Shown here piece after piece: positions 1-64,000 of a stretch of DNA of 64,000 nucleotides (its first letter is position 1; each line of letters starts with the position of its first letter). The notes under the pieces are model-generated. The model ran no database searches and was not told where the DNA came from. It was given only the letters and a program-made list of their open reading frames with translations. This DNA is from Eubacteriales bacterium (GTDB lineage: Bacteria; Bacillota; Clostridia; Lachnospirales; Lachnospiraceae). The stretch lies in contig JAUNGC010000008.1 in the NCBI GenBank assembly GCA_030524745.1, forward strand, positions 60,210 to 124,209, in the 5' to 3' direction. Position numbers and translations under genes: made by a program.

Positions 1-594
1 AACCAGTATGAATCCTGGGCGCAGGTGACAATATTGGACAAAGGCAGCAACGGCGTTTTTGCGCAATTGGATTTCAATAATTCCATGGTTACTTTTGCAT
101 CGGACCGCTTCCTGGAAATTGAATTGATTACGGAAGCGGAAACTGGTTTGAAGGTGCCCAATTCCGCCATTATTAACAAGGAATTTTTCCTGGTCCCCAA
201 GGAATATGTGACAAAGGGAGGAAGTTCCGGCAGCAACGGGGTGCTTCTGGAGGTCGCCGGCAGCAACGGCTCTTTGACGACGGAATTTATCCCGACACAG
301 ATTTACCAGGAAACGGAGGAGGAGTATTATCTGGACAATTCCACGCTTTCCGTCGGCGATCATCTGATCATGCCGGATTCTTCCGAAAGCTTTACGATAT
401 CCAAAAGCGCCACTTTAATCGGCGTTTATAATATAAACAAAGGATATGCGGATTTTAAAGAAGTTCAGATTCTGGCCCAGAATGACGAATATGCGATCAT
501 CAAAGCCAATACCACCTACGGACTGAGCGTATATGATAATATCGTGTTAAACGCGCAGTCCATTGAAAATCTGGACGAATTGATTTATGAATGA
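1..594 (+). CDS. HlyD-type efflux adaptor, 3' end (partial)
   Basis: The reading frame is open from the first base, so this is the C-terminal end of a gene that begins before the window; about 197 residues are visible. The segment has short beta-rich stretches with Gly/Asn/Ser loops (SNGVFAQLDF, KVPNSAIINKEFFLVP), and KVPNSAI resembles the hairpin that closes the barrel in HlyD/RND-type periplasmic adaptor proteins. No membrane segment remains in this part. In related Clostridia a HlyD-like protein precedes yggS and sepF, which agrees with the position here. Its stop overlaps the upstream region of yggS, so the genes are probably co-transcribed. The adaptor call rests on weak sequence resemblance plus context; the transport partner is unknown. 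Confidence 0.6.
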   Translation, partial: NQYESWAQVTILDKGSNGVFAQLDFNNSMVTFASDRFLEIELITEAETGLKVPNSAIINKEFFLVPKEYVTKGGSSGSNGVLLEVAGSNGSLTTEFIPTQIYQETEEEYYLDNSTLSVGDHLIMPDSSESFTISKSATLIGVYNINKGYADFKEVQILAQNDEYAIIKANTTYGLSVYDNIVLNAQSIENLDELIYE

Positions 595-625
595 CAGCTT
601 TATGAATGGGAAGGAGAATGCGGGA

Positions 626-1324
626 ATGATTGCGGATAATCTGAAGACGGTGCAGAACAATATCAGGACTTCATTGGACAGGGCCGGACGCGGGCAAACG
701 GACGCCGCGCTGATTGCGGTGAGCAAAACGAAGCCTGTTTCCATGATTATGGAAGCTTACGCGCAGGGCATCCGGGATTTTGGAGAAAATAAGGTTCAGG
801 AGCTGGCGGAAAAGCAGGAACAGTTGCCGAAGGATATTCGCTGGCACATGATCGGGCATCTGCAGCGCAACAAGGTGAAATATCTGATCGGAAAAACGGC
901 TTTGATTCACAGCGTGGATTCCTACAGACTGGCCGAAGAAATCAGCAAAGAAGCCGCGAAAAAGAAGACGGACGTGGATATTCTCATTGAAGTCAACGTC
1001 GCGCAGGAAGAAAGCAAATTTGGTGTGAGCATGGAAGAAGCGCCTGATCTGGTGAAAAAAGCGGCCGGACTTCCTTTTATTCATATCAAAGGATTGATGA
1101 CAATTGCTCCAAATACCGAAAATCCGGAGGAAAACCGAAAATATTTCCAGTGTCTGAAACAATTATCTGTTGACATAACAAGTAAAAATGTTGATAATGT
1201 ATCTATGAATGTTTTGTCCATGGGAATGACCAATGATTACATGGTAGCCGTGGAGGAAGGTTCCACATATGTCAGGGTGGGCACCGGCATCTTCGGAGAG
1301 CGAAATTACGATGTTTCAATCTGA
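626..1324 (+). CDS. yggS: YggS family pyridoxal phosphate-binding protein
   Basis: This is a PLP-homeostasis protein of the YggS/PROSC (COG0325) family, an alanine-racemase-like barrel that binds PLP but has no known catalytic role. The AVSKTKP segment carries the PLP lysine. Other family marks are FGENKVQE, WHMIGHLQRNK, LMTIAP, LSMGMTNDY and the C-terminal phosphate-binding part VRVGTGIFGER. I chose the ATG at 626 because AAGGAG lies nine bases upstream; this gives 232 residues, the normal family length. An earlier in-frame ATG at 587 overlaps the previous gene and would add 13 residues. It lies in a division cluster directly before sepF. Confidence 0.93.
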   Translation: MIADNLKTVQNNIRTSLDRAGRGQTDAALIAVSKTKPVSMIMEAYAQGIRDFGENKVQELAEKQEQLPKDIRWHMIGHLQRNKVKYLIGKTALIHSVDSYRLAEEISKEAAKKKTDVDILIEVNVAQEESKFGVSMEEAPDLVKKAAGLPFIHIKGLMTIAPNTENPEENRKYFQCLKQLSVDITSKNVDNVSMNVLSMGMTNDYMVAVEEGSTYVRVGTGIFGERNYDVSI

Positions 1325-1346
1325 CTGAAAAAAGGAGTGTTTCATA

Positions 1347-1850
1347 ATGGGAGTTATGGATAAGTTTTTGAATTATATGAAACTGAACGATGAAGAAGAT
1401 GACGGATACTATGACGATGACTATTATGATGATGAAGACGACGCGCCGGTAGAGAAGAAGCCTAAAATCAAGAGCATTGCAAAGGCGGACTCTTATGAGG
1501 AGGAAGAACGCACCAGAAAGCCCGCTCCAAAGGTAACGCCGATGCGTCCTGCCAGAAAAGTCGGCATCGGCGGCATGGAAGTATGTGTGATTAAGCCTAC
1601 CAGTGTGGAAGATGCGAGAGAAATTACGGAAACACTGTTATCCAATCGCACCGTAGTGCTGAATATGGAAGGCCTGGATGTGGATATCGCACAGCGGATT
1701 ATCGATTTTACTTCCGGCTCCTGCTATGCGATCAGCGGCAATTTGCAGAAGATTTCTCATTTTATTTTTATTATCACACCGGCGAGCGTTGATATTTCCG
1801 GCGATTTTCAGGAGATTTTGAGCAGTTCCATGGGTGTGAAGGACATCTGA
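1347..1850 (+). CDS. sepF: Cell division protein SepF
   Basis: SepF is a cytoplasmic protein that binds the FtsZ C-terminus and tethers the Z-ring to the membrane; it takes the place of FtsA/ZipA functions in many Gram-positives. The 167-residue product shows the family layout: an N-terminal amphipathic stretch (MGVMDKFLNYMKL), an acidic Asp/Tyr-rich linker at about 15-35, and the compact SepF core at about 75-165 with VIKPTSVEDAREI, NRTVVLNMEGLD and FTSGSCYAISG. AAAAGGAG precedes the ATG. It follows yggS by 22 bases. A strong intrinsic terminator lies downstream, before aroB. Confidence 0.95.
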   Translation: MGVMDKFLNYMKLNDEEDDGYYDDDYYDDEDDAPVEKKPKIKSIAKADSYEEEERTRKPAPKVTPMRPARKVGIGGMEVCVIKPTSVEDAREITETLLSNRTVVLNMEGLDVDIAQRIIDFTSGSCYAISGNLQKISHFIFIITPASVDISGDFQEILSSSMGVKDI

Positions 1851-1920
1851 ACCAAAGAAATGATAACAGAGTGTGCGCACAGAACAGAAGCGTCGCAGGA
1901 TGCGGCTGTGCGCAGCGCGG

Positions 1921-1945
1921 GTGTGCGCGGTTGCGCACACTTTTT
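1921..1945 (+). terminator. Intrinsic terminator after sepF, possible attenuator
   Basis: A perfect 8-bp stem, GTGTGCGC (1921-1928) with GCGCACAC (1933-1940), has a four-base GGTT loop and is followed by TTTTT. A second copy of GTGTGCGC at 1871-1878 could pair with the same 3' arm instead, so two structures are possible. The hairpin ends only about 16 bases before the aroB start, so read-through could control aroB. Confidence 0.75.
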
Positions 1946-1960
1946 CTATGGGAGGTACTT

Positions 1961-3064
1961 ATGGCAGAACGAATGACGGTTTCCTATCAGAGAAAACCCT
2001 GCTATGATATTATATTTACAAACGGTTTTGAAGGTTTACGGGAAGAACTTGCAAAAGACGAATCCCTTCAAAACAGGAAAATCTGCATTGTGACGGACAG
2101 CAACGTGGAACCGCTTTATGCGCAGGCGGTCAGGGAAATCATTTCTCCCTGCGTGAAAGCCTGTGAGATTTTTACTTTCCCGGCGGGAGAGGAGAATAAA
2201 AATCTTCAGACCGTGCAGTCTCTGTACGCTTTTTTGATAGAACGACATTTTGACCGAAAAGATATGCTGGCGGCGCTGGGAGGCGGCGTGGTCGGCGATC
2301 TGACCGGATTTGCAGCGGCTACTTATCTGAGGGGCGTGGACTTTATACAGATTCCAACGACGCTGCTCGCACAGGTGGATTCCAGCATCGGCGGCAAAAC
2401 CGGCGTGGACTTTGACGCCTATAAGAACATGGTGGGCGCCTTTTATATGCCGAAACTCGTATATATGAATCTGGACACCCTTCAAACGCTGGAAGCGCGG
2501 CAGTTTTTTAACGGTTTTGCAGAAGTCATGAAACATGGTCTGATTAAAGACAGTAAATTTTATGAATGGCTGATCTCCAATATGTATGAAATCTGCGATC
2601 GGGAGCCTGCCACTATGCTGGAACTGGTGAAGAGAAGCTGCGAAATCAAGCGCAGCGTAGTGGAAAAGGACCCTACGGAACAAGGTGAGCGGGCGCTCCT
2701 GAATTTTGGCCATACGATCGGACATGCCATTGAGAAAAACAGCAATTTCACGCTGATGCACGGAGAATGCGTGGCGCTGGGCTGTGTTGCGGCCGCGTTT
2801 ATCTCCTGGAAAAGGGAACTCATTGAGATGGAAGAGTATTATGAAATCCGCGATATGTTTGTCCCCTTTAATCTGCCGATATCCATGGAAGATCTGGATG
2901 TGGAGCGGATTGTGGAACTGACCAGATCCGATAAGAAAATGAAAAGCGGCCAGATCCGTTTCGTTCTTCTCACCAAAATCGGGAAAGCGGTACTGGATGA
3001 CACCGTGACAGAGGAAGAGATGAAAGCGGCCGTGGAAGAACTGAATTTCAGGGAAGAGGATTGA
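1961..3064 (+). CDS. aroB: 3-dehydroquinate synthase
   Basis: AroB converts DAHP to 3-dehydroquinate, the second step of the shikimate pathway, using NAD and a divalent metal. The 367-residue protein carries the NAD/phosphate-binding glycine stretch GGGVVGDLTGF at about 107-117, QIPTTLLAQVDSSIGGKTGV, and the metal-ligand segments FAEVMKHG, GHTIGHAIE and LMHGECVALG. I chose the ATG at 1961 because GGGAGG stands just upstream and the open frame before it runs through the terminator hairpin. lspA follows with two bases between, suggesting co-transcription although the functions differ. No other shikimate genes are near. Confidence 0.96.
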   Translation: MAERMTVSYQRKPCYDIIFTNGFEGLREELAKDESLQNRKICIVTDSNVEPLYAQAVREIISPCVKACEIFTFPAGEENKNLQTVQSLYAFLIERHFDRKDMLAALGGGVVGDLTGFAAATYLRGVDFIQIPTTLLAQVDSSIGGKTGVDFDAYKNMVGAFYMPKLVYMNLDTLQTLEARQFFNGFAEVMKHGLIKDSKFYEWLISNMYEICDREPATMLELVKRSCEIKRSVVEKDPTEQGERALLNFGHTIGHAIEKNSNFTLMHGECVALGCVAAAFISWKRELIEMEEYYEIRDMFVPFNLPISMEDLDVERIVELTRSDKKMKSGQIRFVLLTKIGKAVLDDTVTEEEMKAAVEELNFREED

Positions 3065-3066
3065 AC

Positions 3067-3588
3067 ATGGCATTAAAGCGGAAGAAAATGTTTTTACTCG
3101 ATCTTTTTATTGCGCTGCTTGGCCTTGCGCTGGATCAGTTTACGAAATGGCTGGCGGTATTTTATTTAAAGGATCAGGTTCCGATCGTGCTGATCCCCGG
3201 CGTGTTGGAACTCAGATATCTGGAAAACAGAGGGGCGGCCTTCGGCGTCCTGCAGAATCAGAAGATATTTTTTGTTATCATGACCTGCCTTGTTCTGATT
3301 TTCTGTCTCTATGCGCTGTGGAGAATGCCCGATGAAAAAAAATACAGACTGCTGCATATCATGGGCGGCATTCTGATCGCCGGAGCGCTGGGCAATTTTA
3401 TGGACCGGCTTCGGCTGGATTATGTGGTGGACTTTATTTATATCAGTCTCATTGACTTTCCGATTTTCAATGTGGCGGATATGTATGTATCCTTCATATG
3501 TGTGCTTGGATTGATTCTGGTCTTTTTCGGACGTTTCGGTGAAGAAGATTTCAGTTTCCTCAAGCTGAAAAAGAAGCAGGCGGTCTGA
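3067..3588 (+). CDS. lspA: Lipoprotein signal peptidase (SPase II)
   Basis: This membrane aspartyl protease cleaves the signal peptide of diacylglyceryl-prolipoproteins. The 173-residue protein has four predicted membrane helices, and the two catalytic aspartates lie in GALGNFMDRL and FNVADMYV. ENRGAAFG is the usual family motif. The ATG at 3067 is preferred over a TTG six bases earlier; GGAAGAGGA upstream serves as ribosome site. The gene starts right after the aroB stop and ends two bases before the pseudouridine synthase gene, the usual lspA-rluD pairing of Firmicutes. Likely clients in this window are the lipoproteins DctP, the ABC binding protein and the protein at 46478-47239. Confidence 0.96.
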   Translation: MALKRKKMFLLDLFIALLGLALDQFTKWLAVFYLKDQVPIVLIPGVLELRYLENRGAAFGVLQNQKIFFVIMTCLVLIFCLYALWRMPDEKKYRLLHIMGGILIAGALGNFMDRLRLDYVVDFIYISLIDFPIFNVADMYVSFICVLGLILVFFGRFGEEDFSFLKLKKKQAV

Positions 3589-3590
3589 GT

Positions 3591-4511
3591 ATGGAACTGT
3601 TTCGTTTTCAGATAACAGAAGAGCAGGAAGAGGAAAGAATCGATAAGTGTATTGCGGCGCTTATCGATTCTTTGTCGCGTTCTTTTATTCAGAAAATGAT
3701 AAAAGAAGGCAGAGTCAGCGTGAACGGACAGCCTGTAAAGGCAAACTACCGCGTCCGGACGGATGATGATATTTCCTTTGAATTGCCAAAAGCGCAGGAA
3801 CCGGACATTGAGCCGCAGGACATTCCCCTGGATATTTTGTTTGAGGACGACGACGTGCTGGTGGTCAACAAACCGAAAGGAATGGTGGTGCATCCCGCCG
3901 CCGGACATTACAGCAATACGCTGGTGAACGCAGTCCTCTTTCATTGCAGGGGAAAGCTTTCGGGAATCAACGGCGTAATGCGTCCGGGAATCGTGCACCG
4001 GATTGATAAGGATACCACGGGTTCCGTGATTGTCTGTAAAAACGACGCGGCTCATCAATCGATAGCCCGCCAGCTTAAGGAACATTCCATCGTGCGGCGT
4101 TACCGGGCTATCGTGCACGGCGTGCTCAAAGAGGAGGAAGGCTGTGTGGACGCGCCCATCGGCAGAGATCCGTCCGACCGAAAAAAAATGGCGGTCAATT
4201 TAAAGAACGGGAAAAATGCCGTGACGCATTACCATGTATTACAGCGTTTTGCTTCTTATACCTATATTGAGTGCCGGCTGGAAACCGGCAGAACGCATCA
4301 GATCCGCGTCCATATGGCGTCTATCGGGCATCCGCTTTTGGGGGATAACGTATATGGTCCCAGAAAGTGTCCGATTTCTTCTCTGGAAGGGCAGACGCTC
4401 CATGCCATGACATTGGGCTTTCTCCATCCCACCACCGGAGAATACGTGGAAACGACCGCTCCGTTGCCGGATTATTTTATAAAAATTTTAGAGAACTTTA
4501 TAAAAAATTGA
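3591..4511 (+). CDS. RluA/RluD family 23S rRNA pseudouridine synthase
   Basis: The enzyme isomerises uridine to pseudouridine, probably in 23S rRNA as for RluD/YlyB. The 306-residue product has an N-terminal S4 RNA-binding domain (about 12-75, DKCIAALIDSLSRSFIQKMI) and the catalytic domain with the active-site aspartate in HRIDKDTTG at about residue 138. VVNKPKGMVVHPAAGH and ETGRTHQIRVHMASIGHPLLGD are also family signatures. It follows lspA with two bases between, as in many Firmicutes. The exact target uridines cannot be told from sequence, so no symbol is given. Its stop codon lies inside the -35 element of the next promoter. Confidence 0.94.
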   Translation: MELFRFQITEEQEEERIDKCIAALIDSLSRSFIQKMIKEGRVSVNGQPVKANYRVRTDDDISFELPKAQEPDIEPQDIPLDILFEDDDVLVVNKPKGMVVHPAAGHYSNTLVNAVLFHCRGKLSGINGVMRPGIVHRIDKDTTGSVIVCKNDAAHQSIARQLKEHSIVRRYRAIVHGVLKEEEGCVDAPIGRDPSDRKKMAVNLKNGKNAVTHYHVLQRFASYTYIECRLETGRTHQIRVHMASIGHPLLGDNVYGPRKCPISSLEGQTLHAMTLGFLHPTTGEYVETTAPLPDYFIKILENFIKN

Positions 4512-4536
4512 CTTTTCTCCTTCAACGTGCTATAAT
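4508..4536 (+). promoter_or_regulatory. Strong sigma-A promoter for the 4617-5515 gene pair
   Basis: TTGACT (4508-4513) and a perfect TATAAT (4531-4536) are separated by exactly 17 bases. The -35 overlaps the stop of the pseudouridine synthase gene. A transcript starting near 4543 would carry a perfect hairpin GTTCAGCC/GGCTGAAC (4566-4573 with 4577-4584) in its leader, about 30 bases before the next start codon. Confidence 0.82.
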
Positions 4537-4616
4537 TATAAAAATTTTGGCAATTAATTGTAGCGGTTCAGCCGTCGGCTGAACTGTTTGATCTGCTTTT
4601 TAAGGATATATTGACT

Positions 4617-5018
4617 ATGAGATTTTACCCGCTGGGTCAGGAAGAACGTGAACCCGATCAGTTAAAAAATGAATATCAGACAGCCAGAGAAGTAGGAAAA
4701 ATACGTTTGGGATCGGACTTTTTCTTTTTCCGGAGCGGATTGAAAACATACTATATCCGCTATGCCGATGTGAAAAGATGTTTCCGGCGCGTTATGATGG
4801 TTCCGGCAAAGCTTTGCTGCGGCAAGGGAGATCTACCGGTGGAAAATCTCGTGATCTGTGATGCGGATAAGGAACTGGCTCAGATACAGCTTCCGGGCAC
4901 AAGGGCCGCTAAGATTCTCATGGAAGAGTTAAAAGGATTGATGCCGGAAGCAAAATTCTGCCCGCCTGACAAGGAAACGCAGGACGAGAATAACCGTACA
5001 GAGGTCCAGGATTCATGA
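4617..5018 (+). CDS. Conserved hypothetical protein, PH-like fold possible
   Basis: I do not recognise a named family. The 133-residue product has no membrane segment or signal peptide. Its core (about 25-105: IRLGSDFFFFRSG, YYIRYADVKRCFRR, LVICDADKELAQIQLPG) alternates beta-like stretches and ends in a helix (AAKILMEELKGLM), which resembles the pattern of bacterial PH-like domains; this is inference. The ATG at 4617 is preferred over an in-frame TTG at 4611, with AAGGA ten bases upstream. Its stop overlaps the next start by four bases (ATGA), so the two small genes are translationally coupled and share the promoter at 4508. Confidence 0.7.
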   Translation: MRFYPLGQEEREPDQLKNEYQTAREVGKIRLGSDFFFFRSGLKTYYIRYADVKRCFRRVMMVPAKLCCGKGDLPVENLVICDADKELAQIQLPGTRAAKILMEELKGLMPEAKFCPPDKETQDENNRTEVQDS

Positions 5019-5515
5019 ATGCAGCAAATATGACCGATCGGATTTTGAAATCCTACGAAAGTTATTATGATATCAGGAAGGAAGACGTCTGCCCCCCTTT
5101 TGTGGCGGAAGCGGTTTTTCATTCCCACAACGAACAGTACATATTCCTCAAAAGCGCGAAATTATCGGAACAGGATTCCAATGAATTTGTTTTCTTTGCA
5201 AATGAAGATACGCTGGATGCGGACAGGATCCGCCTGCTGGATCAGACGGCGTGGCAGGAGGGACTTTCCCGCGTTACGCCGCACAGGAATCACAGAAATT
5301 CGGACATTACGCTTGTTGTTATTGCGGAAACCGTTTCAAAGGAAGCCGTTTCCTGCATCAAAAAGCTTCATCACTACCAAAGCTATCGATTCGGACTTCA
5401 GGGATGGAGCAATTACCGCGTTATTGTGCTGGAAACTTCCACCGGTTCCCTGACTTACAACCGCCAGGGTCGGGAACTGCGGAAATTATACCAGAGAATA
5501 AATAAACAAAAATGA
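5015..5515 (+). CDS. Hypothetical protein, soluble, 166 aa
   Basis: No family is recognised. The product is soluble-looking with mixed alpha/beta composition (QYIFLKSAKLSE, SDITLVVIAETVSKEAVSCIKKL, NYRVIVLETSTGSL) and a basic C-terminus. The segment NSDITLVVIAE followed by a helix resembles a Rossmann-like beta-alpha unit, but no catalytic motif is visible. The start overlaps the preceding stop (ATGA), and 25 bases separate it from cstA, so the pair may be co-transcribed with cstA. Any role in the same process as its upstream partner is inferred only from this coupling. Confidence 0.7.
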   Translation: MNAANMTDRILKSYESYYDIRKEDVCPPFVAEAVFHSHNEQYIFLKSAKLSEQDSNEFVFFANEDTLDADRIRLLDQTAWQEGLSRVTPHRNHRNSDITLVVIAETVSKEAVSCIKKLHHYQSYRFGLQGWSNYRVIVLETSTGSLTYNRQGRELRKLYQRINKQK

Positions 5516-5540
5516 AAAACATAAGGGAGATGAGTTATCT

Positions 5541-7244
5541 ATGAGCGCAATTTTAATTATCCTTGCAGCAATTGTATTGCTGATTATAGGTTATGTGTTC
5601 TACGGCAATTGGCTCGCAAAACAGTGGGGGATTGACCCTGACAGAAAAACACCGGCTATCGAAATGGAAGACGGCGTAGACTATGTCGCTGCAAAACCGG
5701 CGGTATTGATGGGACACCATTTTTCATCTATCGCAGGCGCAGGCCCGATTAACGGACCGATTCAGGCATCTGTATTCGGATGGTTGCCCGTATTTTTATG
5801 GTGCGTCATCGGCGGTATCTTTTTCGGCGGTCTGCAGGACTTCGGTTCTTTGTTTGCATCCATTCGTCACGGCGGTAAATCTGTCGGCGAAATCATCAAA
5901 GATTCCATGGGCGAAAAGGCGCAGAAGCTGTTCACCATTTTCGCATTGCTGGTACTGCTGCTTGTTATTGCTTCCTTTGTAAACGTCGTGGCAGGTACGT
6001 TCTTTACGGCGGAAGGATCTTTCGGACTCACAACCAGCCCGACCGGTAATCAGACGACGGCGATGATTTCCCTGCTGTTCATTGTTCTGGCTATCGTTTA
6101 CGGCATTCTTACCAACCGTATGGGACTGCAGGTTCTACCTGCAACGATTATCGGTATCGTCTGCATCGTTCTGATGATCGTGTTTGGTCTGAACGTTGGT
6201 TTCTCCATGGGACGTGTTGGCTGGATCGTATTCATCGGCGCTTATATCATTGTCGCTTCACTGGTTCCCGTGTGGATTCTGCTGCAGCCTCGTGATTACC
6301 TGTCCAGTTTCCTTCTTTATGCAATGATGGCAGTTGCAATTGTCGGTATCTTTTTCTCTGCATTCGCAGGAACCGCTACTTTTGCAATGCCCGCATTTAC
6401 CGGCTGGTCCACAAAGATCGGCACGCTGTTCCCCGCGCTGTTCATCACAGTAGCCTGCGGCGCATGCTCCGGTTTCCACAGTCTGATTGCAACAGGTACT
6501 TCTTCCAAACAGCTTGCAAATGAAAAAGATGCGAAGCCCATCGGTTATGGCTCCATGCTGATTGAATCCGCTTTGGGCATTATTTCGCTGATCGCAGTTG
6601 GTATGGTATATTCCAAGTATCTCAATGGCGAATTCGGTTCTCCTTCCGCAGCGTTTGCAGGCGGTATCGCACTCATGTTCGGCACTGAGACTTCCACTGT
6701 ATACGGCGTTATTTATGCGTTGCTGACCCTGGCCGTATCTGTATTTGCTCTGACAAGTCTGGATACCGGTACCCGTCTGAGCCGTTTCATGTTCTCCGAA
6801 TTATTCTTAAAGAAGGATGAGATGACATGGAAGGATGCGAAGGGCGTTCGCAAAGTTCTTGCACATCCGTTGTTCGGCACAACCTTCATGGTAGTGATTG
6901 GATGTATTCTGGGCGGACTGAGCCTCAGCCAGATCTGGGGATTGTTCGGCGCAGCAAACCAGTTACTTGCAGGTATCGCTCTGATGGCAGTTGCCGCATG
7001 GCTCGGCAATGCGGGCAAGAACAATAAAATGTTCTTCATTCCGATGATCTTCATGCTCGCTGCTACATTGACAAGTCTGTGCATGACTATCGTTGCAAAG
7101 ATCAAAATGATCGGCGGCGGCACGGCTGCATGGGGCGACTGGTTCCAGTTACTGTTTGCGGCTGCTATGGTTATTCTGGCTGTAATCCTTGTTATCGAGG
7201 GAATTCAGACATTTACCGCTGCTTCCAAAAAGCAGAAGAAATAA
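5541..7244 (+). CDS. cstA: CstA family peptide/pyruvate transporter
   Basis: Carbon starvation protein A family members are multi-helix inner-membrane carriers linked to peptide uptake (CstA) or pyruvate uptake (BtsT). This 567-residue protein has about 14-16 hydrophobic helices and the family signature GHHFSSIAGAGPINGPI near residue 58, followed by FGGLQDFGSLFASIRHGG. The length is shorter than E. coli CstA (about 700) and typical of Clostridia. AAGGGAGATGAG precedes the ATG. It ends at a clear intrinsic terminator. The substrate is not readable from the sequence; pyruvate and short peptides are the known choices. Confidence 0.93.
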   Translation: MSAILIILAAIVLLIIGYVFYGNWLAKQWGIDPDRKTPAIEMEDGVDYVAAKPAVLMGHHFSSIAGAGPINGPIQASVFGWLPVFLWCVIGGIFFGGLQDFGSLFASIRHGGKSVGEIIKDSMGEKAQKLFTIFALLVLLLVIASFVNVVAGTFFTAEGSFGLTTSPTGNQTTAMISLLFIVLAIVYGILTNRMGLQVLPATIIGIVCIVLMIVFGLNVGFSMGRVGWIVFIGAYIIVASLVPVWILLQPRDYLSSFLLYAMMAVAIVGIFFSAFAGTATFAMPAFTGWSTKIGTLFPALFITVACGACSGFHSLIATGTSSKQLANEKDAKPIGYGSMLIESALGIISLIAVGMVYSKYLNGEFGSPSAAFAGGIALMFGTETSTVYGVIYALLTLAVSVFALTSLDTGTRLSRFMFSELFLKKDEMTWKDAKGVRKVLAHPLFGTTFMVVIGCILGGLSLSQIWGLFGAANQLLAGIALMAVAAWLGNAGKNNKMFFIPMIFMLAATLTSLCMTIVAKIKMIGGGTAAWGDWFQLLFAAAMVILAVILVIEGIQTFTAASKKQKK

Positions 7245-7290
7245 ATCTTTAAATTGGCGGATTTTAAAGATGTTATCCAAACAGGAAAAG

Positions 7291-7319
7291 ACGGGGAGCC
7301 GATGAGGCGCCCCGTTTTT
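7291..7319 (+). terminator. Intrinsic terminator after cstA
   Basis: ACGGGG (7291-7296) pairs with CCCCGT (7310-7315); an inner GCC/GGC extends the stem past one mismatch, and a T-run follows. It closes the cstA transcript before the rplU promoter. Confidence 0.85.
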
Positions 7320-7356
7320 AAATCACAGAATTTTCCCGGAATTTTGTTTGTTTTTC

Positions 7357-7385
7357 TTGACAAAACAGGGGACGGATGCTAAGAT
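7357..7385 (+). promoter_or_regulatory. rplU operon promoter
   Basis: A consensus TTGACA (7357-7362) is followed 17 bases later by TAAGAT (7380-7385), with a TG one base before the -10 (extended -10). It lies just upstream of the L21 leader and is the obvious promoter for rplU-prp-rpmA. Confidence 0.85.
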
Positions 7386-7387
7386 TT

Positions 7388-7486
7388 ATGAGTATGCCGC
7401 ATAACGAGGTATAAGTACGCCCATTGGCGTCACCGCAGTTAGCGAGTAACGTTAATTCATTTAACGCTTTGATAGGAGGTGTCCTA
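7388..7486 (+). promoter_or_regulatory. Ribosomal protein L21 leader (autoregulatory RNA)
   Basis: The untranslated stretch between the promoter and rplU contains the conserved-looking pieces of the Firmicutes L21 leader RNA: GAGTATGCCGCATAACGAGG, TAAGTACGCCCATTGGCGTC and CACCGCAGTTAGCGAGTAAC, then the ribosome site AGGAGGT. Such leaders are thought to be bound by L21 to limit its own synthesis. The call is by recognition of these pieces and position, not by a covariance search. Confidence 0.8.
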
Positions 7487-7487
7487 G

Positions 7488-7793
7488 ATGTACGCAATTA
7501 TTGCAACAGGTGGCAAACAGTACAAAGTAGCTGAAGGCGATGTGCTCAAGGTAGAAAAACTCGGCGCAGAAGCTGGTGAGACTGTTACATTCGACCAGGT
7601 AATCGCAGTGAGCGATAACGGCCTGAAGGTTGGCGCTGACGTAGCAAACGCAACTGTTACAGCAACAGTCGTTGGCGAAGGCAAAGGCAAGAAGGTAATC
7701 GTTTACAAGTATAAGAGAAAGACCGGTTACCACAAGAAGAATGGTCATAGACAAGCATACACTCAGGTTAAGATTGAAAAGATCAACGGCTAA
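7488..7793 (+). CDS. rplU: 50S ribosomal protein L21
   Basis: L21 binds 23S rRNA in the large subunit. The 101-residue product matches the family over its full length, with [14 protein letters not shown] at the N-terminus and [22 protein letters not shown] near the C-terminus (quoted here in part: [17 protein letters not shown]). AGGAGGT stands nine bases before the ATG. It is the first gene of the conserved rplU-prp-rpmA order. The leader at 7388-7486 probably senses L21 itself. Confidence 0.98.
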
Positions 7794-7820
7794 TATCGCT
7801 TTGGTTTTTCGGTATGTGTT

Positions 7821-8150
7821 ATGACTACAGTTTTATTGAAGAAGACGAAGAACGGCCGGTATACAGGGTTCACCTGTACGGGACATGCAGGCTATGCGGA
7901 AAGCGGTTCTGATATTGTCTGCAGCGCAATATCCGTTCTGGTAATCAATACCATCAATGCGATAGAGATTTTCGCTGAAGAAGAGATGGAAGTGATCACC
8001 GGAGAGGAAGACGGCGTAATTGATGTTACTTTTATCCATCCTGTCAATGAGAAAACAAAACTTCTCATGGATACCATGGCGCTTGGTCTTGAAAACATTG
8101 AAAAGCAGTACGGTAAAATGTACTTGAAACTGAAATTCGAGGAGGTGTAA
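7821..8150 (+). CDS. prp: Ribosomal-processing cysteine protease Prp
   Basis: Prp cuts the N-terminal extension off ribosomal protein L27 so that L27 can function at the peptidyl-transferase centre. The 109-residue protein has the catalytic pair at its conserved spots: His22 in TGHAGYAESG and Cys34 in SDIVCSAIS, the same numbers reported for the Staphylococcus enzyme. It sits between rplU and rpmA, as in all genomes with extended L27. The ribosome site is weak. The substrate is encoded by the next gene, three bases downstream. Confidence 0.96.
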   Translation: MTTVLLKKTKNGRYTGFTCTGHAGYAESGSDIVCSAISVLVINTINAIEIFAEEEMEVITGEEDGVIDVTFIHPVNEKTKLLMDTMALGLENIEKQYGKMYLKLKFEEV

Positions 8151-8153
8151 CAA

Positions 8154-8438
8154 ATGTTGAATATGAACCTTCAGTTTTTTGCTCATAAGAAGGGTGTAGG
8201 CTCTACCAAGAACGGCAGAGATTCCGAATCCAAGAGACTTGGAGCAAAGAGAGCAGACGGACAGTTTGTAAAAGCTGGCAACATCCTTTACAGACAGCGC
8301 GGAACCAAGATTCATCCTGGCATTAACGTAGGCATCGGCGGCGATGATACATTATTTGCAAAGGTTGACGGGGTTCTGAGATTTGAAAGAAAAGGAAGAG
8401 ACAAGAAACAGGCTTCCGTATACCCTGTAGAACAGTAA
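8154..8438 (+). CDS. rpmA: 50S ribosomal protein L27 with cleavable N-terminal extension
   Basis: L27 reaches the peptidyl-transferase centre with its N-terminus. Here the protein (94 aa) starts [14 protein letters not shown]; the known Prp site lies after LQFF, leaving the mature end AHKKG. The rest ([25 protein letters not shown]) is typical of L27. GGAGG precedes the ATG, and the gene follows prp by three bases. A terminator closes the three-gene unit directly after the stop. Confidence 0.98.
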
Positions 8439-8443
8439 GGAAG

Positions 8444-8473
8444 AGCCCCAAACAGAAATGTCTGGGGCTTTTT
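8444..8473 (+). terminator. Intrinsic terminator after rpmA
   Basis: AGCCCCA (8444-8450) pairs with TGGGGCT (8463-8469), followed by TTTTT (8469-8473). It ends the rplU-prp-rpmA transcript; obgE then begins 140 bases later. Confidence 0.87.
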
Positions 8474-8613
8474 GATACAGACAGGATCTTTATGTACCTT
8501 TTACTTCGCATCCTGTTTTTATCAAAAAGCCCGATTCCGGGGATCCTATTGTGTGAAGATGTGATGCCGTTATCGTTTTCGGAACGATTGACAGCGTCAG
8601 AAATGAGGAAGAT

Positions 8614-9903
8614 ATGTTTGCTGACAGAGCGAAAATATATGTAAGAAGCGGAAAGGGCGGAGATGGCCATGTTTCTTTCCGCAGAGAAAAATATGTTCCG
8701 GCGGGCGGTCCTGACGGCGGCGACGGCGGAAGAGGGGGCGACGTCATCTTTGTCGTGGACGAAGGTCTCAATACGCTGACCGATTTTCGGCACGTGGGAA
8801 AATATAAGGCGGGAGACGGACAGGAAGGCGGAAAGAAAAACTGCCGCGGCAAGGACGGAAACGACATTATCATAAAGGTTCCGGAAGGAACCGTTATTAA
8901 AGAATTCAACAGCGGAAAGGTCATCGCGGATATGTCGGGAGAAAACCGCCGCGTTGTTTTGTTAAAGGGCGGCAAAGGTGGAAACGGAAACCAGCATTAT
9001 GCGACCAGCACGATGCAGGCGCCGAAATACGCGCAACCCGGACAGCCGGCGCAGGAACTGGAACTACAGCTTGAACTGAAGGTCATTGCAGACGTAGGAC
9101 TGGTTGGTTTTCCGAACGTAGGAAAGTCCACCCTGCTTTCCCGCGTGACCAATGCACGCCCCAAGATTGCCAATTATCACTTTACGACTTTGAACCCCAA
9201 CCTGGGCGTGGTGGATCTGGAGGATGCGAAAGGCTTTGTCATCGCCGATATTCCCGGCCTGATTGAGGGCGCTTCGGAAGGCGTCGGACTGGGCCATGAA
9301 TTTCTGCGTCACATCGAGAGGACAAAGGTGCTCATTCATATTGTGGACGCCGCCGGAACAGAGGGACGGGATCCTGTCGCCGATATTTATGCGATCAATC
9401 AGGAACTGGAAAATTACAGCGCAGGACTGACGCAGAAGCCCCAGGTGATCGCCGCCAATAAAATGGATGCTCTCTACGATCCGCAGGAGTCTCCGATTGA
9501 AAAAATCAGGGCGGAATTTGAGCCGAAAGGTATAAAGGTATTTCCGGTTTCAGCGGTCAGCGGTCAGGGTGTGAAAGAACTTCTTTATCATGTCCGTACG
9601 ATGCTGGATTCCCTGGATGACAAGCCAACGGTATTTGAGCAGGAATATTTCCCGGAATTTGCGCTTGCGGCTTCGGACGAGCCTTATTCGGTATTCTATG
9701 ATGAGGAAGAGTACGAATACGTGGTGGAAGGCCCCCGCATTGAGAAAATGCTGGGATATACCAATCTGGAATCTGAAAAAGGGTTCGCGTTCTTCCAGGA
9801 TTTCCTGAAAAATACCGGCATTTTGGAAGAACTGGAAAAACTCGGCATTGAGGAAGGCGATACGGTGCGAATGTACGGGCTTTCTTTCGATTATTATAAA
9901 TAA
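8614..9903 (+). CDS. obgE: GTPase Obg (ribosome assembly)
   Basis: Obg is an essential GTPase acting in 50S assembly and stress signalling. The 429-residue protein has the glycine-rich Obg fold at 1-158 (GGPDGGDGGRGGDV, LLKGGKGGNGNQHYATS), the G domain from about 160 with GFPNVGKSTL (G1), DIPGLIEGASEG (G3) and NKMD (G4), and the C-terminal OCT domain at about 350-429. It follows the rpmA terminator and leads into yhbY, nadD, yqeK and rsfS, all transcribed the same way. The ATG at 8614 follows GAGGAAG. Confidence 0.97.
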   Translation: MFADRAKIYVRSGKGGDGHVSFRREKYVPAGGPDGGDGGRGGDVIFVVDEGLNTLTDFRHVGKYKAGDGQEGGKKNCRGKDGNDIIIKVPEGTVIKEFNSGKVIADMSGENRRVVLLKGGKGGNGNQHYATSTMQAPKYAQPGQPAQELELQLELKVIADVGLVGFPNVGKSTLLSRVTNARPKIANYHFTTLNPNLGVVDLEDAKGFVIADIPGLIEGASEGVGLGHEFLRHIERTKVLIHIVDAAGTEGRDPVADIYAINQELENYSAGLTQKPQVIAANKMDALYDPQESPIEKIRAEFEPKGIKVFPVSAVSGQGVKELLYHVRTMLDSLDDKPTVFEQEYFPEFALAASDEPYSVFYDEEEYEYVVEGPRIEKMLGYTNLESEKGFAFFQDFLKNTGILEELEKLGIEEGDTVRMYGLSFDYYK

Positions 9904-9942
9904 ACTCATTTTCAGAAACGATAATGAGCAAGGAGTGACGTC

Positions 9943-10242
9943 ATGAAAACTTTAACAAGCAAGCAACGCACATATCTGATGAAACTTGCCTCTGATCTGG
10001 ATCCGGTTTTTCAGATTGGCAAATCCAGCCTGACCCCGGAATGCACTGCGGCGATCAACGAGGCTTTCAACACAAGGGAACTCATTAAAATTTCCGTATT
10101 GAAGAACTGCTTTGACGATCCAAAGGCTCTTGCACAGACGGTTGCAGAGCGGACCAAATCGACTGTCATACAGGTAATCGGCAAGAAAATCGTTCTCTAT
10201 AAAGAGAATAAAGATCATAAAAAAATAGAACTTCCCCTCTGA
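9943..10242 (+). CDS. yhbY: CRM-domain RNA-binding protein YhbY
   Basis: YhbY-type proteins are single CRM-domain factors that bind pre-50S ribosomal particles. The 99-residue product spans one CRM domain: LTSKQRTYLMKLASDLDP, QIGKSSLTPECTAAINEAF and a C-terminal IGKKIVLYKENK. It lies between obgE and nadD, the standard order in Clostridia, with AAGGAG upstream of the ATG. The role in ribosome assembly is from the family. Confidence 0.95.
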   Translation: MKTLTSKQRTYLMKLASDLDPVFQIGKSSLTPECTAAINEAFNTRELIKISVLKNCFDDPKALAQTVAERTKSTVIQVIGKKIVLYKENKDHKKIELPL

Positions 10243-10286
10243 CAGAATCGGAAAGCATTCTTTTATGTAAAAAGGAGGATGTCTGA

Positions 10287-10889
10287 ATGAAGAGAATCGG
10301 TATATTCGGAGGCACCTTCAATCCCATTCATAACGGACACCTGATTCTGGCAGAAGCCGCGCGCCAGAACTGTTGCCTGGAAGAAGTGCTGCTGATCCCC
10401 AGCGGCTGTTCCTATATGAAGGACCAGCGTGAGATCCTTCCCGGTAAAATCCGCCTTGAAATGGCCCGGCTGGCGGCCCTGGATAATCCGTATTTTACGG
10501 TATCGGACATTGAAATAAACCGCGCCGGTTATTCTTATACCAGCGAAACACTGAAGCAGTTGAGAAGGAAAATGCCGGATGCCCGGCTATACTATATTAT
10601 CGGAGCGGATACCCTCTTTCATATGGAGAACTGGAAAAATCCGGAGCAGATTTTTTCTGACTGCGTACTCGTTGCGGCCGTCAGAGACGGCTGGGAAAAC
10701 GCGCGGATGGAAAGGCAAATTTCCTATCTGACAGATAAATATCATGCCGATATCCGTCTGCTTCCTTCCCTTCATATTGAAATTTCTTCTACTGAAATCA
10801 GAAACAGATGCCGGAAGAATCTGTCGATTCGTTACCTCGTTCCGGAAAGCGTCAGACTGTTTCTGGAGCAAAACGGTTACTATTCTTAG
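10287..10889 (+). CDS. nadD: Nicotinate-nucleotide adenylyltransferase
   Basis: NadD transfers AMP from ATP to nicotinate mononucleotide, making deamido-NAD. The 200-residue protein shows the nucleotidyltransferase motifs GGTFNPIHNGHL at 9-20 and, near the C-terminus, ISSTEIRNR (ISSTxxR). IIGADTLFHMENW is the substrate-binding segment. AAGGAGG lies upstream of the ATG. It is followed 12 bases later by yqeK, as in most Firmicutes. Confidence 0.97.
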   Translation: MKRIGIFGGTFNPIHNGHLILAEAARQNCCLEEVLLIPSGCSYMKDQREILPGKIRLEMARLAALDNPYFTVSDIEINRAGYSYTSETLKQLRRKMPDARLYYIIGADTLFHMENWKNPEQIFSDCVLVAAVRDGWENARMERQISYLTDKYHADIRLLPSLHIEISSTEIRNRCRKNLSIRYLVPESVRLFLEQNGYYS

Positions 10890-10901
10890 GAGGAAAGCTT
10901 C

Positions 10902-11483
10902 ATGAAAGAATCAGATATCACGAAAATACGAAAATCCATGAAAAAAAAGCTGGACCCCAAACGATACGAGCATACGCTCGGCGTCGCGTATACGGCCGCC
11001 TCTCTTGCGATGTGCTATGGAACTGACATCAATAACGCATTGGTGGCCGGTCTGCTGCATGATTGTGCAAAATGCCTGAGCAATGAAAAACGGCTTTCCA
11101 TTTGCGCCAAGCACAATATTGCCGTCAGCAAAGCGGAAGAGAAGAATCCCTTTTTGCTGCATGCCAAGGTGGGCAGCTTTTTGGCTATGAAAAAATACGG
11201 GGTTACGGATAAGGATATTATCAATGCCATTTTGAACCATACCACGGGGCGTCCCGGCATGTCCACCCTGGAAAAAATCATATGGATTGCCGATTATATA
11301 GAACCCGGCAGAAAGCAGGCTCCGAATCTTGCGGCAATTCGGAAAATGGCGTTTGAGAATCTTGATAAGGCGTTATTGATGGCCCTGGAGGATACGCTGC
11401 AATATCTGAGTAAGGGAAAAATGGAAGTGGATTCCATGACACAGAAAACCTATGATTTTTATAAAAACGGAGGAGCACAATGA
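10902..11483 (+). CDS. yqeK: HD-domain Ap4A hydrolase YqeK
   Basis: YqeK is an HD-domain, iron-containing hydrolase that splits diadenosine tetraphosphate symmetrically into two ADP. The 193-residue protein carries the metal ligands in YEHTLGVAY (His), LLHDCAKCL (HD) and ILNHTTG, plus IIWIADYIEPGR. Its stop overlaps the start of rsfS by four bases. The lytR-type gene often found between yqeK and rsfS in relatives is absent here. Confidence 0.94.
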   Translation: MKESDITKIRKSMKKKLDPKRYEHTLGVAYTAASLAMCYGTDINNALVAGLLHDCAKCLSNEKRLSICAKHNIAVSKAEEKNPFLLHAKVGSFLAMKKYGVTDKDIINAILNHTTGRPGMSTLEKIIWIADYIEPGRKQAPNLAAIRKMAFENLDKALLMALEDTLQYLSKGKMEVDSMTQKTYDFYKNGGAQ

Positions 11484-11842
11484 CACAGGCAGCAGAGATG
11501 ACCAGACTTGCAATCGCCGCATTGGAGGATAAAAAAGCAGAAGATATCTGCATCATTGATATCAGCGAGGTTTCCGTGCTGGCAGATTATTTCCTGATCG
11601 CCAACGGCAGCAACCGAAACCAGGTGCAGGCGATGATCGATAATGTATCGGAAAAAATGGGAAGAGCAGGATTTTCCGTAAAAAATGTGGAAGGATATCA
11701 GACCGGTAACTGGATCCTGATGGACTATGGCGATCTGATTGTCCATGTATTTGATAAGCAAAACCGCCTTTTCTATGATCTGGAAAGAATCTGGAGAGAT
11801 GGAAAAAGAGTGGATCCGGCTACTTTTAAAGAGATGGAATGA
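11480..11842 (+). CDS. rsfS: Ribosomal silencing factor RsfS
   Basis: RsfS binds L14 and blocks joining of the ribosomal subunits in starved cells. The 120-residue product has the family core VLADYFLIANGSNRNQVQAM, GYQTGNWILMDYGDLIVHVF (each quoted up to 20 residues) and FYDLERIW. GGAGG stands upstream of the ATG, inside the end of yqeK, and the start overlaps the yqeK stop (ATGA). A terminator follows 50 bases downstream. Confidence 0.96.
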   Translation: MTQAAEMTRLAIAALEDKKAEDICIIDISEVSVLADYFLIANGSNRNQVQAMIDNVSEKMGRAGFSVKNVEGYQTGNWILMDYGDLIVHVFDKQNRLFYDLERIWRDGKRVDPATFKEME

Positions 11843-11893
11843 GTGGCGCTTTATAAAGCAGAATATTAAATGAAGTTTCCTTATGAACCAATA

Positions 11894-11933
11894 AGCCGCA
11901 GGGAGAAACGCTTCTTCCCGCGGCTGTATTTTT
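11894..11933 (+). terminator. Intrinsic terminator after rsfS
   Basis: GCCGC (11895-11899) pairs with GCGGC (11920-11924), extended past a bulge by GGGA/TCCC, then a T-run at 11929-11933. It ends the obgE-rsfS unit. It is convergent with lexA. Confidence 0.83.
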
Positions 11934-12022
11934 GACTCATGGTATTTTTAATTTATGGTATTGATAAATAAAAATGATTCCGGAAATTTTATAAAGAAGA
12001 CCCATTGACCTGAGAAAGAACG

Positions 12023-12643
12023 TCAATGATAAATGCGAAGTACGCCGAATACCTTGCCGATAATCTGGCAGTCATCCACGATGATGGGATCCATCGTGTC
12101 ATTCTCAGGCTGCAGGCGGATATGTCCATCTTCTTTATAAAAAGTCTTAACCGTGGCGGAATCGTCTATGAGAGCCACTATCATCTGACCATTGTGGGCT
12201 TCTTTGCAGCTTTGCACAAAGAGCTGGTCCCCGTCGTAAATGCCCGCATTAATCATGGATTCGCCCCGGACTTTCAGGATGAAGCAAGGATCTCCGGTGG
12301 GAATAATCTCAGCCGGAACGGGAAAGTAGCTTTCCACGTTTTCTTCAGCCAAAATAGGCTGTCCTGCCGCAACATTGCCGATCACAGGCAGACTTGTCAT
12401 CTCGGAGCGTATCATCTGAAAACTCTCGTCACAAATCTCAATTGCGCGCGGTTTCGTGGGATCCCGTCTGATAAAACCGTTCTTCTCCAGCGTCTCAAGA
12501 TGGGAATGAACGGAAGAAGTGGATTTTAAATGAACGGCTTCACAAATCTCACGGACCGACGGGGGATAACCTTTCCTCAAAATCTCATCCTTAATATAGT
12601 CCAATATTTCCTGCTGCTTCGCAGTAATCTTTCCCTGTGCCAT
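12023..12643 (-). CDS. lexA: SOS repressor LexA
   Basis: LexA represses SOS genes and cleaves itself when RecA is activated. The 206-residue protein has an N-terminal winged helix (about 1-65, ITAKQQEILDYI, SVREICEAVHLKSTSSVH), the Ala-Gly cleavage site in GNVAAGQPI, the catalytic serine in VRGESMINAG and the lysine in DDSATVKTFY. I chose the ATG at 12643 because it starts at the HTH domain and AAAGGGG lies upstream; an open frame continues further 5' but across the promoter. LexA-box-like sites in the divergent spacer predict autoregulation. Confidence 0.96.
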   Translation of the reverse strand: MAQGKITAKQQEILDYIKDEILRKGYPPSVREICEAVHLKSTSSVHSHLETLEKNGFIRRDPTKPRAIEICDESFQMIRSEMTSLPVIGNVAAGQPILAEENVESYFPVPAEIIPTGDPCFILKVRGESMINAGIYDGDQLFVQSCKEAHNGQMIVALIDDSATVKTFYKEDGHIRLQPENDTMDPIIVDDCQIIGKVFGVLRIYH

Positions 12644-12740
12644 AATGCAACCCCTTTCTGTGTGGCAGCATGATCGCCGTACACCGCCGATATGTGCGGA
12701 TACAGAACATCGTCTGCTGAGTCTATGAAACTTTATTAGT

Positions 12741-12769
12741 ATTATAACATACGAAATGCGAAAAAGCAA
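12741..12769 (-). promoter_or_regulatory. lexA promoter
   Basis: On the minus strand TTGCTT (12769-12764) and a perfect TATAAT (12746-12741) are 17 bases apart. The nearest LexA-box-like sequence (12780-12793) lies about ten bases upstream of its -35. Confidence 0.72.
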
Positions 12770-12779
12770 ACGTATATTC

Positions 12780-12891
12780 CGAAAAAATGTTCGATTTTTT
12801 TCAATTTTATTCTTGACTTCCGAAAGTACGTTCGCTATAATGGTCGTGTAAGGAACGAACGTTCGCAACAAGCGTTCGGAATGCATGTTCG
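12780..12891 (+). promoter_or_regulatory. Divergent SOS promoter with four LexA boxes
   Basis: Four 14-base sites fit the Gram-positive LexA box CGAAC-N4-GTTCG with at most a few mismatches: CGAAAAAATGTTCG (12780-12793), CGAAAGTACGTTCG (12821-12834), GGAACGAACGTTCG (12852-12865) and GGAATGCATGTTCG (12878-12891). A sigma-A promoter, TTGACT (12813-12818), 17 bases, TATAAT (12836-12841), drives yneA; the second box fills its spacer and the third covers the start site region. Repressor bound here would block yneA fully. Confidence 0.85.
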
Positions 12892-12917
12892 ACATTCTTT
12901 TCGGGAGGGATTTATTC

Positions 12918-13277
12918 ATGAAAGAGAGAGACCGGCGTATTCATAGAAACCGCATCAGAAGGATCAGGCAGCTTCGGCGTCGCATGATTTTCTCTTTTAT
13001 TATATTGTGCTTCTCCGCAATGACCGGCATCTTAGGATGCAGCTTTCTCTCAAAGGCGCAGGCCGACGGAGCGGAGATATCCTATAAATATTTCACCAGT
13101 GTGCGGATAGAACCCGGCGATACCCTTTATTCCATTGCACAGGAGCACGCTGACGAGCATTATTCGTCCACAGACGCCTATATCGAAGAAGTATGCCGGA
13201 CCAATCATCTGACAAGCACGGAGATTTGCGCCGGCGATTATCTGATCATTCCTTATTACAGTTCGGAATTCCGTTAG
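12918..13277 (+). CDS. yneA: SOS cell-division suppressor, YneA type
   Basis: YneA-type proteins are made after DNA damage and delay septation. The 119-residue product has a basic N-terminus, one membrane segment at about 20-38 (MIFSFIILCFSAMTGILGC) and an extracellular LysM-like domain at about 62-118 (VRIEPGDTLYSIAQEHAD, TEICAGDYLIIPYY). I chose the ATG at 12918 because GGGAGGGA stands upstream; an earlier ATG at 12885 overlaps a LexA box. The divergent position from lexA and the box inside its promoter fit B. subtilis lexA-yneA. The name is by domain layout and context. Confidence 0.9.
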   Translation: MKERDRRIHRNRIRRIRQLRRRMIFSFIILCFSAMTGILGCSFLSKAQADGAEISYKYFTSVRIEPGDTLYSIAQEHADEHYSSTDAYIEEVCRTNHLTSTEICAGDYLIIPYYSSEFR

Positions 13278-13323
13278 GTTATGACAATTACGGATAGACC
13301 TATATGATTCTTCTGATACAAAG

Positions 13324-13398
13324 AACGCCTTTCCAAAATGATATGCGCCCGCCCGGACATCCGGTAAGAGGACATACCAGAAACGGAAGGCGTTTTTT
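13324..13398 (+). terminator. Long-looped terminator-like hairpin after yneA
   Basis: AACGCCTTTCC (13324-13334) pairs, with one bulge, with GGAAGGCGTT (13385-13394), followed by a T-run to 13398. The loop of about 50 bases holds a smaller CCGG/CCGG hairpin (13354-13363 region). The rest of the gap up to 13530 is AT-rich without recognisable features. It could end the yneA transcript. Confidence 0.55.
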
Positions 13399-13529
13399 GC
13401 GACGTCATATGATCGGTTACTTTTGCGGATTTCTTTAGAAATTCTTTGGATTTTCCTGGCGCTTTTTTGAAGCTTTTTTGAGTAAATTAACACCAGGGAT
13501 GAGGGAACTGTAAGATATTTGCCCAGAGA

Positions 13530-13559
13530 TTGCGTTTTACCGGACTGCTATGTTAGAAT
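13530..13559 (+). promoter_or_regulatory. Candidate promoter of the two-component operon
   Basis: TTGCGT (13530-13535), 18 bases, TAGAAT (13554-13559). Both elements differ from consensus at two positions or fewer. It lies about 70 bases before the response-regulator start. Confidence 0.5.
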
Positions 13560-13627
13560 AGACTGGTTGATACAGGAAATGGCGCTAACGATCATCTGAC
13601 AGCCATGGAGACAGGGAGGAAAACATT

Positions 13628-14338
13628 TTGGAAAAAAATATAATTTTAATCGTGGAGGACGATTCCGATATCCGGGCGGGGGTTGAGATTTATTTAAAAA
13701 ATCAGGGATATACGGTCTATCAGGCCTGCGACGGCATAGAAGGTCTTGCGGCAATTGAGAAATATGAAATTGACCTTGCGATCGTGGATATCATGATGCC
13801 GAGGATGGACGGCATCACCATGATGATGAAAGTGCGGGAGAAGGAATATGACTTTCCGGTAATTATGCTTTCCGCAAAGTCCGAAGAAGTGGATAAAATT
13901 ATGGGCCTTAACATGGGCGCAGACGATTATATTACCAAACCGTTTACGCCGCTGGAACTGCTTGCCCGCGTCAATTCTCACCTGCGGCGCTATAATCGTT
14001 ACAGGGAAGCGCTTTCACAGGCGGAACCCGCCAGGGATACCTACCATGTGATCGGCGGCATTGAACTCAATGAAGAAACGGTGGAAGTGTTCGTGGATGG
14101 CAATCCCGTTAAGCTGACGCCGATTGAATTTAAGATCCTTCTTCTTTTGATGAAAAATCCGGGACGTGTTTTTTCGGCCGACGAAATTTACGAACGAATC
14201 TGGAATGAGAAGGCGATCAACACGGACACAATTATGGTACATATCCGGAAAATCCGGGAAAAAATTGAAATTGATCCCAAAAATCCAAAATATTTAAAGG
14301 TGGTGTGGGGCGTTGGATACAAAATGGAAAAACAATAA
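13628..14338 (+). CDS. OmpR/PhoB family response regulator
   Basis: The 236-residue protein has a receiver domain (about 5-118) with acidic pocket VEDDSD, phospho-acceptor Asp54 in AIVDIMMPRMDG, and the conserved lysine in ITKPFTP, followed by a winged-helix DNA-binding domain at about 145-235 (PVKLTPIEFKILLLLMKNPG, YERIWNEKA, VWGVGYKME). The start is TTG at 13628 after GGGAGGAAAACA. The coding end overlaps the kinase gene by 26 bases. The layout resembles VanR-type regulators, but targets are unknown. Confidence 0.93.
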   Translation: MEKNIILIVEDDSDIRAGVEIYLKNQGYTVYQACDGIEGLAAIEKYEIDLAIVDIMMPRMDGITMMMKVREKEYDFPVIMLSAKSEEVDKIMGLNMGADDYITKPFTPLELLARVNSHLRRYNRYREALSQAEPARDTYHVIGGIELNEETVEVFVDGNPVKLTPIEFKILLLLMKNPGRVFSADEIYERIWNEKAINTDTIMVHIRKIREKIEIDPKNPKYLKVVWGVGYKMEKQ

Positions 14339-16802
14339 AAAAAGAAGCGTTTTCATCGCTTCTGCAATGGTACTCGTTCTTACAATTATTTTCCTGTCTT
14401 TTTTCCCTTTTTTTGAAGAGCAGGCGGATAAAGAATTTGAAGACCCCTTTACAGGCGTTTCTTTTGTGCGAATGCTGTATGAGAGTAACTACATCCAGTA
14501 TAAATATCTGCGTGAGAGAGCGGACCAGAGAACCTACTCTTTTACGGATCTGTATGTGGATGCGCAATATCTGGGAGAAGAGCAGGAACTTCAGAACTTT
14601 TCCGGTTCGGTATATCAGGTTTCCGGCGACGCCGTCGCGCAAAGCGCCGTTTTGGATGAAAACGTTCAGTACGCCATGGAAAACTCTGTCAGCGAATTGT
14701 GGAATTTTAAAAGCCAGTCCATGGAGTTGACGCAGATGATGGACTACTATGCTGTGGATAAAGAAAGCGGTCTTTCCATCGGCAACAGCAGTCAGACTGC
14801 CCTGAAGGAAATCGCCGGCGGCGCCAGCCCGGAGAATAATCCATACGTTTATTATGTCTATTTAAACTATGGCAGCATCGGAAACCTGGAAAACTGTGCC
14901 GTCAGCGCTGTGGGAAGCGCCGGAGAATTTTTAAAACGGGTGGAGTCCCTGGGCAGGGAAAATTATCTGGAGGATTCCTATGATGAAAGCGGCACTTCTC
15001 ATGTTGTTTTTTACAATTCCGACGAGGACCTGTATTACCGGTATAAACTGACCTTAAAGCGCCCGGCCGATATGAAGATTGTTTATGCAATGACCTGGGA
15101 ACAATATCAGGCGTTTTTACAAGGCTACGATCAATATACCTTTTTGCCGAATTACGTTTACAGCAGTCAGAACAGTTATTTCAGCAGCGGCGTGACCGGA
15201 ACGCTTCTTCTCTTTGCCGCTATCGCAATGGCGCTGGGGGCTGCATCCGTGCATTTCTTTAACCGGAAAGAAAAAGGAAGTTATATCTATCAGGAGTTGA
15301 GGATATGCCGGCTGCCGTTGGAAGTGAACGCAATTATTTTCCTGTGCGGAATCGCTTTTGCGCAGCCTCTGGTCTGCCAGATCTGCGCTTATCAGAAAGG
15401 GTGGTTTCTGCCGAATCTGACAGACCAGATTCTGGAGCCGATGGATCTTACATGGTGCCTTTTGCCGGTGGTGGCAGTTCTGTTTTATCTGTACTTTTTC
15501 ATCGCTTTTACTTTAGGAAGCACATTACCGCGGCTGCTTCATTTTAAACGCTGTTTTAAGGAGTACAGCCTGGTATACCGCTATTGGGACCGGATCGTCA
15601 CTTATTTAAAAAATTTCTATCAGGAACTGGTAAACTTCGATATCGGTACGGATGCGAACAGGATCATTCTAAAGCTGGTGGCCGTTAATTTTGTGATATT
15701 GTCGTTCGTCAGCATGCTGTGGTTCTGGGGAATCTTCGCCCTCGCCGTTTATTCCGTTATCATTTACTTCCTGTTAAAGAAATATGTGAAGGATATTCAG
15801 AATAAATACCAGAATCTTCTCAAAGCAACCAGCGCAATTGCGCGGGGAGATTTTGACATCGCGCTGTCTGAGGATTTCGGCGTATTTGAAAGCTATAAAA
15901 ACGAACTTCGCCAGATTCAGGTCGATTTCAAAAAAACGGTCGACGAGGAAGTGAAAAGCCAGCGGATGAAATCGGAACTGATTACCAATGTTTCCCACGA
16001 TTTAAAAACGCCGCTGACAGCCATCATCACCTATATCAACCTGCTCAAAGAACCCGGCGTAACCGAAGAGCAGCGGCAGGAATATATCAATACGCTGGAT
16101 AAAAAGGCGGTCCGTCTGAAGCTGCTCATCGAGGATCTTTTTGAAGTGAGCAAAGCCACCACGAATAACGTCACATTAAACTACGAGAGAGTGGATATCG
16201 GCAACCTGATGCGGCAATGTTATCTGGAATATGAGGACAGAATTGAAGAAGCAAATCTGCAGTTTAAATTCATGTTGCCGGAAGAAAAGGTCATTCTGAC
16301 ACTGGATCCGCAGAAAACCTTCCGCATTTTTGAGAATCTCTATACCAATATTATCAAGTATGCGCTTCCCGCCACAAGAGTTTATGTGGTTTTAAAGGAC
16401 AGGGAAGAGGAGACGGAAATCGAAATTAAAAATATTTCCCGGACAGAACTTTTGGTTTCTCCGGAAGAACTGACAGAGCGTTTTGTGAGAGGCGACGATT
16501 CCCGGAACACGGAAGGCAGCGGTCTGGGGCTTGCCATTGTCAGAAGCTTTGCGGAACTGCAGCATGGCGTTCTTCATATTTCAGTAGACGGAGATTTGTT
16601 CAAAGCGACGCTGATTTTCAGAAAATGGAACGGCATAAAGGAAACGGAGCCGGAAGCCTTGCATGCCGGCGGCGCCGCCTCAGCGCCTGTAAAGGCGGAA
16701 CGGGCGGCTATCGATCCTCAAACGCCCCCCGCGCCGTCCTATGACCCGCGCAGATGGCGTACGGAAAAAAATCTGCGCAAAAAAAGATGGAACCGGCAAT
16801 AG
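14313..16802 (+). CDS. Large membrane sensor histidine kinase
   Basis: The 829-residue kinase begins at a TTG codon with AAAGGTGG upstream, inside the end of the response-regulator gene. An N-terminal membrane helix (about 12-30) and a long external segment (about 35-290) are followed by several more helices (about 297-480), then a linker, HisKA with the phospho-histidine in NVSHDLKTPL (about 562) and the ATPase domain with RIFENLYTNIIKYA and GSGLGLAIV (about 735). The C-terminal 50 residues are Ala/Pro/Arg-rich and outside known domains. The next possible ATG lies within the first helix, so the TTG is likely real. The ligand is unknown. Confidence 0.9.
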   Translation: MDTKWKNNKKRSVFIASAMVLVLTIIFLSFFPFFEEQADKEFEDPFTGVSFVRMLYESNYIQYKYLRERADQRTYSFTDLYVDAQYLGEEQELQNFSGSVYQVSGDAVAQSAVLDENVQYAMENSVSELWNFKSQSMELTQMMDYYAVDKESGLSIGNSSQTALKEIAGGASPENNPYVYYVYLNYGSIGNLENCAVSAVGSAGEFLKRVESLGRENYLEDSYDESGTSHVVFYNSDEDLYYRYKLTLKRPADMKIVYAMTWEQYQAFLQGYDQYTFLPNYVYSSQNSYFSSGVTGTLLLFAAIAMALGAASVHFFNRKEKGSYIYQELRICRLPLEVNAIIFLCGIAFAQPLVCQICAYQKGWFLPNLTDQILEPMDLTWCLLPVVAVLFYLYFFIAFTLGSTLPRLLHFKRCFKEYSLVYRYWDRIVTYLKNFYQELVNFDIGTDANRIILKLVAVNFVILSFVSMLWFWGIFALAVYSVIIYFLLKKYVKDIQNKYQNLLKATSAIARGDFDIALSEDFGVFESYKNELRQIQVDFKKTVDEEVKSQRMKSELITNVSHDLKTPLTAIITYINLLKEPGVTEEQRQEYINTLDKKAVRLKLLIEDLFEVSKATTNNVTLNYERVDIGNLMRQCYLEYEDRIEEANLQFKFMLPEEKVILTLDPQKTFRIFENLYTNIIKYALPATRVYVVLKDREEETEIEIKNISRTELLVSPEELTERFVRGDDSRNTEGSGLGLAIVRSFAELQHGVLHISVDGDLFKATLIFRKWNGIKETEPEALHAGGAASAPVKAERAAIDPQTPPAPSYDPRRWRTEKNLRKKRWNRQ

Positions 16803-16805
16803 CGT

Positions 16806-17858
16806 TCAGGTTTCCCTGAGTTTCACGCTTCTGGACGCTTTCCGCTTATTTTCATCCTTCATCGCGGCATAATGTTTCCGGGTCGTATTGACGTCCTTAT
16901 GGCCCAGCACATCGGCCACCAGATAAATATCGCCGGTTTCCTGGTAAAGGGTAGTGCCGTAGGTGCTGCGGAGTTTATGGGGCGTGATCTTCTTGGTCGT
17001 CGTGACCAGAGAAGCATATTTTTTCACAAGATTTTCCACGCTTCTGACTGCCAGCCGTCTGTTCTGTATGGATAGAAAGAAAGCATTTTCATGCCCTTCG
17101 TTTGGAATGATATGTTTTCTTTCTTCCAGATAGGCTAAAAGCGCGCTTTCCACCTCTTCTCCAAAATAGACCACATCTTCATATCCGCCTTTCCGGCGAA
17201 CTTTAATGGCGAGATTGTCAAAATCCACATCGTTGAGATCCAGTCCCACGCATTCCGAAACCCGGATTCCCGTTCCCAAAAGCAGCGTCAGAAGGGCCAG
17301 ATCCCGCACTTTTGTTTTCTCATGAAATTTCAACTGGGATTTGGTCATTTTTGCGCCGTCCTCCACCTGATCGAGCAGAACCGCAACTTCGTTGGGATCC
17401 AGGCGGACGATTTCCTTTTCGTGCAGTTTGGGAAGCGGAACCTTTACGGTTGGATTGTCCTGTATCAGTTCATTGTTGTAAAAATACGCAAAGAAGGTTC
17501 GCAGGGAAGCGAGTTTTCTGCGCTTTCCGCGTTCATCGTTGGTATATTCTACGCCGTCTTTTGTATAAAGAGACAGATATTCCGCATATTCTTCAATATC
17601 CTCCCTTCCGATCTGATCCAGGAGGGAAAGAGGAAAGTTCCTGATTTCCATATTTTTATAAGCGGGATTGCTCCGGTGAATAAATTCAAAAAATACGCCA
17701 AGATCGTAGGCGTAAGCGATTCGCGTGCGGGTCGCCGTTGTCCCTTCCACCCCCCGGAAAAAGGTGCGGCAAAAAGAGGGCAGTTCATCCAGCAGTTCCC
17801 GCAGTCTTGTTACATTATTCCGATTGACTTCATCATGGTAATTTTTACTGTTTTTCAT
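16806..17858 (-). CDS. Tyrosine recombinase, XerC/XerD type
   Basis: Tyrosine recombinases cut and rejoin DNA through a covalent phosphotyrosine. The 350-residue protein has a SAM-like N-terminal core-binding domain (about 35-140) and the catalytic domain with the full active-site set: Arg in GTGIRVSE, Lys in RRKGGYED, His and Arg in HKLRSTYG, His in LGHKDVNTT and Tyr in RKHYA. It overlaps the ttcA-like gene by 14 bases and so is co-transcribed with a tRNA-modification gene rather than lying in a prophage. It could be the chromosome dimer resolvase or a related housekeeping recombinase; no dif site was identified. Confidence 0.88.
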   Translation of the reverse strand: MKNSKNYHDEVNRNNVTRLRELLDELPSFCRTFFRGVEGTTATRTRIAYAYDLGVFFEFIHRSNPAYKNMEIRNFPLSLLDQIGREDIEEYAEYLSLYTKDGVEYTNDERGKRRKLASLRTFFAYFYNNELIQDNPTVKVPLPKLHEKEIVRLDPNEVAVLLDQVEDGAKMTKSQLKFHEKTKVRDLALLTLLLGTGIRVSECVGLDLNDVDFDNLAIKVRRKGGYEDVVYFGEEVESALLAYLEERKHIIPNEGHENAFFLSIQNRRLAVRSVENLVKKYASLVTTTKKITPHKLRSTYGTTLYQETGDIYLVADVLGHKDVNTTRKHYAAMKDENKRKASRSVKLRET

Positions 17859-18600
17859 GGAGATCCTTCTTTTCTGTCGTCTGAACGGCCGTCCAGTTCT
17901 GCAGGCCGCCGTTTGTAATGGCGGTGAACATACGCTCCTTGACGCCCGGGTTTTCCCGGTTCATCTGCCGCAAAAGCTGTTTCACATATTCCCGCTTCGT
18001 ATAACCGTCGGCCGGACATGGGCTTTTAACTACCGGTATATGATTTTTGTTTACAAAACCGATCACATCCGCCTCACTCATGTACACCAGAGGGCGGATT
18101 ACGGTAATATCCGTACGGTCAAGATAAGTCACCGGTGAAAAAGTATGAAATCTTCCTTCAAAGACCAGCGACAGGAGCATGGTTTCCACCACATCGTCCT
18201 TATGGTGGGCGTAAGCGACCTTATTACAGCCGGCGGCTTTCATGGCGTCGTTCAATGCGCCTTTTCGCATCTTGGCACACAGGGAACAGGGATTGGATTC
18301 CTTTCTCTGCGTAAAAACAATATCGGCAATCTGCGTCGGCACGATCGTATAGGGGACCGAAAGTTCTCCGCAGAGCGCTTCAATTTGCCTGAAATCGAGA
18401 TTTCCAAAGCCCAGGTCGACGGTTACCGCATGAAGGGAAAAAGACTGCGGATAAAAGCGCCTGAGCGCGTTTAAAGCCACCAACAGGGTCAGAGAATCCT
18501 TTCCACCGGAAATACCGACGGCGATTTTGTCGCCCTGCTGAATCATGTGATAATCGTCTACGGCCCGGCGGACATGGCTTAATACCTGTTGCAGTTTCAT
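17845..18600 (-). CDS. TtcA-like tRNA 2-thiocytidine synthase
   Basis: TtcA-family enzymes are PP-loop ATPases that thiolate C32 of some tRNAs using an iron-sulfur cluster. The 251-residue protein has the PP-loop GISGGKDSLT at about 29-38, two cysteines in NPCSLCAKMRKG and one in KSPCPADG, and AYAHHKDDVVETM. All match TtcA/TtuA-like proteins. The ATG at 18600 has AAGGAG upstream. It leads an operon with the recombinase gene, which starts before its stop. Whether the target is tRNA C32 in this organism is inferred. Confidence 0.88.
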   Translation of the reverse strand: MKLQQVLSHVRRAVDDYHMIQQGDKIAVGISGGKDSLTLLVALNALRRFYPQSFSLHAVTVDLGFGNLDFRQIEALCGELSVPYTIVPTQIADIVFTQRKESNPCSLCAKMRKGALNDAMKAAGCNKVAYAHHKDDVVETMLLSLVFEGRFHTFSPVTYLDRTDITVIRPLVYMSEADVIGFVNKNHIPVVKSPCPADGYTKREYVKQLLRQMNRENPGVKERMFTAITNGGLQNWTAVQTTEKKDLHEKQ

Positions 18601-18759
18601 GAATAAACTCCTTCGTTTTCTGATCTTTTTCCGGCGCAGATCCGATTTTGACCGGCCATGATATAAGTATACTATTTTTTTAAAAAATTTTCATTAAAAA
18701 TATGGAAAGACGTGCTATACTAGATACATATATACTGATACGATCCGGGGGAGAAAACC

Positions 18760-20082
18760 ATGAAATTCCGATGGGATAAAAAATATTTATACTGGGGCGC
18801 GACGGCCCTTCTGGTCATTATCGGCGGCATTGGCTTTTATTATCTGATTTTTCACAGCAATTCCCTGAAAAGCAATCTTTACCGTTTGTTTTCCATTGCG
18901 ACGCCGATCATAGACGGATTGATCCTGGCATATCTGTTATGGCCGATTGTCAGCTTTCTGGAACGGAAAATTCTATATCCGCTGAAGGATATGCTGATCC
19001 GCAAATATCCGGCTCTGAAGAAAAAAGAACGGAAAATTCTGAAATACTGCAGAGGAATTTCCATACTGATTACCGATATTGTCGTCCTGTATGCTTTGTC
19101 CGGATTTTTCCGTGTTGTGATTCCGCAGATAGCCGGCAGCATTCAAAATATTATGACGCAGTCCGACAGTTATGTGAAAAACCTGACGGATTGGGTGCAG
19201 GAGATTCTTGCCAACAATCCGGAAATAGAAAGAGTGGTCAGCGATCTCATCAACACCTACTCAAAAGAATTGGAAAACTGGATGAATAAAACGGTGATTC
19301 CGCAGATGAACACGATCTTAAAGACAGTTTCTTTAAGCATGCTCGGACTTGCAAAAGCGCTATGGAATCTGGTGATCGGACTGATTATTTCCATTTATCT
19401 TCTGGCCAGTAAGGAACGTTTCATGGGCCAGATCAAAAAAATGACATACGCATTTTTTACACCCAAAACAGCCAACGCCATAATATCTGACGCGAAACTG
19501 ATCGATCATACTTTCGGCGGCTTTGTCAGCGGAAAAATACTCGATTCCCTTATTATCGGAATCATATGTTTCTTCTGCGTCAGCATCATGAAACTTCCTT
19601 TTACAATGCTGATCAGCGTTATCGTCGGCGTTACAAACATCATTCCTTTTTTCGGCCCCTTCATCGGAGCTGTTCCATGCGCGCTTCTGATTTTGATGGT
19701 AAATCCATGGCAATGCCTGTATTTTGTTATTTTTATCATTATTCTTCAGCAGTTTGACGGCAATTTCTTAGGACCGAAGATTCTTGGAAGTTCCACTGGA
19801 CTGTCGGGCTTCTGGGTCATTTTTTCCATTACCATTTTCAGCGGTCTGATGGGAGTATGGGGCATGATTTTGGGCGTTCCGGTATTCGCTGTATTCTATA
19901 CCCTGTTGCGGCGCAAAATCAACAACAATCTGCGGCGAAAGGGTATGCCTGTAAATTCTGCAGAGTACAGGGATCTTGGCAGCGTGGATACCAAAACAGG
20001 CGAATTTATAAAAGCGGAGAACGGCAACGGCGCAGCTTCCTCCAAAAAATGGAACTGGAAGAAGCTGTTGAAAAAGGAGTAA
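18760..20082 (+). CDS. AI-2E family transporter
   Basis: This family (PerM/TqsA/YdbI) comprises inner-membrane proteins with about eight helices; some export the signal AI-2 and some act as sodium-proton antiporters. The 440-residue protein has N-terminal helices at about 10-30 and 40-62, a central cytoplasmic/extracellular helical part, and the C-terminal membrane block with [18 protein letters not shown] and [20 protein letters not shown] (up to 20 residues quoted), both family signatures. A basic tail ends the protein. GGGGGAG precedes the ATG. dtd follows eight bases later. The substrate cannot be told. Confidence 0.9.
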
Positions 20083-20089
20083 TAGAGCA

Positions 20090-20536
20090 ATGAAATTTGT
20101 GATACAGCGCACGACGCACGCAAGCGTCACAATCGACGGTGAAATTCATTCTGAAATCGATAAGGGGTTTCTCGTTCTGATCGGCATCTGCGATGCCGAC
20201 ACGACGGATACCGCCGATAAAATGATAAAGAAAATGATCGGCTTAAGGATTTTTGAGGATGCCAACGGAAAAACGAATCTGGCCTTAAAGGACGTAGACG
20301 GTCAATTGCTTTTAGTTTCCCAGTTTACCTTATATGCGGACTGTAAGAAAGGAAACCGGCCTTCCTTCATAAAAGCCGGATCTCCGCAGCATGCCGAAGA
20401 ATTGTACCGCTATATTATAGAGGAATGTAAAAAGCAAATTCAAATTGTCAATACCGGCGTATTCGGCGCGGATATGAAGGTATCGTTAGTCAACGACGGA
20501 CCTTTTACGATTGTGCTGGATTCTGATGAACTGTGA
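20090..20536 (+). CDS. dtd: D-aminoacyl-tRNA deacylase
   Basis: Dtd removes D-amino acids and glycine mischarged onto tRNA. The 148-residue product carries both active-site motifs: [17 protein letters not shown] at about 79-95 and [11 protein letters not shown] near the C-terminus (GP-containing cross-subunit motif). AAGGAG in the end of the preceding gene is the ribosome site, so the two are co-transcribed. The 154 bases after the stop show no clear gene or structure. Confidence 0.96.
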
Positions 20537-20690
20537 CGGCCAAAGATAAAGATCTGTATAGCGGCATTTTCAATAAGAACCGGATTTTTCTCCTGATTTC
20601 GCATTAACTATTCGTTAAACTTGGGTTTTGCGCATAGTTGCATTTCGGTCAGATAATGCTCTTCCTTCTTAATTTTAAAATTTTTTTAAG

Positions 20691-21200
20691 TCATCCTACG
20701 GTTAAGCCCGGGATTTTCAGCGATTTCAAATAATGGATCTGTTGCACTTGTTCCTGCGAGCAAGACTGATCCGGCAAAGTGGCGCCTTCCAGTCTGGTTC
20801 TCATCATATCGCAGCACGTTAAAACAGCGTCTGCGATACAGGCATTGCTCAAATCGGCGCTGCGAAAATTCGAGTCGCTTAAGTCAGCCGATGTCAAATC
20901 CGCTCCCTTTAACCGCGCTTTATAGAAATTCGTATGAGACAGATCGGCCGATGACAAATCGATTTTCGTCAGGTCCAACTGTTTAAAATCAATTCCGCTG
21001 TAATTGCCTCTGCCCGACAATGAAATTTTATCAACATGTCTCAGAGAAAGCGGATTGATTGGCGGTTTCAGAAAAACTTTTTGAAATATATGCTGCAATA
21101 AGCCGAAACGATTGATTTTATCCGCGTCGTTCCACCAATTTATGTACTCTCCCGGTTGGAAGTCATCTGTGCTCTTCCGTTCAGCGTCCTTAAATAAATG
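20691..21200 (-). pseudogene. Pentapeptide-repeat tail of the NACHT protein, out of frame
   Basis: The frame encodes a run of A(D/N)LxX pentapeptide repeats at about 21010-20770 (LTKIDLSSADLSHTNFYKA, GADLTSADLSDSNFRSADLS), a right-handed beta-helix, preceded by a linker that begins FKDAERKSTDDFQ. No ribosome site or convincing start exists at its 5' end. It joins the preceding NTPase in the -1 frame at about 21188-21200, where the NTPase frame ends 16 codons later in unrelated residues. The simplest reading is one original gene broken by a single-base loss, or a sequencing error. Confidence 0.7.
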
Positions 21201-22975
21201 AATTTGGGAACGATCGGTTCTAATTCTCCATGGACAAAGAGTCTGCAATATTTTTCTGCTATCGATTTCATATCCGCTTTTCCGTTTCTTTCTATTTTGG
21301 CATACTCTTCGTTTATTTCACGGAAAATCTTCTCACACAGAAAAAAATCCCGGATATTATTATGATAAAATTCCACGACGCCCCTGTCAGAATCCGCCTT
21401 CCAATAATTGCAAAGCGCATAGCATCTTTCAGACAATTCTCTGGTTTTTATATCCTGAATTCCAAAGTCCGCAATAATCTCTTTGAGTTCCACTTCCGAC
21501 AGATATAAGCGGCTGTTTCCGGTACAATACATTCTATAAGCGATTTCTTCACTGATCCGATATACAATGTCCCTGTATTTCAGAATATCATGTATGTAAT
21601 TCCGGTTTTTATTGGGAAACATCTTATTATATTCCGTCTCGCTCAGTTCTTTATAGAAAATCTGATGGTACAATGCCCACTCGTTTTGCAGAGCGTCGCC
21701 GTCTATTTTTCCCGCGGCAATCATATAGAGAGCCATCGGCGTATCGCAAATTCCGAACGCATCCTCGTCCGTAATTTTCTCCAGGAAATCTCTTACGGAA
21801 TCCGAAACGCTTTCCCTGCATGTATGGATATAACCGTTTAGCCACGCCTCCCGCTGCTTCGCGTCAAAATGCTGTATTACAATGTATTTTTTAGGGAAAT
21901 CCAGTCCCGAAATATTGATATATTTCGGTCTCGTTGTGATAATCACCTTGAAATTTTCAAAGGCCCTTAAATCATAAAGAGATCTTTCCGCGTCAGAACT
22001 CATATTTTCAATCATACACAATTCATCGAAACCATCCAATATCAGAACCGCGCCAAAACAGATCTGTTCGAGCCGTTCCACAGATTCCACGCTCAGATAA
22101 TCAAGAATCGATGAAACTAAATTGCCGGATTCTTTCAGCTTCTCCGTCCTGATATCGCGCAGGCGGACCGTCAGAAGCGTTCTGTCTCCGATTATCCCGC
22201 GGGCTTTTTTATCCTTCCTTTCATAGTGGTAATTCAAATAAGCGACGAGACTGCTCTTTCCGACTCCGGCATCGCCTTCTATAAACAGAATATTCGTTTT
22301 TTCTTCCCGGACAAAATACTTCAAATACGCATCCAGATCCTGTTGGATATCGCCATTTCCTATCAGACTCATTTGCCTGTATCCGGGCAATACAAACAAA
22401 TTTGCGAGATTTACGTTCGCATTGGCGCTGTCCTTATGCAGAAACAACGGTTCCATAAAGCTTTTGTAATAAAGGCCGTTTGCCGCAGACAATTCTTTCC
22501 GCTCACGATCCCGGTGGAAGCCTTCCACAGCTTCACAAACAGCGTCCAATTTATGTCCCTGCTCTCTGAGTTCACGGTAGATTGCCTTTTCGCCGTCGGT
22601 CATTTTTCCGCCGATATATGTTTCGATTTTCTCAATATATTGGTTCAATACGTTTCTGACGGTATCCTTATAGGGAAGCAGATCTTTATGCGCATCCAAA
22701 AAGAGGTCCGTTACCGCATCTTTTTCCTCTTCGGAAAAAATTTTCATCCAATCTTTTTCTTTATAGTAAGCTGCATGTTCCGCAATGAACTGGTCCAGTT
22801 TTTCTTCCATCCAGGGATCCCGGATATTGCAAAGTTCCTGCTCTTTCATGATCGTATCTACATTCTGCAGCCGGCGTTCATCAAGAACGTTCTGCGTATG
22901 CTCAACAGCTTCCCTTATTCTGGTTTCAATCGTCGCAATCGTTCCGATATTAGATAAAAAACCCCATAATTCCAT
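21140..22975 (-). CDS. NACHT-type NTPase, frameshifted before its C-terminal repeats
   Basis: The protein (611 residues as read) has a helical N-terminal region (1-200) of unknown type, then a STAND/NACHT NTPase: Walker A GDAGVGKSS at 233-241, Walker B with the NACHT signature LILDGFDEL at about 311-319, and a sensor-like ITTRP. A helical winged-helix-like region follows to about 590. Bacterial NACHT proteins are often antiphage sensors that oligomerise on activation. Here no effector is recognised in the N-terminus. GGAAGGAG precedes the ATG. It stands alone between housekeeping genes. The natural C-terminus is probably the pentapeptide frame downstream. Confidence 0.8.
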   Translation of the reverse strand: MELWGFLSNIGTIATIETRIREAVEHTQNVLDERRLQNVDTIMKEQELCNIRDPWMEEKLDQFIAEHAAYYKEKDWMKIFSEEEKDAVTDLFLDAHKDLLPYKDTVRNVLNQYIEKIETYIGGKMTDGEKAIYRELREQGHKLDAVCEAVEGFHRDRERKELSAANGLYYKSFMEPLFLHKDSANANVNLANLFVLPGYRQMSLIGNGDIQQDLDAYLKYFVREEKTNILFIEGDAGVGKSSLVAYLNYHYERKDKKARGIIGDRTLLTVRLRDIRTEKLKESGNLVSSILDYLSVESVERLEQICFGAVLILDGFDELCMIENMSSDAERSLYDLRAFENFKVIITTRPKYINISGLDFPKKYIVIQHFDAKQREAWLNGYIHTCRESVSDSVRDFLEKITDEDAFGICDTPMALYMIAAGKIDGDALQNEWALYHQIFYKELSETEYNKMFPNKNRNYIHDILKYRDIVYRISEEIAYRMYCTGNSRLYLSEVELKEIIADFGIQDIKTRELSERCYALCNYWKADSDRGVVEFYHNNIRDFFLCEKIFREINEEYAKIERNGKADMKSIAEKYCRLFVHGELEPIVPKFIYLRTLNGRAQMTSNREST

Positions 22976-23004
22976 GGACTTTCTCCTTCCGAATCTTTCA
23001 ACAT

Positions 23005-23045
23005 AAAAAAAGTGTTATACTCCCATATCCGGAAGTATAACACTT
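23005..23045 (-). terminator. Intrinsic terminator of the kinase-like gene
   Basis: AGTGTTATACT (23011-23021) and AGTATAACACT (23034-23044) form a perfect 11-bp stem; on the minus strand it is followed by a T-run of seven (23011-23005). It ends transcription from the gene at 23052-23681 just before the NACHT gene start. Confidence 0.9.
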
Positions 23046-23051
23046 GGCTCT

Positions 23052-23681
23052 TTATGATCTATTACGTTCTTCAAAATCCTCAATAATTTGAATAATCAGC
23101 TTAACAGTACCCTCGACGCCCAGAACAGAACTGTTCAGACAAAAATCATAGCTGTCCGCACGGCCCCATTTTTTGGAAGAATAATAGTTATAATAACTCT
23201 GGCGCTGTTTATCCTTTTTGACGATCATATCGCGGGCTTTGTCTTCTGTGAGATCATATTTCTGCATGATTCGCTTTACTTTGCAATCTTCATTGCCGTA
23301 AATAAAGAAATGAATGCAGTTATTCAGATCATGCAGCGCATAGTCCGCACAGCGTCCAACAATGATGCAGGGGCCTTCTTTTGCAATATTTTTGATCGTG
23401 TCAAACTGGGCAAGAAATACCTTGTGACTGATCGGCATATCCACAAAGGAAGAAGTATTGTAACCAAAAGAATAGGTGTCCATAACCAGGTTATAAAGAA
23501 AGGAATTGGTCGGCCGCTCGTCATGGCACTGAATCATCTCTTCACAGAACCCGCTCTCCTTCGCCGCTCTCGTCAGAAGTTCCTTGTCGTAACACTTGAT
23601 CCCGAAATAATCCGCAACCTTCTCCCCGATCTCACGGCCGCCGGAACCAAATTGACGTCCTATTGTAATGACAGTATTCAT
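23052..23681 (-). CDS. Cytidylate kinase-like protein
   Basis: The 209-residue protein belongs to the cytidylate-kinase-like family (Cytidylate_kin2) common in Clostridia. It has a P-loop-like GRQFGSGGREIG at 7-18, a YDKELLTRAA helix and CIIVGRCADYAL. Real CMP kinase (Cmk) has a different layout, and the substrate of this family is not established. I chose the ATG at 23681 because homologous proteins begin at MNTVITIGRQ and AGAGAGG lies upstream; an in-frame extension further 5' has no ribosome site. It is transcribed alone and closed by the hairpin at 23005-23045. Confidence 0.87.
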   Translation of the reverse strand: MNTVITIGRQFGSGGREIGEKVADYFGIKCYDKELLTRAAKESGFCEEMIQCHDERPTNSFLYNLVMDTYSFGYNTSSFVDMPISHKVFLAQFDTIKNIAKEGPCIIVGRCADYALHDLNNCIHFFIYGNEDCKVKRIMQKYDLTEDKARDMIVKKDKQRQSYYNYYSSKKWGRADSYDFCLNSSVLGVEGTVKLIIQIIEDFEERNRS

Positions 23682-23850
23682 AGCATCAACCTCTCTTCCT
23701 TTATCAAATAGATTTGTGAAGTATATTCTATCAGATTTATATTCTATATGGTCAATTATATACAATTACTCTCCCTTTTTCAACTACTTTTTCGTCAAAA
23801 TCAACTGATAGCTAAAAAAGACAGCGCTCTTTTGTTTCAGACAACCGGTA

Positions 23851-24423
23851 TCAATCGCTGAGCATTTGGGGATTCACACCCGCCGCGAAAAAATAGGCGG
23901 CCATCTGGGACCGGGAAGAAAATTCAGCATTTTGTAAGAGTTCTTTCATCTCCTCACGGGAATAAAAGCGGGCCTGAATCTGCTCGTTATCCGAAGTATG
24001 GTCTTCAAAATCGCCTTCCGCTTCCACGAAGGCAATATATGTTTTGGTATCGGAAAAGCCGACCGCCGAGAAAGAAGGCGGCAAAACGGCAATCGTACGC
24101 TTTACGCGAAGTCCCGTTTCTTCATATAATTCCCGCGCAATACATTCTTCTATGGTTTCCCCCTCTTCCAGCATGCCTGCGCAGAGATTGTAAATTTCTT
24201 TGTTGATGCTTAAGCGGAATTCCTTCAAAAGCATCATTTTATCCTCCCGAAACGCCACGATGGAAACGCCGCTGACGCGTTTTCCCAAATCCTGTGGTCC
24301 GGAAAGTTCCTTCCGGCTGACGATCTCGAATTTTTTGAGTTTTCCGGCCTTGTTTTCATAGGACAACTCATAATTTTTCAGATATTTGCCGTCCCGCACT
24401 TTTTCCATCCCTAAAAATTTCAT
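23851..24423 (-). CDS. NUDIX hydrolase, ADP-ribose pyrophosphatase type
   Basis: The 190-residue protein has a NUDIX box, GMLEEGETIEECIARELYEE followed by TGLRV, at about 97-121, with a beta-rich N-terminal part (NYELSYENKAGKLKKFEIVS) as in ADP-ribose pyrophosphatases. The motif PSFSAVGFSDTKTYIAFVEA (20 residues) after the box is also typical. The ATG at 24423 overlaps the stop of the RNase E/G gene (ATGA), so it is the last gene of the operon running from 28706. The exact nucleotide substrate is inferred. Confidence 0.88.
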   Translation of the reverse strand: MKFLGMEKVRDGKYLKNYELSYENKAGKLKKFEIVSRKELSGPQDLGKRVSGVSIVAFREDKMMLLKEFRLSINKEIYNLCAGMLEEGETIEECIARELYEETGLRVKRTIAVLPPSFSAVGFSDTKTYIAFVEAEGDFEDHTSDNEQIQARFYSREEMKELLQNAEFSSRSQMAAYFFAAGVNPQMLSD

Positions 24424-25688
24424 GACTGCTCTCCTTTTCCTTCGTTCCATTCCTTCCATTGCTCTGCGAGCGGCCGGGATACTTTCCTGCGGGTGATTTC
24501 CACAAGCCCCAGCGCCGTCATATCCACCACCGTGACCGGAACCGGATCACGTCCGCAGGCTTCCCGCAAAAGAGAAAGCAGTTGCTGCTTCTCTTCTCTC
24601 TTCTTCATATTGATGAAATCCACCAAAATGATGCCGGAAAGATTGCGCAGCCTTAATTGTCTGGCCACCTCTTTGGCTGCTTCTTCGTTGATGTGCCAGA
24701 ACGTTTCTTCTACATCCTTTTTACCGCTATATTTTCCCGTATTAACGTCGATAACCGTCAGCGCCTCCGTCGGCTCGATCACCAGGTAGCCGCCGGATTT
24801 GAGCCGGACATTTTTGTCCAACGCCTCCGAAAGCTTTGTGCGAAGGCCGTAAAGTCCGGACAGAGAAAGCCTATCGTCCTGATAAAAGGAAAGGCGGGAA
24901 AGCCTGTCGGGCGCGTTCTTCTGACAGTAGCTTTGCAGCGTCTGGAAGACGGAAAGTTCGTCCGTCACAATTTTTTGAGGGAAAGGGACCAAATCCGTCT
25001 GCAAATATCTCAGATAGCCGGGCGTTTTTTCGGTTAACAGGGAAAATACCGTGCGCGTTTTTCCGGCGAGCAGCAGTTTTTCCGCCTGTGCCAGCAAATT
25101 CTTCAACTCTTCTGTCAGAACGTTCAGATCGGAAATTTCCCGGGCCTGCGTGCGGATTACCGCCGTCATATCCGGCGGGACGCGCGTTTCCTGCAGGGCC
25201 GCCTGTATCCGCGCTTTTTCCTGTTGGGAAAGCTTATGGGAATACCGGATGCCGCTTCCGCCGTCCAGCGAAACGGAAACGTATTTTCCCGGAACTGAAA
25301 GCTTTGCCGTCAGCACCGGATCCTTCGTTTTGACCGCATCCTTCTGCACCTGCACCAGGATTTCATCTCCGGCCAGAATTCTGCCGTCCGCCGGGCGGTT
25401 CGTGAGAATCGGATGCTGCGCTTCGGATAGCGGCAGAAAGCAGGTTCTTTTCCCGGCGATTTCCACGAATGCCGCATCGATATTTTTCAGAACATTTTTC
25501 ACTTTGCCCACATAAATGTTTCCCAAAAGAGTTTGACCTTCCTGGTCAATATGAACTTCCGTCAGTCTGTCGTCTTCCAGCAGACAGCAGCATAGCTTCT
25601 GTCCGGCGCCTTTTGCCTGCAGTCCATTCTCTTTGTCCGGGAGATTCCGGATTTTAAAAAGTCCGGTAATCACATATGTCGTGCTCAA
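24420..25688 (-). CDS. rng: Ribonuclease E/G family protein
   Basis: RNase E/G enzymes cut single-stranded RNA in maturation and decay. The 422-residue protein has the S1 part with LGNIYVGKVKNVLKNIDAAF and VEIAGKRTCFLPL, the RNase H-like core, and the catalytic segment LVIEPTEALTVIDVNTGKYS with the DVNTGK motif and VDFINM metal aspartate. The long family C-terminal tail is absent, as in RNase G. The likely start is TTG at 25688, which overlaps the previous stop (TTGA) with GGAGAA upstream. In relatives this gene directly precedes rplU; here it does not. Confidence 0.92.
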   Translation of the reverse strand: MSTTYVITGLFKIRNLPDKENGLQAKGAGQKLCCCLLEDDRLTEVHIDQEGQTLLGNIYVGKVKNVLKNIDAAFVEIAGKRTCFLPLSEAQHPILTNRPADGRILAGDEILVQVQKDAVKTKDPVLTAKLSVPGKYVSVSLDGGSGIRYSHKLSQQEKARIQAALQETRVPPDMTAVIRTQAREISDLNVLTEELKNLLAQAEKLLLAGKTRTVFSLLTEKTPGYLRYLQTDLVPFPQKIVTDELSVFQTLQSYCQKNAPDRLSRLSFYQDDRLSLSGLYGLRTKLSEALDKNVRLKSGGYLVIEPTEALTVIDVNTGKYSGKKDVEETFWHINEEAAKEVARQLRLRNLSGIILVDFINMKKREEKQQLLSLLREACGRDPVPVTVVDMTALGLVEITRRKVSRPLAEQWKEWNEGKGEQS

Positions 25689-26386
25689 AATTCTTCTCCT
25701 ATCGCATCCAGCGGCACAAAATCCGGCGCTTCCTGCGTGCCTGCGTTCATCCAGGTCTCGATCCTGATCGTCTGCAGTTCAATTTCCGGTACCAAAACGC
25801 CTGCAAAGTCCAGAAAACGTTCCGTCACAAAATTGGGGCGGATGTTTCCGCTGCTGCTGGCGTCCACCAGAAAGCACAAAGTCCCGTCCTCGATCCGGCA
25901 CTCATAAATACCGGGACGGATGTTCACTTCCATGGAACTGCGTTTTGTTTCCTTCGTAATCAATATCTCCCGCTGATCCATAAACGGTTTCAGAAAGCCC
26001 GCATAGTCCGCAAAGCTTCTGGTCCTGTCCTTAAAAGCGACCGCATAGGTGGCAGCGGCCACGCTCGCCATGGCATTCCCGGCCTTATCCGGCAGCGCTT
26101 TGACGTTCAGAATATCGATGCCGGGCGGACAGGCCTTCTTCAGCCTGTCCATCAGGTCTGCGCCGCCCTGATGGGAGTGGATTTCGATGTCCATATATTC
26201 CCCCGTGCTGCACATTCCCACGCCGAGCGGCGCCGCAAAGGTCATGATCTGGTGGGGGCTGTAGCCGCCGCTGTAGGCCACGTCAATTCCCGCCCGGCGG
26301 ATCGCTTTCTGAAAAAAGCGCATCACATCCAGATGTCCGATGAAGCGCAGCGCGCCGTATTTTGCAAATTTTATTCTGATTTTCAT
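25685..26386 (-). CDS. TIGR03936 family radical SAM-associated protein
   Basis: This DUF2344/TIGR03936 protein (233 residues) is regularly encoded next to the TIGR03960 radical SAM protein and RNase E/G, but its reaction is unknown. Family features are the N-terminal KFAKYGALRFIGHLDVMRFF (20 residues), YSGGYSPHQIMTFAAPLGVG (20) and a Cys/Glu-containing C-terminal half. I chose the ATG at 26386, where homologues begin and which overlaps the preceding stop (ATGA). A role in tRNA or rRNA modification has been suggested by context only. Confidence 0.9.
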   Translation of the reverse strand: MKIRIKFAKYGALRFIGHLDVMRFFQKAIRRAGIDVAYSGGYSPHQIMTFAAPLGVGMCSTGEYMDIEIHSHQGGADLMDRLKKACPPGIDILNVKALPDKAGNAMASVAAATYAVAFKDRTRSFADYAGFLKPFMDQREILITKETKRSSMEVNIRPGIYECRIEDGTLCFLVDASSSGNIRPNFVTERFLDFAGVLVPEIELQTIRIETWMNAGTQEAPDFVPLDAIGEEF

Positions 26387-28284
26387 ACGGCAGCGCCCCC
26401 TTTCTTCTCGAAGCACACGCCGCCGCCGAAACGCGCCGCGCCGCAGCCCTGACACTGCGCCCGGCAGTTCGGAGAAACTTCCTCCTGCAAAGCGCGCTTC
26501 CATTCTCTCTTTAAAAATTCCTTATTGACGCCGCAGTCCAGAAAATCCCAGGGGAAAATTTCATCCAGTCCCCGTTCTCTGGTCGTGTAAAAGGCAATGT
26601 CCACGTTGCATTCCGCAAAGGTTTCCAGCCATACGTCGTTTTTATAATATTCGCCCCAGGCATCGTACATACAGCCTTTCTGATAGGCCTTTAATATCAC
26701 TTCGGCCACCCTTCTGTCTCCCCGGGCAAAAACCCCTTCCATGACGCTCACGTCCGCCTCGTGCCAGTTGTATTTGATCCGTTTTTGGTTGAGTTGTTCG
26801 TGAATGGCGCGCTTTGTCAGAGCCGCCTTTTGCAAAAACTCCTCCTTCGTGCACATTTTCGCCCACTGGAACGGCGTGAAGGGCTTGGGAATAAAAAAGG
26901 AAGTGCTTGCCACGATCTGTACCGGGCCCGTCCGCTTTTCCTTCGGCAGCAACTCATAATAGAGAGCGGCAATCTTGTTGGACAATTCCGCAATCCCGCG
27001 GATATCCTCTTCGGTTTCCGTCGGAAGGCCCAGCATAAAGTACAATTTCACCCGGCTCCAGCCGCCCTGAAAGGCCAATGCGGCGCCGTTTAAAATGACT
27101 TCTTCGGTCAATCCTTTGTTGATTACGTCCCGCAGCCGCTGGCTTCCCGCTTCCGGCGCGAAGGTCAGGCTGCTCTTTTTCACGTCCTGCACCTTTCCCA
27201 TCACATCCAGCGAAAATGCGTCGATGCGCAATGAGGGCAGGGAAATATTCACTTTTTTCTCCTGACAGGTTTCCATGAGAAAGTCCACCAGTTCCTCCAG
27301 GCCGGAATAATCGCTGGAACTTAAGGAACTTAAGGAAATCTCTTCCTGTCCGGTATTGGCAAGCATCTGCGTTGCATATTCCTTCAGCGTTTCCACGCTT
27401 TTTTCCCTTACGGGACGATATAATTGTCCCGCCTGGCAGAAACGGCACCCGCGGATGCAGCCGCGCTGGATTTCCAGCACTACCCTGTCCTGCGTCACCT
27501 TGATATAGGGAACCACAGGCTTCATGGGATAGGGAACTTCATCCAGATCCATGACGATTTCTTTGAGGATTTTTTGCGGTACGCCCTCCTTTATGGGTTC
27601 AAAAGAAGCGATCGTGCCGTCCTCTTTATAGGTGGTTTCATAAAGCGACGGAACGTACATGCCGGTCACTTCCCGCGCGGCGCGAAGCAGAAAATCCTGA
27701 CGGCTGCCGCCGTTTTTCTTATTTTCTTTATAAATATCCAGAAGCTGACGGTAAACGGTCTCCCCTTCTCCGATATAAAAAAGGTCAAAAAAGGGAGCGA
27801 TCGGCTCCGGATTGTAGGTACACGGTCCGCCGCCGATGACAATGGGATCTTCGTCGGCGCGGTCCTCTGCCAGAAGCGGAATGCCGGACAAATCCAGCAC
27901 CTGTAAAATATTGGTATAGCACATTTCATACTGGATGGTGATTCCCAGAAAATCAAAATCCCGAACGGGATCCTGGGATTCCAGCGCAAACAGCGGAATG
28001 TGCTTTTCTCTCATGATTTTGTCCAGATCCACCCAGGGGGAATAGACTCTCTCGCACCAGACGTCCTCGTAGCGGTTAAACATATCATATAAAATCTGAA
28101 TGCCCAAATGGGACATGCCGATTTCGTATACGTCGGGAAAGCACATGACAAAACGGACGTCGATTTTATTTTTATCTTTGATGACCGCGTTCACTTCATT
28201 GCCGATATACCGGGCCGGCTTTTCAACGGACATCAGGATCTCATCCGACAGGGCGAGATGATTTTCAAAATCCGGTAATTGCAT
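26383..28284 (-). CDS. TIGR03960 family B12-binding-type radical SAM protein
   Basis: The protein (633 residues from the ATG at 28284) has an N-terminal cobalamin-binding-like region (DVRFVMCFPDVYEIGMSHLG, 20 residues), a radical SAM core with the cluster cysteines in QRGCIRGCRFCQAG at about 290, and a C-terminal region ending in Cys-rich NCRAQCQGCG. Its reaction is unknown. A GTG at 28305 overlaps the preceding stop (GTGA) in the same four-base pattern as the other genes in this operon and is an alternative start; I prefer the ATG because AAAGGA precedes it. It is coupled to TIGR03936. Confidence 0.9.
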   Translation of the reverse strand: MQLPDFENHLALSDEILMSVEKPARYIGNEVNAVIKDKNKIDVRFVMCFPDVYEIGMSHLGIQILYDMFNRYEDVWCERVYSPWVDLDKIMREKHIPLFALESQDPVRDFDFLGITIQYEMCYTNILQVLDLSGIPLLAEDRADEDPIVIGGGPCTYNPEPIAPFFDLFYIGEGETVYRQLLDIYKENKKNGGSRQDFLLRAAREVTGMYVPSLYETTYKEDGTIASFEPIKEGVPQKILKEIVMDLDEVPYPMKPVVPYIKVTQDRVVLEIQRGCIRGCRFCQAGQLYRPVREKSVETLKEYATQMLANTGQEEISLSSLSSSDYSGLEELVDFLMETCQEKKVNISLPSLRIDAFSLDVMGKVQDVKKSSLTFAPEAGSQRLRDVINKGLTEEVILNGAALAFQGGWSRVKLYFMLGLPTETEEDIRGIAELSNKIAALYYELLPKEKRTGPVQIVASTSFFIPKPFTPFQWAKMCTKEEFLQKAALTKRAIHEQLNQKRIKYNWHEADVSVMEGVFARGDRRVAEVILKAYQKGCMYDAWGEYYKNDVWLETFAECNVDIAFYTTRERGLDEIFPWDFLDCGVNKEFLKREWKRALQEEVSPNCRAQCQGCGAARFGGGVCFEKKGGAAV

Positions 28285-28301
28285 ACTTCTTTTCGTTCCT
28301 T

Positions 28302-28706
28302 TCACTCTTCGTTCTCATCAGATAAAGTATACGGGAAATTGCTCACAAAATCAATCAGTTTTCCTTCGTCAGAAACTGCGATCTGCCGGGCGATCACCTG
28401 GGCGGCGAACTGTCCGTCGATCATCACGCCCGTCCGGTCCAGATATACGACCGCCGCAAAAAGCAGGACCGCCAGAACGATGCGCAGACCCAGTGTGGAA
28501 CCGCCTGCAGGCTGCGCGGGACGCACTGCGCCAAACTCCCCCTCTTCCAGATATCCGTCATATACCAGCGGTAAATCATCATCACCATACTGCTGCTTTC
28601 CGTTTCCATAAAGAATATGTTCTCTGTTCTTTAACTTCATCCTGTTTAATGCGTTTTCTTCCCGGATAAATCTGGTTAACTGGATTTTCCGTTCCACATC
28701 TGTCAT
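28302..28706 (-). CDS. Hypothetical single-span membrane protein
   Basis: No family is recognised. The 134-residue product has a charged N-terminal cytoplasmic-type region with a helix (MTDVERKIQLTRFIREENAL), a Pro/Gly linker, one membrane segment at about 74-92 (LRIVLAVLLFAAVVYLD) and a short external C-terminal domain (GQFAAQVIARQIAVSDEGK, FVSNFPYTLSDE). It heads the operon with the radical SAM and RNase genes, ending at a four-base overlap region with the next possible start. A spore or envelope role is possible but unsupported. Confidence 0.72.
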   Translation of the reverse strand: MTDVERKIQLTRFIREENALNRMKLKNREHILYGNGKQQYGDDDLPLVYDGYLEEGEFGAVRPAQPAGGSTLGLRIVLAVLLFAAVVYLDRTGVMIDGQFAAQVIARQIAVSDEGKLIDFVSNFPYTLSDENEE

Positions 28707-28807
28707 ACAGAGCGCTCCTTTAATTTACATAATATTTTTATGTAAACTCTTCTTTCTTATTACTATTTTATGAGGCATATCCCAAAAAAAGTACAGCCAT
28801 ATGAAAT

Positions 28808-28948
28808 AGTGTGCGCAATACAGCGCACACTCGCGCGGCGCGCGGCTGCCGTCAGGCAGTATCTACTGCTTCGCGCGCATGCGCATCCCCCGGAGGGCTT
28901 TTTTATGCTATGGGAAATCCGGAGAAATTTCCCATAGCATAAAAAAGC
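28808..28948. repeat. GC-rich multi-hairpin intergenic region with 22-bp perfect inverted repeat
   Basis: Four structures lie in a row: AGTGTGCGC/GCGCACACT (28808-28816 with 28823-28831); GCGCGCG/CGCGCGC (28838-28844 with 28872-28878) enclosing CTGCC/GGCAG (28846-28850 with 28855-28859); and a perfect 22-bp inverted repeat with an 8-base loop (28897-28918 with 28927-28948). The region separates two minus-strand operons and has no open frame of note. The first hairpin uses the same GTGTGCGC arm as the one before aroB. Confidence 0.75.
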
Positions 28949-28988
28949 GGACGGCCTGAGGTTTGGATATCCTCCAGCCGTCCGGTGT
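28941..28988 (-). terminator. Terminator of the GH31-TRAP operon
   Basis: On the minus strand CGGACGGC pairs with GCCGTCCG (28978-28985 with 28948-28955, with an inner AGG/CCT), followed by CTTTTTT (28947-28941). It lies 50 bases past the dctM stop. Its T-run is the outer part of the 22-bp inverted repeat. Confidence 0.8.
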
Positions 28989-29040
28989 TTTTCAGTTTAT
29001 ACAGGTAACGCCTTTTATCAGCGCTGCCGCTTTCTGGTTT

Positions 29041-30342
29041 TTACATCAGTCCCATCAACTGCGGCAGTCCCAGAGAAAGCGCCGGGATATAAGTGACCGC
29101 AAGCAAAAGGATGAACAGTACCAGGAAGTAAGGAACCAGCGTCCTGGCAACGGATTCGATGCTGATTTTGCTGATGCCGCAGCCTACAAACAACACGGAA
29201 CCTACCGGCGGGGTCATATTGCCCATACACATATTGAAGATCAGCATAACGCCGAACTGAATCGCCGTCATCCCCATGCTCTCTGCGATCGGCAGGAAAA
29301 TGGGCGTAAAGATCAGGATTGCAGGCGTGATGTCCATGAACATGCCGACAATCAGAAGAATCACGTTCATCAGCAGGAAAATAACGAACTTATTATCGGA
29401 AATTGCCATGATACCGTTGCTGATCGCCGCAGGAATTCCGGAATATGCCATAACGAAGGACATCGCGGAGGATGCGGAAATCAGGAAAAGAATGATACCG
29501 CTGGTACATGCGCTGTTCACCAGAATCTTCATAAAGGACTTCATCGTAATGCTCTTATAGCATATGGAAAGGATCAGGCAGTACAGCACGCAGATGCCCG
29601 CGCCCTCGGTCGCGGTGAAAATGCCGCCGACGATACCGCCGATGACGATGACGATCAGAAGAAGACTGGGAAGCGCTTCCAATGTGGTTTTTAAAGCTTC
29701 CTTAGCGGGCACTCTTCCGGTGGTGGGATATTTGTGCTTTTTCGCATAAATAAATGCTACTACCATGGTTCCCAATCCCATCAGGATGCCGGGAATATAC
29801 CCTGCCATGAACAGAGTGGAAATGGATACGCCGCCTGCCACTGTGGAATAAACGATGAATGCGCTGGTGGGCGGAATCAAAAGGCCCGTAGGCGCGGACG
29901 CGATATTGACCGCCGTCGCAAATGCAGGATCATAGCCGTCTTCCTTTTCAATCGGATAAATACAGCCGCCCATTGCGGACGCCGCCGCCACGGAGGAACC
30001 GGACAGCGCGCCGAACAACATGTTGCCAAGTACGTTTGCCTGTGCCAGGGAGCCGGGAATCCAGCCTACAAACAGCTTCGCAAAGTTAACAAGGCGCTTT
30101 GCGATACCGCCGTTGTTCATGATATTGCCGGCCAGAATGAAAAGCGGAATCGCCAGCAGGGAGAAGCTTTCCACGCCGCTGTTCATTTTCTGCATGGTGA
30201 TGAAGGTGATCTGATCCCAGGACAGGGAGGAGATCGCCGTTACAATTGAAGAAATTACAATGCTGACAGAGATCGGACAGCCCAAAAACAGAAGGATGCC
30301 GAATACTGCGAACAGAATTACGGTAGTGAGTACGATATTCAT
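29041..30342 (-). CDS. dctM: TRAP transporter large permease, DctM
   Basis: The large TRAP subunit carries substrate with sodium ions across the membrane. The 433-residue protein has about 12 hydrophobic helices and typical DctM motifs: NIMNNGGIAKRLVNFAKLFV (20), GSLAQANVLGNMLFGALSGS (20), ASAPTGLLIPPTSAFIVYS and NMTPPVGSVLFVGCGI. Its ATG overlaps the dctQ stop (ATGA). TRAP systems usually import sugar acids or other carboxylates, here in an operon with a GH31 glycosidase. Confidence 0.96.
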   Translation of the reverse strand: MNIVLTTVILFAVFGILLFLGCPISVSIVISSIVTAISSLSWDQITFITMQKMNSGVESFSLLAIPLFILAGNIMNNGGIAKRLVNFAKLFVGWIPGSLAQANVLGNMLFGALSGSSVAAASAMGGCIYPIEKEDGYDPAFATAVNIASAPTGLLIPPTSAFIVYSTVAGGVSISTLFMAGYIPGILMGLGTMVVAFIYAKKHKYPTTGRVPAKEALKTTLEALPSLLLIVIVIGGIVGGIFTATEGAGICVLYCLILSICYKSITMKSFMKILVNSACTSGIILFLISASSAMSFVMAYSGIPAAISNGIMAISDNKFVIFLLMNVILLIVGMFMDITPAILIFTPIFLPIAESMGMTAIQFGVMLIFNMCMGNMTPPVGSVLFVGCGISKISIESVARTLVPYFLVLFILLLAVTYIPALSLGLPQLMGLM

Positions 30343-30842
30343 TCTTCATTCCCTCCTTCAATGACATTTCCGGTGATGTCTTCATAAAGATTGATGACCT
30401 GCGCCATGATGATAAAGATGCCGGAAATCGGCGCCATGGCGTATACAAGACTTCTGGGTATCCCCAAAAGCGCGGAATAAACTTTCGTTGCGCTCAGGGC
30501 AAGCTTGACGCCGCCGATGGTGATGACAAACAGCGCAAATACCAGGATCAGCGCATCAATGAAGATCATCAGAATTCTTTTGCCGGCCGGAGACAGCTTG
30601 TTCGGCAACAGGACGAGAGACATATGCTCTCTTGTGTAAAACGCATAAGCCGCGCCGATGAATCCGGTCCAGATCAGCATATAACGAACCAGTTCTTCCG
30701 TGAAAGCCGCCGGATTATTTAAGACGTAACGGGTAAATACCTGATATAATACCAGCAGCGTCATGACGGACAGCAGTACCGTAGCAATACGGGACAGAAT
30801 AAAAATCATGCATTTTCTGATTTTTGTCATTATTTCTTTCAT
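30339..30842 (-). CDS. dctQ: TRAP transporter small permease, DctQ
   Basis: The small TRAP subunit joins DctM to form the membrane complex. The 167-residue protein has four membrane helices and the family marks QVFTRYVLNNPAAFTEELVR (20) and YFIGAAYAF-like WTGFIGAAYAFYTREHMSL. It lies between dctP (12 bases) and dctM (four-base overlap). Confidence 0.95.
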   Translation of the reverse strand: MKEIMTKIRKCMIFILSRIATVLLSVMTLLVLYQVFTRYVLNNPAAFTEELVRYMLIWTGFIGAAYAFYTREHMSLVLLPNKLSPAGKRILMIFIDALILVFALFVITIGGVKLALSATKVYSALLGIPRSLVYAMAPISGIFIIMAQVINLYEDITGNVIEGGNEE

Positions 30843-30854
30843 GAGATGCCCCCC

Positions 30855-31880
30855 TTATTCAACAGAATCAATGATATCCAGCAGTTCTCCGACGCCGGGA
30901 TATTCCGCGCGGTATTCGCCGATCATACCGCTGGTCGCCTGGCGGAACGCTTCCTTGTCCACATCATCGACGAATTCCACATTCATCTGGGTCTTCGCTT
31001 CTTCAATCGCTTCTTCGATGGCTGCGTCCCATGCGATCTTATGGCTTTCTGTGGATTCATAAGCTGCCTGCAGGATGATCTGCTGATCTTCGGGGCTGAT
31101 GTTTTTCCACACCTTTGCGCTCATGACCATAACGTCGGGAATCATGGCGTGCTGATCGGTGGAATAAACTTTGCAGATCTCGCCGTGTTTACCGGTGGTC
31201 AGCGCTGTTTCATTATTTTCTGTCCCGTCGATGATGCCGGTCTGTAAGGAGGTATAAACATCACCGTATGCCATCGCTACCGGAATGCCGCCCAGCGCCT
31301 TCATCATATCGGTCTGAGATTTCATATCCTGTACGCGGATTTTCAACCCCTTTAAATCTTCCGGTGTGCGGATCGCCTTGTTTGTGGTATAGAAGGAACG
31401 CGCGCCGGAGGTATAATAGGTCAGCGTCACAAAGCCGTCGTCCTCGGATGAGAGGAAGAAATCGCGCATTTCCTGAGAATCCATTACGTGATAAAAGTCT
31501 TCGGTATCGTCGAATATGTAGGGAAGTCCGAATGCATGGTAAGATTCGTTATAGGTCGCAAGACCGGGCGCTGATACCTTCGTCATGGAAATAACGCCGG
31601 CCATAAGCTGTTCCATATTTTCGTTTTCGGAGCCCAACTGTCCGTTGGGGAAAATCTGTACCTTGATTCTTCCGTCGGTACGCTCTTCCACCTTCTGCGC
31701 AAACTCCAGCATGGCGATATGTACGGTGTGCACCTCGCTGAGTCCGTGTGCCAGAGTGAGAATCATCGGGTTTTCCGCTGTCGCTTCCTCGCTGGTCTGC
31801 GCGCCTGTAGTCTGGTTACAACCGCTTAAGCACATTGCAGTCATCACCAGCACGAGAATGATTGCAGTTAATTTTTTCAT
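30855..31880 (-). CDS. dctP: TRAP substrate-binding lipoprotein, DctP
   Basis: DctP captures substrate outside the cell and delivers it to DctQM. The 341-residue protein starts with a lipoprotein signal (MKKLTAIILVLVMTAMCLSGC), cut before the cysteine. Binding-protein features are LAHGLSEVHTVHIAMLEFAQ (20), RIKVQIFPNGQLGSE and the conserved arginine region LKGLKIRVQDMKSQTDMMKA (20), where the arginine contacts a carboxylate in known family members. AAAGGA precedes the ATG at 31880. This predicts an acidic substrate such as a uronate. The gene follows GH31 by 22 bases. Confidence 0.94.
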   Translation of the reverse strand: MKKLTAIILVLVMTAMCLSGCNQTTGAQTSEEATAENPMILTLAHGLSEVHTVHIAMLEFAQKVEERTDGRIKVQIFPNGQLGSENENMEQLMAGVISMTKVSAPGLATYNESYHAFGLPYIFDDTEDFYHVMDSQEMRDFFLSSEDDGFVTLTYYTSGARSFYTTNKAIRTPEDLKGLKIRVQDMKSQTDMMKALGGIPVAMAYGDVYTSLQTGIIDGTENNETALTTGKHGEICKVYSTDQHAMIPDVMVMSAKVWKNISPEDQQIILQAAYESTESHKIAWDAAIEEAIEEAKTQMNVEFVDDVDKEAFRQATSGMIGEYRAEYPGVGELLDIIDSVE

Positions 31881-31902
31881 GGTTTTACAATTCCTTTCTA
31901 TT

Positions 31903-34404
31903 TTACATTCCAATCATATCAAACTGTTCAAAGGAAACCGTCAGACGATAATCCTTATCAGGATTGTTATACTTCACCTGTACGGATTTCAGTCTCTGAC
32001 TGTAATACCAGCCGCACTCCGCCTCTTCAAACTTGCGTCTGTGCAGGAAATGAGGGATCTGTTTGCCATCCAGCGTTACCCAGAAAGGCGCTTTTTCACG
32101 GTGAATCATATCTACATACATCGTCTTCACTGCAGTTTCAAAATTTCCCTCTTTTACGAAATCCAGGTGCGTCTGCTCTCCTGCCGTCAGCGTAATGTGC
32201 GTCTTTAAGAAAGCGCCCTTTTCATAGTCCAGAGAAATGCCGTCGTCCTCATACAAGGTGAAGGAACCGTCCTTATCGGCCGCACAGAGAATCGAAATGC
32301 CGGTAGCCTGCTGGGTACGGAGGTTGTTCATTTTGTTTGTCGCCATGGGAATGATGGCGTTGCTTCTGACAAACAGCGGAATGGAACCTAAATCCACGGG
32401 AATCTCGATGGTCTGACCGCCTTCGTACGCTTTTCTGGTATAGAAGTCATAGAAGGTTTCGCCTGCCGGCAAATATACCCGGCGTGTTGTCGCGCCCTTT
32501 TCCACCACGTTAGCAACCAGAAGGGAATCGCCGAACATGAAGTCCACGCCTTCTTCATAGCAGTTTGTATCATTCTGGAATGCGCTGAACATGGGTTCCA
32601 TGATCGGAAGGCCGCTCTCGTGCGCTCTCTCCATCAGGGAATACAGATACGGAGAAATCTGATAACGGAAGGAAATCGCGTCGCGTATGTAATCGGTGCA
32701 GTCGCTGTACATCCAGGGCTCTGTCACCGTGTTGTCGGTGTTGGTGGAGTGGATGGAAAAACGGGGCTGGAAAATGCCGTTCTGAATCCATCTGACCATC
32801 AGTTCCGCTTCCGGGGACGGACCATAGAAGCCGCCGATATCGCAGCCCTGGTTTGCCACGCCTGACAGGCCCATGCCCAGAATGGTCGCAATATTATATT
32901 TGAGCGCTTCCCAGCAGGTTAAATTATCGCCCGCCCAGGTCTGTGCATAACGCTGAATGCCGCAATGACCGGAACGGCACACAATGTAGGGACGGGTATT
33001 TTCAAACGTTTCGTGAATCGCCTCTTTGGTGATGTGGCACATAATGTTGGACATCACGGCTTTTAGCTGGCCGATGGTCGCGCCCTTGCCTTCAAAATAG
33101 CAGCGGCAATCCTTGTCCACCATGCTGTCATATTCACAGTTATCGTTCCAGACGGAACTCGTGCCGTATTCCAGCACATGCTCTTTTAACATTTCTTTCC
33201 AGTAAGCGCGGGTGGATTCCTTCGTAAAGTCCACGAACATTCCTTTGCCACCCCACCAGGTTCCGACGCCCGGTTCATCGCTGTCGCTCGCCTTGACCAG
33301 CATATCCTTTGCTTTCATCTCTTCCAGCATCGGATGAATCAGCAAAACGCCGGGTTTGACATTAGGAGATACGGATACGCCTCGCGCCGTCATTTCCGCA
33401 AAGAATTTTGCAGGATCTTTAAAGCGCTTTTTATTCCAGGTAAAAATGCAACGCTTCACGCCCTTGTCCGTTTCCACGGTACAATATCCGGAAGAAAGCT
33501 GGAATCCGTCCACCGGAATGCCCTCCTCCTTCGTGGTATCGATAAAGTCCAAAATTGCATCGTCACAGTCCGCTTCCAATTCGGGATAATACATGGAAGA
33601 GCCCAGATATCCCAGCGCATAGCGCGGCAACATTGCGGATTTTCCGGTCAGATCGGTATAGCGCTCCACCACCTCGCGGATGGAAGGGCCTGCGATCAAA
33701 AACAGATCGATATCACCGCCGTCTGTACGGTAACGGCTGTGCGGCTTCCAATAGTTGCTCTTTTCCCTGCCCATGTCGAAATCACATTCCCATGTGCTGT
33801 GGTAATAATAGCCCACCGCCTTCTTGCTTAAGCGGTTTAACTTAATGTAAAACGGAATGTGCTTATAGAGAGAATCCGTTTCCTTCGGATTGTAGCCCAT
33901 GGCATCCTTCGGGCTCATGCCCATGAACTTCTGCGCTTTGTTGATCTCGCCGCTCTTTTCACCAAATCCATAAAAACAATCGTCCGCAGAGATTTCGCTG
34001 GTATGGATACGCCTGTGATTAGAGTCCTCCATATAAGCAAGGTCCACAATATCCGCGTGTAAAAGCGTCTGCTCCGCGTCATAAACGCAGATGCGGAAAG
34101 GATCTTTTTCCACCACGACAGTTAACTTCTCGCCGCGGAGGACCGCCTTTTCGTCGCCGTCTTCCAGTTTGGCTTCTGCCGCCGTAACGCGTTTCCGATA
34201 GTCCCGCATCACATTGTCCATACGGTCTTCCCACGCAGTCGTCACCAGACTGTAGGATTCTTCTGCAAAATCGCCGTCAAATCCCGCCCGGATACGTACG
34301 ATCGAGTCAGTCAGAAACAGAATTCTGATTTCACATCCGTCGGTTTTTACGGAAAAGAAATCGCCCTGTCTGTCTACAGAAAAGACTTTTGTGCAGATTC
34401 TCAT
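31903..34404 (-). CDS. Glycoside hydrolase family 31 (alpha-glycosidase)
   Basis: GH31 enzymes cleave alpha-linked sugars by a retaining mechanism. The 833-residue cytoplasmic protein (no signal peptide) has an N-terminal beta-sandwich (1-235), the barrel with the nucleophile Asp in SVWNDNCEYD at about 420 and the acid/base Asp in TWAGDN at about 492, and C-terminal beta domains (about 620-833). CDIGGFYGPSPEAELMVRWI (20) is a family motif. The nucleophile context WNDNCE differs from the usual WxDMNE, so the subfamily and substrate are unclear; alpha-glucosidase, alpha-xylosidase or a uronide-specific enzyme are possible. AAGGAGG precedes the ATG. Confidence 0.92.
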   Translation of the reverse strand: MRICTKVFSVDRQGDFFSVKTDGCEIRILFLTDSIVRIRAGFDGDFAEESYSLVTTAWEDRMDNVMRDYRKRVTAAEAKLEDGDEKAVLRGEKLTVVVEKDPFRICVYDAEQTLLHADIVDLAYMEDSNHRRIHTSEISADDCFYGFGEKSGEINKAQKFMGMSPKDAMGYNPKETDSLYKHIPFYIKLNRLSKKAVGYYYHSTWECDFDMGREKSNYWKPHSRYRTDGGDIDLFLIAGPSIREVVERYTDLTGKSAMLPRYALGYLGSSMYYPELEADCDDAILDFIDTTKEEGIPVDGFQLSSGYCTVETDKGVKRCIFTWNKKRFKDPAKFFAEMTARGVSVSPNVKPGVLLIHPMLEEMKAKDMLVKASDSDEPGVGTWWGGKGMFVDFTKESTRAYWKEMLKEHVLEYGTSSVWNDNCEYDSMVDKDCRCYFEGKGATIGQLKAVMSNIMCHITKEAIHETFENTRPYIVCRSGHCGIQRYAQTWAGDNLTCWEALKYNIATILGMGLSGVANQGCDIGGFYGPSPEAELMVRWIQNGIFQPRFSIHSTNTDNTVTEPWMYSDCTDYIRDAISFRYQISPYLYSLMERAHESGLPIMEPMFSAFQNDTNCYEEGVDFMFGDSLLVANVVEKGATTRRVYLPAGETFYDFYTRKAYEGGQTIEIPVDLGSIPLFVRSNAIIPMATNKMNNLRTQQATGISILCAADKDGSFTLYEDDGISLDYEKGAFLKTHITLTAGEQTHLDFVKEGNFETAVKTMYVDMIHREKAPFWVTLDGKQIPHFLHRRKFEEAECGWYYSQRLKSVQVKYNNPDKDYRLTVSFEQFDMIGM

Positions 34405-34444
34405 TACTCACTACCTCCTTCATTTTGCTTCATCTGATATTTTT

Positions 34445-34473
34445 ATTTTATGAAAAAACTTCCAACAAAACAA
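34445..34473 (-). promoter_or_regulatory. Promoter of the GH31-TRAP operon
   Basis: On the minus strand TTGTTT (34473-34468), 17 bases, TAAAAT (34450-34445), about 40 bases before the GH31 start. The divergent AraC gene reads away from the same AT-rich spacer (34405-34647), where its own likely promoter is TTGCGA (34521-34526) with TATACA (34542-34547). Confidence 0.6.
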
Positions 34474-34647
34474 GACAATATTTGCACTTTTCAAGCAAAA
34501 ATAAGCATATCTTGCTCTGTTTGCGAAAAAATGTTATGGTATATACATAAATTTTGCGCAGATATTAAAATATACACAGCACTTTGACGAAAAATGCCAG
34601 GAACGACCTATGAAATTATCATTTTGGCAGCGGTATCGGAGGAGAAT

Positions 34648-35475
34648 ATGGTAGATCAGGCCGGAATCAGGATGGCGCAGGGCAACCGGATTGCCTGCGA
34701 AAGAATCAGCGGAGTAAACGACAATATGTCCAAATCCCACTATCATGACTATTTTGAAATTTATTTTCTGGAAAGCGGAGAACGAATCCACATGATCGAG
34801 GATTCCATGTTCCAAATGCAGGCAGGGGAACTGATTTTGTTTTCGCCTTACACCATGCATCATTCTTTCGGCGAAAAAGACGTGCCTTTTAAAAGAGTCG
34901 TACTCTATTTTCACAAAAGCGAAGTGGACTCTGCAGAACTTCTGACAGCGTTGGAGAATGGCAGCGGCCTGTACTGCCCCAAAGAAAAGGATAGTCAGAT
35001 CATCGGCCGAATTTTAAATGAATTATTGCATGAGCAGGAAACGCCGTCTGCGTTCAGACAAACCAGCGAACACGCGCTGCTCAATCTCCTGCTCGTTTTC
35101 CTGATGCACAATTCCATTCGCCAGCAGTCTGAAAAAATGGACATGATAAACCGGATCGATACGGTAATCAGCTATATCCACAATCATTATGCAGAAGAGA
35201 TCAGTCTGGAGCAACTGGCGCAGATGTTCTACATCAGTCCCTATTATTTATGCCGGGAATTCAAGCGTTGTACCAACAGAACGATTATCCAGTACATCAA
35301 TATAACCCGGATCATGAACGCACAGAGGAAATTTATGGAAACTGATAAAAATGTGACCCAGATCAGTAAGGAAACCGGATTTTCCAATGTGACCCATTTC
35401 AACCGGGTATTCAAAAGCGTAACGGGCACGACGCCCTCCGGATTTAAGAAAACGCTGCATATGGAAACGCAGTAA
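34648..35475 (+). CDS. AraC family regulator of the GH31-TRAP operon
   Basis: The 275-residue protein has an N-terminal cupin-type sensor (about 1-140: SKSHYHDYFEIYFLESGE, LFSPYTMHHSF) and a C-terminal double HTH domain (about 170-272: EEISLEQLAQMFYISPYYLC (20), TQISKETGFSNVTHFNRVFK (20), GTTPSGFK). Divergent placement suggests it activates the GH31-TRAP genes when the sugar is present. I chose the ATG at 34648 because GGAGGAG stands upstream; an ATG at 34594 would add 18 residues that match nothing in the family. A terminator follows. Confidence 0.92.
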   Translation: MVDQAGIRMAQGNRIACERISGVNDNMSKSHYHDYFEIYFLESGERIHMIEDSMFQMQAGELILFSPYTMHHSFGEKDVPFKRVVLYFHKSEVDSAELLTALENGSGLYCPKEKDSQIIGRILNELLHEQETPSAFRQTSEHALLNLLLVFLMHNSIRQQSEKMDMINRIDTVISYIHNHYAEEISLEQLAQMFYISPYYLCREFKRCTNRTIIQYINITRIMNAQRKFMETDKNVTQISKETGFSNVTHFNRVFKSVTGTTPSGFKKTLHMETQ

Positions 35476-35487
35476 ACAGTCATATAA

Positions 35488-35865
35488 TCACAAATGGGGA
35501 AAGGCCGGTCCTGCAAAATGACCGGCCTCTTTATAAATGAAGTATTTGCAGGCAATATATAAAAGCTTCGCTAGGATGCCTTTTTCCGACGCATTGACAG
35601 AACTCGTCATATGCAATACATTGGCGTTCACCATTCCGCCGCTTCCCGCCGGAAATTCCCATCTTCCGCCAGGCGTACTATATCTGAGGCAACCGCTTTT
35701 GATATAGAAAATTTCTACGCTTTTATGCCAATGCCAGGGGCAAAGATGTCCGGGACACTGGTCTAAATCAACGTACGATGCAATGTAAGGGAAATCTGGC
35801 AGAAAACCCGGCAGCCTTTCCTCCTTGCTTCCTGCATGAAACTCTATTGTGGAAACGTTTCTCAA
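35488..35865 (-). pseudogene. Truncated AraC-type regulator (cupin part only)
   Basis: The first 95 residues look like an AraC N-terminal cupin domain (DFPYIASYVDLDQCPGH, CPWHWHKSVEIFYIKSGCLR (20), GSGGMVNANVLHMTSSV). After ASEKGILA the similarity stops; the remaining codons run into and through the terminator hairpin of the neighbouring AraC gene, and no HTH domain follows. This is best read as the remnant of a regulator gene lost by deletion at about 35580. Confidence 0.65.
35502..35532 (+). terminator. Terminator of the AraC gene
   Basis: A perfect 9-bp stem AGGCCGGTC (35502-35510) with GACCGGCCT (35520-35528) and a nine-base loop, followed by CTTTAT. It lies 27 bases after the AraC stop. 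Confidence 0.85.
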
Positions 35866-35920
35866 ACCGTATCAACTCCTCTCGCTATATTTATAATAGT
35901 ACGGATGCCCTCAGGAGAAG

Positions 35921-37093
35921 TCAATCATTTTCCGTCTCATTTCTTTCTTCTGTCTGCCTGTCAATATACCACCACATTTCTGTCCTTACAGTGGAAGGAA
36001 TGAGGTGATTGGACACATACTCAAAACTTCCGTTCTTCTTCGGCCGAACAACAACCTCATGAGAAAAAGCCTGGGAAAGATGCTCTTTTGGAAGCACGGC
36101 GTTTACAATAAGCGTTATAGTTCGGTCCGCATTTTCCGTATAAGCCACCACTTCCGGATATGGCTGATTGGGCGAAATGCCGGCGTCATAAAAACCCCGC
36201 GTCGGACAAAGATAACTGTCCGTTTTAGGGTCATAATCCGTTTGCGCCCGCAAATCCTCGCGCGTAATGGCAAAACGGGATAAAATAACGGCTTCAAATC
36301 CGGGGGGCGGAATAGAAAGGATATCTGCTTCAGACGACATTCCATAAGGAACCGGACTGTTCATGACCGATGGATATAAAATCCTAAAAAGATCGTAAAA
36401 ATCCAGCGATGCGAAGTCTTTTTCCGTCCAGTCATGAAGAAACATATTGTTGGCGCCATACCCCACAGGAATGATATAGACCTGATTGAAGCTTCTGCAT
36501 ACCGGATCCAGCGGCAGCACGCGGATGGCGGTATAGCCGGGAGCACCGTCATATCCCTCCGGAACGGATTCATCGAAAAACAGATAACCTTCTTCCGTAT
36601 AAATCCAGTCATCTGCGGGATAAGAATTCCGATAGCTGACCATGGGTGACTCATCTTTCCAAATCAGCACACTTCTTCCTGCCGTAACAGATCCTTCGCT
36701 GCTTTTCAGGTCTAAGCGAAGGAAACCACCGTTCCCCATCACCAGAAAAATGCTCACGGATGCATCCTGCCCATCTTTTGCCATCTGACAAAATTCTTCC
36801 ACCTGCTTCCAGCAAACCATATCGAATCGATTGCAGTTTTCGGTGTCTCCTGCAGCATAACCATATTCTCCAAGTCGTTTTGCGATATCATGAATCGTTT
36901 CCTGACTGTCCAACGTATTTTCTCTTAATGCCCTCTCATAGATATCCCGATACAGTTCTGCGATATCCTCTGATGCTTCTGACGTCTCCTTTTCAGTCTC
37001 CGGCGTTTTGTTCCGATCTGTCTGACAGTTCAAAATGCTGCAGGCCAATAAGGTCAGAAATATACCGCAAATCAATAGTTGTACATACTTCAT
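35921..37093 (-). CDS. Secreted/lipoprotein-like protein, DUF6070 type
   Basis: The 390-residue protein starts with a signal segment (MKYVQLLICGIFLTLLACS) and a nearby Cys pair (LLAC, ILNC) that suggests lipid anchoring. The mature part is beta-rich with many Trp/Tyr (FLRLDLKSSEGSV, PADDWIYTEEGYLFFDESVP (20), IRVLPLDPVCR, YIIPVGYGANNMFLHDW). It resembles Clostridia proteins named DUF6070, from memory rather than search; the function is unknown. The ATG at 37093 is preferred because GGAAGAA precedes it and the signal follows at once; an ATG at 37123 is possible. It diverges from cotJ. Confidence 0.72.
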   Translation of the reverse strand: MKYVQLLICGIFLTLLACSILNCQTDRNKTPETEKETSEASEDIAELYRDIYERALRENTLDSQETIHDIAKRLGEYGYAAGDTENCNRFDMVCWKQVEEFCQMAKDGQDASVSIFLVMGNGGFLRLDLKSSEGSVTAGRSVLIWKDESPMVSYRNSYPADDWIYTEEGYLFFDESVPEGYDGAPGYTAIRVLPLDPVCRSFNQVYIIPVGYGANNMFLHDWTEKDFASLDFYDLFRILYPSVMNSPVPYGMSSEADILSIPPPGFEAVILSRFAITREDLRAQTDYDPKTDSYLCPTRGFYDAGISPNQPYPEVVAYTENADRTITLIVNAVLPKEHLSQAFSHEVVVRPKKNGSFEYVSNHLIPSTVRTEMWWYIDRQTEERNETEND

Positions 37094-37273
37094 TCTGATT
37101 CTTCCAATCCGTTCTTTTATCATGGCACATTTTATACCTGAAAAAAGTAAGAAACAGGAATTTTCGCTTAAGAATTCTTTAACTTCCGTCAATGGAATAT
37201 ATCGGCGAAAATACAAGAACTTTTGTCGGCACAAAAATGCCGGAAATTGTGCGGTTTGACTCACCCCGCCACT

Positions 37274-37316
37274 TTTTTCACATAAAATAGTATCAGATAT
37301 TATTTTATGTGAAAAA
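37274..37316 (+). promoter_or_regulatory. 16-bp inverted repeat with sporulation-type -10 before cotJA
   Basis: TTTTTCACATAAAATA (37274-37289) and its exact complement (37301-37316) are 11 bases apart. CATAAAATA (37281-37289) fits the CATAnnnTA -10 of sigma-K/sigma-E promoters, with an AC-containing candidate -35 near 37263. The 3' arm touches the AAGGAG ribosome site (37315-37320). It could be an operator, a leader hairpin, or both. Confidence 0.5.
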
Positions 37317-37326
37317 GGAGTTCCTT

Positions 37327-37527
37327 ATGTCGGAATATAGATCTCAGAATATGTCCTGTTCTCAGGAACATTCAGATGATTCCATGCGTTCTTTTGCGTT
37401 GGCAATGGCTTATGTCCCCTGGCAGCAATGGAACCAGACCTATGAATTGAAAAAAGCGTTGAGCGCCGGTACCATCTTCCCGGAACTCGACAAACCATTT
37501 TGCGGAAAGCGGGGGAATTGTAAATGA
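37327..37527 (+). CDS. cotJA: Spore coat associated protein CotJA
   Basis: CotJA is a small protein of the inner spore coat, deposited together with CotJC. The 66-residue product has the family core LAMAYVPWQQWNQTYELKKA (20) and GTIFPELDKPFCGKRG. I chose the ATG at 37327 with AAGGAG six bases upstream. Its stop overlaps the start of cotJB by four bases. The operon order cotJA-cotJB-cotJC is the same as in Bacillus. Confidence 0.94.
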   Translation: MSEYRSQNMSCSQEHSDDSMRSFALAMAYVPWQQWNQTYELKKALSAGTIFPELDKPFCGKRGNCK

Positions 37528-37919
37528 TGCAAAATCAATCCTGTAACTATCATCCCGGCGCATCCTGCAGACAAGGATGGAATATGCCGTCTTATGTACA
37601 ACCCCAGCAGCAGCGTTCCTCTTATAACGCTCCCTCCCGTCCGTCCGGACAGATGAGCCGGGAACAGCTTCTGGAAAAAATCACGCTGGCAAAATTCGCC
37701 TGTGTGGATGCAAACCTTTATCTCGACACCCATCCTGATGATACAGAGGCGCTTCGGTATTTTCAGGAAAATAACCGCATTTATGTCGATGCAATGAACG
37801 AATACGCCAGGCTTTACGGCCCGCTCACCGTTTCCCATGCGCAATATAACAATTCTTATTGGGATTGGGTTAATCAGCCATGGCCCTGGCAAACATCCAA
37901 GACGGCGGACGGGAGGTAA
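37524..37919 (+). CDS. cotJB: Spore coat protein CotJB
   Basis: The 131-residue product has a Gln/Ser/Pro-rich N-terminal extension (about 1-42) not present in Bacillus CotJB, then the CotJB domain (about 43-125): LLEKITLAKFACVDANLYLD (20), HPDDTEALRYF, EYARLYGPLTVS and WVNQPWPWQ. It is coupled to cotJA by an overlapping start and is followed six bases later by cotJC. Confidence 0.93.
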   Translation: MMQNQSCNYHPGASCRQGWNMPSYVQPQQQRSSYNAPSRPSGQMSREQLLEKITLAKFACVDANLYLDTHPDDTEALRYFQENNRIYVDAMNEYARLYGPLTVSHAQYNNSYWDWVNQPWPWQTSKTADGR

Positions 37920-37925
37920 TGATCG

Positions 37926-38558
37926 ATGTTTAATTATGAAAAACGTTTGGAATATCCAATCCATATTAAAGAAACAAATCCCAAACTGGCCAAAGCAATC
38001 ATCACACAATACGGCGGTCCCAACGGCGAATTGGGCGCATCCATGCGCTATCTGTCCCAACGTTATACAATGCCCTACAAGGAATGTATGGCCGTTTTAA
38101 CGGATATCGGAACGGAAGAACTGGGACACTTTGAGATGATCGCTACTATTGTCCATCAACTCACCCGGAATATGACCATGGAAGAATTAAAGGAATCCGG
38201 TTTCGATGCCTACTATGTAGACCATACTCTGGGCCTGTGGCCACAGGCCGCTTCCGGAGAACCATTCTCCGCCAGTATGTTTCAGTCTGTCGGCGATCCT
38301 ATCACAGACCTGATGGAAGATATGGCGGCAGAACAAAAAGCGAGAACAACTTACGACAACATCCTCAGACTGTCCGCAGACTCTCCTGATGTCACGGACG
38401 CCATCCGCTTTCTGCGGGCGCGGGAAGTTGTGCATTTTCAGAGATTTGGCGAAGCGTTGCGAATCGTGCAGGATAAACTGGATTCCAAGAACTTTTATGC
38501 CTTCAATCCGGCGTTTGACACCGGGGTGATGAAGGATGATGGCTGCGGATGTGAATGA
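37926..38558 (+). CDS. cotJC: Spore coat manganese-catalase-like protein CotJC
   Basis: CotJC resembles manganese catalase and is built into the spore coat. The 210-residue protein has the di-manganese four-helix ligands: GGPNGELGASMRYL, GTEELGHFEMIATI and AEQKARTTYDNIL followed by REVVHFQRFGEAL (Glu/His). The C-terminus MKDDGCGCE is also family-like. GGAGG lies upstream of the ATG. A hairpin repeat (38593-38633) follows. Confidence 0.95.
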   Translation: MFNYEKRLEYPIHIKETNPKLAKAIITQYGGPNGELGASMRYLSQRYTMPYKECMAVLTDIGTEELGHFEMIATIVHQLTRNMTMEELKESGFDAYYVDHTLGLWPQAASGEPFSASMFQSVGDPITDLMEDMAAEQKARTTYDNILRLSADSPDVTDAIRFLRAREVVHFQRFGEALRIVQDKLDSKNFYAFNPAFDTGVMKDDGCGCE

Positions 38559-38592
38559 ATAAAATCAGAGAGAGCCGCTTATGACAACAGAA

Positions 38593-38633
38593 GGCGCCGC
38601 TTGCCGTACCGTTACAGTACAACAGGCGGCGCC
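38593..38633. repeat. Hairpin repeat, member 1 (after cotJC)
   Basis: GGCGCCGC (38593-38600) pairs perfectly with GCGGCGCC (38626-38633); the loop holds TGCCGTACCGTTACAGTAC. The inner sequence is shared with members at 38966-39017 and 46410-46455, while the outer arms differ. It may serve as terminator for cotJC, though the T-run is poor. Confidence 0.72.
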
Positions 38634-38652
38634 CTTTCTTCCTTTATCTCTG

Positions 38653-38769
38653 CTATCTCTGCCGTTTTCTCAAAATTTCAGAGTTCGCATTTACCTTTTT
38701 CTTATTTAACGGATAAATAAAGGCGAGGATTACGGCGCACAGCAAATAGCCTATCGCGGGAAAAACAGC
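38653..38769 (-). pseudogene. C-terminal remnant of a GPH/MFS sugar symporter
   Basis: The minus-strand frame ending with TAG at 38653-38655 reads a last membrane helix and basic tail (GYLLCAVILAFIYPL, NKKKVNANSEILRKRQR), the typical end of glycoside-pentoside-hexuronide:cation symporters. Similarity stops at 38769, where another broken gene end begins on the other strand. Only about 39 residues remain. Confidence 0.5.
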
Positions 38770-38916
38770 CGAACACTGACAGATCCCCCTGCTTTTTTGG
38801 CGGAGGCTCTGGCAGGCATGATGATCAACTATTTTCAGGACACCGGACAGTATGGCCGTCAGCAGCTGATTGACTATCTCCTGCTTACTTTGAAAGGTTC
38901 CTTATCAAGTATTCTG
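38767..38916 (+). pseudogene. C-terminal remnant of a probable TetR-type regulator
   Basis: The plus-strand frame reads LTDPPAFLAEALAGMMINYF, then QDTGQYGRQQLIDYLLLTLK and GSLSS, similar in style to the last two helices of TetR-family regulators. No start codon or HTH part is present; the open frame beyond 38916 is the shadow of the next gene. The homology is weak because the piece is short. Confidence 0.35.
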
Positions 38917-38965
38917 AGAAAAAAAGTCCCCAATAGGGTGAATATCAAAAAAACTTCTTACATCA

Positions 38966-39017
38966 GCAGAAAAGTGCTGTCTGCCGTACCGTCACAGTAC
39001 GCAAACAGCACCTCTGC
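38966..39017. repeat. Hairpin repeat, member 2 (after the GLUG gene)
   Basis: GCAGA...GTGCTGT (38966-38980) pairs with ACAGCAC...TCTGC (39005-39017); the loop holds CTGCCGTACCGTCACAGTAC. On the minus strand the stem is followed by TTTTC, so it can end transcription of the GLUG gene, whose stop is 14 bases away. Confidence 0.8.
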
Positions 39018-39030
39018 TCTTATTTTACTC

Positions 39031-42000
39031 TCATGCAGTTTTATGGATTATTCGCCGCCTGCGTCTGCGGCGTTTCACGAGCAGATACAGAACCACAAGC
39101 GCTGCCAGCACAGCACAGACAGCAATGGCGATAAGCGCGATATTGCTGTATTCTTCCAGCACAAAGGTGATCTGAGATTCCATACTTTTCACCAGTATGT
39201 AAGAACCGTCCGTTTCACACTTCGTTTTCTCATAAGAACCATCATCGCAAAGCATCCATACCCGGTATTTCTTCCCGGAATCCGGCAGCTTGTAGTGCAC
39301 CGTATAGGAAATCTCCGAAAGCGTCGGATCAGTCACCTGTACCCAGATACGGGTGCCGGAATGTTCCCGTCCCGCTTCGTCTGTGAAGGTAAAAGCTTCC
39401 GATTCATGTTCAACCGCCGCTTCGCTGCTGAACGCGCCATCGACCAGAAGCTGCATGGCTTCCCCATCTCCGGAAAGTGCGGATTCGTAAGGCGTATATT
39501 CCGCTTCCAGCGTTCTGCCAAAGACCAGATGAGAATAATCAATGTCCGGCCATTTGGCGGAATAACCACTTTTTGCCGGAATCTGAGGCAGTCGGTCAAT
39601 GCCTTCTCCGTATTGAAACGGTATTACCTCCACCACTTCCCCGTCCGCCATAAAAACGAGTTCAAACTGTTTAAAACGTTCCGGGGTTTCAGCATCGGAA
39701 AGCAGTTCGTCATAGGAAACGGGCTCCGCCTTTCCGGAATAGCTGATATTGTCCACCGCAGCCAGCGTGGCATGAACGAAAAGGTTGTTTTCTACAGTCC
39801 CCTCCTCTTCCACGTTTCCGGCAATGCTTCCTACATATGCGGTGTAGGCTTCCACGTCAATCAGAGCGCGGCATCCTGCTATGGTAGCGCCGTAGCCTGC
39901 GATGCCTCCGATATATTTTCCGCCGGACAGGCTGCATTTGGACCAGCAATTCCGGATTACCGCAAAGGACTCACCCGCGATTCCGCCCACATAATCGCCG
40001 TCCGTACTGCAGACATCTCCGTAGCTTTCACAAGCGCTGATTTTTCCCAGATCCATTCGCCCGGCAATCCCGCCTGCACAGTTTTTCTTCGCTGTAATTT
40101 CACCGGTGTTGATACAGCCTGTTACAACCGCTGAGGTCAGCAGGGAAAAATTCAGAGAACGGTTTTGCGTGTTTATAATATCGTCTTCCCTGTCGAAATC
40201 AAATTCCAGGGCCATCGCGCCTACGATTCCTGCTATATTAACATCTCCCTGCACCGTCCCGGCATTATGGGAACCGGAAATGCGGCCATCGTCTGCATTC
40301 TGTGCGCCGGCTTCATCCGATACATCCTGAAAATGGTCCTCTATATCGGAATTTATTTCCTCCTTCGCCTCTTCCTGCTCCCGCTTTAAAAGATCCGCGA
40401 TTACCCGGATCTGGTTATTTATGACGCGCATATCTTCCAGCAATGTATCAGAGGAAGTGTCCATCGCTTCGTTTAAGCTGGTTACGCTGTCTCCTATGTG
40501 GTCTAAAGCAGCGTCCATCGCATCGGACTGGTCCGCAATTCTGCCGCTGAGCGGTGTAAAGGAAATGGATGGTTTCTCTCGCAGTTCTTTTATAATGCCG
40601 CTGAAAGAATCCGCCGCCTGCAAAAAAGAAGAAGCACCGGACTTCATAGATTTTCCGGCCGAAAGGAAGGGTTCTGCAGATATGCTGCCCTCGATTTCAG
40701 ATGCCGCCCGCATCCCGTCCAGAAGCTTTTCCAGCGCCTGCATGGATTTTTTAAAGCTATTGCTTGTTTCCAGGATTTGGGAAAGCAGTTCTTTTGTCTG
40801 TTCCGAAAGCGAGGGGACGCCTTGTTCTTCCTTTGGCGTGTCTGCGTCTTTCTGTCCTTCTTCGGCAGGGTCTGCAATCCCCTGCGCTGCATCCGCGCCC
40901 GTGTCATTGTCGCTATCCACTGTGTATCCGTCCGGCGTTTCGCCGTTCGTTTCTTCCTTTTGACCCATGCTGTCTGCATCGCCTCCCAGGGTTTCCGAAA
41001 GCCGCTTCACCTGTTCTGTCAGCGCCTCCAGGCATTCCCGGCCTTTGCGGATTGGTTCTTCAAATTCTTTCGCTTTTTGGGCTGCTGCAGCTGCATCTTC
41101 CAGTTCACTCAGCATTTCCTGACCTTTTGAGATGGTTTTTTGCAGGCTGTCCAGTGTTTCTTTTTCGGGTGATTTTGTCAGCGCATCGACATCCGCCTCC
41201 AGCTGCCGCTGGAACTGCACAAGTCTTTCGTATGTCTCATCCAAAGCCTGCTGCTCCTTTGTTCGTTCCGAATCCAGCGCTGCGCTTATCGCTCTGGAAG
41301 CAGCATTCAGTTCCTGTGCCGCGCTGCTCAACTGCATCGCCGCCGTGTTCAGGGAATCCGTATCCGGATTTTCCCCATTTTGTGCCATATCTGTTAATGC
41401 TCCTGCCAGTGTATCAAAGGCAGCCGCCAGATTTCCATAAGCATTTTGCTGTTTTTCCAGTGCCCGGTCGAGTTTTTCCATTTCCTCTCTGCCGGAAATG
41501 GCGCTTCGAAGTTCCCCTGTGAGATGCTCCAGCGTTTTAAGACAGTCCGCTGCTGTGCTACAGCCTGACGCCAGCCGCGTAAGTGCCGCAGCTGTTTTTT
41601 CGGAATCGCCTACCGCGTTTTTCAGTTCCTCCAACGCATCGTCCAACTCTGCAAAGGCATCCCGAAGTTCTGCCATGCTTTCTGCAAAATCGCCTGCCGC
41701 ATCGCCCAGATTTTTGAGGACCTCTTCATTTTGCGATACCAGATCCCGGATCTGCGAAAAGGCACTTTCAAACTGTCCGGAGGCATCCTCCAACTCCGCA
41801 ACGCCTTCCCGGACTGTATCCATCACCGGATCCATCCGGTCCAGCGCCCAGGAAATTCTGGCAGTAAAGTCATTGATCGTTTCCAGGCTTTCATCCACCC
41901 AGCCGCTTATGCCGTCCGCAAGATCACCCGCTGTCGTTTTTGCGTTTTTCACGCTGTCAGAAAGCGCAGTCATGTTGTCAGAGAGGGAAGAAGAAGCGCC

Positions 42001-43074
42001 CTTTGCGTCCTCCAGCGCACCGTCCAGCATCGTCTGAAGAGCATCCAGTTCATTCCAAAGTTCATTTAAAGTGCTCTCGTCATAGCGCAGAGTGATATTC
42101 GGCTCAAGCTGTCCGGCAATGCCGCCTACATCCTTGCGCCCCAGCACCGTTCCGGTATTTTCGCAGCCGTCCAGGTAGCCGGACTGTCTGCCGACAATAC
42201 CGCCTACGTTATAATACATATGATCGTATCCAATGCTTCCGCTGTTTTCACAGCTTTGAATAATGCCGGAGGAATAGCCAGCAATGCCGCCGATATCCGC
42301 ACAGGTCATAGAGCCTGCCAGGCTGTCCGTGCCGGTCAGCCCAAGTTCAAGCTCCGACATTTCCGGTGTGATGTTGATCTCCGTTGTATTGACGGCTCCC
42401 GCATTTTTACAGAGAATTACGCTTCCCAGATTTCTTCCTGTGATGCCGCCCACATCGCTCTCGCCGCTTACAGAACCGTCAAAACTGCAGCCAATCAGCT
42501 GCCCCTCCGCCTCGTTCTGCCCGACAATACCGCCCACCTGATTCTTCCCCGCGATAGTTCCCGTAAAGGAGCAGCTTATGATCTGCCCGCCATTTTGCCC
42601 CGCAATACCGCCCGCCATGCTTTTTTCTTCCACCGGGAGCACGCTTCCTTCCACCTTCAGGTTCTTTACAATGCCGCCTTTTTGCACATAGCGGAACAGG
42701 CCGGTCACGTTGCCGCTTCCCGTCAGGGAAAGGCCCGAAATCGTATGATCCTGTCCGTCAAAGCTGCCGCCAAAAGTAGGAATTCCCATAAAGTCACTGC
42801 CTGTCAGATCCAGATCCGCCTCCAGCAGCACCGTTTTGCCAACCGACCAGCTATCCAGCGAGCAATCCTGCGGAAGCTGCAGAAAATCGTCGACGCTTCG
42901 GATGACCACAGTTTCTTCTGTCATCGCTTCTCCTGCCCGCACTGCGTCACGCCAGCTCTGCGTTGTTTTTCCGCTCTGCGCAAGGACCGTTTCCGATGGC
43001 AGCAGGGCGAGAGATACGCACAGCACTGTTGCTGTCATTTTATAGAAAAAGTTATTCTTCTTCCTGATCTTCAT
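39031..43074 (-). CDS. Giant GLUG-repeat surface protein with coiled-coil insert
   Basis: The 1347-residue protein has a signal peptide (about 1-35, ending LLPSETVLAQ), a block of GLUG-type beta-repeats (about 110-330: GGIAGQNGGQIISCSFTGT, GGIVGQNEAEGQLIGCSF, GGIAGYSSGIIQSCENSG), about 600 residues of Leu/Ala/Glu-rich helical sequence (about 345-965), a second set of GLUG repeats (about 975-1130), two beta-type domains, and a C-terminal membrane helix (about 1316-1338) with an Arg-rich tail. It is anchored outside the cell. AAAGGAG inside the end of the RND gene precedes its ATG at 43074, a 23-base overlap. No family with this layout is recognised. Confidence 0.85.
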   Translation of the reverse strand: MKIRKKNNFFYKMTATVLCVSLALLPSETVLAQSGKTTQSWRDAVRAGEAMTEETVVIRSVDDFLQLPQDCSLDSWSVGKTVLLEADLDLTGSDFMGIPTFGGSFDGQDHTISGLSLTGSGNVTGLFRYVQKGGIVKNLKVEGSVLPVEEKSMAGGIAGQNGGQIISCSFTGTIAGKNQVGGIVGQNEAEGQLIGCSFDGSVSGESDVGGITGRNLGSVILCKNAGAVNTTEINITPEMSELELGLTGTDSLAGSMTCADIGGIAGYSSGIIQSCENSGSIGYDHMYYNVGGIVGRQSGYLDGCENTGTVLGRKDVGGIAGQLEPNITLRYDESTLNELWNELDALQTMLDGALEDAKGASSSLSDNMTALSDSVKNAKTTAGDLADGISGWVDESLETINDFTARISWALDRMDPVMDTVREGVAELEDASGQFESAFSQIRDLVSQNEEVLKNLGDAAGDFAESMAELRDAFAELDDALEELKNAVGDSEKTAAALTRLASGCSTAADCLKTLEHLTGELRSAISGREEMEKLDRALEKQQNAYGNLAAAFDTLAGALTDMAQNGENPDTDSLNTAAMQLSSAAQELNAASRAISAALDSERTKEQQALDETYERLVQFQRQLEADVDALTKSPEKETLDSLQKTISKGQEMLSELEDAAAAAQKAKEFEEPIRKGRECLEALTEQVKRLSETLGGDADSMGQKEETNGETPDGYTVDSDNDTGADAAQGIADPAEEGQKDADTPKEEQGVPSLSEQTKELLSQILETSNSFKKSMQALEKLLDGMRAASEIEGSISAEPFLSAGKSMKSGASSFLQAADSFSGIIKELREKPSISFTPLSGRIADQSDAMDAALDHIGDSVTSLNEAMDTSSDTLLEDMRVINNQIRVIADLLKREQEEAKEEINSDIEDHFQDVSDEAGAQNADDGRISGSHNAGTVQGDVNIAGIVGAMALEFDFDREDDIINTQNRSLNFSLLTSAVVTGCINTGEITAKKNCAGGIAGRMDLGKISACESYGDVCSTDGDYVGGIAGESFAVIRNCWSKCSLSGGKYIGGIAGYGATIAGCRALIDVEAYTAYVGSIAGNVEEEGTVENNLFVHATLAAVDNISYSGKAEPVSYDELLSDAETPERFKQFELVFMADGEVVEVIPFQYGEGIDRLPQIPAKSGYSAKWPDIDYSHLVFGRTLEAEYTPYESALSGDGEAMQLLVDGAFSSEAAVEHESEAFTFTDEAGREHSGTRIWVQVTDPTLSEISYTVHYKLPDSGKKYRVWMLCDDGSYEKTKCETDGSYILVKSMESQITFVLEEYSNIALIAIAVCAVLAALVVLYLLVKRRRRRRRIIHKTA

Positions 43075-45511
43075 AATTGTTATCTCCTTTTTGCAGAAAA
43101 TTACTTCCATTGATCGCAACGCCGGATACGTCCCCGCTGATATAGCCGTGAATATCCGCATCCACCACGCCGGACAGCCGCCCGCGTACCCTGCCGTCTA
43201 CATAGAGCGTTCGAATTTCATGATGTATGGAAATATCGGGCTTTTTGAGAGAGAAGCTGGTCTTCTCCACCAGCCAGTCTCCCAGCATCAGAATCTGCGG
43301 CAGAATCAGCATGACCAGCACCATGGAAATGGCGGTTCCGCGGCACAGGCATTCTCCAATACCCACAATGGATGGCTCCGTGGACAACTTCCCGATCAGG
43401 AAAGCTGCAGATACCAGAATCGTACCTGAGGTAACAATCGTTGGAAAGGACATATTCAGGGTTTTTATGACCGCATCCTTTCTGGACATCGTCTTTTTAA
43501 AAGTCGAATACCAGTTCGAAATGACAATGGCATAGTCAATGTTGGCGCCCATCTGAATGGAACTGACGATCAGATAACTCATGAAAAAAACTGGCTTATC
43601 CTGCAGCGCCGGGAACGAGAAGTTGATCCAGATGCTCCCCTCGATCACAAGAATCAGTAGAATGGGAAGTCCCACCGACTGGAAAGTGATAAGCAGCACT
43701 GCAACTACCAAAACAACGGACACAACGCTGATGATGATATTATCCCTCGCAAAAGAGGTTGAAAGGTCATAGGCGCTCGTGGAATTTCCCACCAGCAGGA
43801 TTTCATCGGCATCGTAATACTGTTCTGCTTCCCGGTGAATGGTATTTAAAAAAGCGAAAGTTTCTTCTCCCTCCTCCGCCAGGTTCAGATCAATGACCAT
43901 GCGTGAATAGTTTTCCCCCATCATCTGCGCCTTCGCATCGGAAAGCTGCCAGTACATGTCGTTCAGATCTTCGTTTAAGTCATCATCCAGCGTGACATAC
44001 CCCTCCTCCTTCTGGTCATACAGGAAGAAGAAAATGTCCATCAGCGGAATACTGTAGCTGTCCAGGCCGCCCACAATCTTTCCGTATTCATCATTATGCG
44101 CGGCGTATGCGGCATAAAGCAGTTCCGCCAGTTCGTAATCCACATCCGCCATTTCCGAAAATTGCCGCGGTGTCAGTCCGTCCGTCAGCATATAGCCGTC
44201 TATTGCCTCCACGTTCGCAAGACCCATCGCGTAATTGACCTCGTCGTAGTTCTCCAGACGTTTCAGAAGCGCCTGCTCCTTTTCATAATCCCCCTTCGGC
44301 ACCAGAAGCGCCATCACGTTCTGTTCTCCGAAGGTGTCGTTGATCTTTGCTTTCGCAATCTGGCTCTCATTCTGGCGTGATGTGGTGATTGAGGTCTGGC
44401 TGTATGCATAGGGACAATCCTGTGAAATGAAAAATCCTGCGACCATGACGGCCAGAAAAGCAGGAACTCCTATGTAACGCGTTTTTACCACAAATTTACC
44501 CCAGAGATTGATCTCCGGCAGGAACTTTTTATGCGCTGTTTTTTCAATCGGTTTTGCGAACAGCATGAGCAGCCCCGGCATCAGCGTGAATACGGAAAGC
44601 ATGCTCAACAGGATCGCCTTGATCAGTACGATGCCCAGATCATAGCCGATTCGGAATTGCATAAACATCATGGCAGCCAGACCGGAAATGGTGGTCAGGC
44701 TGCTGGCGGAAATTGCCGGGATTGCACTGCTTAAAGCGATTATGCAGGCCTCCCTCGTGTCATGTTCTTCCTTTTCTTCAATAAAGCGGTGCAGCAGGAT
44801 GATCGCATAGTCGATCGCCAGCGCCAGCTGCAGAATGACGGAGACGGAATTAGAAACGAAGGAAATTTCGCCAAACAGAAAGTTCGTTCCCATGTTTAAT
44901 AGCGCCGCTGCCCCAAAGGTCAAAAGCAGCACCGGAACCTCCGCATAGGAGCCTGATGTTAAAAGCAGCACAAGAACGATGATCACTACCGCAATCACCA
45001 TGATCATTCCCATTTCGGAATCCAGCGTGCTCGCAAGGGATTCCCCCACCTCGCTGTCAATGTAGGTATCGAAAGGCTCCATAATCGCTTTGATTTCCGA
45101 CATCGCTTCCAGGCTGATCTCTTCGTCTGCCTCTCCGGAGAAGGATACGTCAAACAGCGCGTCCGTCTGTTTAAAATGTTCTTCTGTCCGATCGAATTCA
45201 ACGGAAGAAACACCATCCACCTCTTCGATCTCTCCGGCAAGATAATCTGCTGCTTCCCATGTCACATTTGACACCATGATCCGTGCCGTGCCGTAGGTGA
45301 CAAGTTCCTCCTCCATTGCAGTCAGTCCTCTCCGGGTTTCCGTGTCCTCCGGAAGATAATCTGTCAGCTCATTGCAGACAGAAACCCAGTTCCGGGAAAA
45401 TACGGAAAAGATCAGCGCCGCAATATAAATGAAGAAAATCAGATTTCGCTTATCCACAATCAGGGTTGCCAGCTTTTCAAAAAAAGACTTCTTCTCTGAT
45501 TTCTTTTCCAC
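43052..45511 (-). CDS. MMPL/RND family exporter
   Basis: The 819-residue protein has the MMPL layout: helix 1 at about 24-45, an external loop, helices at about 165-320 with LALAIDYAIILLHRFIEEKE (20), a second loop, and helices at about 580-750 with IQMGANIDYAIVISNWYSTF (20); the two GxxxDY sites are proton-relay aspartates. Such transporters move lipids or envelope compounds out. After the last helix comes a bactofilin-like tail (LYVDGRVRGRLSGVVDADIH, 20). It begins at GTG with AGGAGG eight bases upstream. It is coupled to the GLUG gene and faces a TetR regulator. Confidence 0.92.
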   Translation of the reverse strand: MEKKSEKKSFFEKLATLIVDKRNLIFFIYIAALIFSVFSRNWVSVCNELTDYLPEDTETRRGLTAMEEELVTYGTARIMVSNVTWEAADYLAGEIEEVDGVSSVEFDRTEEHFKQTDALFDVSFSGEADEEISLEAMSEIKAIMEPFDTYIDSEVGESLASTLDSEMGMIMVIAVVIIVLVLLLTSGSYAEVPVLLLTFGAAALLNMGTNFLFGEISFVSNSVSVILQLALAIDYAIILLHRFIEEKEEHDTREACIIALSSAIPAISASSLTTISGLAAMMFMQFRIGYDLGIVLIKAILLSMLSVFTLMPGLLMLFAKPIEKTAHKKFLPEINLWGKFVVKTRYIGVPAFLAVMVAGFFISQDCPYAYSQTSITTSRQNESQIAKAKINDTFGEQNVMALLVPKGDYEKEQALLKRLENYDEVNYAMGLANVEAIDGYMLTDGLTPRQFSEMADVDYELAELLYAAYAAHNDEYGKIVGGLDSYSIPLMDIFFFLYDQKEEGYVTLDDDLNEDLNDMYWQLSDAKAQMMGENYSRMVIDLNLAEEGEETFAFLNTIHREAEQYYDADEILLVGNSTSAYDLSTSFARDNIIISVVSVVLVVAVLLITFQSVGLPILLILVIEGSIWINFSFPALQDKPVFFMSYLIVSSIQMGANIDYAIVISNWYSTFKKTMSRKDAVIKTLNMSFPTIVTSGTILVSAAFLIGKLSTEPSIVGIGECLCRGTAISMVLVMLILPQILMLGDWLVEKTSFSLKKPDISIHHEIRTLYVDGRVRGRLSGVVDADIHGYISGDVSGVAINGSNFLQKGDNNYEDQEEE

Positions 45512-45541
45512 TTTTCATTCCTCCTGTTTTGAAAAGTTTAC

Positions 45542-45561
45542 AAATAAACACTTGTTTATTT
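45542..45561. promoter_or_regulatory. Probable TetR operator upstream of the RND gene
   Basis: AAATAAAC (45542-45549) and GTTTATTT (45554-45561) form a perfect palindrome with a 4-base centre, 30 bases from the RND start. A plus-strand promoter for the TetR gene, TTGTTT (45553-45558) with TATAGT 16 bases later, overlaps it. A repressor here would control both directions. Confidence 0.65.
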
Positions 45562-45736
45562 TTGTACTTCTGATATAGTATAAGCATAAACAAAGGAATT
45601 ATCAATAATCATTAAAAGCAGAAACGTTGTTCTTTTGACACTCAGGCAATGGTGTGTTGATTTTTTAGAAAAATTTTACACATTCCAAAAGAGACCGCAA
45701 AAGACTTCGTTGACTTACGAAAGCGGGGTAATTTTG

Positions 45737-46315
45737 ATGAATACAAAGGGAAATAATCGAAGCGTGATGCGTACGAAAGCGCTGTTTAAGAAGGGACTTT
45801 CTGATCTGATGCTGCAAAAGCCCCCTGGAGAGATTACTGTGCGGGAACTGGCGGATTATGTGAATCTGAACCGCGGTACCTTTTATTTGCATTATAAAGG
45901 AATCTACGACCTTTTAGAGCAGATGGAGGACGAACTGATTACGGATTTTCAGACAATTTTGATGCAGCATCGCGCTGATGATATGCAGGGAATGCCGCTT
46001 TCGATGTTATATGACATCTACCGCCTGCTGGCGCAGAACGCGGACTTCTGCCGCGCCCTTTTGTCAGACAAGGGATGGCTTCCCTTTTTTGAGAAGATAA
46101 AAGTTCTGGTTAAGGAAAAATGCTTTGAGGACTGGAGCCATCTTTTCCCGCACAGAGATTCTGCAAGCTATGAGGCCTATTATTCCTTTATGCTGTCGGG
46201 CACGCTCGGTCTTCTGGAATACTGGCTGCTGAGCGGCATGGAACAGCCGGTGGAGGAAATCGCATCCCAGACCGAGAGGTTTATCCTGCATGGCATGGAT
46301 TCGCTTTCCGGCTGA
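45737..46315 (+). CDS. TetR family regulator of the RND-GLUG module
   Basis: The 192-residue protein has a TetR HTH (about 8-58: MRTKALFKKGLSDLMLQKP, GEITVRELADYVNLNRGTFY (20), LHYKGIYDLLEQM) and a C-terminal ligand/dimer domain of the TetR_C_7-like type with AYYSFMLSGTLGLLEYWLL. The ATG at 45737 starts just before the HTH; GGGGT lies upstream. An in-frame extension further 5' runs through the promoter. It is divergent from the exporter gene, so it likely represses it. Confidence 0.9.
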   Translation: MNTKGNNRSVMRTKALFKKGLSDLMLQKPPGEITVRELADYVNLNRGTFYLHYKGIYDLLEQMEDELITDFQTILMQHRADDMQGMPLSMLYDIYRLLAQNADFCRALLSDKGWLPFFEKIKVLVKEKCFEDWSHLFPHRDSASYEAYYSFMLSGTLGLLEYWLLSGMEQPVEEIASQTERFILHGMDSLSG

Positions 46316-46409
46316 AATACGCTCTTGAAAAATACCCGTAAACGCTTGTAAACACTGGGGCTGCGGATATGAGTGAGTAAATACAGGGAGCATAGCAGAT
46401 TTTCATAAA

Positions 46410-46455
46410 AAGGTGCTGTCTGACCGTACCCTCAAGTACAGTTAAACAGCACCTT
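46410..46455. repeat. Hairpin repeat, member 3 (after the TetR gene)
   Basis: AAGGTGCTGT (46410-46419) pairs perfectly with ACAGCACCTT (46446-46455); the loop holds CTGACCGTACCCTCAAGTAC. The arms GGTGCTGT/ACAGCACC are the same as in member 2. On the minus strand a TTTTTAT run follows, so it can terminate transcription from the gene at 46478-47239. Confidence 0.82.
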
Positions 46456-46477
46456 CATCATTTCACACATCTCGTAA

Positions 46478-47239
46478 TCAATTGAACGTTTTTTCACCGC
46501 AGTAAATACAGAATTTTATAGTTGCAGGTATCCGCTTGCCGCAATATGCGCAATAACACATACGAGGCTGCCCCGAATCCGCGTCAGCGCTTTGCGCGTT
46601 CTGTTCGGCCGTTCCGGATTCCGGTTCCTGTACAATTTCTTCCGGTTCCGGCTCCTGAACCGTCATCTCGTCTTCCGGTTCCGGAATCGTTCTTTCGGGT
46701 TCCGCCGCCTGCTGCGGGGGAACGGATGTCTGAGGATCAATATCTTTATGAACCGTATCCTTTTTTGCTTCCTCCCATCCGTTCACCAGAGCCTCCAATT
46801 GTTTCAGCCATTTTTTTACATCTTCACGATCCTCAAGCTTTTCGGCAATCCAACCAATGATCCCAACCACAATCGTACCGATCAGAATTTTCAGCCAGTG
46901 TCTTTGCAGAAAATTCTTTTTTACATATGCAACCAATCCATAATAAAGCGTTTTCTTATTTTCAATTTCCAAAAAGACAGTGGCATTCTCACCATCCCCA
47001 AAAGAAAGAACGAGCAGATCGTCAATAATACGATAGGACCCTGTCTGGGTACTGTCCTGCGTGTAAAGTTTCACCTTGCTTTTCCCGGAAAATTTGAGAT
47101 ATTCCGTGCTGTCAAGTTCATTTACATATGTACCGGAAAGCTTTGTAACGCCGCATCCTCCCAGTAACAGCATAAATACTATTACAAATAAAAATGCTAC
47201 AATCTTTGAACTCTTTTTTTGATATTTTTCTTTTGTCAT
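46478..47239 (-). CDS. Zinc-ribbon lipoprotein-like membrane protein
   Basis: The 253-residue protein has a lipoprotein-type signal (IVAFLFVIVFMLLLGGC), a lipocalin/DUF-like small beta domain (SGTYVNELDSTEYLKFSGKS, 20; TQTGSYRIIDDLLVLSFGDG, 20), a second membrane segment (about 118-137, ILIGTIVVGIIGWIAEKLE), a Pro/Glu-rich linker, and a C-terminal zinc ribbon (CAYCGKRIPATIKFCIYCG). The zinc ribbon would be cytoplasmic if the second helix crosses inward. I do not recognise a named family. It is near the kinase gene, but a terminator (47423-47457) lies between. GGGGAAAG precedes the ATG. Confidence 0.75.
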   Translation of the reverse strand: MTKEKYQKKSSKIVAFLFVIVFMLLLGGCGVTKLSGTYVNELDSTEYLKFSGKSKVKLYTQDSTQTGSYRIIDDLLVLSFGDGENATVFLEIENKKTLYYGLVAYVKKNFLQRHWLKILIGTIVVGIIGWIAEKLEDREDVKKWLKQLEALVNGWEEAKKDTVHKDIDPQTSVPPQQAAEPERTIPEPEDEMTVQEPEPEEIVQEPESGTAEQNAQSADADSGQPRMCYCAYCGKRIPATIKFCIYCGEKTFN

Positions 47240-47422
47240 CGCTATCTTTCCCCAATCGTCAATTATTTTCAAACTGCTTTTTCAAATCGTCTGCAAATTC
47301 CGGCTTTTTATCAGAACCGTATTTTATAATTATATATCCTATTTTACCATTTGAGGTCTGCTGTCAGCAGACTTTCAGACGCCGCAATGAAATCAATTCA
47401 GAGAAATTCATCGTCCGTAACA

Positions 47423-47457
47423 AAAAATCCCGCTCTGTCATGAGCAGGATTTTTTTC
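47423..47457 (-). terminator. Terminator of the kinase gene
   Basis: AATCC-GCTC / GAGC-GGATT (47425-47435 with 47442-47452, one mismatch) lies between A- and T-runs and so can act on both strands; on the minus strand it lies 28 bases after the kinase stop. Confidence 0.78.
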
Positions 47458-47484
47458 TTTATCTATCTGATTATTCTTTCCTTT

Positions 47485-48987
47485 TTAACGATAATACCAG
47501 GGACTGTAATATTCCTCCGGGATAGGATCCGGCATAAGAAACGACTTATAGTCATTCGGCCTGGAAGTATAAACCTCAACCGTAAAACGGTAGGCGCCGT
47601 CTAAATCGGTCAAGAATTCCCGCCTGATACGGATTCCGTTATATCCCCTTGAGACAACCTTCCATTTCTCCCAAATATTATTCATTACATAATTTCCGTC
47701 TTTATCATATACGCATACATTAAAACTGTCAGTGTCTTCATAGTCATCCAGATTACTCCAGGTAGCGTAATATTCCCGTCCCTCATCGGTTTCAAACATC
47801 AGCCATTCAAGTCCCGTGGGTGCGGGCAACTGCGGAGCGGCTTCTCCGGTATATACAAATGCATCTGATATGACATACGGACTGTCGGCATAATGGATTT
47901 TATCTCCCTGAGCTGATACGGCGAAATAGTAAACTCCGTTTGTCTGCAATTCACCTGAAAGATTTACGGAATAGGTAGAAGTATTCTCGTCTATACTGCC
48001 GTTCCCTCTCATGTCGCCTTCCAGATCCCATGTATCTTTCTCCGGATCCGGCGGCGTCTCAGAATCTCTGCGGTACAATCTCCAATAATAGCCTACTTCG
48101 CCGTCTCCGTTACCCGATTCCGGAACATTACCCCATAACGCAATTCCTGTCTCCGCATTCCAATGCGGATTCTGGGGCGCCGGCAACACAATCAGATCGC
48201 TGCCTTCGGAAAGAGATTCTTCCTTTTGTGCGCTCTGCATATTTTCATCCGTTACAGACCGATCCCCTGTCGTGAAACCCAAATACAAAAATGCAGCCAA
48301 AAGAAGCGCTGCAAAAGCGTACCATATATATCGTTTTTTCCGTGAAAATTCATTTTTCAACTGCCGGACAGACTGATACCGCTTGTCCGGATTTAAGTTC
48401 GTACACTTTTGTATAATATTTTTGTAGCGCAGCTTATTCGCCCTGTCTCCAAGAAGCTGCTTTAAAGTGATGCCCAGTGCATAAATATCCGTTCTCGCAT
48501 CTGTCTGCGCAAAGCCATATTGTTCCGGCGGCGCATAGCCCCGCGTTCCCAATAATCTCGTGTCCTGTTCCAGATCTTCTTTGGGCATACGCGCCGCATC
48601 AAAGTCAATCAGACGGATATGTCCGTCCTTTGCAAAAATAATATTGGAAGGCTTGATATCGCGGTGGATAATATCCTTTCCATGTAAATATTCCAGAACG
48701 GAACACAATTCTTTGAATGCCGAAATCAATTGTTCCTCGGACAATTCTGCAACGCCCAAAGACTGTCCTTCCACATATTCCTCAATAATTGTCGTGGTAT
48801 CCCCATCCATGGAAACTTCATATAACTCAGCCAGATACGGATGCCTGCAGTTTTGTAATGTTATGTAAATATAGTGCCGGCCTTTCAGAATTTTCCGTAT
48901 AAAAACCTTCTCTCCGTTTTTTTCACGTACCAAATGCACCGTACTTTTTTCGCTCTGCTTCAGTAATCTGATTTCTTCATATTCCAT
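47485..48987 (-). CDS. Hanks-type Ser/Thr kinase with external beta domains
   Basis: The 500-residue protein has an N-terminal eukaryotic-like kinase domain (about 5-205) with the catalytic loop IIHRDIKPSNIIF (about Asp109), the metal site LIDFDAAR (DFD in place of DFG) and APE-like APPEQYG. A membrane helix follows (about 218-240), then external beta-rich sequence (about 265-500) with two fibronectin/Ig-like units (VLPAPQNPHWNAETGIALWG, 20; LPAPTGLEWLMFETDEGREY, 20). The kinase probably reads an outside signal. It is divergent from an HTH gene. Confidence 0.88.
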   Translation of the reverse strand: MEYEEIRLLKQSEKSTVHLVREKNGEKVFIRKILKGRHYIYITLQNCRHPYLAELYEVSMDGDTTTIIEEYVEGQSLGVAELSEEQLISAFKELCSVLEYLHGKDIIHRDIKPSNIIFAKDGHIRLIDFDAARMPKEDLEQDTRLLGTRGYAPPEQYGFAQTDARTDIYALGITLKQLLGDRANKLRYKNIIQKCTNLNPDKRYQSVRQLKNEFSRKKRYIWYAFAALLLAAFLYLGFTTGDRSVTDENMQSAQKEESLSEGSDLIVLPAPQNPHWNAETGIALWGNVPESGNGDGEVGYYWRLYRRDSETPPDPEKDTWDLEGDMRGNGSIDENTSTYSVNLSGELQTNGVYYFAVSAQGDKIHYADSPYVISDAFVYTGEAAPQLPAPTGLEWLMFETDEGREYYATWSNLDDYEDTDSFNVCVYDKDGNYVMNNIWEKWKVVSRGYNGIRIRREFLTDLDGAYRFTVEVYTSRPNDYKSFLMPDPIPEEYYSPWYYR

Positions 48988-49004
48988 AATTTCTGAATCC
49001 TATC

Positions 49005-49033
49005 TTGTCACAATATGGTCAATTCGGTATAAT
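49005..49033 (+). promoter_or_regulatory. Promoter of the HTH gene
   Basis: TTGTCA (49005-49010), 17 bases, TATAAT (49028-49033). It lies in the 75-base spacer between the divergent kinase and HTH genes. Confidence 0.75.
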
Positions 49034-49062
49034 TATAGCAAAGAAAATCGAGGAGTTGCAAC

Positions 49063-49503
49063 ATGCAAGTTAAAACAACGGACGAATTAAATCATGAAAT
49101 CAAGGCAGCGACAGATATCGAAGACTATCTTGAAAAGAATAAAGAAAACATGCTGACACACAGTTTTCCGGAATATCTGAATCTTCTGCTGTCGGAACAA
49201 GGCCTCAGCAGAGCCGACGTCGTGCGCGGCTCACTGCTCGACCGGGCCTATGTTTACCAGATATTTTCCGGTGAAAAAATACCGTCAAGAGATAAGCTGA
49301 TCGCCCTGGCCTTCGGACTGTGTCTCTCCGACCGGCAAACGCAGCGAATGCTCAGGTTCTCCGGGAACAGAGAATTATATGCGAGGGATCAGCGCGACGC
49401 GCTGATTTTGTTTGCACTGCAGCGGAGAAAGAAGATCTGGGAAGCCAATGAACTATTGTTCCGCCACAATTTTACAATACTGGGCGTTTCGAAAGAAAAA
49501 TAA
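49063..49503 (+). CDS. XRE-like HTH protein paired with the kinase
   Basis: The 146-residue protein has a helical N-terminal part (about 1-35) and an HTH domain (about 40-95: FPEYLNLLLSEQGLSRADVV (20), RGSLLDRAYVYQIFSGEKIP (20), SRDKLIALAFGLCLS) that resembles lambda-repressor/XRE folds with a longer turn. The C-terminal end is a single helix. Divergently paired kinase plus HTH genes occur in several Lachnospiraceae, from memory; the role may be as a kinase substrate. GAGGAG precedes the ATG. It converges with the DD-carboxypeptidase gene, three bases apart. Confidence 0.82.
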   Translation: MQVKTTDELNHEIKAATDIEDYLEKNKENMLTHSFPEYLNLLLSEQGLSRADVVRGSLLDRAYVYQIFSGEKIPSRDKLIALAFGLCLSDRQTQRMLRFSGNRELYARDQRDALILFALQRRKKIWEANELLFRHNFTILGVSKEK

Positions 49504-49505
49504 AT

Positions 49506-50642
49506 TTAATTCGTATATTCCTGATAAATCGCCACATGGTCATAAATACACCGCCAGGAACTCCAGGCGTTCCCTGTCACGCAGATATAGTGTTTCCCGC
49601 TGTTTGAAATCGCATAGCTGGCTCCGCAGCAGCCGGACTGATCCACGAATCCGGTCTTGGCGCAAATGACTTCCCCATGGGTATCCTTATCTTCAATCTT
49701 TCGCAGAAACCAGTTAGAAAGTTCAATTCCATCCGGATGTTGTTCTGTTTGGGAAGTCGTGTAAATGTGAGCCGACAATACCTCCCGGCACAGATCATTT
49801 TCCGCAGCAGCCTTCAGGATCATCGCCATATCATAGAGACTGCAGTGGTGATTTTCATCATAGAGTCCAATGCAGTTTGTAAAATGAGCGGTGCCGGACA
49901 ATCCCAGTTCCTGCAGTTTCTCGTTCATCAATTCCACGAAGGCCTCCTGGGAACCCGCCACATAAACGGCCAATCCCAGCGCCGCCTCTCCACCGGAAGG
50001 CAAAATCGTCCCATACATCAGATCCCGCACTGTGACCGTCTCATCCACGTCAAAGCCCGCCGTGCTGCATTTATGTACATAAGCATAGTCCGTCATTTCC
50101 TGCGTCATGGTGAAGGAAGCATCCAGATCCGTGACATGCTCTGCCGCCACCAGAAGCGTCAGAATTTTCGTCATGGATGCCGGACTGACAATTTCCTGCG
50201 CGGCCTTCTGCGCAATCACCTCGCCGGTATCCAAATCCACCAGAATCGCATTCGTGCTTTTCACTTCGTCACTTGTGATGACAGGGGTATCCGATCCGAT
50301 TTGAGCGCTATATCCCTCATAAAAAAGATCGCTGACCGCGCCATAAGGCGCGGTGGTCAACGACAGGGACTCCAGATATGCCAACTCGGACGGCATAATT
50401 TCCGATATAAGAGAATGCTTCAAAACCGCTGTCTTACTGACCGGCATCCTCTCCTGAAGATCCCCGTTCTGCTTTATTCCAATGACAACCACTGCGATTA
50501 TACAGATACAGATACCCGCAGCAGCAACTCCCAGTCTGACTTGACGGCGTAACATTTCCTGCTTTTTTTTCTGCCGCTTCATTTCGGCGATCCTTCTTTT
50601 TCGCCGCATTTGCTGCTCTTCATCTAATGCTTTCTCATCCAT
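49506..50642 (-). CDS. D-alanyl-D-alanine carboxypeptidase (PBP5 family)
   Basis: This low-molecular-weight penicillin-binding protein trims the pentapeptide of peptidoglycan. The 378-residue protein has an N-terminal membrane anchor (about 33-55), the active-site SxxK in SPASMTKILTL (about Ser153), PSGGEAALGLA in the place of the SGN-type motif, and KTG in ICAKTGFVDQSG (about 328). The usual C-terminal DacA beta domain is missing, so it is a short form. The gene follows hisIE with about 100 bases between. No sporulation-specific signal was seen. Confidence 0.92.
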   Translation of the reverse strand: MDEKALDEEQQMRRKRRIAEMKRQKKKQEMLRRQVRLGVAAAGICICIIAVVVIGIKQNGDLQERMPVSKTAVLKHSLISEIMPSELAYLESLSLTTAPYGAVSDLFYEGYSAQIGSDTPVITSDEVKSTNAILVDLDTGEVIAQKAAQEIVSPASMTKILTLLVAAEHVTDLDASFTMTQEMTDYAYVHKCSTAGFDVDETVTVRDLMYGTILPSGGEAALGLAVYVAGSQEAFVELMNEKLQELGLSGTAHFTNCIGLYDENHHCSLYDMAMILKAAAENDLCREVLSAHIYTTSQTEQHPDGIELSNWFLRKIEDKDTHGEVICAKTGFVDQSGCCGASYAISNSGKHYICVTGNAWSSWRCIYDHVAIYQEYTN

Positions 50643-50747
50643 TGGAAACCCCCATTATTTTCAATGTGTTTTGTCGCAAAACGAGTGAAATCCGTTTTTG
50701 CGAATTTCACCCGTCATTTCCTACAAGCTTTCAAATATAATCCGATG

Positions 50748-52037
50748 TTATCGGTTTGCCAGTTCCGCAGTGATTTCTTCCCAGGTTACCCCCTTCTCCA
50801 CCATCAGCACCATCATGTGATAGAGAAAATCGGAAATTTCGTATTTCACTTCATTGGGATTCGGATTTTTCGCGGCAATGACGATTTCTGTCGCTTCCTC
50901 CCCCAGCTTTTTTAAAATCTTATCGATGCCCTTATCAAACAGATAGTTCGTATAGGAGCCTTCCTTAGGATGAATTTTCCGGTCCTCTATGACGGAAAAT
51001 ACTTCTTCAAATACTTTCAACGGATTGTGAGAATCCGTTTTATCGCTGCGATTCTGAATCTCGTTGAAAAAGCAGCTATAAGAGCCCGTGTGGCACGCGG
51101 CCCCCACCTGGGTCACCTTCGCCAGAATGGTATCCAGATCGCAGTCCGCCGTCAGAGAATGAACGTACTGGTAATGGCCGCTGGTTTCTCCTTTGAGCCA
51201 AAGTTCCTGCCGGCTTCTGCTGTAGTAAGTCATCCTGCCGCTCTGCAGGGTCCGGTTATAGGCTTCCTCATTCATATAAGCGACCATCAGTACCGCATCG
51301 GTCTTTGCATCCTGCACCACCACGGGTATTAAGCCATCCGTTCCTTTTTTGAGTTCCTCCCAGCTAAACGCCGCATGATCCTGGGCGACCGGAATCTGAT
51401 TTTCCCGGCACAAAGCTTTTAAATCTTCCACATTCTTAATATTTTCATTTACCAGATCGCCGGAAATACCGCCCACATTGGCAAAGGAAAGCACTTCGAT
51501 GATTTTATCCAGAGAAACGTCCGGAAGAAACGGAAGCACCGGTACCGGCGAAATGAGCGCCGCCTCTTTTGTTCCGGCACCGTTAAAAAGAAAGACTTCG
51601 CAGGCATAAGAAGCAATTCTTTCCTTTTGCTCTTCTATCTGAGCCGGATATTCCGCTCCGGCGATGATTTTATCCTTTCCGAATTTCAGGGAAACCTCCT
51701 CTAAAAGCGCGGTCTGTTCCGGTTTGGAACAATCCAGAACCACCTGAGAGCATCCCGCATACAACAGCTTTTTGACGTCCTCCATCCGGTGAATATTGCC
51801 GCTTCCGATCACTCCTACCGTTACATTGGCGCAGATCGTTTTGATCACGTCCAGCGCCTCTTCATGCTCCCGGTCCCCTTCGGACATATCGTAAATATAA
51901 AGACTGTCGCATTTATTCGCCGCATAACTTTCTGCCAGTCCAACCGGATCCAGACTCACTTCCCTTCGGTTTTGGAGACCGGAAACGGCGCGTTTCTGAT
52001 AGAGATAAATACAGGGCATAAATTTTTTATAATTCAT
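50748..52037 (-). CDS. hisIE: HisIE with an N-terminal HisA/HisF-like domain
   Basis: The C-terminal half carries HisI (phosphoribosyl-AMP cyclohydrolase, about 235-330: [20 protein letters not shown] (20), [23 protein letters not shown]) and HisE (phosphoribosyl-ATP pyrophosphatase, about 345-429: [30 protein letters not shown]), steps 2 and 3 of histidine synthesis. The N-terminal 225 residues follow the HisA/HisF barrel pattern, but the catalytic CLD aspartate is replaced ([12 protein letters not shown]), so this domain is probably inactive. AGGAGGA precedes the ATG; hisB ends 14 bases upstream. Confidence 0.94.
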
Positions 52038-52051
52038 TTGCTCAATTCCTC

Positions 52052-52639
52052 CTACAGCATTCCCTTCGTGGAAAGCACATCCGTGATACGCCCGTCAAAA
52101 CCAGTCGCCATATCCAGCGCCTTGGCAAAGGCTTTGAACATCGCTTCCGCAATATGATGGCTGTTTGTGCCGTCCAGCACTTTAATATGCAGATTCATTC
52201 CGGCCGAATAAGAAACCGCATAGAAAAATTCATGGATCAGTTGGGTATCCAGTTCTCCGATCTGCTGTGTCGGAAACGCAAAGTTTTCATTCAGGTAAGG
52301 ACGTCCGCACAGATCCACGGCGCAGGCCACCAGCGCGTCGTCCATGGGAAGCAGAAAATAGCCGTAGCGCCGGATTCCCTTCTTTTCTCCGACAGCTTCT
52401 TGAATCGCCTTTCCCAACACGATTCCGCAGTCTTCTACCGTATGATGTCCGTCAACTTTCAAATCGCCCTTCACCGATACGGACAGATCAAAAAAACCGT
52501 GTTTTGCAAATCCTTCCAGCATATGATCGAAAAAACCGATTCCGGTATCAATCTCCGCTTTTCCGCTGCCGTCCATGATTAAGGTCATTTTGATATCGGT
52601 CTCTTTCGTTTTCCTTGTAATGACTGCTTCTCTTCCCAT
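52052..52639 (-). CDS. hisB: Imidazoleglycerol-phosphate dehydratase
   Basis: HisB dehydrates imidazoleglycerol phosphate, step 6 of the histidine pathway. The 195-residue protein has the manganese ligand motifs [28 protein letters not shown] and [20 protein letters not shown] (20) typical of the dehydratase. It is the single-function form without the phosphatase domain found in E. coli. It lies between hisD (20 bases) and hisIE (14 bases). Confidence 0.97.
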
Positions 52640-52659
52640 CTTCCTATCCTTCCCGGTCT

Positions 52660-53949
52660 TTATTCAAATCTTACCTTAATGGAGTTTGCATGCGCTGTCA
52701 AACCCTCGTTTTCAGCAAAGCATTCGATATCCGTATGGATTTCTTCCAGCGCTTGTCTAGAATAGGATATAATGCTTGTTTTCTTCATGAAATCATCCAC
52801 ATTCAGCGGCGAGAAAAAGCGCGCCGTACCGTTGGTTGGCAGCACATGATTGGGACCTGCAAAATAATCTCCCAGCGGTTCGGAGGAATATTCTCCCAGA
52901 AAGATCGCGCCCGCATTTTTGATCTTTGTCATCAGGGCAAAAGGATCTCTGGTAAGTATCTCCAAATGTTCGGAGGCGATTTCGTTCGCTGCGTCCACCG
53001 CTTCGTCCAGATCATTTACCAGAAGAATATAGCCGTAATTGTCCAGAGATTTCTGAATAATTTCCTTTCTGGCAAGCTGCGCCGTAAATTCATCCACCTG
53101 CGCGGACACCGCTTTTGCCAGTTTTTCACTGTTTGTGATTAAAATCGCGCTGGCCAGTTCGTCATGTTCGGCCTGGGACAGCAGATCCGCCGCCACATAA
53201 CGGGGATTGGCCGTTTCATCGGCAATGACCAGAATCTCGCTTGGTCCGGCAATCGAATCGATGCCCACATAACCGAAACAGGCTTTTTTCGCCAAAGCGA
53301 CAAACATATTACCGGGCCCGGTGATTTTATCCACCTTGGGAATGCTTTCGGTCCCGAAAGCCATTGCTGCGATTGCCTGCGCGCCGCCCGCTTTATAAAC
53401 CTCGTCAATTCCCGCGATATGCGCTGCGACCAATGTGCCGGCATTTACTTTCCCGTCCGGGCCGGGCGGCGTCGCCAGAATGATACGTTCCACCCCCGCG
53501 ACTTTTGCGGGAATCACGTTCATCAAAACGCTGGAAGGATAAGCGGCCTTGCCGCCGGGCGCATAAACGCCCGCCGTTGAAACGGGCATAATCTTCATTC
53601 CCAGAATCGTTCCGTCCGGCTTTGGATCAAACCAGCTATTGCGCAGTTGTTTTTCGTGGAAGCTGCGGATATTGGCCGCGCTTTTTTTCATCACTTCTAT
53701 CAGCGCCTGATCCACCTTTGTATATGCTTCCTCAATTTCTTCTGCCGTTACCCGCACGGTATCCGCAGTGATTTCACAGCGGTCAAACTGCTTTGTATAG
53801 GAGAAAAGCGCCTGATCTCCGTTTTGGCGCACATCCGCGATAATGGACGCCACCGTTTCTTCATATTGCCCATAATTGTTCGGGCTTCTTTTTAATAAAT
53901 CCTGCAGGAGATTTTTCCTGCTCTCCTTCGTCAATCTGACTGTTCTCAT
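52660..53949 (-). CDS. hisD: Histidinol dehydrogenase
   Basis: HisD oxidises histidinol to histidine in two NAD-dependent steps. The 429-residue protein has PVSTAGVYAPGGKAAYPSSV (20), GAQAIAAMAFGTESIPKVDK (20), the zinc-site region QAEHDE and GPNHVLPTNGTARF. I chose the ATG at 53949, four bases after the hisG stop with GGAG nearby; an in-frame ATG at 53964 overlaps hisG and has no ribosome site. Confidence 0.97.
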   Translation of the reverse strand: MRTVRLTKESRKNLLQDLLKRSPNNYGQYEETVASIIADVRQNGDQALFSYTKQFDRCEITADTVRVTAEEIEEAYTKVDQALIEVMKKSAANIRSFHEKQLRNSWFDPKPDGTILGMKIMPVSTAGVYAPGGKAAYPSSVLMNVIPAKVAGVERIILATPPGPDGKVNAGTLVAAHIAGIDEVYKAGGAQAIAAMAFGTESIPKVDKITGPGNMFVALAKKACFGYVGIDSIAGPSEILVIADETANPRYVAADLLSQAEHDELASAILITNSEKLAKAVSAQVDEFTAQLARKEIIQKSLDNYGYILLVNDLDEAVDAANEIASEHLEILTRDPFALMTKIKNAGAIFLGEYSSEPLGDYFAGPNHVLPTNGTARFFSPLNVDDFMKKTSIISYSRQALEEIHTDIECFAENEGLTAHANSIKVRFE

Positions 53950-53953
53950 CCCT

Positions 53954-54616
53954 TCAAACTCCATTCTGCTGTGCAAGTCTGGTACGCAGCTTTACTATGA
54001 TCTCTTTGATACGCTGATTTTCCATCTGCATGCTGACCCGGTTCACGATCATGCGCGCGGATAAAGGACAGATCTCCTCCAATACCTCCAGACCGTTTTC
54101 CCGCAGCGTGGAACCGGTCTCCACAATATCCACAATCACATCGGAAAGTCCCACGATCGGCCCCAGTTCCACAGAACCGTTCAGCTTGATGATATCCACC
54201 GTCTGATGCTTCTTATTATAAAAATAATCCTTTGCAATGACCGGATATTTGCTGGCCACGCGGATCATCTCATGATGCTGTAAAAGTTTCTTCGCTTTTG
54301 CCGGTCCGCATACGCACATGCGGCACTTGCCGAATCCCAGATCCAGCACTTCATATACCCTGCGGCCTTCCTCCAGAAGTTCGTCCTTTCCCACCACGCC
54401 GATATCCGCCGCGCCGTACTCCACATAAGTCGGCACATCCGGCCCTTTTGCCAGAAAAAACTTCAGCTTCAGTTCTTCATTTACAAAAATCAGTTTCCGG
54501 GAATCCTTATCCTTCATCTCCTCGCAGGTAATGCCGATCTCTTCCAGGAGTGACAAAGTCTTGCTCGCAAGCCTGCCCTTCGTCAAAGCAAAGGTCAAAT
54601 ATCTCTTTTCTTCCAT
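53954..54616 (-). CDS. hisG: ATP phosphoribosyltransferase, short form
   Basis: HisG joins ATP and PRPP, the first and controlling step of histidine synthesis. The 220-residue length shows the short form, which lacks the regulatory domain and needs HisZ, encoded just upstream. Motifs are LTFALTKGRLASKTLSLLEE (20), GAADIGVVGKDEL and the PRPP site DVIVDIVETGSTLRENGLEV (20). It follows hisZ by 15 bases. Confidence 0.97.
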   Translation of the reverse strand: MEEKRYLTFALTKGRLASKTLSLLEEIGITCEEMKDKDSRKLIFVNEELKLKFFLAKGPDVPTYVEYGAADIGVVGKDELLEEGRRVYEVLDLGFGKCRMCVCGPAKAKKLLQHHEMIRVASKYPVIAKDYFYNKKHQTVDIIKLNGSVELGPIVGLSDVIVDIVETGSTLRENGLEVLEEICPLSARMIVNRVSMQMENQRIKEIIVKLRTRLAQQNGV

Positions 54617-54631
54617 CTTTCTGTCACTCCT

Positions 54632-55837
54632 TCACCGCAATTTCGCAATACTTCCGTCCGCTTTTACCAAAAACACGCTTCCGTACATCCGTCCATTGAC
54701 GTAACCGGTATATTCTTCCGGTTTCGAGGACAGGGGCATGAGTTCCGCCCGGATTCCTTCGCTTCTCAGCTTTTGCGCCCTTTCAAGCGCCGGATCAAAG
54801 GCGTCCGCCTCGTAAACAAGCAGCGCGCCCTCTGATTTGATTTCAGGACTCAGATTCTGCCTGGACAGCGCTTCCATTAAATCGTCCACGACGAACACAA
54901 AACCGACCGCAGGCGCATTTTTCCCAAAATAGGATAACAGCTTATCATAACGGCCGCCTTTTACAATGGCATCCCCCACTCCGTAGGTATAGCCCTTGAA
55001 AATCACGCCTGTATAATAATTATATTTGCTCAAAAGTCCCAGATCAAAAGCGACATATTTCTCAACGCCATATTTCACCAGCGCCTGATACAGGCTTTCC
55101 AGACGTTCCACCGCCTGCAGAGAACGCTCGTTATCCACAAGCCTTTTCGCTTCCGCCAGATCATCTGTTCCCATAACCGTATCTGCCAGACGAAGGAGCA
55201 CCTGGGCATAGTCGTTACGGACCCTCTGCTCATGCAAAAGTTCCTGCGCGCCGAAATAGTTTTTGGCAGATATATAATCCCGCAGCTTCAGCTCCACTTC
55301 TTCCGACAGCCCCGCCTGGGAACAAATTCCCTTAAAATATTCCACTTCTCCGATCGTGATCTGAAAATCTTTCAGACCGCATTTCAACAGCGCGTCGATC
55401 ACGATACTGATGATTTCTGCATCCGCTTCTACGGAAGGCTCCATCATCAATTCCGCCCCCATCTGCGTCACTTCCTTGAGTTTGCCCTGAAGGCTGGACG
55501 TATTGGTGAAAGTATTGCCGGAATATGTCAGACGAATCGGCTTTGTCTCGTCCATAAAATATTTTGCCGCGCATCTGGCGCAGGAGGGAGTGAAATCGGG
55601 CCGTAAGGAAAGCGTATTGCCTTCCTTATCAAAGAACTTATAAAGCTGGCTTGAGGGCGTCGTACCGATCTCTCTGCTGTAAACATCAAAAAATTCAAAG
55701 GTTGGAGTCTGAATATCCTGATAACCGTAAAGGCTGATCGTATCATGAAGCCGCCGCTCCACGAAAAGCTTTCTCGCGTATTCCTCTCCATAGATATCCC
55801 TTACCCCTTCGGGTGTATGAAGCAAAGATTTCTTCAT
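54632..55837 (-). CDS. hisZ: ATP phosphoribosyltransferase regulatory subunit
   Basis: HisZ is a histidyl-tRNA-synthetase-like protein without tRNA charging activity that forms the active complex with short HisG. The 401-residue protein has class-II synthetase motif 2-like LRPDFTPSCARCAAKYF and motif 3-like GRYDKLLSYFGKNAPAVGF, and LHTPEGVRDIYGEEYARK at the start. The family C-terminal anticodon-binding domain is reduced to a short segment. The ATG at 55837 has GGGAGG upstream. It heads the his operon. Confidence 0.94.
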   Translation of the reverse strand: MKKSLLHTPEGVRDIYGEEYARKLFVERRLHDTISLYGYQDIQTPTFEFFDVYSREIGTTPSSQLYKFFDKEGNTLSLRPDFTPSCARCAAKYFMDETKPIRLTYSGNTFTNTSSLQGKLKEVTQMGAELMMEPSVEADAEIISIVIDALLKCGLKDFQITIGEVEYFKGICSQAGLSEEVELKLRDYISAKNYFGAQELLHEQRVRNDYAQVLLRLADTVMGTDDLAEAKRLVDNERSLQAVERLESLYQALVKYGVEKYVAFDLGLLSKYNYYTGVIFKGYTYGVGDAIVKGGRYDKLLSYFGKNAPAVGFVFVVDDLMEALSRQNLSPEIKSEGALLVYEADAFDPALERAQKLRSEGIRAELMPLSSKPEEYTGYVNGRMYGSVFLVKADGSIAKLR

Positions 55838-55902
55838 AATAGGCCTCCCAACTGACTTCTCCACTTTACCATGCTACCGTATTAGCAAATGAAACTTCGA
55901 AT

Positions 55903-55931
55903 AGTATACACGATTTTTTATATTCTGTCAA
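55903..55931 (-). promoter_or_regulatory. Promoter of the his operon
   Basis: On the minus strand a consensus TTGACA (55931-55926), 17 bases, TATACT (55908-55903), about 65 bases before the hisZ start. No T-box or attenuator structure was evident in the short leader. Confidence 0.82.
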
Positions 55932-55966
55932 CCGATTATGATGGGTCTTTGTATGATCTTCCGGGT

Positions 55967-56470
55967 TCAAAGGGACGGCCAATGCAGCGGGCTGCCGTTT
56001 AAGACACATTCCCGGAGGTTGTTTCCATCATATACGAGTTTCAGGGAAAAAAACGGAGCGTCCTCTTCCAGCAGTTTGAAAAAGACCTTATCTCCTTCCC
56101 AAAGTTCCAGATTGTTCACTTCGTCCTTTCGCACCCATTCCAGCACCCCTTCCCGGCAATCGGGTTCCAGTTCGCCCATCCACTCCGTCGCTGTATAAAG
56201 GCACATATACTGGGTTTCCACACCTTTTAAGGCGAATGTCACGATGCCGCGGAAGCGATAACCTGTGAGCGTCAGTCCTGTTTCTTCCTTCACTTCCCGA
56301 AGCAGACAGTCTTCCGGGCTTTCATAAGCCTCTGCGTGCCCGCCTACGCCGATCCATTTGTCCTTATTCACGTCATTTTCTTTTTTTACCCTGTGCAGCA
56401 TCAGCCAGCAATTATCTTTTTCCAGATAACACAATGTTGTCAGGCTGCTTTTTATATTACATTTATCCAT
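55967..56470 (-). CDS. NUDIX hydrolase, 8-oxo-dGTP diphosphatase type
   Basis: The 167-residue protein resembles MutT/YtkD-type sanitising hydrolases. The NUDIX box GGHAEAYESPEDCLLREVKE, then ETGLTL, spans about 43-67. TTLCYLEKDNCWLMLHR and NKDKWIGVGGHAE match the 8-oxo-dGTP diphosphatase group. It is transcribed alone, upstream of the his promoter. Substrate choice is by similarity. Confidence 0.87.
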   Translation of the reverse strand: MDKCNIKSSLTTLCYLEKDNCWLMLHRVKKENDVNKDKWIGVGGHAEAYESPEDCLLREVKEETGLTLTGYRFRGIVTFALKGVETQYMCLYTATEWMGELEPDCREGVLEWVRKDEVNNLELWEGDKVFFKLLEEDAPFFSLKLVYDGNNLRECVLNGSPLHWPSL

Positions 56471-56545
56471 AATGTTGTATTATATCACTGATCCGACCGT
56501 CTGGCAACCAAGGGAAAACGGGGAAATTTTGAAAAAGGGATTTTG

Positions 56546-56577
56546 AAAACCCCCGCCGGCAGAATACCGGCAGGGGC
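56546..56577 (-). terminator. Terminator of the ABC transporter operon
   Basis: On the minus strand CCCC-GCCGG pairs with CCGGC-GGGG (56569-56576 region with 56550-56559), followed by TTTTC. It lies 35 bases after the stop of the binding-protein gene. Confidence 0.82.
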
Positions 56578-56611
56578 TGTCATCTTTACATGAATATGTC
56601 AGATTATCAAA

Positions 56612-58252
56612 TTATTCTACGCTGTCAAAGTATGCCTGAAGCTGTGCATTGGCTTCATCTACGATGTTCTGCATACCAGCTGCTTCCAGTTTCTCAAGGA
56701 ACTCAGGCAGAGCCGTTTCGGGATCAACGGTACCTGCATCCAGAGACATTGCATACTGCTGCGCAATGTTCGCAACTGCTGCCAGTTCTGTCTCTACGCT
56801 GCTGGAATCAAATACATAACCGAACGCGGGAATCGCTTTTGCGCTTTCATAGTAAGGAATAAAGGTATTGGTAAAGAAGTCGGTATCGCCCTCGCCTACC
56901 TGTGTAGGAAGCAGGGTAATGTTGCCCATACCATTTCTCCAGGGAATGTAATTGTCGCGTTCTTCTGTAAATTCTACCAGACCTTCATCTGTCAAATTAT
57001 AATGGACGCCTTCTACGCCATACTCAAGCAGAGTAATCAGATAAGGATCCGTATTTAACAGATTCAGGAAAGCCATTGCTCTTTCAGGGTTCTTGGAAGC
57101 TGTGGAAATAGCCATCATAGCGCCCTGTGTGGAAGTCTTGTCAACGTAAGGCGGTGTGCAGGGAACATACTCTACATGAATGCCGCGCTCTGCGCTGGTC
57201 TGTACTTCATAACCAAGAGCATAGGACTGTGTTCCGATCAGGTAGCTTGCGCTGCTCTGTGCAGCCATCAGCACATCGTTGGAAGTCTGCGCATTGCCGA
57301 GTGCAGGATCAATGAAACCAGCCTCGTAATATTCACGGGTCTGCTCCACAAATTTCTTGTATTCTTCCGTTGCAAACTTGTTCTCGATCACGCTGCCGAT
57401 ATCCGTGGAAACGTCGGTAGGATCGATGTAGTAAGAAAGAACGTTGCATGTACCGGAATCACCGTTTACGATGACGGAATTGGTTACCATTCTTTCCAGA
57501 ACCATAGGCTCCACATTGAGCGGATAGAAATCGTCGCCCTTAAGATCCTTTGCAGCCTGTAAGATTTCACCAAATTCATAGTAACTGCGGTTTTCGATAT
57601 CTTCCAGAGTGTAGCCCAGTTCTTCAAGCAGCGTTACATTCACATCCCAGGTGTTCTGCGTGCCGAAATCCTTGAATCCGGGAACCGCATATACGCCGTA
57701 ACCATCGGAGCCTTCAATCAGAGCACCTTCCTTCAGGACATCGGGAAGCGCAGCCCAAACATCCTGTCCATACTGCTCGATCAGGTTGTTCTCAGGATCA
57801 TCCAGACGCACCCAGGCGCCCTTCTTCGCATACTGATTGTACTCATCAGCAGACCAGGAACATGTGAAGTAAATGTCGATGTTGTCGCCGCCGTTGATTG
57901 CCAGCGTGGAACCTTCATCGAAATCGCCCCATGTACCCCAGATAGGCTCCAGAGTAACATTCAGTTTCTCGCCAAGGTATTCATTTACCTTTTCCAGAAC
58001 TGCGGTATCGTCCGTAACATTGCTGCCATGTAAATACCATCTCAAAGTAACAGGCTCAGAAATGTCCAGAGTTGCAGCAGCAACCTCTTCGCCGCCCGCT
58101 TCTGCTTCTGCGTCGTCCGCTGCAGGCGCTTCCGCTGTAGCAGCGTTGTCTGTGTTGTCAGTAGCAGCGGGTGTATCAGAGCCGCAGCCAGCAAGCATGC
58201 CTGCTACCATAGCAGCAGCAAGTGCCAGAGACAATACCTTTTTCTTTTTCAT
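56612..58252 (-). CDS. Oligosaccharide ABC transporter binding lipoprotein
   Basis: The 546-residue protein begins with a lipoprotein signal (KKKVLSLALAAAMVAGMLAGC, quoted without the Met to stay short: VLSLALAAAMVAGMLAGC) and an Ala/Glu/Asp-rich linker, then a large type-I solute-binding fold (VTLRWYLHGSNVTDD, LAINGGDNIDIYFTCSWSAD, 20; AMMAISTASKNPERAMAFLN, 20). Length and layout match LplA-like binding proteins used with LplB/LplC permeases. It follows the permease genes by about 80 bases. The ligand is likely a beta-linked oligosaccharide, given the GH9 enzyme upstream. Confidence 0.93.
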   Translation of the reverse strand: MKKKKVLSLALAAAMVAGMLAGCGSDTPAATDNTDNAATAEAPAADDAEAEAGGEEVAAATLDISEPVTLRWYLHGSNVTDDTAVLEKVNEYLGEKLNVTLEPIWGTWGDFDEGSTLAINGGDNIDIYFTCSWSADEYNQYAKKGAWVRLDDPENNLIEQYGQDVWAALPDVLKEGALIEGSDGYGVYAVPGFKDFGTQNTWDVNVTLLEELGYTLEDIENRSYYEFGEILQAAKDLKGDDFYPLNVEPMVLERMVTNSVIVNGDSGTCNVLSYYIDPTDVSTDIGSVIENKFATEEYKKFVEQTREYYEAGFIDPALGNAQTSNDVLMAAQSSASYLIGTQSYALGYEVQTSAERGIHVEYVPCTPPYVDKTSTQGAMMAISTASKNPERAMAFLNLLNTDPYLITLLEYGVEGVHYNLTDEGLVEFTEERDNYIPWRNGMGNITLLPTQVGEGDTDFFTNTFIPYYESAKAIPAFGYVFDSSSVETELAAVANIAQQYAMSLDAGTVDPETALPEFLEKLEAAGMQNIVDEANAQLQAYFDSVE

Positions 58253-58331
58253 AGAAATCCCTCCTATTGAATTATAATATTATTTATGTAAACAGCGATC
58301 CCTTTCATCGCCATTTCATACAGGATGAAAC

Positions 58332-59261
58332 TCAGCCTTTTACAGATCCCACTGTCAGACCGGCAATGATATAACGCTGGAAGAACGGATATGCAAAAGT
58401 AATCGGTACGACAATCAGAACGACAAGCGCCATTCGTAAGCTTTGCGTGGGCATCGATTGCGCCGCTTTTATCGCATCAGCGCCCAGTCCTGACGAGTTC
58501 TTTGCCAGATACTCCACGTTTCTCTGAATCTGCATCAGCAGATACTGCAACGGGATATGCGCCTTATCACGAACATACAGCATCGCTGTATACCATTCGT
58601 TCCAGTAAGCCAGCGCATTTAACAGCGCGATCGTTGCGATGCCGGGTTTGGAAACGGGAACAATAATTCTGATTAAGGTATTATATTCTCCGCTCCCGTC
58701 AATTGCCGCTGCTTCAATCAATTCCTCCGGCACGGAACTCTGGAAGAATGTCCTCATGATAATGATATTAAACGGACTGACCAGCAGCGGAACGATCAGG
58801 GCAGCATAGTTATCATTGAGTCCCAATAATTGCTTGCAGACGATATAGGTAGGTACCAGACCGCCGCCGAACAGCATCGTGAAGAAACTGAAGAAGGTAA
58901 AAAACTTACGGTATTTGAAATCCCTGCGGAACAACGCATAGGAATATAATACGCAAATCGTAACGCTCAGTATGGTACCGAGAACCGTAATATAAAAGCT
59001 GTTGAAATAAGATCTCCAAAGGGACTGTCCCATTTTAAAGGTATACTTATACGCTTCCAGCGACCAGGAAATCGGCGTGAAGGAATAACCGATCTGCTGA
59101 ATACTTTCTTCGGAAGTAAATGATATAATGATAACGAAGATAAACGGTATAATACATGCCAGGCAGAACAGAATCATGATCACATTAAACAGAATCTCTG
59201 TCTGAACGCTGACCGCATTGATTCTGCGCTTGCGCTTTTTTATATTTGTAGTTTGTGCCAT
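58332..59261 (-). CDS. ABC sugar permease, LplC type
   Basis: One of two membrane subunits of the CUT1-class importer. The 309-residue protein has six helices and the EAA loop EELIEAAAIDGSGEYNTLIR (20) that contacts the ATPase. PVSKPGIATIALLNALAYWN (20) is also conserved. I chose the ATG at 59261 with AAAGGAGG upstream; a GTG six bases earlier is too close to that site. No ATPase gene is present, so a shared MsiK-like ATPase encoded elsewhere is expected. Confidence 0.94.
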   Translation of the reverse strand: MAQTTNIKKRKRRINAVSVQTEILFNVIMILFCLACIIPFIFVIIISFTSEESIQQIGYSFTPISWSLEAYKYTFKMGQSLWRSYFNSFYITVLGTILSVTICVLYSYALFRRDFKYRKFFTFFSFFTMLFGGGLVPTYIVCKQLLGLNDNYAALIVPLLVSPFNIIIMRTFFQSSVPEELIEAAAIDGSGEYNTLIRIIVPVSKPGIATIALLNALAYWNEWYTAMLYVRDKAHIPLQYLLMQIQRNVEYLAKNSSGLGADAIKAAQSMPTQSLRMALVVLIVVPITFAYPFFQRYIIAGLTVGSVKG

Positions 59262-59276
59262 TTTCACATCCTCCTT

Positions 59277-60245
59277 TTAGAACAGGCTGCTGTCTTCATC
59301 GACTTTACGCACGATCGTATTCGCTGTCATGATGCAGATAAATCCGATCAGATTCTGCAGCAGACCGGCCGCTGTCGACATGCCGTAATTTCCGGTTGCC
59401 ATCATGGCTCGGTATACATATGTATCAATGGTCTGCGTCACCGGGAACAGAGGTCCGGACTGCAAAGGCACATTGAAGAACAAACCAAAGTCGGAATTAA
59501 AAATCTTACCAACGTTCATAATAAAGAGAATGATTATCATTGTTTTTAAATGCGGAAGCGTCACATAAAGCACCTGCTGCCACTTGGAAGCGCCGTCGAT
59601 ATTCGCCGCTTCATATTGGGAGGAATCAATACCGGTTATTGCGGACAGATAAAGGATCGTAGAATAACCTGTATTTTTCCAGATATTACATATCGTCAGA
59701 ATGAGCGGCCATGGCTTTGTATCATTATAAAAGTCGATCGGCACCATTCCCCAACTCTTCATCAGGTTTACCAGAAGTCCTCTTGTCGGATCCAGAAAGG
59801 CCTGAACAAAATAACTTGCTACAACCCAGCTTAAGAAGTACGGGAAAAACATCAGCGTCTGATATACTTTTGCATTGATCTTCTTGGTCAATTCATTCAA
59901 CAATATAGCAAACGTCACCGGGATGATCAGCCCCAAAATGATAAATACTACATTATATGCAAGCGTGTTGCGGATCATGACCCATGTATCAGATGTGGCG
60001 AACAGGAATTTGAAATTCTTCAGTCCGACAAATGCGCTGTGCCTCAGATTGTTAATAAATGTCGGATTCTTTGTGTAGATCTTGTAATCCTGAAATGCCA
60101 TCACAATACCGAACATTGGTATGTAGCGCAGAAGGATCAGCCAGATCGCACCGGGCGCCACCATTGTCAACAGCATCAATGTCTTCTTACGTTTTGCAGA
60201 CTTTGTTTTTGATACTTTTCTCTGCTTCGTAGTTGCTTTCGACAT
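59277..60245 (-). CDS. ABC sugar permease, LplB type
   Basis: The partner permease of the importer. The 322-residue protein has a Lys-rich N-terminus, six helices and the EAA loop SQYEAANIDGASKWQQVLYV (20). MAPGAIWLILLRYIPMFGIV (with V for M start; 20 residues) and MAFQDYKIY are LplB/YtcP-type marks. AGGAGG precedes the ATG, and the LplC gene begins 15 bases after its stop. Confidence 0.94.
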   Translation of the reverse strand: MSKATTKQRKVSKTKSAKRKKTLMLLTMVAPGAIWLILLRYIPMFGIVMAFQDYKIYTKNPTFINNLRHSAFVGLKNFKFLFATSDTWVMIRNTLAYNVVFIILGLIIPVTFAILLNELTKKINAKVYQTLMFFPYFLSWVVASYFVQAFLDPTRGLLVNLMKSWGMVPIDFYNDTKPWPLILTICNIWKNTGYSTILYLSAITGIDSSQYEAANIDGASKWQQVLYVTLPHLKTMIIILFIMNVGKIFNSDFGLFFNVPLQSGPLFPVTQTIDTYVYRAMMATGNYGMSTAAGLLQNLIGFICIMTANTIVRKVDEDSSLF

Positions 60246-60366
60246 TTTATCCCTCCTAATTTTCAGAAAAGATGTTTCATATACTGAACTACCCTTTCTT
60301 TAACTTATGATAAAATTTTATTAAAAATTTTGTTAAAAAAACAGTGTTGGGCATGCTAAATTTTGC

Positions 60367-60396
60367 ATAATATTGTTCTTTTGCCAATTTTGACAA
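60367..60396 (-). promoter_or_regulatory. Candidate internal promoter before the permease genes
   Basis: On the minus strand TTGTCA (60396-60391), 18 bases, TATTAT (60372-60367). The gap between GH9 and the permease gene (60246-60413) is AT-rich and otherwise has only an AAAATTTT inverted repeat near 60313-60331, so the importer may have its own promoter. Confidence 0.5.
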
Positions 60397-60413
60397 GCAA
60401 ATAGAAACAATTT

Positions 60414-62792
60414 TTATTCATTATGAACATCTGCATAAGCGGCCAGAAGCCACATCATCCTGCATGCAACGCCGATCCACACTTCTTTAAACGTAGCGTT
60501 GTTATTTTGAGGCCAGTAAGGAATATCCTCATCCTCATAGGTTTCAATGCCGACCGGCACTTCCCCCGTGCACTCGCCCACCAGCACGCCGTACTGGGAA
60601 CCGTATCTGCTCCCGACGCCATACTGCAAAGACTGTCCAAACGGATTTTTTCCCCACATCCAGTACAATTGCTCTCTTCCGATCTGAAGCATTTCTTCAT
60701 CCTGAAGATATTTTCCGGCAAGCGCGCCGGCAATTCCGCCAGCCAGCAGGATCGCGCTGTTTCCTTTGAAAGAAAACCACACCGGAAAATTCCGGAGCAC
60801 ATGCATTTCATCCAGCTTCTTTCCCGCCCGCAGTTGCTCTTTATAATGAGGAAACGCTTCTTCATAATCCACCGCCACATGAAGATAAGGGAAAAGAGCT
60901 TTGTCCTCAGGCTCGTCTATCCGGAACACTCCGGCCGGCAGCATTCCATAGGGAGCGCTGTTCGAAAGAATCGCCTTCTGGTAACCCGCATACCGCCGGA
61001 TCGCCTCTTCCCAGGAGGGCTTGTTCTCATGGTTTTCAATCACGCTGCACAGCAGCACAAGCGCCTGCATAAACTGCTGTTCTCTGGACTGATGATTGAA
61101 ATGCACGATGGACTGATGGCTTTCATCTCTGTAGAAAAATCCTTCAAAGCCAAGGCCGGCCTCTCCCTTCTCCTGACAGGCAATCAGTTTATCCGCGTAT
61201 TTTGCCGCCGTATTGGCGTAGCGTTCTTCTTTGGATGCAAGATAGAGATTGGACGCCGCCCAGATAATGACCGCATAATACTGAGAAAGTCCGCTGTTGT
61301 AGGTATGCTCGTACATATGAGCCGGATCCACGCCGGTCTGCGCGAATTTGGTCACGGCAAAGTCAAAATCCTCTTTCGCCGCATCCAGACTCGCCTCTCC
61401 CAGTTCCCGGTCCGTATCCCGCAGCGCATAGCACGCATAGGCTTCAATTCCCGAAAACAGAAAATTCTCGTAGGAATGGTCAAAGACCCGAACCGCCACA
61501 TCGTCAAACGTTCCCATCAGACCGTCGGTAAAACGGGTTGCGCCGGCGCTGGTGGCGCGATATCCGTCTCCGAAACGGGTCCGCAGGACGAAATCCAGTC
61601 CCCATTCCGCTTCTTCCAAAAGTCTGGCGCGAAGGAGAGGCTTATGGCGATACTTTTCAGCCGCTTCAAACAGCGCATGCACCATCTCGCCGGTCTGCGC
61701 CGCCTGCTGGGAAACATCGCCCGCATCATGCCAGCCGCCTGCGAAGGAGAGTTTCACGCCGTTGTGCTCCGCCAGCGTATCCAGATGGCACGCCTGATGC
61801 TTTCCGGGAACGGGAGTTCCGCAGCGCAGGCAATAAACAAAATTGAGCAGCTTCCATACCGCCTCTTCGCCAAGATCCTGCGCGATTGTAAATTCCGGAC
61901 TTCTAACGGCTCCGGCCCGCAGATAGTATATTCCTTCCTGCGTCAGTTCCGAAAAATCCAGAACCTGAAAGACTCCTCTTTCATTTTTTACCGTTTCAAG
62001 CTCTTTCTCCAGCACAACCCTGTGGTCCATCGCGGCGCATACCTGAAAAGTTGTTTCCTCCAGATTGGCTACCGCCGTCTTTTTTCCTTCCGGAAAATAT
62101 CCCGCCGTGGAAAGGCTGATCGTATTTTTTCTGCATTCCCAGCCCTTTTCCAGTTCCGGTTCTTCCACCTGTTCCAGCCAGATATCCCTGAAATCATAAA
62201 CCAGCTCGTCGTCTCTGGAAACCGCCTGTCCGCTCAAAAAGACATAAAACAGCAGTTCCGCTACTTTGTCGCGTCCCATAGCGGCAAATTCCCAGATGCA
62301 TTCGTTCCATTCCCGGTTTACCAGGTCAAAAACATTTGCGCCCTCTCTGTTATAACGGTCCGGCACCTTCACAACTCCCTCGTTGCGGACGCCCACGTTC
62401 AGATGCTGCGCTCTTCCCGTTTTTATCCTGGGGAATACCTGAAAATGAATGCGGTTATATCCTTCCCAGTTTTCCTCTCCCGGGAAGAAAGAAAACGCGC
62501 CGGAACCGTAATTGGTATAGTCCCCGTCTGCCGGAGCCCCTGCCGGCCAGTGATCCGCAGTCATATTCGCCTTTAAGCGGATAACCCTCCCATCTTCTGT
62601 CTGTTCAATTGAAATGCGGCCCTCATTTTGGGCGACCGGCTCATATCCCTGCGCCGTACCGTCCCAGACGCATTTTTTGGCCGTCACCTTTTTTCCTGCA
62701 AATTCCGCTTCCAGGCTGTTTTCCTTATGTAAAGGCAGCGGCGTGTGAATATAAAGCGTCTTTTGCAACTCTTCCTCAAATTGTTTCTTCAT
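60414..62792 (-). CDS. Cytoplasmic glycoside hydrolase family 9
   Basis: GH9 enzymes cleave beta-1,4-glucans and related chains by inversion. The 792-residue protein lacks a signal peptide, so it acts on imported oligosaccharides. It has an N-terminal carbohydrate-binding-like beta domain (about 1-215), an Ig-like CelD_N domain (about 220-300), and the (alpha/alpha)6 barrel (about 315-790) with the base motif GGWHDAGDVSQQ (about 353-364) and the C-terminal acid in NNATFKEVW (about 765-773). ROK and ABC genes around it complete an uptake and breakdown path. AAGGAGG precedes the ATG, overlapping the ROK gene by 17 bases. Confidence 0.88.
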   Translation of the reverse strand: MKKQFEEELQKTLYIHTPLPLHKENSLEAEFAGKKVTAKKCVWDGTAQGYEPVAQNEGRISIEQTEDGRVIRLKANMTADHWPAGAPADGDYTNYGSGAFSFFPGEENWEGYNRIHFQVFPRIKTGRAQHLNVGVRNEGVVKVPDRYNREGANVFDLVNREWNECIWEFAAMGRDKVAELLFYVFLSGQAVSRDDELVYDFRDIWLEQVEEPELEKGWECRKNTISLSTAGYFPEGKKTAVANLEETTFQVCAAMDHRVVLEKELETVKNERGVFQVLDFSELTQEGIYYLRAGAVRSPEFTIAQDLGEEAVWKLLNFVYCLRCGTPVPGKHQACHLDTLAEHNGVKLSFAGGWHDAGDVSQQAAQTGEMVHALFEAAEKYRHKPLLRARLLEEAEWGLDFVLRTRFGDGYRATSAGATRFTDGLMGTFDDVAVRVFDHSYENFLFSGIEAYACYALRDTDRELGEASLDAAKEDFDFAVTKFAQTGVDPAHMYEHTYNSGLSQYYAVIIWAASNLYLASKEERYANTAAKYADKLIACQEKGEAGLGFEGFFYRDESHQSIVHFNHQSREQQFMQALVLLCSVIENHENKPSWEEAIRRYAGYQKAILSNSAPYGMLPAGVFRIDEPEDKALFPYLHVAVDYEEAFPHYKEQLRAGKKLDEMHVLRNFPVWFSFKGNSAILLAGGIAGALAGKYLQDEEMLQIGREQLYWMWGKNPFGQSLQYGVGSRYGSQYGVLVGECTGEVPVGIETYEDEDIPYWPQNNNATFKEVWIGVACRMMWLLAAYADVHNE

Positions 62793-63747
62793 CCCTTCCT
62801 CCTTTCTTATTCTCCTCCATTAAGACGATACCTAACGATGCCGCGCCGATTAATCCGGCATACTGCGGCGCAAATTCCGAAAGCACAACGCCGTTTTTCA
62901 CGCCTCTCATTGTGGAAGCATTGAGTCTGCTCCGGATTTTTTGAAGCATCCATCCGCCCGTCACCACGCCTCCTCCTAAAATCACCGTATCGGGATCCGA
63001 TACGCGCACGAGATTCATGATGACGGCCGCCAGCGTATCGGCGGCATATTCCGTGATTGCCACCGCCCTTTCCTCTCCTGCATCCGCCAGTTCAAACAGT
63101 TTCGGCGTATCTGCCGAATTCGGACGGTCTTCTAAAAGCACCTCCTGAAGATCATAGAAACGGGCCTGCTTTGCAAAACCGCTGCCGGACACCATGTTTT
63201 CCGCACAGCCGAGGCGTCCGCAAATACATTCGTATGGATTCTGAATATCCACAACCATATGTCCCACTTCGCCGGAATTATTGTTGGCGCCGCGCAAAAT
63301 CATTCCGTTCACCACAAAACCGGCCGCAAGTCCCGTTCCCACATTTAAATAAATGAAGTTGCGGGAACTCTTTCCGCGTCCCAGTTTCCACTCGGCGGTT
63401 GTTGCGCTTCTTACATCATTGTCAATAGCGACCGGTACAGAAAGTTCTTCCGATAATATTGCCGCCAAAGGAACAGGAGGGCCTGTCACAATATGATTGA
63501 TGGATATCCATTCGCCGCGGTCATGATCCACAACGCCGACAATTCCTACTCCGGCCGCCTGTATCTCCCCTGTAAATCCCACCGTATCACGATAATCTTT
63601 CGCCGCGTCCAGCAATATCTTTATCGCCTGCTCCTGCGTCGCCGCGCCGGTGGCATATTTTTTACTGTTGAGAATGTTTCCATTCTCATCCATCTCACCG
63701 ATCAGGAGTTTTGTGCCTCCAAAATCCATTCCGAGATATGTCTTCAT
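62776..63747 (-). CDS. ROK family sugar kinase
   Basis: The 323-residue protein is a ROK kinase, probably glucokinase. It has the phosphate loop MDFGGTKLLIGE (7-18), the sugar-binding VAIDNDVRSATTAEWKLGRG (20), the glycine-rich LNVGTGLAAGFVVNG and the zinc motif CICGRLGCAEN at about 178-188; no N-terminal HTH, so it is an enzyme rather than a repressor. AAAGGAGG precedes the ATG at 63747. It heads the operon with GH9. Confidence 0.93.
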   Translation of the reverse strand: MKTYLGMDFGGTKLLIGEMDENGNILNSKKYATGAATQEQAIKILLDAAKDYRDTVGFTGEIQAAGVGIVGVVDHDRGEWISINHIVTGPPVPLAAILSEELSVPVAIDNDVRSATTAEWKLGRGKSSRNFIYLNVGTGLAAGFVVNGMILRGANNNSGEVGHMVVDIQNPYECICGRLGCAENMVSGSGFAKQARFYDLQEVLLEDRPNSADTPKLFELADAGEERAVAITEYAADTLAAVIMNLVRVSDPDTVILGGGVVTGGWMLQKIRSRLNASTMRGVKNGVVLSEFAPQYAGLIGAASLGIVLMEENKKGGRDEETI

Positions 63748-63808
63748 AATACCTCCTTTGTGCAAGTTGCTTATAATATGGTCTTTTTTTTCGTAATTCT
63801 TTAATAAC

Positions 63809-63837
63809 ATGCTATCATGTAAACGTTTTCATGTCAA
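63809..63837 (-). promoter_or_regulatory. Promoter of the ROK-GH9 operon with embedded operator
   Basis: On the minus strand TTGACA (63837-63832), 17 bases, TAGCAT (63814-63809). The spacer is filled by TGTAAACGTTTTCA (63818-63831), a perfect match to the CcpA cre consensus TGWAARCGYTWWCA and to LacI-type operators, so bound repressor would block the polymerase. Confidence 0.8.
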
Positions 63838-63865
63838 TTACTTTTTTCATTTTTACGGCTTTTTT

Positions 63866-63907
63866 TGAAAACGTTTACTTTGTTTTTTTACCAAACTATG
63901 ATATACT
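63866..63907 (+). promoter_or_regulatory. Second LacI/CcpA operator and divergent promoter
   Basis: TGAAAACGTTTACT (63866-63879) matches the cre consensus except for the last base; its centre is 48 bases from the first operator. A plus-strand promoter, TTGTTT (63880-63885), 16 bases, TATACT (63902-63907), begins right after it and would read into a gene beyond the window, perhaps a LacI-type regulator. The rest to 64000 shows no complete gene. Confidence 0.65.
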
Positions 63908-64000
63908 CTTGAAAAATATGTTTTTTGCTCCCTGACTTTAGGGAGATATGGAGCATTCCTGTAATTCAGAAATAACGCCAATTGAATAAAAGAAAACCTC

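Follow-up and report, generated by a model that had tools for sequence, protein, structure and literature searches.

A conserved gene pair of an MMPL transporter and a GLUG/coiled-coil surface protein in Clostridia: a possible exporter with its own extracellular accessory subunit

The gene pair and its regulator

The window, meaning the whole stretch of 64,000 nucleotides that was analysed (Eubacteriales bacterium, family Lachnospiraceae, contig JAUNGC010000008.1), harbours on its minus strand a gene for an MMPL-family RND transporter and, overlapping its end, a gene for a large protein with GLUG repeats and a coiled coil, hereafter called the partner. A TetR-family regulator gene faces the pair. 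The following features were assigned, with positions counted from the first letter of the window:

39031..43074, minus strand: GLUG/coiled-coil partner protein, 1347 aa (Glug, PF07581, E 2e-10)
39034..39138, minus strand: C-terminal transmembrane segment and polybasic tail of the partner (hydropathy scan, sequence)
39145..39744, minus strand: membrane-proximal beta domains, residues 1111-1310 (model; aligned in relatives)
39745..40299, minus strand: C-terminal half of the GLUG beta-helix, residues 926-1110 (conserved block; model)
40318..42099, minus strand: coiled-coil insertion, residues 326-919 (heptad period; helices in the model)
42100..42903, minus strand: N-terminal half of the GLUG beta-helix, residues 58-325 (conserved block; structure model)
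42958..43074, minus strand: signal-peptide-like N terminus of the partner, residues 1-39 (basic start, hydrophobic stretch, VLA-Q site; hydropathy scan)
43052..45511, minus strand: MMPL-family RND transporter, 819 aa (PF03176, E 9.1e-44)
43084..43089, minus strand: AAGGAG ribosome site of the partner gene, within the MMPL coding sequence (sequence reading)
43094..43249, minus strand: C-terminal tail of the MMPL protein with short V-x-G-x-V repeats, presumed cytoplasmic (bactofilin-like by look only)
45542..45561, no strand: palindrome with 9-base arms between the divergent genes, candidate operator
45737..46315, plus strand: divergent TetR-family regulator, 192 aa from its ATG (TetR_C_8, E 1.5e-15; TetR_N)

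The transporter matches PF03176 in two stretches (150.2 bits versus a Pfam cut-off of 20.5), and its start codon is read as a GTG with an AGGAGG ahead. A sequence-only reading of this DNA had described a 23-base overlap of the two genes, a ribosome site inside coding sequence and a facing TetR regulator. All three descriptions hold: the overlap spans 43052-43074 with the partner's ATG at 43074, the AAGGAG upstream of this ATG lies in the MMPL gene, and the divergent gene is of the TetR_C_8/TetR_N type. A mechanically called partner start at 43161 was set aside in favour of the ATG at 43074 with its AAGGAG ahead, and for the regulator a TTG start at 45635 was rejected, the ATG at 45737 being likelier on sequence reading.

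A TetR-like divergent gene within 700 bp was found at 54 of 113 MMPL loci. The arm length of the 20-bp palindrome AAATAAACACTTGTTTATTT is attained in 24 of 1000 dinucleotide-shuffled versions of the 225-bp gap, and we therefore regard this sequence as a candidate operator only; the regions upstream of MMPL at other loci contain different palindromes or none. Six loci (L047, L023, L046, L033, L019, L016) carry long perfect palindromes around TGTCAGA..TCTGACA upstream of MMPL, with arms of 13-24 bases, which are perhaps terminators, a mobile repeat or operators. Elsewhere in the window there are adjacent CotJB and Mn-catalase genes, by name of the spore-coat type (37524-38558), and a zinc-ribbon protein (46478-47272) that adjoins a protein with a protein-kinase domain, a likely transmembrane segment and a large C-terminal part (47485-48987).

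The partner matches PF07581 with 40.8 bits (Pfam cut-off 20.5) and contains nine GGxxG-type motifs with one gap of 684 residues. The insert between the two solenoid halves comprises 594 aa, and its hydrophobic residues recur with a period of 3.5 residues: the power reaches 1.09 in the N-terminal arm (maximum in 300 shuffles: 0.51) and 0.90 in the C-terminal arm (maximum in shuffles: 0.49). For the GLUG solenoid, which served as control, the same period is ordinary, 161 of 300 shuffles reaching its power. The earlier claim that about 600 helical, heptad-like residues split the GLUG repeats was therefore right. In the structure model, the N-terminal half of the beta-helix has a pLDDT of mostly 90-98 with a weak loop near model residues 195-220, the insertion consists of helices with a pLDDT of about 50-83 (model residues 666-717 fall below 50), and beta strands continue in the membrane-proximal part up to residue 1239, the last one modelled. 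An acidic stretch of the insertion, near residues 700-750, is probably disordered.

Foldseek alone returned nothing at E 0.001 or better for this model. In a second look with VIA-align, the best structural matches were IgA1 proteases, the adhesin PfbA was also listed, and known single beta-helices aligned across both GLUG halves. The model therefore suggests that the two GLUG blocks form one beta-helix into which the coiled coil is inserted, the coil being of moderate confidence. Of the long stalk that had been proposed, the coiled-coil arm is retained, but the GLUG blocks before and after it would be one and the same beta-helix. The proposed C-terminal anchor was recovered as a transmembrane segment followed by a polybasic tail, in which reading revealed no LPXTG-like motif. 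Its coiled-coil insertion and its MMPL neighbour set the partner apart from IgA1 proteases, which also have a GLUG beta-helix, and the Pfam matches of the partner include neither a protease family nor, at E up to 0.01, an adaptor family of the HlyD type.

Several matches of the coil were discounted. Weak ones to Rad50, SMC-related, Dot/Icm, SpiroCoCo and WXG100 models were ascribed to coil composition, as was a match to TIGR00833, an MMPL model (E 0.0062; several of the former match better). A match to a 1581-aa ORF on contig C5 (E 1.5e-4) was taken as chance coil likeness; Pfam names nothing in this ORF, which together with its neighbour looks phage-tail-like on reading.

Conservation and distribution of the pair

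The two genes were followed in both search directions, and the expectation that MMPL and GLUG genes would be conserved together was borne out in each of them. With the two MMPLs of the own genome as queries against named genomes, 307 relatives were obtained and the best 80 kept. The partner gene, or pieces of it, lies directly downstream on the same strand in 77 of these best 80 of 307, and in the other three (L039, L041, L057) the contig ends within the MMPL gene or 80 bases past it. According to the record titles, the MMPL relatives come mostly from Oscillospiraceae, Lachnospiraceae and other Clostridia, many of them from gut samples. These 77 loci and the two of the own genome gave 79 partner frames; nine that run off their contigs and two that are split (L016, L056) were left out of the alignments, so that 68 remain. 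Among these 68 partner proteins the coiled-coil insert is 219-951 residues long, and the lengths are not smoothly distributed, clustering about 220, 333, 416, 570 and 680 residues.

For the reverse direction, 291 genomes of the class were searched with a profile built from 50 sequences of the C-terminal region of the partner (A5). At E 0.001 it matches 118 of the 291, mostly in short GLUG stretches among the matches listed, and a cut-off of at least 115 bits in one piece leaves 31 partner-type genomes besides the own one. An MMPL is located upstream of the partner or fused to it in all 31, the weakest (G204) lying at a contig end; L112 and L123 have a split partner frame. The MMPL-side survey had already yielded three of these 31 loci. 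When the window MMPL was compared with these 291 genomes, with scoring limited to three candidates per genome, a sharply set off subfamily emerged, with 34 loci in 33 genomes scoring at least 706 bits and the next match at 240 bits. The partner is present in all 33, namely the 31 partner-type genomes, the own genome and G177; the partner gene of G177 begins beside MMPL and runs off the contig. In a sample of 398 genomes of the phylum, which overlaps the class sample, a strong partner was found in six, four of them outside the class; three of these four have MMPL next to it, and the contig of the fourth (G612) begins within the partner. MMPL and GLUG partner thus form a conserved two-gene module, whose parts were not found separately in the genomes examined.

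The own genome (63 contigs, 93.25% complete, 4.98% contamination) holds two further MMPL loci. A second complete pair, with 63% identity for MMPL and 45% for the partner and a gene overlap of 4 bases, is found at the start of contig C63, which possibly belongs to another organism because of the contamination value of 4.98%. The third MMPL, on contig C14 (L013:2818-7728), is 26-30% identical and part of a single frame of 1636 aa, in which the MMPL part is followed by a lipoprotein-like signal segment and xxxLxxG heptad repeats (TIGR03057, E 7.4e-41). This protein, which we take to be YdgH/YhgE-like, is another design by which the same genome gives an MMPL a secreted coil. It is similar to the window pair in the order of MMPL and a secreted-looking coiled coil, but it possesses TIGR03057 and no Glug match among its Pfam rows, whereas TIGR03057 is absent from the 12 NCBIfam rows of the window partner at E up to 0.01.

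The gene arrangement also has a described counterpart. As far as the available part of the source goes, Staphylococcus aureus possesses the MMPL pump FarE and the divergently transcribed TetR regulator FarR, which act on unsaturated fatty acids and for which phospholipid efflux has been proposed as well (PMC12671165). It is similar to the window pair in being a Gram-positive MMPL pump with a divergent TetR gene, but no GLUG partner is mentioned in that part of the paper (PMC12671165). One could assume an ordinary inducible efflux system of the FarE kind, acting on fatty acids, bile acids or drugs, in which the surface protein is co-expressed but works elsewhere, for instance in adhesion. The divergent TetR gene, the candidate operator, the FarE/FarR precedent and the accessory distribution (33 of 291 class genomes) speak for this explanation. 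We nevertheless consider it quite unlikely, since every genome with the MMPL subfamily has the partner, MMPLs outside the subfamily reach at most 240 bits, and fusions of both proteins exist. The patchy distribution, with the subfamily in 33 of 291 genomes, speaks for an adaptive role rather than for a core pathway of the envelope; it suggests, for example, a defence against host or dietary amphiphiles, or surface decoration.

Fusions, extensions and a third gene

In three of the 31 partner-side loci (L117, L119, L120), all of one genus, MMPL and partner are encoded as one frame of 1912-2003 aa. No internal start with a Shine-Dalgarno-like motif was detected at the junction (residues 740-900 scanned), and a GTG with GGAGG ahead, about 50 residues past the junction inside the beta-helix (L117, L119), was judged to be chance. 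The signal segment of the partner follows the MMPL part after a few residues, a spacing that fits a thirteenth membrane pass. Since a signal-peptidase-like AxA site is retained on sequence reading, the fused proteins may be cleaved after synthesis.

Distances in the trees of the two proteins correlate with r 0.775 for 66 pairs (maximum of 1000 permutations: 0.115). For 50 of 66 pairs, the window pair not being among the 50, the locus closest by MMPL ranks among the first three by partner. The nearest neighbours of the window proteins differ between the trees, being L050 for MMPL and L012 for the partner. Much of this correlation can be explained by the shared inheritance of an operon.

Fusions and pairing also bear on the possibility that the partner is the cargo, in other words that a lipid supplied by MMPL modifies or anchors a giant surface protein, which then serves as adhesin or wall-crossing fibre. 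Beta-helix folds are common in surface proteins, as the matches to IgA1 proteases and PfbA illustrate, and the partner brings its own membrane anchor. The same anchor, however, makes a lipid dispensable, and single-frame fusions as well as strict pairing fit a complex better than a modifier with its cargo, which is why we hold this possibility to be unlikely.

Four of the 66 complete partners among the 77 (L094, L081, L062, L073) carry two extra tandem domains at the C terminus, an extension that is absent from the window protein. At least one of these domains was modelled with a lipid-carrier fold of the LolA/LppX/LprG kind (four-sequence model, mean pLDDT 60), and one domain has LppX, LprF and LprG as the best matches of its model; in the Foldseek ranking BFA1, a DUF3598 protein and RseB stand above LolA and LppX. 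A sequence relation to LppX/LprG was not detected, the PDB sequence search giving one irrelevant row at E 2.1. PF07161 did not match in the three genomes searched, where the controls gave no match either, and it is absent from the Pfam rows of three extensions at E up to 10, where weak matches are lost to the HMMER filters. DUF6612 gave a single match, in a 300-aa frame of one genome. In G228, a remnant of about 40 residues of the extension lies just downstream of the partner (L108:2052-2813); the downstream ORF itself was rejected as a lipid-carrier gene, because its likeness to the end of the extension is limited to its start and the rest is another gene. Among the known carriers, in the available part of the source, LppX is needed for the translocation of PDIM and LprG contacts MmpL11 (PMC8427324). 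The likeness to these lipoproteins, which work with MmpL7 and MmpL11, is confined to one modelled extension domain in four relatives, whose domains differ in being in tandem and fused to a stalk protein.

At 34 of 113 loci a short gene, coding for about 100 aa, immediately precedes MMPL on the same strand and lies between it and TetR (for example L094:9697-10023, L020:9654-9998 and L038:9667-10002; pattern like YQVTLHSQMGPREG..LTL). The adjacency rule gave 31 of these loci; the other three are L017, L024 and L047, whose MMPL ORF has too early a start. Two of these 34 count a locus a second time, because it occurs in both surveys. The view that the ORF cluster upstream of MMPL consists entirely of antisense shadows had to be rejected, since a part of it is this real gene. 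It is absent from the window, where the gap between TetR and MMPL is too short for it, and a search of the own genome, run with no positive control, did not find it. Pfam gave nothing above cut-off for eight examples (best DUF4873, 20.6 bits versus 25). The product may be a cytoplasmic third component. The simplest module is two genes plus TetR, with a third gene in about three in ten loci, and the module is therefore not always made up of just two genes.

Other flanking clusters include two-component genes (13 sources), integrases (8) and ABC ATPases (8) at scattered distances. A HAD hydrolase gene follows the partner in three loci, and no recurring lipid-synthesis gene was seen beside the pair among the flanking clusters examined.

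A possible exporter with an accessory subunit

In the transporter, one Asp-Tyr pair per membrane half (D234-Y235 and D659-Y660) recurs in at least 98% of the 77 MMPLs aligned. Such Asp-Tyr pairs act as proton relay in MmpL3. Most of the 77 also possess a tail of about 50 conserved residues with V-x-G-x-V-x-G repeats, in which four glycines are invariant across the 27 tails compared. Bactofilin is the commonest Pfam match of these tails, though a weak one (3 of 27, best E 0.015); the window tail has no such match, and the conserved tail is missing from the three fused forms. It may cluster the transporter or the whole complex.

Other proteins are energised by ExbBD and SecDF, and MMPL could likewise be an energy module whose proton flux drives a conformational cycle of the partner, no small molecule being exported. 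The conservation of Asp-Tyr pairs in both halves, the dedicated partner and a tail that could cluster the complex are in line with such a role. Against it, the available parts of the papers present MMPL proteins as exporters of lipids or drugs wherever a role is given (PMC12671165, PMC8427324, PMC12501195) and divergent TetR control as typical of efflux (PMC12671165), so that we regard a pure energy module as unlikely.

On balance we lean, by a modest degree, towards an exporter under TetR control that uses protons to move a lipid or other amphiphile and is assisted on the extracellular side by an accessory subunit of its own. For this reading we infer the substrate, the contact between both proteins and the conduit role. 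Drawing on the proton gradient by way of the conserved Asp-Tyr pairs, MMPL would remove a lipid or another amphiphile from the membrane. The signal peptide of the partner would direct its export and the C-terminal transmembrane segment would keep it at the membrane, with the beta-helix sitting over the transporter outside the membrane. The long coiled-coil insertion could then reach into or through the cell wall and guide or receive the exported molecule as adaptor, guide or receiver. TetR control would fit inducible export.

The closest comparison for the arm is the mycobacterial MmpS5-MmpL5 system, which, in the available part of its description, likewise combines an MMPL/RND core with a long antiparallel coiled coil on the outer side (PMC12501195). 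The MmpL5 coil is there given as a 196-residue insert in periplasmic domain 2 that is needed for efflux (PMC12501195). MmpL5 carries its coil within the transporter, whereas here a separate beta-helix protein carries it, with 219-951 residues. The window MMPL has no long heptad insert on sequence reading, its 819 aa leaving no room for a coil of the MmpL5 type; the coil sits in the partner gene. By analogy, the best reading of the partner arm is a counterpart of the arm inside MmpL5 that is encoded separately, and guiding or receiving would be the kind of job proposed for the MmpL5 coil and for the lipoproteins LppX and LprG. The suggestion that the surface protein is an adaptor or a receiver of exported lipid can thus be upheld in part: the LppX/LprG/LolA-like extension in four relatives and the likeness to the MmpL5 coil agree with it, but the function itself is something that we only infer.

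A more specific idea sees the coil insertions assembled, say as trimers on top of MMPL, into an alpha-helical tube or track by which hydrophobic molecules would pass the thick wall of a Gram-positive-type cell. We consider this doubtful. The tube or track would be some 16-70 nm long, assuming that each insert is a simple hairpin, and since the insert lengths cluster, the arm length might be tuned to the wall. If true, this would be a wall-crossing conduit supplied in trans and an independently evolved answer to the tripartite pump.

In the parts of the literature that were searched, no adaptor for a Gram-positive RND pump is described, and an RND/MMPL exporter with a dedicated accessory subunit of this kind was not found. 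Among 5.39 million papers searched, which include a minority of the subscription journals, none joins GLUG and MMPL. Among the titles listed, those on GLUG and efflux contain no such module, and those on the 'GLUG motif' concern archaeal genomes as far as the titles tell.

The exit of hydrophobic molecules from thick-walled cells that have no outer membrane is a little studied process. Since pairing is strict and natural fusions exist, the question is directly testable in culturable gut commensals. The module would moreover offer an independent case to set beside the coiled coil of MmpL5, which is a medically important drug-efflux pump.
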